Part shown: one piece after another, positions 1 through 47,636 of the stretch
Position numbering within the stretch: position 1 is the first letter of the stretch
Layout: every line of letters starts with the position of its first letter
DNA from: Actinomycetes bacterium
GTDB taxonomy: Bacteria > Actinomycetota > Thermoleophilia > BMS3ABIN01
Direction: 5' to 3'
Length of the DNA: 47,636 bases
NCBI GenBank assembly: GCA_021791195.1
Contig: JAJYXB010000002.1
Location: 1 to 47,636, forward strand
Program-made: the position numbers and the translations under genes
The notes under the pieces: model-generated
The model's database searches: none
What the model saw: the letters and a program-made list of their open reading frames with translations, nothing else
Told to the model about the DNA's origin: nothing

Positions 1-115
1 CCTCCTTGGTGAGCATCGATTCCTCCGTATCGAAGATGGCGTCTTCAAAAACGAAGGATATCGGGTTGCTCACCCTGGGGGACAAATTATTTTGCTGTTT
101 TGAGGAAGTTTAGCG

Positions 116-454
116 TTGCTGCTGACAACCGCCCTGCCTGAAATAATGAGCTGGCTGGATGATAAAAATCCCAATGTCAGGCGCGCTGTAACCGAAGGAC
201 TAAGGATCTGGACCGGCAGGCCATACTTCAGTGATAATCCCGAGATGGCAATCAGGCTTCTTGGTAACTTGAGAGCCGACGAAAGCCAGTACGTCAGAAA
301 ATCAGTCGGCAATGCCCTACGCGACATCAGCAAGAAACACCAGGATTTAATACAAGTGGAGCTTGAGAGCTGGGACAAAGATGACAAGAAAGTTCAGCTG
401 ACTTATAAATTGGCAAATAGGTTTTTAAATAGTAAAACGGAGAAGATCAAATGA
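116..454 (+). CDS. HEAT-repeat protein, C-terminal DNA alkylation repair-like fragment
   Basis: This 112-residue protein contains helical repeats of the type seen in AlkC/AlkD-like DNA glycosylases: a segment NPNVRRAVTEGLR (about residues 19-31) and a second, YVRKSVGNALRDISKKH. Whole family members are about 220-370 residues, so this is at most a C-terminal part. The frame is closed by TGA at 101-103, and the assumed TTG start at 116 has no convincing ribosome site, so the gene is probably truncated or frameshifted at its left end. Its stop overlaps the recombinase start (ATGA, 451-454), which suggests translational coupling. Repair activity is not claimed for the fragment; only the repeat family is supported. 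Confidence 0.5.
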   Translation: MLLTTALPEIMSWLDDKNPNVRRAVTEGLRIWTGRPYFSDNPEMAIRLLGNLRADESQYVRKSVGNALRDISKKHQDLIQVELESWDKDDKKVQLTYKLANRFLNSKTEKIK

Positions 455-1569
455 GATGTGTTATCTACTTACGAGTTTCAACTAGAGAACAGGCGGAGGG
501 CGGTTTTTCCATTCCCGCCCAGCGCGAAGCCTGCCTGAAACTGATTAAGGAAAAGGACTGGTCGCTGGTTGATGAGTATGCGGACCGAGGCGAGTCCGCC
601 AGAAGCACCGCGCGCCCCCAGCTGCAGGAAATGCTCTCACGAGTCACGCAAAAAGATGTGGACGCGGTAATAGTTCACAAGATCGACCGCCTCGCCCGGA
701 ACATGGAAGACCATGTGGCCATCAAAGCAGTGCTAACCCGCTCCGGGGCGCAGCTGGTATCAGTAGTTGAAAACATCGAAGACAGCGCCTCTGGGCGCTT
801 CGTGGAGGGTATCCACGCCCTCATGGCAGAGTTCTACTCCGCCAATCTCTCCTCGGAAGTAAAAAAGGGCCTGCTTCAAAAAGCCAAGTCAGGCGGGATG
901 GTTACAAGAGCCCCGGTCGGCTACAAGAATGTGAGAGACACAATTGAAGGCAAAAGCATTGCCCGGGTCATTCTTGATGAGGATATGGCACCGCTAGTAA
1001 AAGAATGCTTTGAACTGTATTCATCAGGCAATTACTCCCTGGCTGAGATTCAAAGGCTCATGGCCAAGAAGGGTCTGAAGAACAACTTCTCAAAGAAACG
1101 ACCATATCCTGAGTTCTGCAAATCTTCAATCGCGTCGCTACTTCAAAACAAGTTCTATATGGGAGTAGTCACTTACCGAAACGTTGAATATCCGGGACTC
1201 CATGAAGCTCTCGTTGAACCGTCTCTCTTTAACCGCGTCCAGCAAACCTTGAGAAGCCGAGATCAGGCCGGTGAGCGGAAAAGAAAACATCCGCATTATC
1301 TCAAAGGGTCCATCTACTGCGCTGAGTGCGGCTCCCGACTCTCATACCTGATAGCCAAGGGAACGTATGCATATTTCTACTGCCTGGGACAGAAACGGCA
1401 CAACGGTTATTCTCAGAAATATCTGGACGCTATCGAGGTCGAGAAGAAAGTGGAAAAGCTCTACAAAGATATCCAGCTACCCCCAGCGACGGTTAAAAAG
1501 CTAAAGAAGCAACTGGAGGAAGATATAGTAATCAGTCGGCGTCATCAATCCTACAAAGAAAGAGACTGA
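451..1569 (+). CDS. Large serine recombinase, N-terminal part (frame broken at 3' end)
   Basis: This is a site-specific recombinase of the large serine (resolvase/invertase) type. The catalytic serine is Ser10 in YLRVSTREQ, followed by the resolvase core with KIDRLARN. A recombinase domain spans about residues 150-260 and a zinc-ribbon-like segment starts at CAECG. The second half of the ribbon has only one clear Cys (YFYCLGQKRH), so its metal site is atypical. The reading frame stops at 1567-1569, but the family's coiled-coil C-terminus continues at once in another frame (1563-2066). A frameshift or a sequence error is therefore likely. The gene overlaps the preceding HEAT-repeat gene by 4 bases and probably moved the element now sitting at tRNA-Pro. 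Confidence 0.85.
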   Translation: MRCVIYLRVSTREQAEGGFSIPAQREACLKLIKEKDWSLVDEYADRGESARSTARPQLQEMLSRVTQKDVDAVIVHKIDRLARNMEDHVAIKAVLTRSGAQLVSVVENIEDSASGRFVEGIHALMAEFYSANLSSEVKKGLLQKAKSGGMVTRAPVGYKNVRDTIEGKSIARVILDEDMAPLVKECFELYSSGNYSLAEIQRLMAKKGLKNNFSKKRPYPEFCKSSIASLLQNKFYMGVVTYRNVEYPGLHEALVEPSLFNRVQQTLRSRDQAGERKRKHPHYLKGSIYCAECGSRLSYLIAKGTYAYFYCLGQKRHNGYSQKYLDAIEVEKKVEKLYKDIQLPPATVKKLKKQLEEDIVISRRHQSYKERD

Positions 1570-2066
1570 CCAAGAATATTGATGAGCTGACAGACAAAAG
1601 ATACAAGCTGGTTGAAGCTTACTACGCCGGTGCTATCGCAATTGATATTTTAAAAGGCGAGCAGGAACGGCTGGTAAATGAAATTGGGGACTGCGAGGAG
1701 AAACTGAGAGTCCTGGATGGTAAATACGATAACATCCAAGAATTATTGGAAAGAGCTATCAACTTGGCAGGCAACTGCCATAAGGCTTATCTAAAGGCTG
1801 GACCTGATAACAGGAGGCTCCTGAATCAGACCTTCTTTGAGAAAATCTTCGTTGGTGACGGCGATTTGAAAGACCCTGAATACAGCGATCTCTTCCGTGA
1901 GCTTTTTTCAGGCACCGGTTTGAATAAGTCAAGTCTGGTCGGGGTGGGCGGATTTGAACCGCCGACCTCACGGTCCCGAACCGTGCGCTCTACCAAGCTG
2001 AGCCACACCCCGAATCCACGCGAAGTAAAAGCCGAGTACTGGATGCCCGGCCGAAGGATATTCTAA
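1563..2066 (+). pseudogene. Serine recombinase C-terminal part in shifted frame
   Basis: This frame is open from about 1503 and, from 1563, encodes the expected recombinase coiled coil and tail, including VEAYYAGAIAIDILKGEQER, a segment typical of the C-terminal domain of large serine recombinases. It is displaced by -1 relative to the upstream frame; rereading one A near 1560 would join the two into one protein of about 540 residues. The last ~40 codons run antisense through tRNA-Pro, giving the familiar artefactual peptide VGVGGFEPPTSR. The end at 2066 is therefore that of the open frame, not necessarily of the original protein. Confidence 0.65.
1936..2012 (-). tRNA. tRNA-Pro (anticodon CGG)
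   Basis: On the minus strand the cloverleaf folds with a 7-bp acceptor stem (CGGGGTG with CACCCCG), a D arm (GCTCAGCTTGGTAGAGC), an anticodon stem CACGG/CCGTG enclosing loop TTCGGGA with anticodon CGG, and a T arm with GGTTCAAATCC. CCA is encoded at 1938-1936. The serine recombinase ends against and overlaps the 3' half, making this the likely attachment site. Confidence 0.95.
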
Positions 2067-2130
2067 CACAGAGATCGTTCCCCTGGCGCCTGTACAGCCG
2101 CCAGTGCGATCATCCGTCCGCCAAATAACA

Positions 2131-2148
2131 GGGCCCCGTCAGGGGCCC
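2131..2148 (-). terminator. Hairpin downstream of pilT
   Basis: The inverted repeat GGGCCCC / GGGGCCC with a 4-base loop lies 24 bases past the pilT stop. On the minus strand it is followed by TGTTATTT, which is only weakly U-rich, so it may act as a terminator or only protect the 3' end. Confidence 0.45.
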
Positions 2149-2171
2149 GTATCGACTGATGTTGCCAAACC

Positions 2172-3269
2172 TCACACCACGCCGCTGATCAGCGAGACAT
2201 CGTAGCCTTCCTGCTGCGCCATCAGCTTGAAGTCGTGCGGGCTGCTGGCCACCAGGGCGGCGTCCTGCAGAGTAACCATGCCTTCGCGGTACAGCTCCAG
2301 CAACGACTGGTCGAACGTCCTCATGCCGTAATAATCGCCTTCGCTGATTGCGTCCTGGATCTTGTATGTCTGATCCGAGTCCATGACCAGATCGCGGATG
2401 CGCTTGGTCATCACCATCAGTTCCAGCGCCGGCACGCGGCCCTTGCCGTCGGCGCGCTGCAAAAGCCGCTGCGAGACGACGCCGCGCAGCGAGCCCGCCA
2501 GCAGGATGCGCACCTGCTTCTGCTGGTGCAGCGGGAAGAAATCGATGATGCGGTTGATTGTCTCGCTGACATCGATCGTGTGCAGCGTGCTCAGCACCAG
2601 GTGACCGGTCTGGGCGGCGGTCAGCGCCGTACGCACTGTTTCCAGATCGCGCATCTCGCCGATGAAGATCACGTCGGGGTCCTGCCTGAGCACGTACCGG
2701 AGCGCCGTGGAATAACTGCGCGTGTCGATGCCGATCTCACGCTGGTTGATCATCGACTTGTTGTCGCGGTGCAGGATCTCGATCGGATCCTCGATGGTAA
2801 CGATGTGGCGGCGTACGTTCTGATTGATATGATCGATCATCGCCGCCAGCGTCGTCGTCTTGCCACTGCCAGTGGTGCCAGTGACCAGTATCATGCCGCG
2901 CGGCTCCAGGGCCAACCGCTTCAGCAGCGGCGGCAGATGCAGGTCCTCGAAGCTGGGGATCTTGCCCACCACCTGGCGCATGGCGATGCTGATGCTGCCC
3001 CGCTGCCGGAAGATGTTGACCCGGAACCTGCCAACGCCACTTAAACCGTAGGCGAAATCGATCTCGTTCTGTTCGGAAAAGACGGCAATCTGCTTGTCGC
3101 TCATCACCGAAGCGGCACACTCCTTCATGTCCTCCGGATTAACAGCCTGCTCGTCAAAGATGTAAAGTTCGCCGTCAACCCGGATTACCGGCGGACTGCC
3201 GGCCTTCAGATGCAGGTCGGATGCGCCCCGCTGCACCATGATCTGCAATAATTCATTGATACTCTTCAT
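2172..3269 (-). CDS. pilT: Type IV pilus retraction ATPase PilT
   Basis: This is the PilT hexameric ATPase that depolymerises type IV pili for twitching motility. It has 365 residues, close to the family's usual size. An N-terminal PAS-like region contains ASDLHLKAGSPPVIRVDGEL. The Walker A motif GTTGSGKTT lies at about residues 131-139, followed by the Asp box, Walker B (DPDVIFIGEMRD, about 197-208) and the His box AQTGHLVLSTLHT. AGGAGG lies about 10 bases before the ATG. No other pilus genes are in the window, so a solitary retraction ATPase or a dispersed pilus system is implied. The family call is firm; PilU or a general PilT-like role cannot be excluded. Confidence 0.93.
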   Translation of the reverse strand: MKSINELLQIMVQRGASDLHLKAGSPPVIRVDGELYIFDEQAVNPEDMKECAASVMSDKQIAVFSEQNEIDFAYGLSGVGRFRVNIFRQRGSISIAMRQVVGKIPSFEDLHLPPLLKRLALEPRGMILVTGTTGSGKTTTLAAMIDHINQNVRRHIVTIEDPIEILHRDNKSMINQREIGIDTRSYSTALRYVLRQDPDVIFIGEMRDLETVRTALTAAQTGHLVLSTLHTIDVSETINRIIDFFPLHQQKQVRILLAGSLRGVVSQRLLQRADGKGRVPALELMVMTKRIRDLVMDSDQTYKIQDAISEGDYYGMRTFDQSLLELYREGMVTLQDAALVASSPHDFKLMAQQEGYDVSLISGVV

Positions 3270-3507
3270 GAAGATTCAGCCTCCTGCCCGTTTCATGCGT
3301 GCATAAGTCCATGTCTATAATTTTTTCGGAAGCCGCGGGATCATTCTTAAGGCCGGCGGAGGCCCGCTGCAGGCGTTTTCATGGGCGCGGGGCTTTCCCT
3401 GGCAGGGCCTTTGCACCTATGCTAAGCTATTTGGCGGCCGCAGACCGCCTTTGTGCCCGAGCCCGCCGGGGCCACCGGGCCCCGGTGCTGCAGGCCCTCC
3501 CAAACGC

Positions 3508-3581
3508 TGAGGCGTCGTCTAATGGTAGGACAGCGGACTCTGGATCCGCCGGTGGAGGTTCGAGTCCTCCCGCCTCAGCCA
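3508..3581 (+). tRNA. tRNA-Gln (anticodon CTG)
   Basis: The acceptor stem pairs TGAGGCG with CGCCTCA, the anticodon arm is GCGGA/TCCGC around loop CTCTGGA (anticodon CTG), the T arm contains GGTTCGAGTCC, and CCA is encoded at 3579-3581. The roughly 240 bases between pilT and this tRNA (3270-3507) contain only GC-rich repeats and no gene that I can support. Confidence 0.95.
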
Positions 3582-3688
3582 GATATCCCCCATCGGCCGC
3601 CGCTTGACCCAGGCAGGAATGGCATCCCGCTGTTTTGAATATGAATGCGGATGCGACGTGCCGGTCCATTCTTCTGATGGAGTCATCT

Positions 3689-4580
<892 letters not shown>

Positions 4581-4594
<14 letters not shown>

Positions 4595-5384
4595 GAATCT
4601 GCTGCACCGGGGGCTGGCGGACCGGCGTGTTTCGCTGCTGGTGTACGCCTGCGGCCTGGCCGCCTATTCGATCTTCATCGTCGCCATCTGGTCGTCGTTC
4701 AAGAACACCCAGATCGAACAGCTGTGGAACAGTTATCCTGAATCGCTGAGAAAGGCTTTCGGCGCCAGCATCAACCTGGGCACCTTCGACGGCTTTTTCA
4801 CACTCGAGTTCCTCAACCAGATGTGGCCGCTGGTGCTGAGCGTCTTCTCCATCGGATTCGCGAGCGCGTCGCTGGCAGGCGAAGTGGAGAAGGGGACGAT
4901 GGAGATGTTGCTGGCGCAGCCAGTGGCGCGGCGCACGGTGGTCGCCGCGCGTCATTTGCTGTACTCACTGACGCTACTGGCGCTGATCGCCACGACGCTC
5001 GTCCCGGTGATCGTGGGCGCCCCTATCGTCGGCGGCTCCATCAGCTATACAGGCCTGGCCGCGCTGAGCCTGCAGGCATTCCTGTTCTTTGCGGCCATCG
5101 GCTCCTACAGCTTCTTCTTCGCCGCAATCTTCAGTTCGCGCTCCCTTGCCATCTTCGTGTCCGCGGGGGTGCTTATCTTTGCCTATGCCCTGGACATCAT
5201 GTCAAAATTCAATGATTTCATCAATCACTTTCATTTCCTCTCGCTTTTCAATTACTATGATCCCTACCGCTACCTGCATGACGCCTCATTCGCCTGGGGC
5301 GACCTGGCTGTACTGGCGGGAACCATCGTCATCAGCACGGCCGCGGCGGTACTGTGGTTTGAAAGACGCGACATTGCTGTGTAA
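4581..5384 (+). CDS. ABC-2 type transporter permease
   Basis: This 267-residue membrane protein has about six hydrophobic segments: near residues 15-38, 80-100, 125-150, 160-180, 185-205 and a last one near 240-258. Between segments 2 and 3 is the conserved ABC-2 stretch SLAGEVEKGTMEMLLAQPV, typical of permeases working with the ATPase encoded just upstream. The start overlaps the ATPase gene by 14 bases, so the two are translated together. The protein ends in the short basic tail FERRDIAV. It probably exports a lipid, peptide or drug-like compound; the sequence does not say which. Confidence 0.87.
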
Positions 5385-5451
5385 AATCTGCATTCGGGCC
5401 GGGAATGGAACCGCTTCCGCACGGGGGACATTCGTCTGCGAGCCCAAATCT

Positions 5452-5527
5452 GGCGCATTCGTCTAGTGGCCTAGGACGCCGCCCTCTCACGGCGGTAGCA
5501 GGGGTTCAAATCCCCTATGCGCTACCA
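5452..5527 (+). tRNA. tRNA-Glu (anticodon CTC)
   Basis: The acceptor stem pairs GGCGCAT with ATGCGCT (a G-U pair at position 1-72), the anticodon arm is CCGCC/GGCGG around loop CTCTCAC (anticodon CTC), the T arm holds GGTTCAAATCC, and CCA is encoded at 5525-5527. It lies tail to tail with the flavodiiron gene, 8 bases away, and gltX is close by. Confidence 0.94.
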
Positions 5528-5535
5528 AATCTTTT

Positions 5536-6723
5536 TTATTCTGCGGCCCGCGCCCATTCGGCCGCGGCGCGGCCGAAGTCCCGGCAGGCCTGCAGGCCCT
5601 CGGCATCGGGGAAGAACCTGTTGGTAAGGGCCGGCTGGTACACCTGATGCCCCTCCGCCTCCAGCAGCCTGATCAGCTTCGGCACCGAGCCGCCGCCCCA
5701 GCCGAAAGAACCCAGGCAGCCCACGTGCATCCCCTTGATGCGCGGCACGCGCAGGTAAGGAATTAAGGCTTCCACCGGTGGGTAGATGCCGCTTTCAAAG
5801 GTCGGCGAGGCCAGCAGGACCAGCCTGCTGTTGAAGGCGTCGGCGATGATCTCGCTGAGGTCGCTGCGCTCCAGATCGTATACGCGCACAGGCAGGCCGG
5901 CGGCGGCCACTCCTTCTGCCGCTGCTCCCACCATGCGCCGCGTGGCGCCCCACATGCTCGCGAAGGCGATGACAGCCTTCTCTTCAAGCTCGAGTCTGGC
6001 CCACGAGGCGTAGTTTTCCAGCAGCAGGCCGACGTCGCCGCCGCGCCAGCAGGGACCGTGTGACGGCGCCACCGTGTTGATTTCAAGCGGTTCGAGCTTT
6101 GCCATCGCCTGCAACAGCGCCTTCCGGTAAGCGCAGATGAGAAAGGCAAAATACTTTTTCGTCTCGGCGAGCACGGCCTGGCAACCCAGCTGATCGGCAA
6201 AACGCTGCGTGGAGGCGATATGGGCGCCGAATGCGTCACAGGAAAACAGCGTCGCGCTGGCCGGATCGTAGGTGAACATCGTCTCCGGCCAGTGCAGCAG
6301 CGGCGCATGAATAAACCGGAGGCTGCGTCTGCCGATGTCCAGCTCTTCGCCGTCTTCCACCGCGCGCACGTTCCAGCCGCCGTGATAGATGTGCTCCAGC
6401 CGCTTGACGCCGTCCTTTGTGGCCAGAAGCCGGGCTTTGGGGACAGCCGCCATGATCGTTTCCAGGTTACCGGAATGGTCGGGCTCGGCGTGGTTGGAGA
6501 TTACATAATCGATCGAGGCCGGATCGGCGATGGCGGCTATGTGTTCCCGGTGGATATCGGCCTGAGGCGCGCGCACGCCGTCGATCAGCACCGTCTTCTC
6601 GTCGACGATCAGGTAAGAGTTGTACGTGGTGCCCCGGGGAGTTGTCAGGCCATGGAAGCGGCGCGCATCCCAGTCGACGGCCCCTACCCAGTACACTCCC
6701 GCGGCAAGCTCAACATGTGGCAT
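5536..6723 (-). CDS. A-type flavodiiron protein (FprA-like)
   Basis: Flavodiiron proteins reduce O2 to water or NO to N2O and protect anaerobes and microaerobes; some take electrons from F420H2 or rubredoxin. The N-terminal metallo-beta-lactamase domain keeps all expected diiron ligands: His78, Glu80, Asp82 and His83 in HAEPDH, His144 in HWPETM, Asp163 in SCDAFG and His222 in PSHGP. The C-terminal half is a flavodoxin domain (FASMWGATRRM, then TFESGIYPP) for FMN. The ATG at 6723 has GGAGG 8 bases upstream and is preferred over a longer frame to 6756. There is no fused rubredoxin or flavin reductase domain. It suggests an oxygen-sensitive lifestyle. Confidence 0.92.
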   Translation of the reverse strand: MPHVELAAGVYWVGAVDWDARRFHGLTTPRGTTYNSYLIVDEKTVLIDGVRAPQADIHREHIAAIADPASIDYVISNHAEPDHSGNLETIMAAVPKARLLATKDGVKRLEHIYHGGWNVRAVEDGEELDIGRRSLRFIHAPLLHWPETMFTYDPASATLFSCDAFGAHIASTQRFADQLGCQAVLAETKKYFAFLICAYRKALLQAMAKLEPLEINTVAPSHGPCWRGGDVGLLLENYASWARLELEEKAVIAFASMWGATRRMVGAAAEGVAAAGLPVRVYDLERSDLSEIIADAFNSRLVLLASPTFESGIYPPVEALIPYLRVPRIKGMHVGCLGSFGWGGGSVPKLIRLLEAEGHQVYQPALTNRFFPDAEGLQACRDFGRAAAEWARAAE

Positions 6724-6818
6724 CGCCCGAACCTCCAAGTGCTTTATGAGGTTCATTCCCCGATGAGGCCCGATCCAATCGACGGCGCACGGCGCCTCCG
6801 GCGCAGCCCCCGCGGCGG

Positions 6819-8291
6819 CTACTGTGCCAGCATGCCAAGCGCTGCATCGATGCGGCTGATGCTCTCCTCCCGGCCCAGGACTGCCAGCGTTTCAAACATG
6901 CCGGGCGTGACCAGCTTGCCGCTGAGCGCGATCCGGAGCGGCTGCAGGAACTTCCCCAGTTTCAGCTCCATGGAGTCGGCGGCAGCTCTCAGGGCGGTTT
7001 CGACCGCCTCGATCCCGAAGCTGTCCAGCTGGCGCAGGGTCTCCGCCGCCGTGCTGAGGATCTGCCGCGCGGCGCCGTCTTTCTTCAGCTTGGCCAGCGC
7101 TTTCTCCTCGAAGCTCACCGGCAGGAAAAAGAAATCGGTCAACTCCACGAAGTCTGCCAGCGTTTTCATCTTCTCCTGCGTCAACGGCACCAGATCACCG
7201 ACGCTGGGCCTGCCATCCTCTCCCGGCAAACCGGCCAGCCGCGTATCCTCCAGAAATTCCTCGATCCTGACCGTCAGTCCGGCTGCGTCCATCTCCCTGA
7301 TGTAGTGCCCGTTCATCCACAACAGTTTTTCGTTGTCGAAGACAGCGGCGGTCACGCCCACACGCTCCAGGGAAAAATTGCGAACCAGTTCATCCATGCT
7401 AAAAAGGGTGGTCTCGGCATCATAGCTCCATCCCAGCAGCGCCAGATAGTTGTTCAGCGCCTCCCGGACAAAACCGCGGGCGCGAAACTCTTCAACGGAA
7501 ACATCGCCATGCCGCTTCGAAAGCGGCGCCCGGTCACTTCCGAGTATCAACGGCAGATGCGCGTATACAGGCGCCGCGGCGCCCAGCGCCTCCAGCAGCA
7601 GCAGCTGGCGCGGTGTATTGGGCAGGTGGTCATCGCCGCGGATGACATGCGAGATTCGCATCGCGGCGTCATCGACAGCCACGGCAAAATTATAGGTCGG
7701 CACGCCGCTGGAGCGCACGATGATGAAATCCCCCAGCTGGGCATTATCGAACTCGACGTCGCCTTTGACCCGGTCCCTGACGACGGTCTTTCCGGCTGCC
7801 GGCGTCCGGAAGCGGATGACGGCCTCGCGCCCCTCCGCCCTGCACTCCTGCGCCTCTGTCACGCTCAGCTCGCGGCAGCGGCCCTGGTAGACGACCGGCC
7901 TGCCCTCGGCGCGGGCCCGGGCGCGCTCGGCCTCCAGCTCTGCCGGAGTGCAGTAACAGTGATAAGCCTTCCCCTCCGCCAGCAGGCGCCCGGCGGCCCC
8001 GCGGTAGAGCTCCGTGCGCTCCATCTGCCTGTACGGCCCGAACTCACCGCCGGTCTCCGGTCCCTCATTCCAGTCCAGTCCCAGCCAGCGCATGCTGGAT
8101 ATTATTTGCCGGACGGCCTCATCCGTGGACCGGGAGAGGTCGGTGTCCTCGATGCGCAGCACAAACCGGCCTGCGCGGCCGCGGGCGAAAAGCCAGTTGT
8201 AAAGAGCGGTCCTGGCGCCGCCCACGTGCAGGTGCCCGGTGGGGCTGGGCGCGAACCTCACCCGAACCGCGTCATTCTCTTGCTGACTCAA
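6819..8291 (-). CDS. gltX: Glutamyl-tRNA synthetase
   Basis: This class I aminoacyl-tRNA synthetase charges tRNA-Glu. The 490-residue length is normal for bacteria. The HIGH-type motif is SPTGHLHVGGART near residue 20 and the KMSKS-type motif is APLSKRHGD near residue 260, followed by the helical anticodon-binding half. The start is TTG with GGAG 6 bases upstream. The leucine-rich C-terminus is complete. The gene stands between the flavodiiron and NlpC/P60 genes on the same strand and is separated from the latter by an intrinsic terminator, so it probably has its own promoter. Whether it also misacylates tRNA-Gln cannot be told from sequence. Confidence 0.96.
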   Translation of the reverse strand: MSQQENDAVRVRFAPSPTGHLHVGGARTALYNWLFARGRAGRFVLRIEDTDLSRSTDEAVRQIISSMRWLGLDWNEGPETGGEFGPYRQMERTELYRGAAGRLLAEGKAYHCYCTPAELEAERARARAEGRPVVYQGRCRELSVTEAQECRAEGREAVIRFRTPAAGKTVVRDRVKGDVEFDNAQLGDFIIVRSSGVPTYNFAVAVDDAAMRISHVIRGDDHLPNTPRQLLLLEALGAAAPVYAHLPLILGSDRAPLSKRHGDVSVEEFRARGFVREALNNYLALLGWSYDAETTLFSMDELVRNFSLERVGVTAAVFDNEKLLWMNGHYIREMDAAGLTVRIEEFLEDTRLAGLPGEDGRPSVGDLVPLTQEKMKTLADFVELTDFFFLPVSFEEKALAKLKKDGAARQILSTAAETLRQLDSFGIEAVETALRAAADSMELKLGKFLQPLRIALSGKLVTPGMFETLAVLGREESISRIDAALGMLAQ

Positions 8292-8318
8292 ATCAAACTC
8301 CGATTACTGGATATTGGA

Positions 8319-8346
8319 CAAAAAAGAGCCCGGATAAACCGGGCTC
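8319..8346 (-). terminator. Intrinsic terminator of the NlpC/P60 gene
   Basis: On the minus strand an 8-bp stem GAGCCCGG/CCGGGCTC with a short loop (8326-8346) is followed directly by six T residues. It lies 24 bases past the NlpC/P60 stop codon and upstream of gltX, so it insulates the two genes. Confidence 0.88.
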
Positions 8347-8369
8347 TCGTATAGCCATTGTTTGCCGGA

Positions 8370-9590
8370 TCAGAGCCTGCAGGCGCCCCGGTAGGAACCG
8401 CCTCCGGATATCGGCGATATCTGAACGACGGTGCCCGGATACGGCGCATGGATCATCCTGCCCCCGCCGATGTAAATGCCTACGTGCTCGATGCTGCCAT
8501 AGCCAAAGAAAACCAGATCGCCCGGCGACAGCTGATTGTAACTGATCGGCGTGCCTGCTGAATACTGGGCGGCCGCCGAATGCGGCAGTGAGATCCCGAC
8601 CTGGCGATACACGTACATTACCAGACCCGAGCAGTCGAAGCCGGAGGGCGACGCCCCAGCCCAGACATACGGCACTCCCAGATACTGCATGGCGATGCCT
8701 ACCACGCCGCCAGCATGGGGGGCTGGGGGCGCGCTCGAACTGCCGCCACCGCCGCCGGAAGAGGAACCACTATCGCTATTGTATGTCGCTGCCGCCTGCT
8801 GCTGCAGCTGTTGCTGCAGCGCAGCCTGATTGGCTTCTGCCTGCTGCTGCTCCTGCTGCTGCAGCGTAGTGATATCGGTATTGATCGAGGCCAGCTTCTG
8901 CTGCCTGACATTGATGCTGGCTTCGATGTCGTTCTTGTCGGAGGCCAGCTGGGAGACAAGCGATTCCTGTGATGACTTGTCGCTATCCAGCTTGGATTGC
9001 TCGGCCTCGATCTGGGATTTCAACATCTTGATCTGTTCGACGTCGTTTCGGTCCTGCTCGCTGAGCTTGGACAGCATGTCGTAAGTAGAGAGAAAATCAT
9101 TGAGGTTGCTGGTATCCATAAGAACGTCCAGCATGCCGACGTTGCCGTTGCGATAGATGCTTGTCACGCGGTCGTTAAGGCGGCTCTGGGTGACACTGAG
9201 CGTCTGCGACGCCTGGGTCAGCTTCTGCTGATTTTCCTGGATGCTGCCCTGTATCTTGGCCAGCTGGACGTTGGCGGCGTTATAGCTCTCCACCTTCGCC
9301 TCCATCTGCATGTTGAGTCTATCGATCTCGGACTTGACCGAATCGGCCTGCGTCTGCTTGGCCGCGATGTCCCCCGCCGGATCTGCCAGCGCCAGGGCAG
9401 CCATGACGGCCAGCGGCAACAGCGCGATTAAGGTGAGGCAAGCGATAAAGACCGGTAGTCTTCTGAGGGAATGCTTATGTGGGGAGCTGCTTTTGGGGGA
9501 TTTATTGCTTTTAACTGCTGATAATGAGAATAGCTTAAACCTGATGGTTTTCGCCTCCTTTAGGACACTCCTGTGTCGGTCAGTTGGCAT
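8370..9590 (-). CDS. Secreted NlpC/P60 peptidoglycan endopeptidase with coiled coil
   Basis: This cell-wall hydrolase should cut the D-Glu-(diamino acid) bond of stem peptides. After a basic N-terminus there is one hydrophobic segment (about residues 48-69). A long coiled coil (about 75-260) follows, then a Gln-rich stretch, a Ser/Gly/Pro linker and a C-terminal NlpC/P60 domain. The domain has the catalytic Cys in FDCSGL, the His in EHVGIYIG and a third polar His in MIHAP. The plan resembles PcsB and RipA-like proteins, in which the coil controls activity. The ATG at 9590 lacks a ribosome site. A strong AAAGGAGG instead sits 8 bases before an in-frame ATC at 9545, so the true start may be there. 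Confidence 0.9.
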   Translation of the reverse strand: MPTDRHRSVLKEAKTIRFKLFSLSAVKSNKSPKSSSPHKHSLRRLPVFIACLTLIALLPLAVMAALALADPAGDIAAKQTQADSVKSEIDRLNMQMEAKVESYNAANVQLAKIQGSIQENQQKLTQASQTLSVTQSRLNDRVTSIYRNGNVGMLDVLMDTSNLNDFLSTYDMLSKLSEQDRNDVEQIKMLKSQIEAEQSKLDSDKSSQESLVSQLASDKNDIEASINVRQQKLASINTDITTLQQQEQQQAEANQAALQQQLQQQAAATYNSDSGSSSGGGGGSSSAPPAPHAGGVVGIAMQYLGVPYVWAGASPSGFDCSGLVMYVYRQVGISLPHSAAAQYSAGTPISYNQLSPGDLVFFGYGSIEHVGIYIGGGRMIHAPYPGTVVQISPISGGGSYRGACRL

Positions 9591-9707
9591 CCGCTTTGGC
9601 TAACAAAACCTGGTGAACAATAGCAAGGCATTTAAATTAAGTCAACAAAAATGGCTTAAATAACGTTAAATTCATGCAAATTGCGTCATTTTTCTAAGGG
9701 AAAATCA

Positions 9708-10778
9708 CTACTGGCCGGCGAAATATGCCCTGAGACCGGCCATGATAGCCGAAGCTTCCCGGGCGGCAAGCTCATCTTCGGACAAACTGGCGACGCCTGC
9801 CAGGTTGGTGAGGAAGAACGGCTCCACCAAAATGGCGGTCATCGCGGTCTCCCGGAGGACGGCATAGTTCCGTCCCAGCACCGGCATCGCAAGCACTTGC
9901 AGCTCGGTCGCCAGGCTGTCGACAATCTTTTGCGCCAGCATCTTTCCCTGCTCGGAGAAGTAGCCCTCACGGCAGAAAAAGTAGCCGGCAGCGCCCTGTG
10001 CCCTGTGGCTGGTGGCGCTGTTGTGATGAATGCAGATGAAGAGGTCGGCACTGCTGAGGTTTGCCAGCGCCGCCCGCTCATACAGATCGACGCCGGAATC
10101 GGTTTCCCTGGTCAGGACGACACTGGCGCCCAGCGGCTTGAGCGCGGCAGCCAGGTTGAGCGCCGTCTTCAGATTCAGATTCTTCTCGGCGATACCGCCA
10201 GCCGCGACAGCGCCCGTATCTTCGCCACCATGCCCGGGGTCGATCGCCACGGTCAGGCTGCCCAGCGAGCGGCCGCCGGCATAACCGCCGTTCCGGTCCG
10301 GGATCTTGGCGCCGCTGCTGTGGGGCTCGCCGTCCTTGGTGACCTTGGCCATCACCTTGAGGACGGACTCATCCACCATGCCGTCCATCACCATGCCGGC
10401 GTTTTTCTGAAAGTCGAGCACGGCCCGTTCCGTTTCGGCGCCGAAGATGGCGTCTTCCGGTCCGGCATTAAATCCCAGCCGGTTGAGCGAACGCTGCAGG
10501 GTCAGCACGTCCGCGCCGCGAAAGGGCGGGATGCGCAGGTATAGCAGCCTCTCCCCCGGCTCGTAGCGCGCCTCCACCAGTTCCTGCCATGTGTTTTCGG
10601 CGACGATGCCGTCGACAAGAAGCCCGATCTTTTGCTGGAAACACAGAACGGCCGCCTGGGTATCGGGGCCGAAAAGACCATCCACACCGTCGGTGCCGAC
10701 GTCATATCCGAGACCGGAGAGCCTGGACTGTACATCCAGGACTTCCTTGCCTCTGTCACCTAACTTCAACGTTCTCAA
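9708..10778 (-). CDS. CwlM-like N-acetylmuramoyl-L-alanine amidase
   Basis: Two peptidoglycan-binding_1 domains (about residues 4-70 and 84-145) precede an Amidase_3 domain (about 175-355), the plan of mycobacterial CwlM. The zinc ligands expected for an active amidase are visible: His in DPGHGG, Glu in AEKNLN, His in ICIHHN, plus the catalytic Glu in VEPFF. There is no signal peptide or membrane segment, which also matches CwlM, a cytoplasmic regulator of peptidoglycan precursor synthesis. The TTG start has AAGGTG 8 bases upstream. The gene lies 70 bases after thiD on the same strand and may share its transcript. Active hydrolase versus regulator cannot be decided here. Confidence 0.85.
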   Translation of the reverse strand: MRTLKLGDRGKEVLDVQSRLSGLGYDVGTDGVDGLFGPDTQAAVLCFQQKIGLLVDGIVAENTWQELVEARYEPGERLLYLRIPPFRGADVLTLQRSLNRLGFNAGPEDAIFGAETERAVLDFQKNAGMVMDGMVDESVLKVMAKVTKDGEPHSSGAKIPDRNGGYAGGRSLGSLTVAIDPGHGGEDTGAVAAGGIAEKNLNLKTALNLAAALKPLGASVVLTRETDSGVDLYERAALANLSSADLFICIHHNSATSHRAQGAAGYFFCREGYFSEQGKMLAQKIVDSLATELQVLAMPVLGRNYAVLRETAMTAILVEPFFLTNLAGVASLSEDELAAREASAIMAGLRAYFAGQ

Positions 10779-10848
10779 ACAGGGGTCACCTTCGTGTGGG
10801 CGATTTCAGGTGCGGGACCCAGATCCCGCAACGATCCGAGCCCTAAGG

Positions 10849-11664
10849 TTAAAGCTTGCCGGGCCCAGGTTCAAGCCGGAGCGGCCAGGGCGTGCGCAGC
10901 CCATGTCCGGGAGCGACGGCTGCCGCGATCCCCCCGGCCACGTATTCGTGCGCCGAGCGCACGGCTGTTTCCAGATCGGCGCCCAGTGCCAGAAATGCCG
11001 CCAGCGCGGCTGAAAAAAGACAGCCGGTGCCGTGGTATTCGCGCGCATCGCCGGCGCGCCTGCCCTGGATCACCGTCATCCGGCCGCCGTCGCACAACAC
11101 ATCGGCAGGATCTCCATCGAGGTGCCCGCCAGTGACGCAGGCGGCGGCAGCCCCCAGAGCCACCAGCTCCGCCGCCGCTTCGCGGGCGTCGTCGAGCGTT
11201 CGCACGCTGGCGCCGGCGAGAACCGCCGCCTCGGAGAGGTTCGGCGTGACCACGCGGCAGAGCGGCAGCAGCTTTTCGCGGATCGTCCGCGCCAGCTCCG
11301 GCTCCGCCAGACTGCCGCCGCCGGTGCTTTTCAGCACGGGATCGACCACCAGCGGCGCTCCGCCCGCCTCTGCGATCCCGCCGGCGACCGCCTCCGCGAT
11401 CGCGGCAGTGGCCAGCATGCCGGTCTTCATGGCACGGGGTTTGATATCAGCCAGCAGCACCCCCAGCTGCTCCTTCACCAGCGCCGCATCAAGGGGATGG
11501 ACGCCGCTGACGCCGATGGTGTTTTGTGATGTGATCGCCGTGATAACGCCGAGACCGTACAGTCCCAGCCGGTCGAAAGTTCGCAGATCGGCCTGGAGGC
11601 CCGCCCCCGCCCCGGGATCGGAGCCGGCGATACTGAGGACGGCTTTGAGCGCCGGCGGATTCAT
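10849..11664 (-). CDS. thiD: Hydroxymethylpyrimidine/phosphomethylpyrimidine kinase
   Basis: ThiD phosphorylates HMP twice to HMP-PP, the pyrimidine half of thiamine. The 271-residue protein is a ribokinase-fold enzyme. It has the N-terminal [22 protein letters not shown], the [14 protein letters not shown] segment and the anion-hole motif near the C-terminus in the form [18 protein letters not shown]. Its start overlaps the thiL stop by 4 bases. It is the last thiamine gene of the riboswitch-controlled operon. A short hairpin with a 7-bp stem (about 10812-10830) lies beyond its stop but has no T tract, so transcription may continue into the amidase gene. Confidence 0.94.
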
Positions 11665-12656
11665 CGCCTGAAGTGATCGAAGCCGCGTTGCGCCAGCGGT
11701 TGTTCCGCGCCCCGGGGATCGAGCATGACGATGCCCGTGGCCGCGGCGGTCATCTGGCCGATATCTGTCACGAGGGTACCGGCCGCCTCGATGGCGCCGG
11801 CGATGCGGCCGGCTTTATCCGGTGGTGCGGCGATCAGAAGCTCGTAATCCTCGCCTCCGTAGATCACCAGCTCCTGAAGCTCCCAGCCGTGGCGTTCCGC
11901 CGCTTCAGGCAGACTTTCGGATACCGGAATGGCATCCGCCCTGATCCTGGCGCCGGTGCCGCTGGCCGCGCATATATGCCGCAGGTCAGTGGCCAGCCCG
12001 TCGCTGATATCAGTCATGGCGGCCGCACCGGCCAGCCGCGCCGCATGGCCTTCCGCCAGCCTTGCGACCGGAGTGTTGAGCGCAGTCAGCAATTGGGGAA
12101 ATCCCGCTCCGGAACCTTGCTGGCTAAGTCTCAGCCCGCCGGCAGCGCCGCCCAGGCGGCCGGTTACAAGAATGCGGTCCCCCGGATGGGCTCCGGAGCG
12201 CAGAACCGGCGCCTCTCCGGCCTCAAGCTCTCCCGCGAGTGACACCGACAGGGCCAGGGGGCCCGGGGAACCGGTAGTGTCGCCGCCGACGACGGCGGTG
12301 CCGGTTTTGGCCGCCAGCGAGGCGATGCCCTCACAAATGCCCGTGATTAAATCGACCGGGGTGTCACCAGCGCAGGCTATCGTCAGCAGCGCATAACGCG
12401 GCACTGCACCCATGGCCGCCATATCGCTGAGGTTGACCGCCAGACATTTATGGCCCAGCTGCTCGGGCGCCTGCCAGTCTTTCCTGAAATGCACTCCTTC
12501 GAGGAGCAGATCCGTGGTCCAGACCTGCATGCCAGCGGCAGGACCGGTCACCGCCGCGTCATCGCCAATACCCACGGATATGGCCGCCGCCGTGGACGAG
12601 AAGAGACGGCGCAAACGGTCAAGCAGAGCCTCTTCGCCCAGTTCACCGACTAGCAA
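11661..12656 (-). CDS. thiL: Thiamine-monophosphate kinase
   Basis: ThiL phosphorylates thiamine monophosphate to the coenzyme thiamine pyrophosphate. The 331 residues fit the PurM/AIR-synthetase-like fold. Seen are the N-terminal [12 protein letters not shown], the metal-binding GIGDDAAV, the segment [15 protein letters not shown] and, later, [12 protein letters not shown] and [10 protein letters not shown]. The gene overlaps thiC by 7 bases upstream and thiD by 4 bases downstream, so it is translationally coupled within the thiamine operon. All expected motifs are intact. Confidence 0.94.
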
Positions 12657-13963
12657 CCGGAAATCTCACCAGCCTTCAGCCCCAGATGCTCCGACACGAT
12701 CTTCATGGCGCAGAGTTCGCCGCACATGCTGCAGCCCTCCACCGACGAGCTGCGGCGGGCGTCGTAAATCGAACGCGCCGCCTTGGGATCGACCGCCAGC
12801 CCGATCTGGGCATCCCAGTCCAGCGCCTTTCTTGCGCCGGCCATGCGCCGGTCCCACTCGAGCGCGCCGGGCACCCCCTTGGCGATGTCGGCCGCATGCG
12901 CCGCGATCCGGGAAGCGATAACACCTTGGTGGACATCTTCGACCGTAGGCAGGCCCAGGTGCTCAGCTGAAGTCACATAGCAAAGATAGTCGGCCCCGGC
13001 GGCGCCGGCAATCGCGCCGCCGATAGCGGCCGTGATGTGATCGTAACCCGGCGCCACGTCGGTCACCAGAGGGCCAAGCACATATAAAGGCGCGTCTCCG
13101 GTGAGTTTCTTGGCCATGCGGATGTTGGCCTCCACGTCCGGCAGCGGCACGTGGCCCGGTCCCTCAATCATCGCCTGGACTCCTGCTTCGCGGGCTGTTT
13201 GCGCCAGACCGCCAAGCGTCACCAGTTCCTGGAACTGGGCCCGGTCGCTGGCATCGGCGAGACAGCCGGGCCTGAGGCCATCCCCCAGGCTGATGGTGAC
13301 ATCCCATTTGGCCAGCACCTCGAGCAGCAGGTCATAATCTTCGTAAAATGGGTTTTCGCGGTCGTGGTGGAGCATCCAGGCGATCATGAAAGCGCCGCCG
13401 CGGCTGACAACGTCCATTAGCCGCCCCTGCGCCTGCAGATGCCCGAGCGCCGAGCGGGTCAGGCCGGCATGGATGGTCATGAAGTCAACACCATCAGCCG
13501 CCTGGCTTTCAACGACGCCCAGCAGATCGTCGCGAGTCATGGAGACAACGCTGCCGCCGCGTTCGCGCGCAGCCGTCGCGGCTTCGTAGATCGGCACCGT
13601 CCCGAACGGCAACTCGCTGCCGGCGATCAGCGTCCGGCGCAACTGGCCGACTTCGCCGCCGCCACTGGATAGATCCATCACCGTATCCGCCCCGGCCGCC
13701 ACCGCGGCGCCCAGCTTCCTGATCTCCTCATCACGGGAAAAGATCTCGCTGGAAGCGCCGATGTTGGCATTTACCTTGGTCCTCAGGCCGCTGCCGATGC
13801 CGGTCGGCCTCACCTGCCTGCCGCCACTTGCCCGGGGCACAACCACTCTTCCCGCCAGCACCAGCTCGCAAAGTTTGTCCCGGTCGATGGATTCAGAGAG
13901 CGCCACGGCTTCCATCCGGGCGGGAACAACTCCGGAAGCCAGTTGTCCGAGCAACGTCATCAT
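12650..13963 (-). CDS. thiC: Phosphomethylpyrimidine synthase ThiC
   Basis: ThiC is the radical SAM enzyme that rearranges aminoimidazole ribotide to HMP phosphate. At 437 residues it belongs to the shorter bacterial and archaeal form, without the long N-terminal domain. The C-terminal iron-sulfur motif CxxCxxxxC is CSMCGELCAMK (Cys ligands in the last ~25 residues). The core shows MEGPGHVPL, the GPLVTDVAPGYDHI block and MTIHAGL. It overlaps thiE by 4 bases and thiL by 7. Radical SAM dependence fits a low-oxygen or protected cytoplasm, in line with the flavodiiron protein nearby. Confidence 0.95.
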   Translation of the reverse strand: MMTLLGQLASGVVPARMEAVALSESIDRDKLCELVLAGRVVVPRASGGRQVRPTGIGSGLRTKVNANIGASSEIFSRDEEIRKLGAAVAAGADTVMDLSSGGGEVGQLRRTLIAGSELPFGTVPIYEAATAARERGGSVVSMTRDDLLGVVESQAADGVDFMTIHAGLTRSALGHLQAQGRLMDVVSRGGAFMIAWMLHHDRENPFYEDYDLLLEVLAKWDVTISLGDGLRPGCLADASDRAQFQELVTLGGLAQTAREAGVQAMIEGPGHVPLPDVEANIRMAKKLTGDAPLYVLGPLVTDVAPGYDHITAAIGGAIAGAAGADYLCYVTSAEHLGLPTVEDVHQGVIASRIAAHAADIAKGVPGALEWDRRMAGARKALDWDAQIGLAVDPKAARSIYDARRSSSVEGCSMCGELCAMKIVSEHLGLKAGEISGC

Positions 13964-14619
13964 CCGGCCTTCTTGGCTCCGGCTTCGACCACCAGCGAGG
14001 ACCTGGCGTCATCCAGAGCCCGCCTCAGATCAGTGGTGGCCGCAACCATGTCATCGGCCATCGCCACGGCGGAAAGTACCGCCACGCCGTTGGCTCCGGC
14101 TTCGACGCATTCGCCCAGATTGCCAGCGTCGACGCCACCAATTGCGATAATGGGGATATTTGACAGCGCCCTGATCTTGGCGATACGCTGGGGCCCGGTC
14201 GGCAGCTGGTCCGGTTTGATGGCAGTAGCATAGACCGCACCCACGCCCACGTATGTTGCCCCTTCCTGCACCGCTTTCAGCGCTTCAGTGTGATTGGAGA
14301 CGGATTTGCCGACTATCCGGCCGCGGCCGATCATCCTGAGGGCGGCCGGCACAGGCATGTCATCCTGTCCGACATGCAGGCCTTCGGCCTTCGAGGCCAT
14401 CGCGATGCCGACATGATCATTGATGATCAGCGGGATGCCGGCCTCCTGGGTGAGCTCATGGATGCGTGTGGCGATCTTCAGCACCTCACCCATGCTGCGC
14501 CGTTTGACCCGCAGCTGGATGGCTGTGGCGCCCCCCTCGACCGCGGCAGCCGCCACGTCATAATGATCCCTGCCCAGCTCGGGGATCGAAGCCGTAATGA
14601 CATACAATCCAAGATTCAA
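13960..14619 (-). CDS. thiE: Thiamine-phosphate synthase
   Basis: ThiE joins HMP-PP and thiazole phosphate to give thiamine monophosphate. The 219-residue TIM-barrel protein shows GATAIQLRVKRR, then IPLIINDHVGIA and GLHVGQDDMPV, then YVGVGAVYATAIK and IIAIGGVDAGNL, all typical family blocks. It starts 10 bases after the preceding uncharacterised gene and overlaps thiC by 4 bases. Compared with typical ThiE the first segment is short but complete. Confidence 0.94.
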   Translation of the reverse strand: MNLGLYVITASIPELGRDHYDVAAAAVEGGATAIQLRVKRRSMGEVLKIATRIHELTQEAGIPLIINDHVGIAMASKAEGLHVGQDDMPVPAALRMIGRGRIVGKSVSNHTEALKAVQEGATYVGVGAVYATAIKPDQLPTGPQRIAKIRALSNIPIIAIGGVDAGNLGECVEAGANGVAVLSAVAMADDMVAATTDLRRALDDARSSLVVEAGAKKAG

Positions 14620-14629
14620 AATGTTTCTC

Positions 14630-15463
14630 CTATGCCTGGAGACGGGCGAACATTTCCGCGTGCCGAGTGCAGTAACCGCCGCCGGTTTGCGTCCGGATCA
14701 GGTCGCTCTGCCAGTGGGCATTGAACAGCCTGCAATCCCTGTCATCACAAAAAGGTTCACCGGTCAATCTATAAGTTACAGCTTGCATCACAAGCCCCTG
14801 CGCCGTGTCTGTCAGTCTGGGGTCGTCGAGACGCAGGCAGTCGCCGGCATACGACCGGGCCAGCTCCATCTTTTCTTCTTCCTGTAAACCCAGGGCTTCT
14901 GAGCTGCGCCGGGCGAGATAATAGCCGGGCGCCCGCGCCGGCGCCTCGACCATGCCGCTAGTGGACAGGATCGAAGGCGCTCCGCAGACAACGGTTCTCG
15001 CATGGTAACGTCTGTCGGCCAAATCCCAGGTTCCGATTAGCTGATTTGTGAAAATCACATGGACGTTTTCCAGCCGTGCTTCCGCGGCCGGCAGCAACAT
15101 TCGCGCAGCGTCGGTAAAAAGCCAGGCGTCATAAAGGATGCCGTAGACTTCGCCGTCCCTGTTTTGCAGGCGCCTGAGCTCGTAGCCGACCTCACCCGGC
15201 AGCACCCGCTGCCCCGTCCGCGCCGGCCGGTCAAAGCTGCGCACCTTCGCCTCAGCCAACCGCATCGCCAGCGCTTCGGCATCCTCCGCTGAGGCATTTT
15301 CGAGCCATCCTTCCAGCAGCGGCGCGCGCAGCGTCACCGCCGTGCGCGGCAGCCACTCCCCGATACCTGCCGCCACCGCCTCAAAATCAATCGCCCGGCA
15401 GCGCGGCTCCCGGTATATATGGACGTTGGCGATGTGGTCTGCGGGACTCACCGCTCCGGCCAC
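14630..15463 (-). CDS. Uncharacterised Cys/His-rich protein in thiamine operon
   Basis: This 277-residue soluble protein has no family I can assign with certainty. Conserved-looking blocks are VHVIFTNQLIGTWD, an adjoining RYHARTVVCGAPSILSTSG, and a C-terminal segment FCDDRDCRLFNAHWQ followed by YCTRH, which looks like a CxxxxxC...CxxH zinc site. From memory it resembles an archaeal/bacterial family catalogued as a putative metallopeptidase of unknown function (DUF6775), but no HExxH motif is present. GTG at 15451 has AAGGTG 9 bases upstream and may be the true start. It sits between thi4 and thiE, so a role in thiamine synthesis or its metal or sulfur supply is inferred from position only. 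Confidence 0.7.
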   Translation of the reverse strand: MAGAVSPADHIANVHIYREPRCRAIDFEAVAAGIGEWLPRTAVTLRAPLLEGWLENASAEDAEALAMRLAEAKVRSFDRPARTGQRVLPGEVGYELRRLQNRDGEVYGILYDAWLFTDAARMLLPAAEARLENVHVIFTNQLIGTWDLADRRYHARTVVCGAPSILSTSGMVEAPARAPGYYLARRSSEALGLQEEEKMELARSYAGDCLRLDDPRLTDTAQGLVMQAVTYRLTGEPFCDDRDCRLFNAHWQSDLIRTQTGGGYCTRHAEMFARLQA

Positions 15464-15499
15464 CTTTTATCAGTCGGGTTCCAGCCCGGCCCGCAGCTG

Positions 15500-16300
15500 C
15501 TATTTCGCCGGGGCAACCTTATCGGCCAACTTTTCCAGCACGACCTCCGCCGCCCGCCTGCCTGACAGCAGCATGCCGCCGAAGGTGGGACCCATGCGCG
15601 GCAGGCCATAGGCGGTGGAGACCGCCATGCCTGTGATCACCAGGCCGGGCATGAATTCCCCGGTATGCTCAAGGATCAGATCCTCGGAGCGTTCTACCCA
15701 CATGGCGCCGAAACCTACCGTCTCGGCCAGGCCGCGCTGCTCCAGCTTGGAAAGGACGCAGGCGTCGTGTCCGGTGGAGTCGATGACCATCTGCGCCTCG
15801 ATCGCCACCGGGTCCACACAGGTGATCTCCCGCGGCAATGAGACGATTGGCGTCCAGTTGATGACAACACCGGCAACGCGATTGCCGTCGCGGATGACCA
15901 CATCCTCGAAGATGGTCATGTTGGCGAACTTGACGCCGGCGTCGCAGGCGGCCGCGATCAGCTTCGAACAGGCGTGTGGGCCGTCAGCCACGTAGAGGCC
16001 TTCCTGCGCCTCCTCATAGGGGACTCCCAACTCGTCCAGCACCGTCTGCGCCGGCGCCCGCAGCGTCACCTTGTTCATCAGATAGCCGCCGATCCAGAAG
16101 CCGCCGCCGATATAGTTATTGCGTTCCACGATCAACGTCTTCAAGCCCTTCGCCGCCAGCTCCTTGCCGGCCATCAGGCCGCTGGGTCCGCCGCCGACGA
16201 TGATGACGTCGCTCTCGGCGTACTCCTCGAACTGGCGCATGAACGAGCCGACGATCGCCTTGGTTACATCTTTCTCATCGATTGGATGAAAAACCGCCAT
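15500..16300 (-). CDS. thi4: Thi4-type thiazole synthase with active-site Cys
   Basis: Thi4 makes adenylated thiazole from NAD, glycine and sulfur. The protein begins with an FAD-like fold ([21 protein letters not shown]). The conserved Thi4 blocks are [23 protein letters not shown] and the C-terminal [17 protein letters not shown] gapless match with yeast THI4 between NWT and the shared VDP/MDP motif puts Cys161 (ITCVDP) at yeast Cys205, the sulfur-donating residue of suicide Thi4s; archaeal sulfide-using enzymes have His there. The ATG at 16300 is preferred because GGAG lies 5 bases upstream. It is the first gene after the TPP riboswitch and replaces the ThiG pathway in this operon. Confidence 0.93.
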
Positions 16301-16331
16301 CCTGTCTCCTTCCCTCAAAATTACTGGGCCT

Positions 16332-16366
16332 TTAAAAACAAACGGCCGTACCAACAGTGGTACGGC
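16332..16366 (-). terminator. Riboswitch-linked intrinsic terminator before thi4
   Basis: On the minus strand a 9-bp stem GCCGTACCA/TGGTACGGC with a 4-base loop is followed by a T-rich tail (CGTTTGTTTTT). It lies between the TPP aptamer and the thi4 ribosome site, as expected for control by transcription termination when TPP is bound. Confidence 0.85.
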
Positions 16367-16382
16367 TCCAGCCTCATAGAGT

Positions 16383-16468
16383 CATCCCTGCGCTGGCATT
16401 ATCCAGATCAGGTTCCAGGGGTCAGTGACAACATCACTTTCTCAGCCGCTTGAGGGCAGCTCCCCCAT
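16383..16468 (-). promoter_or_regulatory. TPP riboswitch (THI element)
   Basis: The minus strand carries the conserved TPP aptamer parts in order: GGGGAGC at the 5' side, CGGCTGAGA, then ACCCCTGGAACCTGATC, TGGATAATGCCAGCG and the closing AGGGA. It precedes the thiamine operon and is followed by an intrinsic terminator, so thiamine pyrophosphate should switch off transcription of thi4 through thiD. Confidence 0.96.
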
Positions 16469-16480
16469 TATGTGGCCGTG

Positions 16481-16510
16481 ATTATATCACGAGAAAAAGC
16501 CCAAGAGAAT
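16481..16510 (-). promoter_or_regulatory. Promoter of the thiamine operon
   Basis: A perfect TATAAT occupies 16486-16481 on the minus strand, 13 bases before the aptamer, which puts the start of transcription near 16474. The -35 region is weak: TTCTCT lies at 17-base spacing. The rest of 16487-16604 shows nothing else. Confidence 0.65.
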
Positions 16511-16604
16511 AACACAATAAAATGGAACCGGGCGGAGGGGCGTCGCTTATTGGGTAGGTAGGCAATTGCGCAAAGAAACAGTCAGAACATCCCCGGGACG
16601 GTTT

Positions 16605-16802
16605 TCAGGCGGCGTCCCGACCAACCGCGGTCAACTTTTTGGAAGCTGGGTCCGCGACGCTATCGCCGGCCGTCCCGGCGGCTGAAGCGCGCCCGCCAGC
16701 CAACAGGCGGGGAAGTTCGAGCTGCTCGCCGCAGATCTCGCAGTATCCCCACTTGTTTACCGAGCCGGCAGAATAGCAGATGCCACAGTCATACATCTTC
16801 AT
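16605..16802 (-). CDS. Small zinc-ribbon protein, unknown function
   Basis: A 65-residue protein starts MKMYDCGICYSAG and has four cysteines as CxxC (6, 9) and CxxC (21, 24), the pattern of a small zinc ribbon. The C-terminal 35 residues are Ala/Gly-rich and probably disordered. AAGGAGG lies 5 bases before the ATG, which argues that it is a real gene. It has no informative neighbours: the thiamine operon promoter lies downstream and the HD-GYP regulator gene upstream. Confidence 0.7.
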   Translation of the reverse strand: MKMYDCGICYSAGSVNKWGYCEICGEQLELPRLLAGGRASAAGTAGDSVADPASKKLTAVGRDAA

Positions 16803-16925
16803 ATTTTCCTCCTTCTCTTTTTGCTACCGCCCACCGCCCCAGATGATGGGTCCAGCTTAGCGGCCGATGAAATCAAAGGAAATAAGGGAAAAGCCTTACG
16901 TAGTTTAAGAATTACCCTGAACCGC

Positions 16926-16952
16926 AAAAAGGTAAACCCGGCCGGCGCCGGG
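16926..16952 (-). terminator. Terminator of the HD-GYP gene
   Basis: The stem CCCGGC/GCCGGG with a 4-base loop (16937-16952) is followed on the minus strand by TTTACCTTTTT, immediately past the stop codon of the response regulator gene. Confidence 0.6.
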
Positions 16953-16955
16953 AGG

Positions 16956-18038
16956 CTAGCTGGCAAGCTTGTCGGGCTTGCGCGCCGGGTTGGCCGACAT
17001 TGGGCAGTAAGGAAGCTTCTTCTCGCAACGGATGAAGAGGTCGACGGCTTCCGGATCGAACTGGATGCCCCGGTTCTCAAGCAGCTGGCTGTGCGCTTCC
17101 CCGGGGGATAGCGCCTTGCGGTATGGCCGGTTCGAGGTCATGGCATCATAGGCATCGGCGACCGCCATCAGCCTGGCGCCCAGGGGGATCGCGTCACCGG
17201 CAATGCCCTCGGGGTAGCCGCTGCCGCCATAACGCTCATGGTGGTAACGGACCATCGCCAGGATCTCCTCGTCCTTGATCACCGGCTTGAGGATCTTCTC
17301 CCCGATGACGGAATGCCGCTTGATCTGTTCGAATTCCCCGCCGCTGAGCTTGCCTGGTTTATGCAGGATTTCTTCCGGAACACCGATCTTGCCGATATCG
17401 TGCAGCAGGCCGGCCAGGCGGATCCTGCCCACCTCATCCTCGCCGAGCCCCATTTCCCGGGCCAGCGTGACGGTCACCTCGGTGACCCGCCGCGAGTGAC
17501 CGTTGGTGTAGGTATCCTTGGCTTCCAGCGCTTCCACCAGCGCCTGGATGGCTCCCAGCGAGGTCTCGCGGATCTGGGCGGTCTGCTCCTCAACCTTCTG
17601 CTCGAGGAACTCGCGATGCTCCCGGTTTGAGAGGACCAGTTCACGCTTTTCCAGCGCCCGCTCGACGCTCAGCTGGACCTCTTCCAGGTTGAACGGCTTC
17701 ATGATGTAGTCGTGCGCTCCCAGCCGCATGGCGTGCACCGCCGTGCTCGTGTCGGCTACGGCGGTCAGCATGATCACGCCGGTATCCGGCCACCAGGACA
17801 TCACTTCTCCGAGCAGGTCGATGCCCGACCGGTCCGGCATCATGATATCGCTGAGAACAAGATCGATGGTGCCGCTTTTAAGCTGGGTCACGGCGGCGCT
17901 TACATCGGCCGCCTGCACGCATTCATATCCATTGCCGCCGAGCGCCCGGGCGAGGATATCCCTCACCGTGGGTTCGTCGTCCACGATCAGCAGTCTGCTT
18001 TTTCGACCTTCCAAAACCATTGCCACCCCACCTCTCAC
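16956..18038 (-). CDS. Response regulator with HD-GYP domain
   Basis: An N-terminal receiver domain (about residues 14-130) has the phosphorylated Asp in LVLSDIMMPDRSG, the Thr in MLTA and the Lys in YIMKPF. A helical linker leads to an HD-GYP domain (about 165-340) with HSRRV, LLHDIGKIGVPEEIL, RYHHERYGGSGYPEG and ADAYDAMTSNRPYR. HD-GYP proteins degrade cyclic di-GMP or bind it, so this is an output of an unseen sensor kinase and a counterpart to the GGDEF protein at 38354. The annotated start is GTG; an ATG at 18020 with AGAGGTGG upstream is as likely. No kinase gene is adjacent. The upstream stretch 18039-18327 shows no gene or clear promoter. Confidence 0.92.
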   Translation of the reverse strand: MRGGVAMVLEGRKSRLLIVDDEPTVRDILARALGGNGYECVQAADVSAAVTQLKSGTIDLVLSDIMMPDRSGIDLLGEVMSWWPDTGVIMLTAVADTSTAVHAMRLGAHDYIMKPFNLEEVQLSVERALEKRELVLSNREHREFLEQKVEEQTAQIRETSLGAIQALVEALEAKDTYTNGHSRRVTEVTVTLAREMGLGEDEVGRIRLAGLLHDIGKIGVPEEILHKPGKLSGGEFEQIKRHSVIGEKILKPVIKDEEILAMVRYHHERYGGSGYPEGIAGDAIPLGARLMAVADAYDAMTSNRPYRKALSPGEAHSQLLENRGIQFDPEAVDLFIRCEKKLPYCPMSANPARKPDKLAS

Positions 18039-18339
18039 CTGCCTTGATTACCAAGCTCCGATCTGTGCCGGCAAGCGCCATAAAGCCTGAATGTCCGTGT
18101 TTTCCGGGCCTTTTCTGATGTTGGCTGATTAAACCGGGCCAGTCATCACATTTTGGCTCTGCCGGGAAAGCCGGACCCAAATTCCGGCTACGCTGACACA
18201 ATCGGCAATAATAACGGCACGCTTTAAGGAATAGATTCCACTGCGGCTGCAAGCAGGCGCCAGCCGTTTGCCTTTTGCGGAAATGGTTATTAGATTAATG
18301 CCGTCAGATCAACCCGCTGTTGGAAGGATGCCCGCAATC

Positions 18340-18966
18340 ATGGATGTGCTGGACGCAATCAGGAACCGCCGCAGCCACAGGGCCTTTCTGGACCGGCCGG
18401 TGGAGCGGGAGAAAATCGAAACCATCCTCGATGCCGCGCACTGGGCGCCGTCGCCGGCCAACTCACAGCCCTGGGAATTCGTGGTAGTGACCGGTAAACG
18501 GGCCCGGCGCCGCCTGTATGAGCTATCCGAAGAGGCCAAGCGCAGCGGCCGGATCGAGGTGCGTGGCTTCAGCTATGTGCGACCGATGCCGGCGGAACTC
18601 GAAACGCCGGAAGATGCCGCGAAGTCAGTCCGGAATTACCCCCTCGGCTTCCTGGCCAAGGTTCCCGTCATTTTCGGCATCGTCGGCCTGCCACTTGCTG
18701 CCATACGCCAGGCAAGCTTCCAGGAAACACGCGACGCCTATAAATATTCCTGCGGCGCCGTGATCCAGAACATGCTGCTGACCTGTGAAGCTCTCGGACT
18801 GGGCAGCCTTTGGTTCACATTCTTCGACCCTGAACTGGCGCCCCGGTACCTGCAGGTAGACCGCGGCAAGCATCTTGTGGCGATGGTGCTGGCCGGTTAC
18901 CCGGCGGCGGCGCCCAAGCCGCCGGGGCGCCAGCCCCTGAAAACCAAGGTCCGCTGGATCGAGTAA
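18340..18966 (+). CDS. Nitroreductase family protein
   Basis: This FMN-dependent oxidoreductase of the nitroreductase fold begins MDVLDAIRNRRSHRAF, and the FMN phosphate-binding Arg/Ser region is RNRRSHRAF. The block HWAPSPANSQPWEFVVV is the second FMN contact, and CEALGLGSLWF lies near the C-terminus. At about 208 residues it is family-sized. The start at 18340 gives the usual N-terminus; ATG at 18328 directly follows GGAAGG and cannot be excluded. Its stop overlaps the next gene's ATG by one base (TAATG), so the two flavoenzymes are coupled. The substrate is unknown; quinones, nitroaromatics or flavins are typical. Confidence 0.88.
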   Translation: MDVLDAIRNRRSHRAFLDRPVEREKIETILDAAHWAPSPANSQPWEFVVVTGKRARRRLYELSEEAKRSGRIEVRGFSYVRPMPAELETPEDAAKSVRNYPLGFLAKVPVIFGIVGLPLAAIRQASFQETRDAYKYSCGAVIQNMLLTCEALGLGSLWFTFFDPELAPRYLQVDRGKHLVAMVLAGYPAAAPKPPGRQPLKTKVRWIE

Positions 18967-19553
18967 TGGTCCTGGTCCTGGGCATACTCGGCAGCCCCCG
19001 GCGCGGGGGCAACTCGGAAATCCTGCTGGACCGGGCGCTGGCTGGCGCCGCCGATGCCAGCGCGGAGATTGAGAGGCTGCATCCGGCCTCGCTCAGGATC
19101 GCCGGCTGCACCGAATGCAATGACTGTTACGCGCTGGGCGAGTGCAGTACGGCCGATGACATGGACCGGGTCTATGCGGCGCTGGAACGGGCGGACCGGA
19201 TCGTCGTCGCCTCGCCGATTTTTTTCATGAGCTTTCCGGCGCAGCTGAAAGCCGTGATCGACCGGACACAGAAATACTGGGCGCTCAAGTACATCCTGCG
19301 GGAGCCATTTCCCCGGCCGGCCGGCTCCCCCCCGCGCTACGGCGCGTATATCGGGGTGGGCGCCACGAAGGGCAAGGTGCTGTTCGACGGCGCCAGGCTG
19401 ACGTTGAAATATTTCTTCGATGCCATCGCGGTCGAGCCCCGGGAAGAGCTCTACGTGCTGGTAAGAGGGATCGACGAGCAAGGTGAGATCAGGGAAAGAG
19501 AACAGGCGCTGGAGGATGCGTACCGGACCGGCGCGGCCCTCGCCCGGCTTTAG
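18966..19553 (+). CDS. NAD(P)H-dependent FMN reductase / flavodoxin-like protein
   Basis: This 195-residue protein of the NADPH-dependent FMN reductase (iron-sulfur flavoprotein-like) family has the N-terminal FMN phosphate loop GILGSPRRGGNSE. It also has ASPIFFMSFPAQLKAVIDR, the segment that holds the isoalloxazine ring. The cysteine cluster CTECNDCYALGEC (about residues 48-60) matches the compact Cys motif of archaeal and anaerobic iron-sulfur flavoproteins, so an iron-sulfur cluster is possible. It is coupled to the nitroreductase gene (one-base overlap) and converges on the zinc-ribbon gene that follows. Confidence 0.86.
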   Translation: MVLVLGILGSPRRGGNSEILLDRALAGAADASAEIERLHPASLRIAGCTECNDCYALGECSTADDMDRVYAALERADRIVVASPIFFMSFPAQLKAVIDRTQKYWALKYILREPFPRPAGSPPRYGAYIGVGATKGKVLFDGARLTLKYFFDAIAVEPREELYVLVRGIDEQGEIREREQALEDAYRTGAALARL

Positions 19554-19574
19554 CCCGCCAGGAGCGGAGCCCCT

Positions 19575-19937
19575 CTAGCCCGCCTGATCGAAAATGCCGG
19601 CCCGCGCGGGGCCGGCGCCGTCCTGGCCGGCAGACTCCTGTTCGCCGCGGCGGCGCTCGATCCGTCCCAGCTCATCCTGTACGATCCTCTTGTCCACGAC
19701 GATCCTGACGCCGGACATCCTGGCGGCAAGCTCATCGCAGCGGCGTCTTAGAAAGGGCATCTCGCGGTCGACTACCAGCAGCTTCTGCGCGCCGCTCTCT
19801 ACGAAAGCTGACCTGAACCCGCAGAATTTGCAAGCCGAGAATTCGCGCAGCGAAGTGACTATTTTCTGGTGTCCACAATATGGGCAACGCAGCTCTTTCA
19901 TTTTTTCAATATACAGCTTGGCCAGTGGACGTGGCAT
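19575..19937 (-). CDS. Zinc-ribbon protein, unknown function
   Basis: This 120-residue protein has two CxxC knuckles (Cys18/Cys21 in CPYCG and Cys36/Cys39 in CKFCG) forming a zinc ribbon. A charged helical region with REMPFLRRRCDELAARM follows, then a low-complexity tail. A later ATG (19901, MKELRC) would give a more compact protein, but neither start has a strong ribosome site; AGGG lies about 10 bases before the first. It converges with the flavin reductase gene, 21 bases apart. No function can be assigned. Confidence 0.65.
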   Translation of the reverse strand: MPRPLAKLYIEKMKELRCPYCGHQKIVTSLREFSACKFCGFRSAFVESGAQKLLVVDREMPFLRRRCDELAARMSGVRIVVDKRIVQDELGRIERRRGEQESAGQDGAGPARAGIFDQAG

Positions 19938-19986
19938 CGGGGTTTACCCTGAAAAGCATATTTCCGCGAAAACCGGGTAATATACT

Positions 19987-20014
19987 TTGACAGTCTGCTT
20001 CTTATTGGTAGTAA
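19987..20014 (+). promoter_or_regulatory. Candidate promoter of the cytochrome b5-like gene
   Basis: A perfect TTGACA (19987-19992) is followed after 16 bases by TAGTAA (20009-20014). It would start transcription near 20021 and give a leader of about 105 bases, in which I see no known element. Confidence 0.4.
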
Positions 20015-20125
20015 ACAATCATTTTGTGACATTGCCGGGCAAGCCGGCGACGAAGGCGACGGACTGATGCCGCCCGCCGGCTGAAGCGGTGAATAGGCAT
20101 GTCCTGCTCAAGGAGAGGATGGCTG

Positions 20126-20356
20126 ATGAGAAAATTCTCGCTGGAGGAGCTGAAACGGTTTAGCGGTGAAAACGGCGGACCCGTCTATCTTGCCTGTAAC
20201 GGCAAGGTATACGACGTTTCCGCCAGCCCGTTATGGGAAGACGGCCAGCATCAGGAAGAACACGAGGCTGGCATGGACCTGACGGCGGAGATGGCCGGCG
20301 CCCCCCATGAACCGGACCTGCTCGACGACTTTCCCGTAGTCGGCGAACTCGAGTAG
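20126..20356 (+). CDS. Small cytochrome b5-like heme-binding protein
   Basis: This 76-residue protein begins MRKFSLEELKRFSGENG. It carries the short prokaryotic cytochrome b5 domain: PVYLACNGKVYDVS, then DGQHQEEHEAGMDLT, where the His residues are candidate heme ligands, and GAPHEPDLL. The HPGG motif of eukaryotic cytochrome b5 is absent, as is usual in this bacterial group. It has no signal peptide or membrane anchor, so it should be a soluble electron carrier or heme protein. The ATG at 20126 is chosen because AGGAGAGG lies just upstream; a longer frame to 20099 is unlikely. Its stop is one base from the CCA end of tRNA-Asn on the other strand. Confidence 0.82.
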   Translation: MRKFSLEELKRFSGENGGPVYLACNGKVYDVSASPLWEDGQHQEEHEAGMDLTAEMAGAPHEPDLLDDFPVVGELE

Positions 20357-20357
20357 C

Positions 20358-20432
20358 TGGCTCCTCGGGCAGGACTCGAACCTGCAACAAACCGGTTAAC
20401 AGCCGGTTGCTCTACCATTGAGCTACCGAGGA
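20358..20432 (-). tRNA. tRNA-Asn (anticodon GTT)
   Basis: On the minus strand the acceptor stem pairs TCCTCGG with CCGAGGA, the D arm is GCTCAATGGTAGAGC, the anticodon arm ACCGG/CCGGT encloses CTGTTAA (anticodon GTT), the T arm contains GGTTCGAGTCC, and CCA is encoded at 20360-20358. Confidence 0.95.
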
Positions 20433-20497
20433 GCGTTAAATGGAGTCCCTGCATTATAGTTTGGCCCAAAGCGGCTTTTCAAGAAACATGCGGGCAT

Positions 20498-20522
20498 AAA
20501 AAAATCTCTGCGTCCACAGAGA
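20498..20522 (-). terminator. Intrinsic terminator of rpoD
   Basis: The stem TCTCTG/CAGAGA with a 6-base loop is followed on the minus strand by seven T residues, 37 bases past the rpoD stop. Confidence 0.9.
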
Positions 20523-20558
20523 CCTGACGACCCGCCCAGACTGATTACCCGGCGCCGC

Positions 20559-21671
20559 CTACTCGAGGAACTCCCTGAGCTTCTGCGATTCGCGGTAACT
20601 CTTGAGCTTTACCAGGGTCTTGGCTTCGATCTGCCGGATGCGCTCCCTCGTCACCCCGAACTTCTGTCCTACTTCCTCCAGCGTTCGCGGATGCTCTCCC
20701 TTGAGCCCGAAGCGCAGCTCGATCACTTTCCGCTCGCGGTGGGTCAGGCTGCCGAGGACATCGGCCAGGTCCTCTTTCTGCATGATGTCGGATACCGCCT
20801 CCATCGGCGCCACCGCATCGCTGTCCTCGATGAAGTCGCCCAGCTGGCTGTCCTCTTCCTCGCCGATGGGCGTTTCCAGCGACACCGGCTCCTGCGAGAT
20901 CTTGAGGATCTCGCGCACCTTTTCCGGCGTGGTGTCCATCTCCCTGGCGATCTCAAAAGGCGTCGGCTCGCGGCCCTTGTCCTGCAGCAGCTGCCGCTGC
21001 ACACGGATGAGCTTGTTGATCGTCTCGACCATGTGCACCGGGATGCGGATGGTGCGCGCCTGATCGGCGATGGCCCTGGTGATCGCCTGCCTGATCCACC
21101 AGGTGGCATAAGTGGAGAATTTGTAACCTTTGCGGTAATCGAATTTCTCCACCGCGCGGATCAGCCCCAGATTGCCTTCCTGGATCAGGTCGAGGAACAG
21201 CATGCCACGCCCGACGTACCGCTTGGCAATGCTGACCACGAGCCTCAGGTTCGCCTGGATCAGTTTCCGCTTGGCTTCCATGTCCTGCCGTTCGATCCGT
21301 TTTGCCAGCGCCACCTCTTCCTCCGCGGTAAGCAGCGGCACGCGGCCGATCTCCTTCAGGTAAAGGCGTACGGGGTCGCTGGTGGGTGTCTTGACCGAGA
21401 GGTCAAGACGGCTGAGGATCTCTTCCTCCTCCGCTTTCGGGTCGGCTTCCACCCGCGGCATTAACAGGTCGTCATCGTCCTCAACCACCTCGATGCCCAT
21501 GTCCAGCAGGATCGAGTAGATGTTCTCGATCTGTTCCGTGGAGAGGTCGACGTCCTGCAGCACGTCGGCGACCCGGTCGGCAGAAAGGTAGCCGTGTTCC
21601 CGGCCCTCGTTGATCAGATCGCGGACTTCGTCGATGCCCAGCTCGTCGGAATGGTTCATCTCAGGTCTCAT
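20559..21671 (-). CDS. rpoD: Primary sigma factor RpoD/SigA
   Basis: This is the housekeeping sigma-70 factor. It has 370 residues: a region 1.1-like N-terminus (residues 1-70, acidic), region 1.2, and region 2 with [36 protein letters not shown] and [20 protein letters not shown] for -10 recognition. Region 3 contains [13 protein letters not shown], and the region 4 helix-turn-helix [20 protein letters not shown] reads the -35 box. The start overlaps dnaG by 11 bases, so primase and sigma factor are co-transcribed as in the classical macromolecular synthesis operon. Confidence 0.97.
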
Positions 21672-23439
21672 AAGCCCCTGCCTGGATCAGCTCGATGATT
21701 TCACGTCGATGCGCCTCGAGGCGGCAGAGCTCACGGAAGTTCTCGGAATCATCGTCGTCGTCGGTGAGATTTTTCTTGAGGGCATTGATGCGCCGGGAAA
21801 TCTCGGCTTCGGAGAGCCGGAAGTAGAGTTCGTGAAGGGCGCCGGCGGAAGAGCCGTCGCCGGCATTGGACCTGATGAGAAGCTCGGGCAGGACGGAGCC
21901 CGCTCCGTCAAGGTCGGAAACAGGCGTGGCGGGGACAGACCCGGTTTGACCCCCAAGTCTCTCCCTGACCCAGTGAAACGCCGACCGCGTCGGCGCCGTC
22001 GTAAAATAGGCGTCGGTCATGTCCCGCAAATACCTTCTGGCCTCCCCAGGGTGTGCCAGACACTGACTGAGGAAATCCCTCTCGATGATCTCCTCGTGAG
22101 ATAAAACCCGCCGTCGAGCCTCTTCCCCGGACCCCGATCGCGCAAAATTGGTCGACTCCATTAAGTATGCCACATTTTCAGGGCTAAGGCGGAGCCGGTC
22201 CGCGATGACCCTGAGCTGCTCGTCGCGTTCCAGCGATCCGGCGGCTTCGGGAATGATTTCCTTGAGCAAGTCAAGCGCCCGGCTGCGTCCTTCGGCAGAG
22301 TCCAGATCCGCTCCGGAAAGCTCCGCCTGGACCTGGTATTGTAGCAACGACGGAGCGCCAGCAACAAGTTTCCCGAAGGCGGCCGGGCCGTCATCCATCA
22401 TCATCAAATCGGCCGGGTCGCGACCCGCGGGCATTTGCACCACCCGCACGGACAGCGCCAGTGCCCGCGCCAGCTTCAACGCCCGCAGCATCGCCTTCTG
22501 GCCAGCGGCATCGGCGTCAAACGCCAGGTAGACATTCTTGGTGAAACGTGATATTTCCCGCAACTGCTGTTCGGTGAGCGCGGTGCCCATCGACGCCACG
22601 GCGTTTTCGATGTTCGCCTGGCTGAGCGCCAGCACATCGGTGTAGCCTTCGACGATGTAGACGCAGTCGGCGCGGGTGATGGCCTGGCGGGCGTTTCCGA
22701 GCCCAAAAACGAGACTGCTTTTATGGTAGAGGTCCGTTTCGGGTGAATTCAGGTATTTGGGCTTGCTGTCGTCCAGCACGCGCGCGCCGAAGCCGAGCAC
22801 GCGGCCGCGATGATCGGTGAAGGGGAACATCAGCCGGCCGCGGAACCGGTCGTAAGCGCGGCCGTTCCGCGATGACGAAAGCCCGGCGCCCAGCAGCTCG
22901 GCTGGCGAATAGCCCTTGCCGGCCGCGGCCTGGGTAAGCGACTGGCCGCCCGCCGGCGAGAATCCCAGCCGGAACCGCTCCACTACTTCCGGCTGGAAAC
23001 CGCGGCGCTTGAGATAATCCCGGGCGGCGGCGGCCGACTTCGATTCGCGCAGGTAGCGAGAATAATACGTAGCCGCCTGGTCCAGGAGCGACAGCGTCCG
23101 TTCGCGGCGTCTGAGCCGTTCCTCCTGCCCCGGCGAGCTCTGCTCGAACTCCAGCCTGACGACATACTTGTCGGCCAGCATCCGCACCGCGTCGGCGAAA
23201 TCAAGCCCCTCCTTCTTCTCGACGAAAGTGAAGACGTTGCCGCCTTCGCCGCAGCCAAAGCAGTAATATACTTTTTCCACCGGGTCAACCGAGAACGAAG
23301 CCGTCTTCTCGCCGTGGAACGGGCAGCGCCCCATGTAATTGGCGCCGGTCTTCTTCAGGGTCGTGTAAGGCGCCACGATCTCGAGCATGTCGCAGGCGTC
23401 CCGCACAGCCTGGATGGAGCTTTGCCTGATCAGCGCCAT
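21661..23439 (-). CDS. dnaG: DNA primase
   Basis: DnaG lays RNA primers for replication. The 592 residues contain a CHC2 zinc finger (Cys39, His42, Cys60, Cys63), the catalytic core with [20 protein letters not shown], and the TOPRIM domain with [12 protein letters not shown] and [14 protein letters not shown] variable C-terminal helicase-interaction region follows. The gene is flanked by dgt (3 bases upstream) and rpoD (11-base overlap downstream) on the same strand, giving the order dgt-dnaG-rpoD. Confidence 0.97.
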
Positions 23440-23442
23440 GAA

Positions 23443-24468
23443 CTACTCATAATTGCCCTCCCACCCCTGCGGCAGGAAGACGTTCTTGAACGTGCGGATG
23501 GCGAACTGATCGGTCATCCCGGCGATATAATCGGTCACCTTGACGGCTTGGCTGTTCTGGCCGGCACCGGTCCATTCGGGCAACAGCTCCGGATGTTCCA
23601 TGTAATAATCAAACAGATTATCAACCACCATCCGCACGCGGCGCATCTCCCTGCTGGCGACCGAGCCCAGATAGACGCGCTCGAACAGGAAATTGCGCAG
23701 GCTGTTCATGGCGCTTTTCATCCCCGGACTCTGGAAGATCCCGTCCCGGCCGCGGCTGGTGTCGACCAGGTCGTGCACCAGCGCATCGATGCGGCGGCTG
23801 CAGCTCTCGCCCAGCAAGGCGATCTCGTCCCGCGGCAGGTCGCCGGCGCCGATGATGCCGGCCCTGAGCGCGTCATCGATGTCATGGTTAATGTAGGCGA
23901 TGCGGTCAGCCAGACGCACGATCCGGCCCTCCAGCGACGCCGGCATGGTCTCGCCGGTATGGTTGAGGATGCCGTCCTCCACCTCGCGGCAGAGATTAAG
24001 CCCGCGGCCGCCGCCCTCCAGCTCCTTGACCACGCGCAAACTCTGGCGATGATGCTCGAACAGATGACCGGTGCGCCGGAAAAGGGCGTCCGAGAGGGCC
24101 TCCTCCCCCATGTGGCCAAACGGCGTGTGTCCCAGATCGTGTCCCAGGCTGACCGCTTCAGCCAGGTCTTCGTTCAGGCCCAGGGCGCGCGCCGCGGTTC
24201 GGGAGATGCCCGACACTTCCAGCGTGTGCGTCAGCCGGGTGCGGAAATGATCGCCTTCGGGCGCGATGAATACCTGGGTCTTGTGCTTCAGCCGGCGGAA
24301 GCTTTTGCTGTGGACGATGCGGTCGCGGTCGCGCTGGAAGCACGTCCTGAGGCTGCAGGGCTCTTCCGGACAGGCGCGGCCGAGACTCTGGGCAGCCCTC
24401 ACCGCAAACTTGGAAAGATGAGCCTCCTCCCAGCCTTCGTTCTGTGATTTGGAGACCTTGGATGTCAT
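23443..24468 (-). CDS. dgt: Deoxyguanosinetriphosphate triphosphohydrolase-like protein
   Basis: This HD-domain dNTP triphosphohydrolase probably controls dNTP pools. Metal-binding motifs are THTLEVSGI (first His) and LGHDLGHTPFGHMGE (the HD pair and following His). The N-terminal CFQRDRDRIVHSKSFRRLKHKTQVF block is diagnostic. The 341-residue size matches the short type-2 form. A patch of three cysteines (CPEEPCSLRTC) near residue 35 is typical of the family. It precedes dnaG by 3 bases, an association common in Actinomycetota and Firmicutes. Confidence 0.93.
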   Translation of the reverse strand: MTSKVSKSQNEGWEEAHLSKFAVRAAQSLGRACPEEPCSLRTCFQRDRDRIVHSKSFRRLKHKTQVFIAPEGDHFRTRLTHTLEVSGISRTAARALGLNEDLAEAVSLGHDLGHTPFGHMGEEALSDALFRRTGHLFEHHRQSLRVVKELEGGGRGLNLCREVEDGILNHTGETMPASLEGRIVRLADRIAYINHDIDDALRAGIIGAGDLPRDEIALLGESCSRRIDALVHDLVDTSRGRDGIFQSPGMKSAMNSLRNFLFERVYLGSVASREMRRVRMVVDNLFDYYMEHPELLPEWTGAGQNSQAVKVTDYIAGMTDQFAIRTFKNVFLPQGWEGNYE

Positions 24469-24546
24469 GTTGATCCCGGATGCAGTGATGTTAAGACCAA
24501 TATAGCGGTCCGGCCGGACAGAAAAAAGAGGCGCCGGCGCCAGAGG

Positions 24547-24578
24547 ACAAAACAGGCCGGAGTCCAGTCCGGCCTGTT
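24547..24578 (-). terminator. Intrinsic terminator of ppdK
   Basis: A perfect 11-bp stem (AACAGGCCGGA/TCCGGCCTGTT) with a 6-base loop lies 26 bases past the ppdK stop, followed on the minus strand by TTTTGTCC. It separates ppdK from dgt. Confidence 0.85.
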
Positions 24579-24603
24579 GCTATTCCAGAATCGTGACGCT
24601 GAG

Positions 24604-27270
24604 CTAGGCGGTTGAGAACACCATCTCTTTCTCTTCCAGCACCGCCTGCGCCGCCGCCAGCCGCGCCAGCGGCACCCGGTAGGGCGAGCAGCTGACGTAA
24701 TTGAGTCCGGCGCGGTGGCAGAACTTGACGCTCTGGGGCTCGCCACCGTGTTCGCCGCAGACACCCAGCTTGATGTCCGGTTTCTTCTCGCGGCTGAGGC
24801 CGACGGCGATCTCGACCAGCTTGCCGACGCCGCCCACATCGATGGTCTCGAACGGATTGCTCTTGACGACGGCTTCATCGAGATAGTAAGTGAGGAACTT
24901 GCCTTCGGCATCGTCGCGGGAGAAGCCGAGTGTGGTCTGGGTGAGGTCGTTGGTGCCAAAACTGAAGAAGTCCGCGTATTCGCAGATCTGGTCCGCGGTG
25001 AGCGCGGCCCGGGGAAGCTCGATCATCGTACCAACCTTGTAATCGAGGCTGACGCCCGCCGCCGCCAGTACGTCGTCACAGGCGTTTACTGTCAGCTCGC
25101 GCATCCGCCGCAGCTCCTCCGCGAAACCTACCAGCGGGATCATGATCTCTACCAGCGGAGCGTCGCCGGTCTTCTTCTGTACGGCCACGGCCGCCTGCAT
25201 GATGGCGCGCACCTGCATCTCATAGATCTCCGGCCACTGGATGCCGAGGCGGCAGCCACGAGTGCCCAGCATCGGGTTCATCTCCTTCAGCGACCGCACG
25301 CGCGCGGCAAGGGCTTCCTTGCCCGCGATCTCGGATTCACTGCCGCCGGTGCATTTCAGCCGCTCCAGCTCCACCATCAGTTCGGTGTAATCGGGGAGGA
25401 ACTCATGCAGCGGCGGATCCAGCAGCCGGATCGTCACCGGCAGCCCGTGCATCGCGTCGAAGATACCCTCGAAGTCACCCTGCTGCATCGGCAGCAGCTT
25501 CTCCAGCGCGGCGGCGCGGTCCTGGGCCCCGGTGGCCAGGATCATCTCGCGCACGATCGGCAGCCGGTCCGGAGCCATGAACATGTGCTCCGTGCGGCAG
25601 AGGCCGATGCCTTCGGCGCCGAATTCGCGCGCTTTCTCGGCGTCCTCAGGAGTGTCGGCGTTGGTGCGCACGCCGAGGCTGCGGATCTCATCCGCCCATT
25701 CGACGATCGCCTGGAAATTCTCGTTGATCTGCGGCGGCACCAGCTCGGTGGCGCCAAGGATAACGTTGCCGGTGGTACCGTCGATGGTGATCATGTCACC
25801 CTCCCTGACGGTATGCCCGCCGACGGTGAACTGCCGCTCTTCCTCGCTGATCTTCAGCTGGTCGGCGCCGCAGACCGCCGGCTTGCCCATGCCGCGCGCC
25901 ACGACCGCCGCATGGCTGGTCATGCCGCCATGGGAAGTGAGCACGCCCTGGGCCTGGATGAGGCCGTGGATGTCATCGGGGCTGGTCTCCCAGCGCACCA
26001 GGATCACCGCTTCGCCGGCCTTGCCGCGCCCGGCGGCGGTATCGGCGTCAAAAACGGCCTTGCCGACTGCCGCGCCCGGTGAGGCGTTCAGACCGGTGGT
26101 GATGACGTCGTAATCCCTCGCCGGGTCGAGCATCGGATGCAGCAACTGGTCCAGCTGGCCGGCGTCGACGCGGGCGACCGCCTCTTCCTTGGTGATCAGG
26201 CCCTCGCCGTACATGTCCACAGCGATCTTGACCGCGGCGGCCGCCGTGCGCTTGCCATCACGCGTCTGCAGCATGTAAAGCTTGCCCTTCTCGATGGTGA
26301 ACTCGATGTCCTCCATCTCGCGGTAATGCTGTTCCAGGGTCTGCATGACCTCCATCAACTTTTCGGCGGCCTCTGGCAGGTCCTCCTTCATCTCTGCCAG
26401 CTTGCGCGTCTTGCGGATGCCGGCTACCACGTCCTCGCCCTGGGCGTTGACCAGGTAATCGCCGAAGATCTCTTTTTCGCCGGTGGAGGGATTGCGGGTG
26501 AAGGCGACGCCGGTGCCGGAGTCATCGCCCATGTTTCCGAAGACCATCTGCTGCACGTTGACCGCGGTGCCCAGATCGTCGGAGATGTTGTAATGGCGCC
26601 GGTAGGTGACGGCACGGGGATTGCCCCAGCTGCGGAATACAGCCTGGATGGCCAAGTCCAACTGCTCGCGCGGCTCGCTGGGGAAGGAACGGCCAGTCTC
26701 CTTTTCGAGGATGGCCTTGAACGCGACCACCACATCCCGCAGCTGTGCGGGAGAAAGCTCGTTGTCGAACTTAACCGCGGCCTGCTCGCGCGCAGCGGTG
26801 AGCGCATCCTCGAACAGCTGCCCGTCGACCTCCATGACCACCTTGCCAAACATCTGGATGAAGCGCCGGTAGGCGTCGTAGGCGAAGCGTTCATCACCGG
26901 TCTGGGCCGCCAGCCCAGCGACCGAGTCGTCATTCAGACCGAGGTTGAGCACGGTGTCCATCATGCCGGGCATGCTGAACTTGGCGCCGGAGCGCACGCT
27001 GACCAGCAGAGGATCGCCGGACTGGCCCAGCGCCTTTTTGCACCGCTTCTCCAGCGCCAGCAGATGCGCGGAGACTTCGTCATCCAGTCCGTCGGGGAAC
27101 TTATTGCCGTTCTTGCCGTAAGCGATGCAGGCCTCGGTAGTAATGGTAAAGCCACCGGGGACGGGGATGCCGAGGTTCGTCATTTCCGCCAGGTTGGCGC
27201 CCTTGCCTCCGAGGAGGGCTTTCATGTCGCGTGAGCCCTCGGAGAAATCATAAACGTATTTCTTGCCCAC
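24604..27270 (-). CDS. ppdK: Pyruvate, phosphate dikinase
   Basis: PPDK interconverts pyruvate, ATP and phosphate with PEP, AMP and pyrophosphate. The 888 residues include the N-terminal ATP-grasp domain (GGKGANLAEM, SVRSGAKFSMPGMMDT). The phosphohistidine swivelling domain has its catalytic His in GGMTSHAAVVARGMGKP. The C-terminal PEP/pyruvate TIM barrel contains GIGLCRTEHMF, the SFGTNDLTQTTLGFSRDD block and, in GVCGEHGG, the catalytic Cys. Pyrophosphate-linked glycolysis or gluconeogenesis in an anaerobe fits. No regulatory kinase gene (PDRP) is adjacent. The 183 bases before it (27271-27453) hold no gene. Confidence 0.97.
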   Translation of the reverse strand: MGKKYVYDFSEGSRDMKALLGGKGANLAEMTNLGIPVPGGFTITTEACIAYGKNGNKFPDGLDDEVSAHLLALEKRCKKALGQSGDPLLVSVRSGAKFSMPGMMDTVLNLGLNDDSVAGLAAQTGDERFAYDAYRRFIQMFGKVVMEVDGQLFEDALTAAREQAAVKFDNELSPAQLRDVVVAFKAILEKETGRSFPSEPREQLDLAIQAVFRSWGNPRAVTYRRHYNISDDLGTAVNVQQMVFGNMGDDSGTGVAFTRNPSTGEKEIFGDYLVNAQGEDVVAGIRKTRKLAEMKEDLPEAAEKLMEVMQTLEQHYREMEDIEFTIEKGKLYMLQTRDGKRTAAAAVKIAVDMYGEGLITKEEAVARVDAGQLDQLLHPMLDPARDYDVITTGLNASPGAAVGKAVFDADTAAGRGKAGEAVILVRWETSPDDIHGLIQAQGVLTSHGGMTSHAAVVARGMGKPAVCGADQLKISEEERQFTVGGHTVREGDMITIDGTTGNVILGATELVPPQINENFQAIVEWADEIRSLGVRTNADTPEDAEKAREFGAEGIGLCRTEHMFMAPDRLPIVREMILATGAQDRAAALEKLLPMQQGDFEGIFDAMHGLPVTIRLLDPPLHEFLPDYTELMVELERLKCTGGSESEIAGKEALAARVRSLKEMNPMLGTRGCRLGIQWPEIYEMQVRAIMQAAVAVQKKTGDAPLVEIMIPLVGFAEELRRMRELTVNACDDVLAAAGVSLDYKVGTMIELPRAALTADQICEYADFFSFGTNDLTQTTLGFSRDDAEGKFLTYYLDEAVVKSNPFETIDVGGVGKLVEIAVGLSREKKPDIKLGVCGEHGGEPQSVKFCHRAGLNYVSCSPYRVPLARLAAAQAVLEEKEMVFSTA

Positions 27271-27453
27271 TTTGTTTCCTCCCGGTAACGGTTTCAGATG
27301 ATGAAGCAGGTTCCATAGCTGATGATTTCCGGAATCCGGGCGCCGCCCGCAATCCGGGAGTAAATTTTAGCGCATGGAAGCGTTTTAGACCATAGGCATT
27401 TACGGCGCCGGCCATAGTGATTGCTTTTGGCCGGTGCGCGCCGCGCCGCGCAA

Positions 27454-29592
27454 TCAGGCTTCTTTCGGCGCCGCCGCCACGCGCATGGGATCGCCCAGCT
27501 GCGCGAGCATGCGGGCCGCGCCCAGCACAAGGGCCAGCCGGTTGCGCCGCAGGTCCTCTTCTTTTGCCATCACCAGCACGTCATCAAAGAAATGATCCAC
27601 AGCAGGACGGATCGTGGCCGCCAGCGCCAGCGCCTCGCCGTACTGCCGCGCCGCGGTGAGCTCGGCGATGCGCGGCCCCAGCTGCAAAACCGCCCGATGC
27701 AGCTCCTCCTCCGCCGCGGCGGCAAACAGCGACTCGTCCACCGAATCAGGATCAATCTCCGCGCCGGCCTTGGCGGCGATCTTGCTGCAGCGAAAGTAGG
27801 CGGTGTGCAGGTCTTCAAACGCTGGCTGGGCGCGGAACTCGTCCAGAGCCCGGGTCAGGAGCAGCAGCCGCAGCGTGCTTGTCAGCCCCGCCGCGCGCGC
27901 CGCCTCCACCAGCTCCACCGGCGTTCCCTGCTCGACCTGCCGCTGCTGGATGCGGTCCAGCACGAATTCAAATGCCGGGCCAACCGGATATTCCTCCCTG
28001 ACGATATCGGCCTTCTGATCGATGAAAAGCTGCCGCGCTGCGGCCAGCAGCGCCGTCAGGTCGAAGTCGAAACCGAAGCTGCTGGAGATCTCGGCCAGGC
28101 CGGCTGCCGCGCGCCTGAGCCCGTAAGGGTCGCGCGAGCCGGTCGGCAGCTCGTCAACCGAGAACGCACCGATGATATTGTCAACCCTGTCACAGATGGC
28201 CAGCACCGCCCCCGGGACCGACGCCGGCAGCGCGCCGCCGGCCGCGACCGGCATGTACTGCTCGGCGACCGCCTGGCAGACATCGGCGGGGAATCCTTCC
28301 ATACCGGCATAAACCGAACCCATGTAGCCCTGCAGGTCGGGGAACTCCTGCACCATGACGCTCACCAGGTCGGCCTTGGCAAGCTTTGCCGCCGCAGCCG
28401 CCGCCTTGCGGTCCGGCCCGCAGAGGTTGACCATGTCGGCGAACGTCTCCACCAGCGACCACAGCCGGCTCGCCTTGTGGGCCAGAGAGCCCAGCCGCCG
28501 GTGAAAAGCCACCGCTTCCAGGCGGGCCGTCATCGCTTCGATGCCGGTGGCCAGATCTTTATCAAAGGAGAATTCGGCGTCCTCGATCCTGCCCTCCAGC
28601 ACCCGCTGGTTGCCATCGGTGATCTGGCCGGCGCTGGCGGGATCGCCGTTCATCACGTAAAGAAAGCTGGCCATCAGCGAGCCGTCTTCGGCCCGCAGCG
28701 GGAAATAACGCTGGTGTGACTGCATCGCCGTGATCAGCACCATGTCCGGCAGCCGCAGATGCGCTTCGGCGAAAACGCCGGCGTGCACGCTCGGATTCTC
28801 GACCAGGTAGATCACTTCTTCCAGCTCGCCGGCCGGGTCGATGAAAGAGGCGCCCTGCTTGCCCGCCTCGGTGGCCAGGCCCTCGAGGATGATGCGGCGG
28901 CGCTCTTCCTGGTCGACGATGACGCCCGCCGCCGCAAGCTGCGTGCGGTAATCCGCCGCGCCAGTGATCTCGACTGTCGCGGACGGCGCCAGAAACCGGT
29001 GGCCGCGGCTCACGCCGGCGCACTTCAGTCCGGCGGCTTCGAACGCAATCGTGTCCCGGCCAAACTTTGCCGCCAGCCAGCGTACCGGCCGCGAGAATCG
29101 CATCCCCCCGCCACCCCAGCCCATCGTCTTGCCAAACCTGATGTTCTCAAGGATCTGGCGACAGATAGCCGGCAGCACCGCCTGGGTGGGCAACGCCTCT
29201 TTCGTCTTCACCGCAAATACGAAATCCTGCCCCTTGAATTCGCGCACCTGCAGCTCCTCCGGTTCCACGCCCTTGGACCGGGCAAAACCGGCGGCGGCGC
29301 CGGTGGGCTTGCCGTCGGCGTCGAAAGCGGCGCCGGCGCGCGGACCGCGCTGGACGATCTCGCCAGGTTCCTGGCTGGCAGGCACATCCCTGACATAAAC
29401 GGCGATCCGCCGGGGGGTGACCCACACCGTGATCTTTTCCGGCTCGATGCTGACAGTCTGGGCGGCGAAGGCCTCGGCCGCCAGAGCGCCCGCCTGGCTG
29501 AGGGCGGCAGCCGCCGCGGCAGCGGGCAGCTCCTCAGTGCCGATCTCGAAGAGGAAGTCCCTCAAGCCGTCTATTTCCTTGCCGGCCGGCAT
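27454..29592 (-). CDS. glyS: Glycyl-tRNA synthetase beta subunit
   Basis: This is the beta subunit of the alpha2-beta2 bacterial GlyRS and binds tRNA-Gly. The 712 residues include the N-terminal DFLFEIGTEELP, a central VTPRRIAVYVRD and FSRPVRWLAAKFG, an HD-like core with DRVDNIIGAFSVDELPTGSR and a C-terminal anticodon-binding DALR region ending in KEEDLRRNRLALV. The start codon follows the glyQ stop without a gap, so the subunits are made together at matched levels. Confidence 0.96.
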   Translation of the reverse strand: MPAGKEIDGLRDFLFEIGTEELPAAAAAAALSQAGALAAEAFAAQTVSIEPEKITVWVTPRRIAVYVRDVPASQEPGEIVQRGPRAGAAFDADGKPTGAAAGFARSKGVEPEELQVREFKGQDFVFAVKTKEALPTQAVLPAICRQILENIRFGKTMGWGGGGMRFSRPVRWLAAKFGRDTIAFEAAGLKCAGVSRGHRFLAPSATVEITGAADYRTQLAAAGVIVDQEERRRIILEGLATEAGKQGASFIDPAGELEEVIYLVENPSVHAGVFAEAHLRLPDMVLITAMQSHQRYFPLRAEDGSLMASFLYVMNGDPASAGQITDGNQRVLEGRIEDAEFSFDKDLATGIEAMTARLEAVAFHRRLGSLAHKASRLWSLVETFADMVNLCGPDRKAAAAAAKLAKADLVSVMVQEFPDLQGYMGSVYAGMEGFPADVCQAVAEQYMPVAAGGALPASVPGAVLAICDRVDNIIGAFSVDELPTGSRDPYGLRRAAAGLAEISSSFGFDFDLTALLAAARQLFIDQKADIVREEYPVGPAFEFVLDRIQQRQVEQGTPVELVEAARAAGLTSTLRLLLLTRALDEFRAQPAFEDLHTAYFRCSKIAAKAGAEIDPDSVDESLFAAAAEEELHRAVLQLGPRIAELTAARQYGEALALAATIRPAVDHFFDDVLVMAKEEDLRRNRLALVLGAARMLAQLGDPMRVAAAPKEA

Positions 29593-30477
29593 TTACTGCT
29601 CCTCCGAAGCCCGCAGGCTCAAATACATCTCCGCGCAGCGCCGCGCCAGATTACGCACCCGGGCGATGTAGCCGGTGCGGTCGGTAACGCTGATGACACC
29701 CCGCGAGTCGAGCAGATTAAAAGTGTGCGAACACTTGAGCACATAGTCATATGCCGGCCGCGGCAGCCCGGCCGCCAGGCAACGTTCGCACTCCTGTTCG
29801 AAGTCAGTGAAGTGCTGCAACAGCAACGCGGTATCGGCGATCTCGAAATTATAGCGGGAGAACTGGGCCTCGTTTGTTTGATAAACATCTCCATAAGTGG
29901 TAGCTGGCGCGCCGTCCGTCCCCGCCGCCCAGACCAGGTCATAGACGCTGTTCTTCTTCTGCAGATACATGGCGATGCGCTCCAGGCCATATGTGATCTC
30001 CACCGGCACCAGGCTCAGATCGATCCCTCCCACCTGCTGAAAATAGGTGAACTGGGTGATCTCCATGCCGTCGATCCAGACTTCCCATCCCAGACCCCAG
30101 GCGCCGAGGGTCGGCCCTTCCCAGTCATCCTCGACAAAGCGCACGTCATGGGCCGCAAGATCGACGCCCAGCTCCGCCAGTGAACGCAGGTACAGATCCT
30201 GGCAGTCCGCCGGCGCCGGCTTGAGGATCACCTGAAACTGATAGTAATGAGAAAGGCGGTACGGGTTCTCGCCGTAACGGCCGTCGGTGGGCCTGATCGA
30301 CGGCTCCACGTAAGCCGCCCGCCAGGCGCGGTCATCGAGGCAACGCAAGAAGGTGGCCGGATTAAAGGTACCGGCGCCCACCTCCGTATGGTATGGCTGC
30401 ATGATGACGCAACCCTGCGAGGCCCAGTATCGCTGCAGGGAAAGGACAATTTGTTGAAAGGTGGGAAATTGGCTCAA
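29593..30477 (-). CDS. glyQ: Glycyl-tRNA synthetase alpha subunit
   Basis: This catalytic class II subunit of GlyRS has 294 residues. It begins [18 protein letters not shown] and carries [39 protein letters not shown] and the motif [18 protein letters not shown]. The start is TTG at 30477. There is no ribosome site, and the -10 box TAGAAT ends only 9 bases upstream, so the mRNA may be leaderless. Together with glyS it forms one operon; the divergent lipoprotein gene shares the regulatory region. Confidence 0.95.
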
Positions 30478-30486
30478 GGCGGAGAA

Positions 30487-30515
30487 ATTCTATAGAAACG
30501 GCCAGCGATTGTAAA
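30487..30515 (-). promoter_or_regulatory. glyQ promoter
   Basis: On the minus strand TTTACA (30515-30510) and TAGAAT (30492-30487) are spaced by 17 bases. Transcription would begin near 30480, only about three bases before the TTG start codon of glyQ. Confidence 0.65.
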
Positions 30516-30528
30516 ACGAATGCCACCG

Positions 30529-30552
30529 CATATCACTGGCTTGCGTGATATG
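30529..30552. promoter_or_regulatory. 24-bp palindrome, candidate operator
   Basis: The perfect inverted repeat CATATCAC / GTGATATG with an 8-base spacer lies between the divergent glyQ and lipoprotein promoters. Its right arm overlaps the lipoprotein -35 box (30550-30555). The size and symmetry suit a dimeric repressor; no regulator gene is adjacent. Confidence 0.5.
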
Positions 30553-30577
30553 ACAAACCGGCCGCAGGTGATAGAAT
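30550..30577 (+). promoter_or_regulatory. Lipoprotein gene promoter
   Basis: ATGACA (30550-30555) and TAGAAT (30572-30577) are spaced by 16 bases. Transcription would start near 30584, leaving a leader of about 27 bases before the ATG at 30611. Confidence 0.55.
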
Positions 30578-30610
30578 GGCGCCACAGCATTCCGGGCGAA
30601 AGCCATTTTA

Positions 30611-31441
30611 ATGCCGACATCAAAAAACCAAAAACGGGTGAAGCGTGCTCTGCGTACGGGCGGGTATGCGCTGGCCCTGGCGCTGGCATTACTCGCGGCC
30701 TCCGGGTGCGGATCAGACAGCGGATCGCAGCCGGCAGCGTCCACAGCGACTGTGGCCGCCGGCGCGGCGCTCAGCAGCCAGCCATCGCTGAGTGCGTCGG
30801 ACCTGCCCCTGGATGCCGGCCAAACTTCTGTCTTCCTCGCCAATGCCAGCGGTGTTCCCGCCAAAGTGAATTTCACTCTTGAAGGCCCCTGGGACCTCTC
30901 CGATGGACCGGCGGATGCAACCCTGACGATCTCGATGGTGTCAAAGAATTCCGCGCCCGGCTCCGAACATTTTCCGGACGCCACGGTTGCGGCCAGACTG
31001 TCGTGGAACCCCGCCCGCGGTCCGGACGAATTCAACTTCGAGACGCTTGGTAATGACGCCTGGCAGTCTTTCGGCAAGTCCGGCGGTCAGGGCCTGGTGC
31101 TCTACTCGCTGCCCGCTGACGCGCTCGAGTTCCCGGCGACAGTCGGCAGCAACTGGTCCAGCGTCTATTCGCGCACCGGCACCGGCGCCAGCGTCGGCGT
31201 GATCGAAAGCAGCAAGATTGTCGGCTATGGCAAGCTGACGGTGCCAGCCGGCACTTTTGACGCCTTCCTGCTACAGACACGGGTCGCCGTCGATTCGGGC
31301 GCCCCCGCTTCTACCGTTACCTGGGACTACATCTGGTTCGTCCCTGGCGTCGGCCGCGCCGCCGAGATCATCAGCCAGGGCGACGAGCAGAATCCGCTTT
31401 TCACCAGCGCCTACGCGGTTTACCGGCTGAAAAGCTACTAG
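30611..31441 (+). CDS. Secreted lipoprotein, unknown function
   Basis: This 276-residue protein has a basic start, a hydrophobic stretch and the lipobox LAASGC (Cys33), so it should be lipid-anchored outside the membrane. A Ser/Ala/Thr-rich linker (34-60) leads to a compact region rich in beta strands. It contains FPATVGSNWSSVYSRTG, then YGKLTVPAGTFDAFLLQT and TWDYIWFVPGVGRAAEI. The last two blocks are typical of a broad class of secreted beta proteins with a property-of-secretion role only. I do not recognise a named family. It is transcribed away from glyQ from a promoter next to a palindrome. Confidence 0.75.
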   Translation: MPTSKNQKRVKRALRTGGYALALALALLAASGCGSDSGSQPAASTATVAAGAALSSQPSLSASDLPLDAGQTSVFLANASGVPAKVNFTLEGPWDLSDGPADATLTISMVSKNSAPGSEHFPDATVAARLSWNPARGPDEFNFETLGNDAWQSFGKSGGQGLVLYSLPADALEFPATVGSNWSSVYSRTGTGASVGVIESSKIVGYGKLTVPAGTFDAFLLQTRVAVDSGAPASTVTWDYIWFVPGVGRAAEIISQGDEQNPLFTSAYAVYRLKSY

Positions 31442-31472
31442 GCCGGCCCGGCCTTCCCCCCATCGGAACGGC

Positions 31473-31478
31473 TATAAT
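31473..31478 (+). promoter_or_regulatory. -10 element of recO (leaderless start likely)
   Basis: A perfect TATAAT ends 9 bases before the recO ATG and no Shine-Dalgarno sequence is present. Transcription would start at or within a few bases of the start codon. The -35 region is poor (GC-rich). Confidence 0.55.
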
Positions 31479-31487
31479 GTTCCTGTC

Positions 31488-32228
31488 ATGCCCCGCGATT
31501 ATTCTACTGATGCCATCGTCCTCGGCTCACACAAGCTCGGTGAGGCAGACCGGATCGTCACGCTGTTCACCTCCGGGCGCGGCAAGGTGCCCACGGTTGT
31601 CAAAGGGGTGCGCAAGGTCGGCTCGCGCTTCGGCGGCCGGCTGGAGCCATTCACCGAACTGAAAGTCCAACTGCACGAAGGCCGCAGCCTGCATACGCTC
31701 ACCGGTGCTGACACCGTCCGTACCGGCGCCGCCATCCGGGACAATCCCGCCGCGCTTAAAGCAGGGCTGGCGTTCATCGATCTGCTGAACCGCGAGACCA
31801 ACGACCTGGAGCGGCGGCCGCGCACCTTCAACCTGCTGGTGAATTTCGTGGCCGAGCTCGAACGCGCGGCCCGGACCGGCAGCGGTCGCAGCGCTCCGGC
31901 GGCGCTGGCGCTGGGCGCCGAGCTCAAACTGTTGCTGCTGGCGGGCTACCTGCCCCATCTTTCCAGCTGTTCTGTCTGCGGCCGGGACAAGCCTCATCCG
32001 GTCAGATTCTCGGCCAAGGAAGGCGGCGCCATCTGCGCACAGTGCCCCGGGGATTCATTTCCGGTCTCGGCCGCGGCGCAGGACCGCATGCGCAGTCTGC
32101 TCGAGCAGCCACTGGCGGCGGCGCCGGAGCTGGCGCCTGCAGACGGAGAGCGGCAGCAGATCTGGCGCGCCATCCGCGAGATCTGCCGCTATCACCTTGG
32201 TTTTGATTTAAGGATAGATCCCTGGTAG
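31488..32228 (+). CDS. recO: DNA repair protein RecO
   Basis: RecO works with RecF and RecR to load RecA at gaps. The 246-residue protein has the N-terminal OB-fold (DAIVLGSHKLGEADRIVTLFT, GKVPTVVKGVRK), the helical middle LNRETNDLERRPRTFNLLVNF and a C-terminal zinc site with CSVCGRD and CAQC. The last strand shows the expected YHLGFDLRIDPW. Its mRNA appears leaderless. Its stop codon abuts the mltG stop on the opposite strand with no space for a terminator between them. Confidence 0.93.
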   Translation: MPRDYSTDAIVLGSHKLGEADRIVTLFTSGRGKVPTVVKGVRKVGSRFGGRLEPFTELKVQLHEGRSLHTLTGADTVRTGAAIRDNPAALKAGLAFIDLLNRETNDLERRPRTFNLLVNFVAELERAARTGSGRSAPAALALGAELKLLLLAGYLPHLSSCSVCGRDKPHPVRFSAKEGGAICAQCPGDSFPVSAAAQDRMRSLLEQPLAAAPELAPADGERQQIWRAIREICRYHLGFDLRIDPW

Positions 32229-33254
32229 TTAACGGCTTCTCTTCTCCCTGAGAAACGCATCGTAGGAGTCGGTGAAGAAGTGATGCCCCGCCGCGTCGCC
32301 GGTCGCCACGTAATAGAGATAGTTCACCGCCGCCGGCTGTAGCGCCGCCTGGATCGACGCCAGCCCCGGGTTGCAGATCGGCCCGGGCGGCAGCCCGGCG
32401 TAAAGCCGCGTGTTGTATGGTGAGTCGGTCTGGAGGTCCTGCTCGGTCAGGTCCTTTTTCCAGGCGCCGATCGCGTACTGTACGGTGGCATCGACCTCGA
32501 GCTTCATCCCGCTTTTAAGCCGGTTGTAGATGACCGCGGCCACCAGCGGCCGTTCCTCGGGCACTCTGGCCTCGCGCTCCACCATCGAGGCGACTATCAG
32601 AATCTGGTACGGGGTCAGGTTGGCCGGCGCGGTCCGCTGGCCGGCAGCGCCGCTCCAGTCCAGACCGCCGGTATTCTCCCTGAAAACCTCCAGCTGCTGC
32701 TTCACCAGGGCGGCCGCATCGGTATCTTCGTCAAGGTTGTAGGTGCTGGGAAAGAGAAAGCCCTCCAGCGACGGCGCTTTCCCGGCTCCGGGCAGCGGCA
32801 GCTGGCGTCCGTTTACCGCGGCGGCAGCTCCGTATGCCGGAGCGCTGATCGCCGTTTTCGAAGCCAGCAGGCCGGCGATATCGGCGATGTCAAAACCCTC
32901 GGGCACCGTCAGCACCTTGTCGGCTGCCTGTTTGCCCTGCCGGAGGTCGGCGATGATGTTCCCGATCGGCTCACCGCGCCGAAGGCGGTAGGTGCCGGCC
33001 TTGAGATCGGCAGCCGCGCCTTCATCCTGGGCTTTCTGCATGAAGTCGTCCGCACTGTCAATGACATTGTTGTCGACCAGCATCCTGGCGATGTCGGCCG
33101 CGCTGGTGCCGGGCGCGATGTGGATCTCTGCCACACCCACCTTGGGCCGGGAGCCATGGGTGGACATCGCCACCGCGAACACCAGGATCACGATGGCGCC
33201 GGCGGCCAGAAGGCCGTATCGCCGCATCGGAGAGGATTTTGGCCTGCGTTTCAT
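32229..33254 (-). CDS. mltG: Endolytic murein transglycosylase MltG
   Basis: MltG cuts nascent glycan strands and sets their length. The protein has a basic tail, one membrane segment (about residues 12-30), a LysM-like region and the YceG catalytic domain. The catalytic Glu is in the segment IVASMVEREARVPEER. Family blocks EGFLFPSTYNL and LYAGLPPGPICNPGLASI are clear. At 341 residues it is normal. It follows ruvX by only 2 bases, giving the order alaS-ruvX-mltG known from many Actinomycetota. Confidence 0.95.
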   Translation of the reverse strand: MKRRPKSSPMRRYGLLAAGAIVILVFAVAMSTHGSRPKVGVAEIHIAPGTSAADIARMLVDNNVIDSADDFMQKAQDEGAAADLKAGTYRLRRGEPIGNIIADLRQGKQAADKVLTVPEGFDIADIAGLLASKTAISAPAYGAAAAVNGRQLPLPGAGKAPSLEGFLFPSTYNLDEDTDAAALVKQQLEVFRENTGGLDWSGAAGQRTAPANLTPYQILIVASMVEREARVPEERPLVAAVIYNRLKSGMKLEVDATVQYAIGAWKKDLTEQDLQTDSPYNTRLYAGLPPGPICNPGLASIQAALQPAAVNYLYYVATGDAAGHHFFTDSYDAFLREKRSR

Positions 33255-33256
33255 GT

Positions 33257-33694
33257 TTATTTGCTGACACGGCGGCGGAATGCCGCCGAACCGAGGTAAT
33301 CCTCCAGCAGAAAGCCCGCAGCCAGACTATGGCTTGAAGCGGCCGCTCCACGGCCACGGCGGCCGGCGATCTTGGTGGTGAAGCGCTCGTCCCAGGGATA
33401 CACCGGTACGCTGACGGCCCGCCTAAGCTCAGCCATGAAAGCCTCGGTTTCAGCCGCCTGGCCGCCTGCCTCACCGCTGAGCGACACCGGCATGCCGACG
33501 ATGACGCTGCCAACCCCCTCACTGTGGACAAGCTCGGCGATATGCCTGAGCCCGGCGGGACTGGCGGCCTCGCCGATCTCTTCCAGCGGCCGCGAGATCG
33601 TTCCCGTCCGGTCGCTGATTGCCACGCCGGTATGAACCCGGCCGTAATCGAGCGCCAGCACGCGGGGGTTGGATGTCGGATGGTTTTTCTGCAT
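33257..33694 (-). CDS. ruvX: Putative pre-16S rRNA nuclease / Holliday junction resolvase-like (RuvX/YqgF)
   Basis: This RNase H-fold protein of the YqgF family matures the 5' end of 16S rRNA in E. coli. It shows ALDYGRVHTGVAISD (first Asp), the strand VIVGMPVSLSG, YPWDERFTT and a final acidic residue in SLAAGFLLEDYLG. The ATG at 33694 gives 145 residues, close to the family's usual 140-150; the frame is open to 33820, but the extra N-terminus would overlap alaS and looks non-conserved. No strong ribosome site is visible. It lies between a terminator-like hairpin after alaS and mltG. Confidence 0.9.
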   Translation of the reverse strand: MQKNHPTSNPRVLALDYGRVHTGVAISDRTGTISRPLEEIGEAASPAGLRHIAELVHSEGVGSVIVGMPVSLSGEAGGQAAETEAFMAELRRAVSVPVYPWDERFTTKIAGRRGRGAAASSHSLAAGFLLEDYLGSAAFRRRVSK

Positions 33695-33753
33695 GTTCGG
33701 CAAGGAATCTTCGAAAGCAAGGACGCGCCATGGGCGCGCCCTTATCATAGTCC

Positions 33754-33785
33754 AAAAAAGCCGCCGCGGCGATTGCGGCCGGCGG
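33754..33785 (-). terminator. Terminator downstream of alaS
   Basis: An imperfect GC-rich stem (about 33761-33785) is followed on the minus strand by six T residues, 28 bases past the alaS stop. Directly after it TATGAT could serve as a -10 box for ruvX-mltG. Confidence 0.65.
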
Positions 33786-33812
33786 ATCACGTCATGCAAG
33801 CCCTCTTGATTC

Positions 33813-36434
33813 TCACGCAAGCCTTTCTCTGAGCCATTCGCTGGCCCCCGTCAGCGCTGCCTCCACACCCGAAGTATCCGTGCCGCCGCCACGGGCCATG
33901 TTGGCCCGCCCGCCGCCCTTGCCGCCCACGGCCGGCGCGATCTCACGCATCAGGTCCCCGGCCCGGACGCCTTTTTCCACAGCCTGGTCGGAAAAGTTCG
34001 CCACCAGGCCGACCTTGCCTTCCATGACGGCCGCAAGCACCACCGCGGCCGGCGCCAGCCGCTGCCGGAGCTGGTCGGATAGCTCCAGCATCTCGTCGGC
34101 GCTAGCCGCGTCCACCAGCCGGGTGATCACATTGACGCCCCCCGCCCGGATTGCTTCCGCGGCCAGAGCGGCCGCGGCCGCCGCCACCTTGTCCGCCGTA
34201 GCGGCCTGTTTCAGCTTCCGTAATTCATCGAGTTCGGCTTCCATGGCAGCGATGGCCACGGGCAGACGCTCCGGCTCCACTTTCAGCCCCTGCGCCACAC
34301 CGGCCAGCAGCGTCTCCCGGCTGCGGAAGAAATCAATCGCCGCCCTGGAGGTGATCGCCTCGATCCGGCGCAGGTTGGCGCCAACACTCGATTCGGAAAC
34401 GATCTTGAAGGCACCGATCTGCGCGGTGCTGCTGACGTGCGTGCCGCCACAGAGCTCCCGGCTGAAATCGCCGACCTCGATCACGCGCACGTATTCGCCG
34501 TATTTCTCGTCAAAAAGGGCGATCGCGCCCATGTCCTGGGCGAAATCCCTGGTGGTGGTAAACGCCTTCACGGCGTGGTTCTCGATGATCTTGCGGTTGA
34601 CGATATCCTCGATCTGTTTCAACTCCGCCGCGGAGACCGCCTGACCGTGGGAGAAATCGAAACGCAGTTTTTCCGGACTGACGGCGGAGCCAGCCTGCCT
34701 GACCTGGTCGCCCAGCAGGCTCCTGAGCGCGTTCTGCAACAGATGCGTAGCGGTGTGATTGCAGGCGGTCGCATGGCGGCGCACGCGGTTGATCATCGCC
34801 TTGGCACGGGCGCCCGCTTCGATGCGGCCCTCCACCACCTCCGCCAGGATCACCTGGTCGCCGTCAAGGGAATAGACCTCGACCACGTCCGCCTTGCCGT
34901 CATCGGTATGGATCCAGCCGGTATCGGATATCTGGCCGCCCGATTCGGCGTAGAATGGCGACTGGCGCAGCTTCAGGGTCAGCCGGCCGTCTTCCAGCTG
35001 GCTCAGGTCGCCCACCTGGGTATAAAGCTCGTGCTTCTGGTAGCCGACAAATTCCGTCTTTACCTTGGCGCGGCGGCCCAACTCGGCCAGCGCCTCGCGC
35101 TCACGGGTGCCGACGGCTTTCATCGACGCCCGCGCCCGCTGGCGCTGCTCGTCCATCAGGCGGTCAAACTCCGCTTCATCGACCTCGAGGCCCTCATCAT
35201 GAAGGATCTCACTGGTGAGATCGAAGGGGAATCCATAGGTGTCGTGCAGCCGGAAGGCTATCTCGCCATCGACGGTATGGCCGCCGGCTGACTTCATGTG
35301 GGCGATCGCCTGCTCCAGGATGGCATTCCCCTGCTCAAGCGTGAGGCCGAACCGCTCCTCTTCCTGGGCGGTCACCTCGCCGATCAACTGCCGGCTGCGG
35401 GCCAGCTCCGGATATGTGTCCTGCATCAGCTCGACGACTTTCCCGCAAAGATCGGCCAGAAAAGGCGTTCTGATCTCCAGCGTGGACGCGGCCTGGATGG
35501 CGCGTCGCATCACGCGCCTGAGCACGTAGCCACGCCCCTCGTTCCCGGCGAAGACCCCATCGCCGATGAGGAAGGAGATGGCGCGGCCATGATCGGCAAG
35601 TACCCGGATGGCGCGATCGTGCCGCGGGTCGGCGCCGTAGTTAACCCCGGCGGTGCCGGAGATGAAATCCATCAGCGGCATGAAAACGTCGGTCTCGAAA
35701 ACGCTCAGCTTGCCTTCCATCACCGCCGCGATGCGCTCCAGGCCCATGCCGGTATCGACATTCTGCTTCGGCAGCGGCGTCAGGTGGCCGGCCTCGTCGC
35801 GGTTGAGCTGCATGAAGACCAGGTTCCAGTATTCGACGAAACGGTCACAGTCGCAGCCGGGACGGCAGTCTTCATTGCCGCAGCCCGCTGCCTCACCGAG
35901 GTCATAATAAAGCTCGGTGCAGGGTCCGCAGGGGCCGGTTGGACCCGCCGACCAGAAATTGTCGCTGGCGGGCAGCGGCACCACCCGTTCCGGCGCGATG
36001 CCGGCCTTGAGCCAGTTCTCACGCGCCTCATCGTCGGCTGGAACCTGCTCGTCGCCGGCAAATACGCTCACCCAGATGCGGCTGGTGTCGAGCCTGAGCA
36101 CCTCGGTGGAGAATCGCCAGGCAAGGTCGATGGCGCCAGCCTTGAAATAATCGCCGAATGAAAAATTCCCCAGCATCTCGAAGAAAGTGAGATGACGGGC
36201 GGTCTTGCCGACGTTGTCGATGTCAGTGGTGCGAAAGCACTTCTGGCACGTGGTCAGGCGCGGATGGGGCGGTTGCTGGATTCCCAGGAAATATGGCTTG
36301 AACTGCTGCATGCCCGCCGTGGTAAGCAGCACCGAAGGGTCCCCGGAGGGGACCAGCGATGCGCTCGGACGGCTTTCATGCTCATGCTGGATGAAAAACT
36401 CACGAAAACTGGCGCGGATCTCATGACTCTTCAA
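33813..36434 (-). CDS. alaS: Alanyl-tRNA synthetase
   Basis: AlaRS charges tRNA-Ala and edits mischarged Ser and Gly. The 873 residues contain the class II catalytic core (KSHEIRASFREFF, PFFLG-type motif as FKPYFLG), the editing domain with the zinc ligands HTATH and CGGTH, and the C-terminal DHHA1 domain with GGKGGGRANMARGGG. The start is TTG, judged from the conserved MKS-EIR N-terminus; AAAGGAG lies somewhat far upstream. A Cys-rich insert, CGNEDCRPGCDC, sits in the tRNA recognition region, as in many bacterial AlaRS. The sigma factor gene precedes it by 9 bases. Confidence 0.97.
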   Translation of the reverse strand: MKSHEIRASFREFFIQHEHESRPSASLVPSGDPSVLLTTAGMQQFKPYFLGIQQPPHPRLTTCQKCFRTTDIDNVGKTARHLTFFEMLGNFSFGDYFKAGAIDLAWRFSTEVLRLDTSRIWVSVFAGDEQVPADDEARENWLKAGIAPERVVPLPASDNFWSAGPTGPCGPCTELYYDLGEAAGCGNEDCRPGCDCDRFVEYWNLVFMQLNRDEAGHLTPLPKQNVDTGMGLERIAAVMEGKLSVFETDVFMPLMDFISGTAGVNYGADPRHDRAIRVLADHGRAISFLIGDGVFAGNEGRGYVLRRVMRRAIQAASTLEIRTPFLADLCGKVVELMQDTYPELARSRQLIGEVTAQEEERFGLTLEQGNAILEQAIAHMKSAGGHTVDGEIAFRLHDTYGFPFDLTSEILHDEGLEVDEAEFDRLMDEQRQRARASMKAVGTREREALAELGRRAKVKTEFVGYQKHELYTQVGDLSQLEDGRLTLKLRQSPFYAESGGQISDTGWIHTDDGKADVVEVYSLDGDQVILAEVVEGRIEAGARAKAMINRVRRHATACNHTATHLLQNALRSLLGDQVRQAGSAVSPEKLRFDFSHGQAVSAAELKQIEDIVNRKIIENHAVKAFTTTRDFAQDMGAIALFDEKYGEYVRVIEVGDFSRELCGGTHVSSTAQIGAFKIVSESSVGANLRRIEAITSRAAIDFFRSRETLLAGVAQGLKVEPERLPVAIAAMEAELDELRKLKQAATADKVAAAAAALAAEAIRAGGVNVITRLVDAASADEMLELSDQLRQRLAPAAVVLAAVMEGKVGLVANFSDQAVEKGVRAGDLMREIAPAVGGKGGGRANMARGGGTDTSGVEAALTGASEWLRERLA

Positions 36435-36443
36435 CTACCGGTG

Positions 36444-37247
36444 TCAACTCTCCTTTCCCTCCCGCAGCTCTATCTCCGCGCGCACTTTAGCCAGCGCTCT
36501 CCGGATCAGGCGGGACACGTGCATCTGTGATACGCCTATGTTCGCTGCTATCTGCGACTGAGTCAAGCCTTGGAAGAATCTCTGGTGCAGGATGCTGCGT
36601 TCCCGGGCGCTCAGCCGCTCCATGCCGGGCTCCAGGATGATACGCCGCTCGGCCACGTCAAACCCCGCCTCATACTCGCCAATCGATTCCATGGGCGAAC
36701 GTTCGTCCTCTTCGTCGCCGCCTATGCGGTGGTCGAGCGACAGCGAACTGCGCGAGCGGCCGGCCTCGATCGCTTCCATCACGTCCTCGGCGCTGGCATC
36801 GACAGCGTCGGCGAGCTCATGGACCGTGGGGGCGTGGTGATTGATGCCCGCCAGTGAACCCGATACCTGCTCCAGGCGCATGTTCAGCTCCAGCAGGCCC
36901 CGGGGCACCTTTACCGCCCAGCCCTTGTCGCGGAAATAGCGCTTGATCTCGCCGATGATATTGGGAGTCGCATAAGTAGAGAGGGCCACACCGCGGGCGG
37001 AGTCGAAACGGTCGATGGCCTTGATCAGTCCTATACAGCCAACCTGCACCAGATCTTCAAGCTGTTCGCCGCGCTGGCAGTAGCGCCTCGAAACGCCGTA
37101 TACGAGCGGCAGGTAACGTACGATCAGCTCATCGCGCGCCCGGCTGTCCCCCAATTCATGATATGCGCGCAGGAGTCTTTTTTCTTCCAGGCGTTTGTGG
37201 CTGACGCCTGCTGTTACCGGATTGGCGGTGCAAGTGACTGCGTTCAT
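36444..37247 (-). CDS. SigB/SigF-family RNA polymerase sigma factor
   Basis: This group 3 sigma factor (267 residues from the ATG at 37247, GGAGG 6 bases upstream) lacks region 1.1. It has region 2 (RDELIVRYLPLVYGVSRRY, EDLVQVGCIGLIKAIDRFD, ALSTYATPNIIGEIKRYFRD), region 3 (VKVPRGLLELNMRLEQ) and a region 4 helix-turn-helix (GLTQSQIAANIGVSQMHVSR). This pattern is that of the stress and sporulation sigma factors SigB/SigF. These are normally controlled by an anti-sigma factor such as RsbW, but none is adjacent. It is inserted between the small membrane protein genes and alaS and overlaps neither. A perfect hairpin lies in its leader. Confidence 0.93.
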   Translation of the reverse strand: MNAVTCTANPVTAGVSHKRLEEKRLLRAYHELGDSRARDELIVRYLPLVYGVSRRYCQRGEQLEDLVQVGCIGLIKAIDRFDSARGVALSTYATPNIIGEIKRYFRDKGWAVKVPRGLLELNMRLEQVSGSLAGINHHAPTVHELADAVDASAEDVMEAIEAGRSRSSLSLDHRIGGDEEDERSPMESIGEYEAGFDVAERRIILEPGMERLSARERSILHQRFFQGLTQSQIAANIGVSQMHVSRLIRRALAKVRAEIELREGKES

Positions 37248-37268
37248 CTGAAACCTCCATCGAATCTG

Positions 37269-37288
37269 CCTTTTCCTCCAGGAAAAGG
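37269..37288 (-). promoter_or_regulatory. Hairpin in the sigma factor leader
   Basis: The perfect inverted repeat CCTTTTCC/GGAAAAGG with a 4-base loop lies 22 bases before the sigma factor start codon. It contains a GGAGG at the loop side that could compete with the functional ribosome site. A translational role is possible but unproven. Confidence 0.4.
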
Positions 37289-37386
37289 ACTTGGCTTCCA
37301 TTTTCGATAGTGGTTACCCCCAGTGGCTGCGTGCCTGCCGACCCCGTTCTTGTTCCGGAAGGAGCCTCAGGCAACCCCGCCGTGCC

Positions 37387-37419
37387 AAAGACGGGGGAAT
37401 TTGAACTTACCCGTCTTTT
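37387..37419 (-). terminator. Bidirectional terminator-like hairpin
   Basis: The 9-bp stem AAAGACGGG/CCCGTCTTT encloses a 14-base loop and ends in T runs on both strands. It lies 25 bases past the stop of the small membrane protein gene and separates it from the sigma factor gene. Confidence 0.6.
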
Positions 37420-37444
37420 CTCAAGCTAAACCAGACAAACAAAT

Positions 37445-37729
37445 TCATACAATGTAGTCAACTGGAGGCTTCTGCGGCTCAGTTTCATGCTCCAGTTCAC
37501 GCTCGATCTCGGCTTCCTTCTCGGCGGCGGCCTTCTTGCCGGCATCGACCGCCACTTCCAGCTTTTTCTGCCATTCTGCCTGTGACCGCTTCAGTTCATC
37601 GGGCAGATTGGACAGTACCGTCATGATGTCCTTGCCGGTCTCGGCGCTGCGCTTCTGGGCATAAGCCACGACCGCGATCGCCGCGACCCCGACCGTCATG
37701 CCAAGCCCGGACATAAACCGCCCCATCAC
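37445..37729 (-). CDS. Small membrane protein, YtxH/DUF6167-like position
   Basis: This 94-residue protein has one hydrophobic segment (about residues 7-24), then a charged helical tail (LKRSQAEWQKKLEVAVDAGK, with many Glu and Lys) likely to form a coiled coil. It lies directly after the DUF948 gene with a 4-base overlap. In many Actinomycetota a DUF948 protein and a small membrane protein (DUF6167) precede alaS in this order, so this is probably the equivalent. Function unknown; a cell-envelope or membrane-organising role is only a guess. Confidence 0.75.
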   Translation of the reverse strand: MMGRFMSGLGMTVGVAAIAVVAYAQKRSAETGKDIMTVLSNLPDELKRSQAEWQKKLEVAVDAGKKAAAEKEAEIERELEHETEPQKPPVDYIV

Positions 37730-38091
37730 AATCCCCTCCGTCCGGACCAGAGCGACGACACCGCGCCGGAGACACCCGCGGACAGCCCGGCGACCTTTTT
37801 CACCGGCGCCGTGATCGCCAGCTGTACCGCCTTGCTGGTCGTCTCCACCCGGTCGGTTACCTCAACCAGGGTGCCCATCATGTCGTCAGCTTTCTTCAGC
37901 TGGCTGTTGACCTCATCCATGGTCACCTGCAGCTGAGAGAGCAGCGGGATGACTTCCTCGTCCAGCCTACCGAGAAACGTGTTGAGCCTGCCAAATGTCC
38001 CCCCGACCTTCATCAAGACAAAAGCCAGCGCAAGAGCAGTGATCACGAGAAAAAAGCTCAGCGCCGCTTCCAGAACCGCTGTCCAGTCCAT
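37726..38091 (-). CDS. DUF948 domain membrane protein
   Basis: This 121-residue protein starts with a membrane helix (about residues 8-28). An amphipathic helical region follows with the DUF948 pattern LSQLQVTMDEVNSQLKKADD and DRVETTSKAVQLAITAPVKKV. GGGAGG lies 9 bases before the ATG. It forms a coupled pair with the next gene (4-base overlap). DUF948 proteins occur upstream of alaS in Actinomycetota and near cell-division genes in Firmicutes; their function is not established. Confidence 0.85.
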   Translation of the reverse strand: MDWTAVLEAALSFFLVITALALAFVLMKVGGTFGRLNTFLGRLDEEVIPLLSQLQVTMDEVNSQLKKADDMMGTLVEVTDRVETTSKAVQLAITAPVKKVAGLSAGVSGAVSSLWSGRRGL

Positions 38092-38353
38092 GAGGATGTT
38101 CCTCCCGTGTTTTGACGGCGTAGCCTGTGTATCTTAACACAGTTAAAACATCCTTTGTGATGCCGTGTCTCAAGAGTCCCTCCCCTCCTATTCCGGTTCC
38201 TGCCTCCGGGGGTGAAGGTCCAATATAGCGGCTGACGGTTTTTTACGTAATCAGGGTATCCCCCCCTCTTCGCGGGCGGAAAAACCCCGAGAGGCCGCGG
38301 ACCATTCAGCCAGGCTTCCCCTATTCCTGAGTGTTTGAGGTAAGATGTGAAAC

Positions 38354-39853
38354 ATGACCGGCACTTTTGATGAAGTTTTCGAAAGCAGTCAACTGCCGCT
38401 GCATCCGCCGCACAGCGAGGCGATGTACCAGACGCTGTTCGAGCATGCGGGCGACGCCATCCTGGTCGTCCATGGGCAGACCGGCAAGATCGTGGACCAC
38501 AACCCTACGGCTGTGCAGCTGACCGGATTCAGCGACGGCGAGCTCCACGGCATGAGCCTGAGCGATATCTGGCTTCCTGACGAACCGGCGCCGGCCGACG
38601 CGACGCTGCTGCCCGGCCTGGCGCCAGGCATCGCCAGAGGCAGCCACCGGCGCAAAAACGGCGCTCTGCTGCCAGTCGAAGTTAATTCCCGCCGCATCGA
38701 GTTCCGCGGTGAGGAGCTCCTGCTGCTGATCGTCCGCGACCTCAGCAGCCACCATGCCCAGGCAAAAGGAACGGCCGGAAAGCGCGACGCCAAAGCCGTG
38801 GCCCAGGCCCGCAGGGACATCGAGGAACTGGCACAGTCAAAAGAGGACCTGGCCATCCTGTTCGACATCTCGTCGGCAATCAGCAAAGAGATCGAGCTGG
38901 GCAAACTGCTCGACCAGGCGCTGGCGATGATCACGCATCTGGGATTGTTTGACGTGCAGCGCAAGGGTGCTATATTTCTGGTCGAAAACGAGCGGCTGAC
39001 ACTCGCCGCCCACCTCGGGCTCGACGAGGCTTTCTGCGCGGCACACCAGAGTCTGAAAACCGGCGACTGCCTCTGCGGGCTCGTGGCCAGCACCGGCACG
39101 CAGCTGGTCTCGGGGAATATCGCCAAGGACAAGCGGCATGACATCACTTACCCCGGCATGATCCCGCACGGGCATGCCATCGTGCCGCTGAGCACCGGCG
39201 GCAACACCGTGGGCGTGCTTTGCCTCTTCCTGCCGCCCAACAAGGGCGTGGACGAGCGCAAGCTGCGGCTGTTGATGGCGATCGGCAACCAGCTGGCGGT
39301 GGCGATCGAGAAGATCAATCTCTATCAGAAGACCAAAAAGCTGTCGCTGCACGATCCGCTGACCGGTCTGGCCAACCGCCATTTCATGAACATCAGCCTG
39401 AAGAACAACATGGCCGGCGCCAAGCGCTCCGGCCGGCCTTTTTCCCTGATCCTGCTGGACCTGGATCATTTCAAGCAGTATAACGACAGCTTTGGCCACG
39501 TGGCGGGGGACAAGCTGCTGTCGGATGTGGGCAGCCTGATGAGCCGTGAGGTGCGCGAGGTGGACCTGATCGCCCGTTATGGCGGTGAGGAATTCCTGAT
39601 CATCCTGCCCGATACCGGCGAGCAGGAAGCGCTGGAAGTAGCCGAGCGCATCCGCGACTCGATCATCAGCTACGAGTTCAGGTACTCGCGCCAGCGGCCG
39701 ACGACGCGCATCACCGTCAGCGCCGGCGTGGCGACGTACGAAAGTTCGATCTCAGAGGTCGATGTGCTGGTAGCGCGCGCAGACGCGGCGCTGTACCGCG
39801 CCAAGGAAAACGGCCGCAACCAGGTGCTGCCCTGGCTGACCGGCGGCCATTAG
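38354..39853 (+). CDS. Diguanylate cyclase with PAS and GAF domains
   Basis: This enzyme makes cyclic di-GMP from two GTP. A PAS domain (about residues 22-130) is joined by a short coil to a GAF domain (about 165-320) and a C-terminal GGDEF domain. The active site is GGEEF (410-414) and the product-inhibition site RxxD is REVD (401-404), so feedback control is expected. There is no membrane segment; it should be a cytosolic sensor. No ribosome site precedes the ATG, but TAAGAT ends 7 bases upstream, so it may be leaderless. The GAF domain has Cys residues (CLCG) that could bind a ligand or metal. The 262 bases before it hold only the divergent DUF948 leader. Confidence 0.93.
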   Translation: MTGTFDEVFESSQLPLHPPHSEAMYQTLFEHAGDAILVVHGQTGKIVDHNPTAVQLTGFSDGELHGMSLSDIWLPDEPAPADATLLPGLAPGIARGSHRRKNGALLPVEVNSRRIEFRGEELLLLIVRDLSSHHAQAKGTAGKRDAKAVAQARRDIEELAQSKEDLAILFDISSAISKEIELGKLLDQALAMITHLGLFDVQRKGAIFLVENERLTLAAHLGLDEAFCAAHQSLKTGDCLCGLVASTGTQLVSGNIAKDKRHDITYPGMIPHGHAIVPLSTGGNTVGVLCLFLPPNKGVDERKLRLLMAIGNQLAVAIEKINLYQKTKKLSLHDPLTGLANRHFMNISLKNNMAGAKRSGRPFSLILLDLDHFKQYNDSFGHVAGDKLLSDVGSLMSREVREVDLIARYGGEEFLIILPDTGEQEALEVAERIRDSIISYEFRYSRQRPTTRITVSAGVATYESSISEVDVLVARADAALYRAKENGRNQVLPWLTGGH

Positions 39854-41427
39854 GCGGGTTCCACCGGCAGGCCGCGATCAGTCGACCGGATCACTCCGCC
39901 CGCGGCCACTGTCTCGCCGCGGTAAAGCACGGCTGACTGCCCCGGCGCCACTCCCATCACCGGCTCTTCGAGCTCCAGCTTCCAGGTATCGCCGGCAACT
40001 GCCAGACGTGCCGGCACCGGCGGCGAGTTATATCTCAGCTGCACCAGCAGACTCTCACCCTCATCCACCGGGACAAACCGGTTGACGCCGCCCATCTCCA
40101 CCAGGCGCACAGCAAGCTCGGCGTGCGTGCCCGCCACGACGACATTGCGCTCCGGGATGGTGCCAAGCACGTACAGCGGTTCCGGAGCGCCGCCGCCCAG
40201 GCCGCGGCGCTGGCCGACAGTATAGTCCTGATACCCCTGGTGAAAACCGATCCTGAGGCCGCTCGCATCGACGATCTCGCCCCTGCCGGGAAGCGGCAGC
40301 TTGTGCTGATTCATGAAATCCCGCAGGAAGATGCGGTAGTCGCCGCCGGGGATGAAGCAGATGTCCTGGCTTTCGGGCTGCTCGCTGGTCACCAGCCCGG
40401 CTGAGCGCGCCAGCGCGCGCGTCTCTTCCTTGCGGTATTCGCCCAGCGGAAAGCGGATCCGGGCCAGCGCTCCCGGATCGAGCCCCCAGAGCATGTAGCT
40501 CTGATCCTTGACGGCGTCAGCGGCGCGCGCCAGCACCGGACCGGCGCCGGCCTGGCGGACCCGCGCGTAATGGCCGGTGGCAACGCTGTCCGCGCCCAGC
40601 CGCGCCGCCAGCTCCAGCAGCAGGGGAAAGCGGAAGCTGCCGTTGCACGCCGTGCATGGATTGGGCGTCCTGCCACTGAGGTATTCCCTGGCGAAGCCCT
40701 CCACCACCTCCTCACGGAACCGCACCGAACAGTCCACGGTCAGATGCGGCAGCCCCAGCTGGTGGCACACCGCGCGCGCGTCCCGCTCCGCCGCCGGCGA
40801 GCAGCAGCTGGCGGCCGTTTCCACCGCGCCGCCAGGAGCGCTCCAGAGACGCATGGTGACCCCCAGCACCCGGGCACCGGCCCGCTGTTCGAGCAGGCAG
40901 GCAGCCGAGCTGTCCACTCCGCCGCTCATCGCCACCAGCACGATGTCACCGGCACCGGCGGCGATCCCCGGCAGCGTGCCCCGGGTAGCGGCATCGGTCA
41001 GGGCCGCGTGCAGCGCATCGACCGCAAACCCGGCCGCGGCGGCGATCAGCCGCCCGCTGGCGGAACGGGGGGCGGCACCGGCATCTGCGGCTCGCCCGGT
41101 ATCCGCCGCATGGCCGCCGCTTCGTGGCGCCGCGGCCACTCCGGAGGTCTCTGCCCCGCCCAGCGCGCCGGCGACCGCCGGCGCTGACAGCGCCGCGGCC
41201 TCCCACCAGCTCCTGCCGGTCACCAGGGTGGTGAGCAGGCTTCCGGCAGCAATGGCGGCTCTGGAACCAGAAGCCTCAAAGGCTGCGCGGGCAATGACTC
41301 GGTCCTCAAAAGCGATCTGGATGCGAATCAGCGCGCCGCATCCTTCGTCGCCGGCGCTACCCGAAGCGTCCGCCGCGATCAGCCCCCGGTTGCGGGGATG
41401 GTGAAAATGTTCATCCAGAAGGTTCAT
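39850..41427 (-). CDS. mnmA: IscU/NifU-like domain fused to tRNA 2-thiouridylase MnmA
   Basis: MnmA thiolates U34 of tRNA-Lys, tRNA-Glu and tRNA-Gln. The C-terminal part (from about residue 160) is a full MnmA: PP-loop SGGVDSS (169-175), CxxC at 258/261 (NPCTACN) and catalytic Cys357 in ESQDICFI. Residues 1-85 match IscU/NifU scaffolds (HFHHPRNRG, then GCG at 29-31 and a SRAAIAAGS block) and residues 125-145 resemble the IscU C-terminal helix. Only one of three IscU cysteines (Cys30) remains; the others are Ser55 and an Ala near 132, and the cluster Asp is Ala32. An Ala/Gly-rich linker (about 85-125) replaces the middle. The frame is continuous. It overlaps the cyclase stop by 4 bases (convergent). 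Confidence 0.9.
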   Translation of the reverse strand: MNLLDEHFHHPRNRGLIAADASGSAGDEGCGALIRIQIAFEDRVIARAAFEASGSRAAIAAGSLLTTLVTGRSWWEAAALSAPAVAGALGGAETSGVAAAPRSGGHAADTGRAADAGAAPRSASGRLIAAAAGFAVDALHAALTDAATRGTLPGIAAGAGDIVLVAMSGGVDSSAACLLEQRAGARVLGVTMRLWSAPGGAVETAASCCSPAAERDARAVCHQLGLPHLTVDCSVRFREEVVEGFAREYLSGRTPNPCTACNGSFRFPLLLELAARLGADSVATGHYARVRQAGAGPVLARAADAVKDQSYMLWGLDPGALARIRFPLGEYRKEETRALARSAGLVTSEQPESQDICFIPGGDYRIFLRDFMNQHKLPLPGRGEIVDASGLRIGFHQGYQDYTVGQRRGLGGGAPEPLYVLGTIPERNVVVAGTHAELAVRLVEMGGVNRFVPVDEGESLLVQLRYNSPPVPARLAVAGDTWKLELEEPVMGVAPGQSAVLYRGETVAAGGVIRSTDRGLPVEPA

Positions 41428-41526
41428 GATGCCCTGTCAATGATAGCAGGCGCCCCGCCGGGAGAAAGAACGTTCTCGCGACGGATGCGAACGCCGTGAA
41501 TCCGCCCGCAGGCATTCCCGGCTGAC

Positions 41527-41549
41527 AAAAAAAGCGGCCCGGAGGCCGC
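41527..41549 (-). terminator. Terminator of the thioredoxin-like lipoprotein gene
   Basis: The stem GCGGCC/GGCCGC with a 4-base loop is followed on the minus strand by seven T residues, 32 bases past the stop codon. Confidence 0.9.
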
Positions 41550-41581
41550 CGCGACTTTCTGATATCCGGACGCTGCCGGGT

Positions 41582-42094
41582 TCAGCCCCGCATGATCTCA
41601 CTGACTCCCTGCTCCAGCGATTTTTCATCCACGAATCCGGACCAGGCGCGCTGCACCTGCCTGTGTTTGTTGATCATGATGACGCTGGGGGGTGAATCGA
41701 CTTTAAGCAGCGAGGCAAGATCGCCGTAGCCTTCGGCGTCAGTGTAGAGATAAACATAAAAATCAACGTTACCCTTGTAGCGATTCTGCAGCGACTGGAT
41801 CGAGGAACGGACCTGGTTGTCATCGGTCGTACCTGTCATGTAGAAGAGAACTACCACGGGCCGGTTGCTTGCCAGGGATGAACGGAAGTCTTTCGGAGAC
41901 TCATCGGTGGGCGAGATCACGGTGCCGATCAGCGACTCGGGCTTGTTGGTAGAGATTGCCGCCTTGGAGGTGCTGGTGGCGCTCGGCGCCGCCGGAGCCG
42001 CGCTTTGCTGGTCGCTGCCGCCGCAGGCCGAAAATACAACAGCCACGACCGCTAGCAACAGCATCGTGGCTGAAATCCTAAGGAATCTGCTCAT
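41582..42094 (-). CDS. Lipoprotein with thioredoxin-like fold lacking CxxC
   Basis: This 170-residue protein has a signal peptide and the lipobox VVFSAC (Cys24), so it is an extracytoplasmic lipoprotein. An Ala/Ser/Thr linker follows. The rest looks like a thioredoxin fold: a strand VVVLFYM, a helix with SSIQSLQNRY, a strand VDFYVYLYTD, a cis-Pro type SPPSVIMINK and a final helix. At the active-site position, where CxxC is expected, it has TGTTD, so it is unlikely to be a redox enzyme. AGGAAAGG precedes the ATG. It begins 22 bases after the 6S RNA and may be read from the same promoter. Confidence 0.8.
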   Translation of the reverse strand: MSRFLRISATMLLLAVVAVVFSACGGSDQQSAAPAAPSATSTSKAAISTNKPESLIGTVISPTDESPKDFRSSLASNRPVVVLFYMTGTTDDNQVRSSIQSLQNRYKGNVDFYVYLYTDAEGYGDLASLLKVDSPPSVIMINKHRQVQRAWSGFVDEKSLEQGVSEIMRG

Positions 42095-42116
42095 TTATGC
42101 CTTTCCTCAAAATAAA

Positions 42117-42266
42117 GCTCCACCTTGCCGTGTCCGCTTGTTTATTGAACCTGCTCCAGCAGGTGGGTGCCCGCTCCCCAGCTACCCTCAGATAGCGGGA
42201 GAAGACAAAGCTCCCGTATACAATGTGTTGGCTCAATAAAGTTACAGATCACGCACAAGGTCGAGC
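42117..42266 (-). ncRNA. ssrS: Candidate 6S RNA
   Basis: The minus-strand segment folds like 6S RNA, which binds RNA polymerase holoenzyme. The closing stem pairs GCTC/GAGC, ACCTT/AAGGT and CGTG/CACG. The next conserved stem pairs TTTATTGAGCC with GGTTCAATAAA, the equivalent of the E. coli CCCUGAGCC/GGUUCAAGGG pairing. Between them are hairpins CGGGAG/CTCCCG and ACCTGC/GCAGGT, the latter in the typical context CACCCACCTG...GCAGGTTCAA. It starts at the predicted transcription start of its own promoter and ends in TTTATTTT. Like the Bacillus 6S-1 gene it lies just downstream of aspS on the same strand. At about 150 bases it is shorter than E. coli 6S. Confidence 0.78.
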
Positions 42267-42272
42267 AACACA

Positions 42273-42302
42273 ATATTACCACGCGGAAATCTTTTTCGGC
42301 AA
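42273..42302 (-). promoter_or_regulatory. Promoter of the 6S RNA candidate
   Basis: On the minus strand TTGCCG (42302-42297) and TAATAT (42278-42273) are separated by 18 bases. The predicted start of transcription is at about 42266, the first base of the 6S closing stem. The remaining bases up to the aspS stop (42303-42477) contain a small hairpin AACAGG/CCTGTT (42301-42321) and no gene. Confidence 0.65.
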
Positions 42303-42477
42303 CAGGTGAAAAAACCCTGTTTCCCTCCGGGGCCCGGCGCCACCAGATTGCCCCCTTGGCGGAGCTCACGTCATCCCGCTGCGACCCTGTATATCAGTAT
42401 CGGTCTGTGTGCGCAAATCATCCAATGGGATGAAACCCGGCTCTGACGGAGCTCGAGCCCCTTCAGCCGGCCGCGCC

Positions 42478-44229
42478 TTAACCCTGGCGGAGCCTGAGCT
42501 CCTTCAGCTGCGCCGGGCTCACCGCGGCGGGCGCTCCCGTGAGCGGACAGCCGCCGCTTTGCGTCTTGGGAAAGGCGATCACATCCCGGATGGTGTTCAG
42601 CCCTGCCATCAGCATCACCAGACGGTCCAGCCCGAAGGCCAGACCACCGTGCGGCGGAGCGCCGTATTTCAGCGCCTCCAGCAGGAAACCGAAATCCGCC
42701 TCCATCTGATGGTCCTCATGCCCCAGGATGCGCAGGATGCGCCGCTGCAGATCCGGCATATGGATCCGCAGTCCGCCGCTGGCGATCTCGACGCCGTTCA
42801 GCACCAGGTCGTAAAGGCTGCCGCGCACCTTCAGCGGGTCGTCATCGAGAAAACCAAGGGTTTCGGCCGTGGGCAGCGTGAAGGGATGATGCTCCGCCAC
42901 GATCTGGCCGCTGTTTTCATCCAGTTTGAACATGGGGAAGCCGGTGACCCAGAGAAAGCTCCAGCCCTCGCCGGCCAGCTTCAGCTCGCGGGCCAGCCGC
43001 GTGCGCAGCGCCCCCAGCACCGGCGCCGCCACCACCGGCAGGTCGGCCACGAACAGGATCAGGTCGCCCTCGACGGAGCCGGTGGACTCGATCACCGCGC
43101 TGATCTCGTCCGGCGCCAGGAACTTGGCGATCGGCGACGTCACCTGCATCCCCTCGCGCAGGTAAAGATAGGCAAGGCCCCTGGCGCCTTCCCTGATGGC
43201 AAAGTCAGTCAGCTCGTCGACCTGCCGCCGGGAGAATGCCGCGCCCCCGGGAGCCCTGAGCGCCCTGATGACGCCGCCGTTCTCCAGCGCCCGGGCAAAG
43301 ACGGCGAACTCCGTGCCGGCAAAGGTGCCGGAGACATCAACGATGGGCAGGTCGAAGCGCATGTCGGGCTTGTCGGAGCCGTATTGGAGGATTGCCTCTT
43401 CGTAGGTCATGCGCGGGAAGGGACGCACCAGCTGCGTATCCAGCACCCTGGCGAAGAGATCAGCCATCAGCTCCTCCAGCAGGCCCATGATCTCCGCTTC
43501 GGTCATGAACGACATCTCCATGTCGACCTGGGTATGCTCCGGCTGACGGTCGGCTCGCAGATCCTCATCGCGAAACGCGTGCGCGAACTGATAGTAGCGG
43601 TCCATGCCCGACACCATCAGTAACTGCTTGAACAGCTGCGGCGACTGCGGCAGGGCGTAGAACTTGTGCGGCTGCAGGCGGGCCGGCACCAGGAAATCGC
43701 GGGCCCCCTCCGGCGTGCTCTTTGTCAGCACCGGGGTCTCCACCTCGACAAAATCATTGCCGTCGAGGTAGCGGCGCACGGTCCCGGCCACCCGGTGCCG
43801 CAGCAGCAGGTTGCCCAGCATCTCTTCGCGGCGCAAGTCGATGTAGCGGTATTTGAGCCTGAGCGCCTCATCGACATCGATATGCTCGTCGATGCTGAAG
43901 GGCGGTGTCTCGGAGCGGTTGAGGATCTCCACACCAGTGACATTGACCTCAACCGCGCCCGTGGGAAGGTCGGGATTGACCGTTTCCTCCGAACGCGGCG
44001 CCACGGTGCCTTCAACCGCGACCACGTCCTCCGGCCGCAGGGAATGCCCGGTCTGGTGCACGTCTCCGGACCGCTCCGGATCGAACACGATCTGCACCAG
44101 GCCGCTGATGTCCCGGAGATCGATGAAGATCAGGCCGCCGTGGTCACGCCGCCGGTGGACCCAGCCGCAGAGTCTGACCGCGGTGCCGCTGTCTGTTTTG
44201 GTTAACCTGCCGCAATAATGTGTTCTCAT
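42478..44229 (-). CDS. aspS: Aspartyl-tRNA synthetase
   Basis: This class IIb synthetase for tRNA-Asp starts at MRTHYCGRL (ATG 44229, AGGG 8 bases upstream); the frame is open further to 44487 but that part is not conserved. The 583 residues have the N-terminal OB anticodon domain (RLCGWVHRRRDHGGLIFIDLRD), the catalytic motifs RHRVAGTVRRYLD, QSPQLFKQLLMVSGMDRYYQ and FGLDRLVMLMAGL, and the bacterial GAD insertion. The bacterial-type AspRS with a GAD domain may be discriminating or not; this cannot be decided. It is preceded by hisS and followed by the 6S RNA candidate. Confidence 0.96.
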   Translation of the reverse strand: MRTHYCGRLTKTDSGTAVRLCGWVHRRRDHGGLIFIDLRDISGLVQIVFDPERSGDVHQTGHSLRPEDVVAVEGTVAPRSEETVNPDLPTGAVEVNVTGVEILNRSETPPFSIDEHIDVDEALRLKYRYIDLRREEMLGNLLLRHRVAGTVRRYLDGNDFVEVETPVLTKSTPEGARDFLVPARLQPHKFYALPQSPQLFKQLLMVSGMDRYYQFAHAFRDEDLRADRQPEHTQVDMEMSFMTEAEIMGLLEELMADLFARVLDTQLVRPFPRMTYEEAILQYGSDKPDMRFDLPIVDVSGTFAGTEFAVFARALENGGVIRALRAPGGAAFSRRQVDELTDFAIREGARGLAYLYLREGMQVTSPIAKFLAPDEISAVIESTGSVEGDLILFVADLPVVAAPVLGALRTRLARELKLAGEGWSFLWVTGFPMFKLDENSGQIVAEHHPFTLPTAETLGFLDDDPLKVRGSLYDLVLNGVEIASGGLRIHMPDLQRRILRILGHEDHQMEADFGFLLEALKYGAPPHGGLAFGLDRLVMLMAGLNTIRDVIAFPKTQSGGCPLTGAPAAVSPAQLKELRLRQG

Positions 44230-44350
44230 GCAAATCCCTGGCTCGATTCCCTGGATGCCTGCCGCCGCCCGCATCGCGGCCGCGCAAGCCTGTTCCGCTT
44301 TGGCCGGCGGCGCCCCGTCCAAGTATACAGTCTCACGCGCGGTGATTCGA

Positions 44351-45631
44351 TTATGCCCAGGCAGTCCCGCCGCGGTTGCCGCCGAGCCGGCCGGCGACAT
44401 GCCGGGCCAGGCCGTCAAAGGCGACACTTTCCTGCTCCCCCAGCTGCATGTCCCTGACCGTGGCGGCGCCCGCGGCCAGCTCTTCATCCCCGATGATGAC
44501 CGCGTAGCGCGCCCCGAGCCGGTTGGCCTGTTTCATCTGTCCTTTGGGCGACCGGCCGGCGTAGTCGGTTTCGGCGGCGATGCCGAGGCCGCGCAGCCGG
44601 TGCAGCTGCTGGCTGCCCGCGGCGCGGGCGGCGTCCCCCAGTATCATCACGAATACTTCGATGGTCGCCGGAGCGGCGCTGACGCCCGCTGATTCCAGCG
44701 CTAGCACGATGCGTTCCATGCCGGTGCCGAAACCAGCCGCCGGCGTCGCCGGCCCGCCGAGCTCCGACACCAGGTTGTCATAGCGGCCGCCGCCGCCGAT
44801 GCCTTTCTGCGCTCCCAGTCGCGCGCACTCATACTCGAAGGTCGTGCGCGTGTAATAATCGAAACCGCGCACCAGCGTGCCGTCGAGGCGGTAGGAGCGG
44901 CCGAACATGTCCAGCAGGCCGGTGACACTGTCAAAATGCTGCTGGCATCCATCACAAAGGTTGTCAATCAGTTTCGGCGCATCCGCGAGGATGGCCTCGC
45001 ACGATTCGTTCTTGCAGTCAAAGACGCGCAACGGGTTGAGAAGCGCCCGCTCGCGGCAGTCTCCGCAGAGCTCGCCGGATGACTGGTGCAGGAACGCGCT
45101 CAGCCTTTCCACGTAAGCCGGGCGGCAGCCGGCGTCGCCCATGCTGCTCAGCCGCAGCGCCACGTCCGGCACCCCGAGCGCCTCGTAGATCCCGGACATC
45201 ATCATGATCAGCTCGGCGTCGAGCGCCGGATCGGCCGAGCCGATCGCTTCGGCGCCCAGCTGGTAATGTTCGCGGAAGCGGCCGGCCTGCGGCCGCTCGA
45301 AACGGAACATCCGCTCGTGATACCAGAGTTTGACCGGCTGCGGCAGCTTGTGCATCCCGTGCTGGACATAGGCCCGCACCACGGGCGCCGTCCCCTCCGG
45401 CTTGAGCGTCAGGCTGCGCCCGCCCTTGTCCTGGAAGGTATACATCTCCTTGCGGACGATGTCGGAAGACGAGCCCACACCGCGCTCGAAGAGTGAAGTA
45501 TCCTCAAAGGTCGGCGTGCTGATGCGGCCGTAGCCGGCAGAGGCGAATATGCGGCGCGCCTCTCCCAGCACCCTTTCCCGCAGCGGCTGATCTGCCGGCA
45601 GGATGTCATATGTTCCCTTGGGCGCCTGCAA
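44351..45631 (-). CDS. hisS: Histidyl-tRNA synthetase
   Basis: This class II synthetase has 426 residues. It begins APKGTYDILPADQP and shows motif 1 (RISTPTFEDTSLFERG), motif 2 (KPEGTAPVVRAYVQHGM, FRFERPQAGRFREHYQLGAE) and the histidine loops LVRGFDYYTRTTFEY and GGGGRYDNL, with a C-terminal anticodon domain. The start codon directly follows the stop of the MBL hydrolase gene. The order hisS-aspS is common in bacteria. A 120-base gap precedes aspS and holds no gene. Confidence 0.96.
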   Translation of the reverse strand: MQAPKGTYDILPADQPLRERVLGEARRIFASAGYGRISTPTFEDTSLFERGVGSSSDIVRKEMYTFQDKGGRSLTLKPEGTAPVVRAYVQHGMHKLPQPVKLWYHERMFRFERPQAGRFREHYQLGAEAIGSADPALDAELIMMMSGIYEALGVPDVALRLSSMGDAGCRPAYVERLSAFLHQSSGELCGDCRERALLNPLRVFDCKNESCEAILADAPKLIDNLCDGCQQHFDSVTGLLDMFGRSYRLDGTLVRGFDYYTRTTFEYECARLGAQKGIGGGGRYDNLVSELGGPATPAAGFGTGMERIVLALESAGVSAAPATIEVFVMILGDAARAAGSQQLHRLRGLGIAAETDYAGRSPKGQMKQANRLGARYAVIIGDEELAAGAATVRDMQLGEQESVAFDGLARHVAGRLGGNRGGTAWA

Positions 45632-46264
45632 TTACCAGTCCAGGTCGGTCAGGAAGGGGTTGTTCTCCTTCTCCTGAACCAGCGTCGTCGCGTTCCCGTG
45701 ACCGGGATAAACAGGTGTCCGCGGCGGGAACATCAGCATGAGCTTCTTCACCGAGGCGGCCAGCTGTTCGAAAGATCCGCCCGGCAGATCCGTGCGGCCG
45801 ACGGAGCCGTGAAAGAGCAGGTCGCCGCAAAACAGCCCGCCGGCGATATGGTACGTGATCGAACCGGGTGAGTGTCCCGGCGTGGCGACCGCCCGCACCT
45901 CGATGCCGCCGGCCGTGAACGTCGTGTCGCCCTCCAGCAGCCGCCCGACTGCCGCCGGCGTCACCTTCGGCATCCCGGGGAAGAGCTCGTAGCGGTCGGG
46001 GTCGCCCAGCACCATCGCCACTTCGCCGCTACCGCAGATCCCGGCGCCGGTGGCGGCGGCCAGCTCCGCGGTGGCGCCCAGGTGGTCGGCGTGGCCGTGG
46101 GTGATCAGGATGGCATCGACGCGGCTGCCGGCTTCGGCGGCCATGCGCCCGATCGCGGCGCTATCACCGCCGGGATCGACCACGACCCCCGCGCCGCTGG
46201 ATTCGTCATGTATCAAATAGCAGTTTGCCTGCAGCGGACCGAGCGCCGCGGCGGATATCTTCAG
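45632..46264 (-). CDS. MBL-fold hydrolase (glyoxalase II-like)
   Basis: This metallo-beta-lactamase fold hydrolase has ITHGHADHLGA (four metal ligands), TPGHSPGSITY, CGDLLF and YPGHGNATT, the set of the glyoxalase II/YcbL group. The only canonical start (TTG, 46216) would remove the first strand, yet family members begin MKI...GPLQ-NCYL, here encoded just upstream as KISAAALGPLQANCYL. In that frame, open to an upstream stop, there is no ATG, GTG or TTG. CTG at 46264 gives the expected start, and AAAGGA lies 6 bases before an in-frame ATC at 46270. A non-standard start codon is therefore likely. It abuts hisS. Confidence 0.88.
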   Translation of the reverse strand: MKISAAALGPLQANCYLIHDESSGAGVVVDPGGDSAAIGRMAAEAGSRVDAILITHGHADHLGATAELAAATGAGICGSGEVAMVLGDPDRYELFPGMPKVTPAAVGRLLEGDTTFTAGGIEVRAVATPGHSPGSITYHIAGGLFCGDLLFHGSVGRTDLPGGSFEQLAASVKKLMLMFPPRTPVYPGHGNATTLVQEKENNPFLTDLDW

Positions 46265-46425
46265 GCCGATTGCCGTTCCTTTCTCGGGAATGTCGGGCTT
46301 TAAGCTAACAAATTGCTACCGGTTTGGAAAGACGCAGCCTGGAGCAGGCCGCGTGCGCGCAGCTTTTTAGGCCGATCTCAAACCCGGGCGCCCGGCAGCA
46401 CCCCAAGGAAAGTTCAGAAAAAACG

Positions 46426-46454
46426 TAGACTGCTATTAAACATTGTGATATCAT
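46426..46454 (+). promoter_or_regulatory. Candidate promoter of the secreted Ig-like protein gene
   Basis: TAGACT (46426-46431) and TATCAT (46449-46454) are spaced by 17 bases, giving a start near 46461 and a leader of about 235 bases. Confidence 0.45.
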
Positions 46455-46461
46455 TCCATGC

Positions 46462-46697
46462 ACGGATAGCGATGGATGCCGGCTTCGGCCGGCCCGGCTG
46501 GAGCCGGGCGCCATCCTTTCCGGTCCGTTACAGCGGACGGGAAATAGCCTCGCCGGGCTCGCCCGGCAGCGGGACTTTCTGTTAGGGGATGCTGGAGTAA
46601 CGGGGGCTAAGTATTTGGGAAAGCCGGTCTGGCTGTCTTTTTAGGGCATGCTGGGTCGGCTTTGGTTTTTTTGATTCGAGAATGAAGGAATGACCGT
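46462..46697 (+). promoter_or_regulatory. Long hairpin-rich leader, possible cis-regulatory RNA
   Basis: The leader folds into several strong elements. GATGG/CCATC (about 46471-46515) encloses two hairpins, GCCGGC/GGCCGGC and CCCGGC/GCCGGG. A second hairpin, TTTCCGGTCCG/CGGACGGGAAA, lies at about 46517-46544. GCCGGG/CCCGGC follows within a span closed by TAGCC/GGCTA. Two T-rich stretches (CTTTTTAG near 46640 and seven Ts near 46665) follow GC-rich stems and look like terminators. It matches no riboswitch class I know. It could be a terminator-type switch or simply a structured leader. Confidence 0.4.
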
Positions 46698-47528
46698 ATG
46701 ACCAGAGGTGGGCGTTTTCGCCGAATAAATGGCGCGGGTGTACTGCTGCTGGCCGCCGTCACTTTGCTGCTGGCGGCGGCGCCGGCATCGGCGGCCTACG
46801 CGGCGGCGTGCGACCCCCATCTGAGCCAGCAGGCGGCTTCCGCCCGCTGGTCGAGCTTCGCCGATTACAGTGACCGCGTTCTCACCGTCGAGCAGACGGT
46901 CAGTCAGGATACCTGCACGCGCTGTTTGCTGCGCGTGGATGCGGTCCAGGCCGGCAGCGGCGTCCGGACCCTTACGCCGATGCCGCTCGAGCTCGGCACC
47001 GTCTCGCGATCATCTCCGGGAAGTCTCCAGGTCCGTTACCAGGTGCCCCCCGGGATAAACACGTTTGTCAGCAACCTGAAGGCGACTTGCCTGGAGAGTG
47101 CGCCGGTCGCGGCGCCACAGCTCAACATCCAGTCCGCTTACGCGCTTGCCGATCAGGGCTGTCCGCCCGGGCCGGTTCCCGAACTCAGCGGACTGCCGCT
47201 GCCAGCGGAGCAGGATTACGGCACGCGCAGATTCGTGGTGACGCTGACCGGCGCTGACGGAAATCCCCTGGCCGGCAGGCATGTGAAATGGTCGCTTTCG
47301 AACCCGGTTATGACTGAATTCTTCCTTACGGCGAGCAGCGACGTCACCGACGCGCAGGGGCAGGCCTACGTTACGGTCTCGCCGCCGGTGTATCCAGTTG
47401 ACATCGCACCTTATTTTTCCAAGAACTCCACCAAGGTCACGGCCCGCACCGACGACGGCAGCAGCGCCAGCGCCCTGTTTGTCTACACCCGCTGCGCGCC
47501 GCCCGGCCAGGCGCCACCCTGGGCCTAG
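46698..47528 (+). CDS. Secreted protein with Ig-like (Big_1-type) domain
   Basis: This 276-residue protein has a signal peptide (basic start, hydrophobic core to about residue 31, cleavage near ASAAYA). A Cys-containing middle part follows, with CTRC (about 73-76). The C-terminal domain (about 170-265) resembles bacterial Ig-like domain 1: RRFVVTLTGADGNPLAGRHV, then VTDAQGQAYVTVS and KVTARTDDGSSASALFVY. Such domains occur in surface adhesins and invasin-like proteins. GAAGGA lies 8 bases before the ATG. There is no anchor motif, so it may be released or bind the wall. The function is unknown. Confidence 0.8.
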   Translation: MTRGGRFRRINGAGVLLLAAVTLLLAAAPASAAYAAACDPHLSQQAASARWSSFADYSDRVLTVEQTVSQDTCTRCLLRVDAVQAGSGVRTLTPMPLELGTVSRSSPGSLQVRYQVPPGINTFVSNLKATCLESAPVAAPQLNIQSAYALADQGCPPGPVPELSGLPLPAEQDYGTRRFVVTLTGADGNPLAGRHVKWSLSNPVMTEFFLTASSDVTDAQGQAYVTVSPPVYPVDIAPYFSKNSTKVTARTDDGSSASALFVYTRCAPPGQAPPWA

Positions 47529-47538
47529 CGCCGGAGCC

Positions 47539-47636
47539 TCACCTGACCGGGACCAGGAACGGACGTCCCGGCATGCTCAGCGCCTGCGCGTGCTGAAAAC
47601 CCATCCCGGTGAAAAAGCGGTAGACCGTGGCGCCCA
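47539..47636 (-). CDS. C-terminal end of an unidentified protein (partial)
   Basis: The minus strand is open from the window edge to a TGA at 47541-47539 and encodes 31 residues, ATVYRFFTGMGFQHAQALSM being the first twenty legible ones after a Gly. The pattern VYRFFTGMGF resembles the last strands of GNAT acetyltransferases, but the piece is too short for a firm call. It converges with the secreted protein gene, 10 bases away. Confidence 0.4.
   Translation of the reverse strand, partial: GATVYRFFTGMGFQHAQALSMPGRPFLVPVR

Follow-up and report, generated by a model that had tools for sequence, protein, structure and literature searches.

An IscU-fold domain with one retained scaffold cysteine is fused to MnmA in Thermoleophilia

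The window, the whole 47,636-nucleotide stretch of Thermoleophilia DNA analyzed here, encodes a fusion of an IscU/NifU-N-like domain with the tRNA U34 2-thiouridylase MnmA. The cluster site has disappeared from the scaffold part of this protein, but selection still acts on the fold and on a cysteine at the sulfur-acceptor position. We propose, with a probability of about 0.5, that the domain is a scaffold captured from its own operon and turned into a cis-acting persulfide acceptor or dock for MnmA.

The open reading frame starts with ATG and runs without a break (Table 1). All 18 other genomes of the window's family, f1, carry the unbroken fusion (two are cut by contig ends), and this identical layout excludes a sequencing error or scrambled frame, which the preliminary description of this DNA had named as contrary evidence when it called for a search for the same architecture in relatives. 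The MnmA half scores over the Pfam cut-offs for PF03054, PF20259 and PF20258, and a full MnmA spans residues 163-513 over the curated NCBIfam cut-offs (NF001138, 349.4 bits against 284; TIGR00420, 274.1 bits against 237). Its PP-loop, SGGVDS at residues 168-173, is conserved together with Cys357 in 51 fusions. The CC, CxxC and C motifs of C-type MnmA, a CC-CxxC-C class defined in PMC11784392, are all present (Cys208-209, Cys258/261 and Cys357), as had already been noticed for the CxxC and the catalytic cysteine. By these sequence membership tests, the C-terminal half classifies as a C-type (CxxC-C) MnmA.

Table 1. Coordinates of the fused gene, its parts and its upstream neighbor in the window
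Feature	Position	Strand	Basis
IscU/NifU-N-like domain + MnmA (tRNA U34 2-thiouridylase) fused gene, 525 aa	39850..41427	(-)	Pfam, NCBIfam, AF2 model
IscU-fold core, residues 1-92	41152..41427	(-)	PF01592 E 3.8e-15 and structure comparison
Cys30 codon, sole scaffold cysteine kept (IscU Cys37 / SufU Cys40-41 position)	41338..41340	(-)	alignment
Low-complexity Ala/Gly linker, residues 93-128	41044..41151	(-)	pLDDT and low identity in family f1
Last IscU helix, residues 123-149, running into MnmA	40981..41061	(-)	model and family f1 identity
MnmA catalytic, central and C-terminal domains, residues 159-518	39874..40953	(-)	NF001138 349 bits; structure match
MnmA CxxC, Cys258 and Cys261 (NPCTACN)	40645..40656	(-)	invariant in 51 aligned fusions
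MnmA catalytic Cys357 (SQDICFIP), E. coli Cys199 position	40357..40359	(-)	invariant in 51 aligned fusions
C-type MnmA CC pair, Cys208-Cys209	40801..40806	(-)	nearly invariant
Upstream thioredoxin-fold lipoprotein gene	41582..42094	(-)	thioredoxin match weak (E 2e-4, under the cut-off); synteny

Residues 6-91 match the Pfam family NifU_N, scoring 56.6 bits where the cut-off is 22, and the best relatives of the domain among solved structures, found with phmmer, are NifU/IscU proteins, including A. fulgidus IscU (4eb5). An AlphaFold (AF2) model built with 51 related fusions has a mean pLDDT of 91.3 and a pTM of 0.91, with residues 102-115 the sole stretch below a pLDDT of 50. By structure comparison, predicted residues 1-150 form a complete IscU fold, with VIA-align Z scores of 18.8 to human ISCU2 (8pk8_D; 1.5 Å over 117 residues) and 19.0 to A. 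fulgidus IscU (4eb5_C), and predicted residues 159-522 form an MnmA fold (Z of 42.0 to 2hma and 41.3 to the E. coli MnmA-tRNA structure 2det_A). The modeled core consists of helix 1, a three-stranded sheet and helices at 56-69, 74-77 and 82-93. It is followed by the Ala/Gly linker, predicted to be disordered over about residues 93-122 (pLDDT about 42-63) and occupying the place of the IscU loop with its LPPVK motif and His-Cys pair, and then by the last IscU helix, which bears the conserved motif F-A-[IV]-[ED]-A-L-H-x-A-L-x-D. The Pfam, phmmer and fold-search results exclude an ordinary MnmA with a chance low-complexity extension. They agree with the first reading of an IscU-like N-terminal part of ~145 residues split by a low-complexity linker, and place the domain at residues 1-149.

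We scored the scaffold ligands across 95 aligned domains, of which 69 are fused and 26 free or split. In the window's domain, Cys30 aligns with IscU Cys37 and the next residue, Gly31, is also kept; Asp39 is replaced by Ala32, Cys63 by Ser55 and His105-Cys106 by Ala-Ala. The preliminary description was therefore right that one of three cluster cysteines is left and that the second cysteine and the HC pair are gone. It was also right that the Asp is lost, but this residue lies two positions on from Cys30 and not beside it. Counting alignment rows that are related, and hence not independent events, Cys37 and the Gly occur in 19/19 members of family f1 (window included) and Asp39, Cys63, His105 and Cys106 each in 0/19, and over the fused set as a whole Cys37 persists in 68 of 69 domains, Cys63 in 49/69 and Asp39 in 44/69, with His105 and Cys106 together in none of the 69. 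The set Cys37-Asp39-Cys63-His105 is kept in the fusions of families f7, f9, f2, f23, f6 and f10, and Cys37-Asp39-Cys63-Cys106 in those of f5 (most members), f11, f54 and f8. The f12 fusion has Cys37 alone, as in f1, and f16 fusions keep Cys63 and mostly Cys37, which one f16 member lacks. The free IscU/NifU genes of these genomes have all five ligands, except for the SufU-type ones and one f23 copy.

Set against the IscU cluster site (three cysteines, Asp39 and His105), the window's domain offers the Cys37 equivalent only, and the fusion scores far below the IscU/NifU equivalog cut-offs (TIGR03419, 55.4 against 187.9; TIGR01999, 42.7 against 192.4). The Cys/Asp/Cys Zn-ligand set of SufU is absent from family f1, and those residues are kept in most other fused lineages. 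Judged by alignment, Cys30-Gly31 would fill the SufU acceptor-cysteine position in the CGD loop, with Ala in place of the Asp. PF02657 (SufE) is absent from the Pfam matches of the fusion, and the window's whole genome gave no SufE match. The N-terminal half thus has an IscU fold but lies outside IscU and SufU by ligand sets; it may act like a SufU or SufE acceptor and is filed under neither. With only one ligand position of five retained, cluster assembly by the window's fused domain is unsupported.

Within family f1, mean pairwise identity is 0.47 over residues 1-92, 0.62 over residues 129-152, 0.20 in the linker and 0.58 in MnmA. For the close f1 pairs in which it was computable, dN/dS is 0.15-0.37 over residues 1-92 and 0.17-0.23 in the MnmA half. 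Cys30 is one of 11 invariant positions among 92 in the N-terminal domain, and its column is the only cysteine column there shared by more than two family members. Three relatives (G004, G005 and G006) have an eroded first helix and retain Cys30. We conclude that the N-terminal domain is under purifying selection like the MnmA half. This similarity in dN/dS excludes a decaying relic, and, with the predicted fold intact, the term "relic" used in the preliminary description does not hold if decay was meant. That description had also singled out Cys30 conservation as worth checking, which the alignment bears out, and had named a free MnmA in relatives with an unconserved N-terminal domain as contrary evidence; family f1 shows no such pattern.

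Beyond f1, the fused-domain profile runs into the MnmA PP-loop in families f2, f5, f7 and f9 among the matches listed from 299 Thermoleophilia genomes (as it does in f1), and direct reading of ORFs adds f6, f8, f10, f11 and f12. Across 216 genomes of the phylum, Actinomycetota, full-length fused matches, confirmed by ORF reading, also occur in f23, f16 and f54. The fusion spans most of the class Thermoleophilia and occurs in additional groups within the phylum. An architecture first taken to be uncommon is so when measured against the textbook MnmA, but it is widespread in Thermoleophilia and present in other groups of the phylum. In a non-systematic look at MnmA loci of Clostridia, Gemmatimonadetes and others, the f1 alignment matched at the MnmA start only.

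Family f3 has canonical nifU and mnmA as separate genes. Exceptions to domain retention come from far relatives only: in one f5 genome (G037) the domain is lost altogether, and in family f4 MnmA carries a 75-residue remnant, itself well conserved, that lacks the cysteine and the Cys-bearing helix. This remnant is predicted to form the three-stranded sheet and the last helix, and hhalign comparison of its profile with that of the other Thermoleophilia fusions gave a probability of 97.2% (E 4.6e-11), whereas shuffled columns reached no more than 0.8%. We dropped an apparent match of f4 genomes to the full fused domain: in the two f4 genomes with listed coordinates, the matches are free SufU genes, and it was the profile comparison that detected the remnant on MnmA.

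The gene order around the fusion suggests where the domain came from. The synteny hisS-aspS-thioredoxin-[desulfurase-scaffold]-mnmA-DUF948-sigma-alaS is common to f1, f3 and f5 and is shared in part by f23, with aspS reversed. Separate genes in the order iscS-nifU-mnmA occur in f3 and f29, the f3 copies sitting at the syntenic place, and at 11/11 f23, 2/2 f8 and 1/1 f11 loci the gene immediately upstream of the fusion encodes a desulfurase. A desulfurase gene is absent beside the window's fusion and in the stretches examined from its 18 family relatives. Since f3 and f23 have the order trx-iscS-(nifU)-mnmA, the thioredoxin-fold gene upstream of the window's fusion would mark the spot vacated by iscS. 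From this shared order, the scaffold most simply derives from the neighboring gene and the desulfurase gene would have left the f1 locus; on genomic context, then, we infer that the operon IscU was the source of the fused domain. A tree of the short domain places f1 in a single clade (100) and the free IscUs apart (support 80), leaves many deep forks open, and is compatible with one or several fusion events. Its exception, a free f23 copy nested within fused f23, is probably a secondary split.

Elsewhere in the window's genome, a tusA-iscS-iscU locus (C25:133285-135298) contains a canonical iscS-iscU pair (G000:C25:133612-135298), which excludes the fused domain as the organism's sole scaffold. 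The genome also has five TusA genes, one TIGR01977-type desulfurase and one ergothioneine-synthase-like desulfurase fusion. The f1 desulfurase C15 had looked promising, being the one most like some operonic desulfurases; it was excluded as a dedicated partner, since it forms the C-terminal portion of a molybdopterin-ergothioneine-synthase-like protein. We likewise dropped the idea that retention of Zn ligands goes with SufS-type desulfurases, the pattern being broken by f23 and f5. The likely sulfur donor to the fusion is the IscS encoded at the isc locus.

Under our preferred reading, an operonic IscU from an iscS-iscU-mnmA cluster would have become the N-terminal part of a CxxC-C MnmA at an early stage in this section of the Actinomycetota, and the fused IscU would then have given up cluster assembly. 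In family f1, the IscU-fold domain would dock on a cysteine desulfurase, with the free IscS encoded at the tusA-iscS-iscU locus as the most likely partner, and Cys30 would accept sulfane sulfur as a persulfide. The flexible linker could let the domain carry this sulfur to the MnmA active site, where either Cys357 or a [4Fe-4S] cluster held by Cys258, Cys261 and Cys357 would receive it before its placement on adenylated U34. We favor such a relay because the kept cysteine is at the acceptor position of both IscU and SufU: in IscU, Cys37 is the exposed ligand cysteine that lies closest to IscS Cys328, and it has been proposed as the first acceptor (PMC2854127), and the equivalent SufU Cys40 carries a persulfide (PMC10216065). 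A persulfide carrier or desulfurase dock was among the roles first suggested for the domain, and it is the idea best supported by the strict retention of Cys30, the desulfurase genes that abut the fusion in relatives and the equivalence to the SufU acceptor. More tentatively, the scaffold may have been reduced separately in several lineages, each time exchanging its cluster site for the role of a persulfide shuttle with a single cysteine that serves a cluster-type MnmA in cis.

Several observations count against a relay. The family f1 locus has no desulfurase gene; the first helix, required in E. coli IscU for IscS binding (PMC2854127), is eroded in G004, G005 and G006, though Cys30 is kept there; B. 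subtilis YrvO supplies MnmA directly, without a carrier (PMC5372745); and the five TusA genes of the window's genome represent an alternative route. The Cys-free f4 remnant and the f16 member without Cys37 mean that no Cys37 relay operates in those lineages, and nothing weighs more heavily against a role based purely on the cysteine than the conserved f4 remnant. This remnant fits better with the main rival, which we consider rather unlikely on its own: that the domain recruits the desulfurase or stabilizes MnmA or its tRNA complex, IscS passing sulfur directly to the MnmA cysteines and Cys30 being retained for packing or some minor reason. The YrvO precedent agrees with this role, and the pTM of the model would fit a fixed position of the domain on MnmA. 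Yet Cys30 is strictly kept in f1 where Asp39, Cys63, His105 and Cys106 have all been replaced, and three relatives lost the docking helix rather than the cysteine. A docking or structural role may also combine with the acceptor role.

The other explanations turn largely on the missing ligands. Domains of most fused lineages, in which four potential ligands persist (C37, D39, C63 and H105 or C106), might bind Zn like SufU, which uses a Cys/Asp/Cys set (PMC10216065), to control sulfur flow, with the f1 cysteine left as a redox or regulatory residue; no second ligand exists in family f1, so such a metal site is impossible there, and we regard this explanation as improbable. It is very doubtful that the domain builds or hands over a [4Fe-4S] cluster to the CxxC-C MnmA, or that Cys30 is a fourth cluster ligand. 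The Thermus CxxC-C MnmA does carry a [4Fe-4S] cluster and is active only anaerobically (PMC8584467), and the iscS-iscU-mnmA order would suit an ancestral arrangement that provided both clusters and sulfur, but His105 and Cys106 never occur together in fused domains, f1 keeps one ligand of five and a separate iscS-iscU pair does general assembly. That the domain is a neutral leftover of an old fusion, retained merely through ORF continuity, seems hardly credible: ligand loss does vary by lineage and G037 has shed the domain, but purifying selection equal to that on MnmA, the invariant Cys30-Gly31 and the intact predicted fold all oppose it, and dN/dS already largely refutes it.

We found no description of an IscU/NifU-MnmA fusion in the open-access literature searched, and one may exist elsewhere. 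The domain resembles IscU/NifU-N (NifU_clost TIGR03419; PF01592) in its whole predicted fold, the Cys37 of its CG motif and the iscS link in relatives, and differs in lacking Asp39, Cys63, His105 and Cys106, in having a linker for the LPPVK loop and in being joined to MnmA. With SufU, a Zn-dependent sulfurtransferase, it shares the fold and a cysteine at the persulfide-acceptor place (Cys40/41), but family f1 has no Zn ligands and its domain would serve MnmA in cis, whereas SufU serves SufBCD. The nearest published idea is the acceptor-like N-terminal domain of Plasmodium falciparum MnmA, proposed to pass sulfur from SufS to MnmA (PMC10219651). That domain is SufE-like, modeled only and from a eukaryotic organelle; the present one is IscU-derived and bacterial, with a traceable operon context. 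Like the C-type MnmA of Thermus thermophilus (PMC8584467, PMC11784392), the fusion has the complete CC-CxxC-C cysteines; the IscU domain is extra. As with the neighboring iscS-mnmA genes of B. subtilis YrvO-MnmA (PMC5372745), a desulfurase gene adjoins mnmA in f23, f8, f11, f3 and f29, but here an acceptor domain is interposed and the f1 locus has no desulfurase gene.

The literature regards CxxC-C MnmA enzymes as dependent on a [4Fe-4S] cluster (PMC8584467, PMC11784392), and it is disputed whether MnmA receives its sulfur as a persulfide or via an Fe-S cluster (PMC11784392). The fusion ties the donor side of this pathway to the enzyme itself, and with a single conserved candidate cysteine in one chain, C30 mutants could probe sulfur routing directly. 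Its relatives form a control series of separate genes, fused four-ligand domains, fused one-Cys domains and a fused Cys-free remnant. If our reading is true, these bacteria would represent a natural experiment, with the scaffold function of IscU gone and its sulfur-acceptor function retained.

In the window's own genome (G000), the tusA gene directly upstream of iscS on contig C25 is one of five TusA genes. A desulfurase also occurs on contig C15, fused to a molybdopterin oxidoreductase and followed by a histidine-specific methyltransferase. In Caldithrix, the metallopterin-dependent ergothioneine synthase has a matching architecture, and that enzyme is reported from anaerobes (PMC9516567). 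Desulfurase frames of similar size are present in four other genomes (G002, G009, G013 and G015).

Coordinates of the features discussed
Feature	Location	Strand
tusA-iscS-iscU locus	G000:C25:133285-135298	
Molybdopterin oxidoreductase-cysteine desulfurase fusion, 1222 aa	G000:C15, L129:6040-9708	minus
Histidine-specific methyltransferase (PF10017)	G000:C15, L129:4966-6033	minus
PAS-GAF-GGDEF diguanylate cyclase	window 38354-39853	opposite to fusion gene
MnmA N-terminal mini-domain (example), family f4	L052:7771-8000	
Free NifU-like gene, family f23	G323:C6:95300-96300 (L201)	

The stop end of the diguanylate cyclase gene overlaps the end of the IscU-MnmA fusion gene by four bases (39850-39853), and an opposite-strand GGDEF gene adjoins the fusion in most, not all, genomes of the window's family.

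One f23 genome encodes a free NifU-like protein that nests within the fused f23 domains and, like them, has lost Cys106; it has probably split off secondarily from the fusion. The MnmA proteins of family f4 begin with a well-conserved mini-domain of 75 residues derived from the IscU fusion, present in all 19 aligned f4 genes. The mini-domain nearly always lacks cysteines, and the Cys37 and Cys63 positions are missing in 19/19; for any function that depends on a cysteine it provides a clean natural control.
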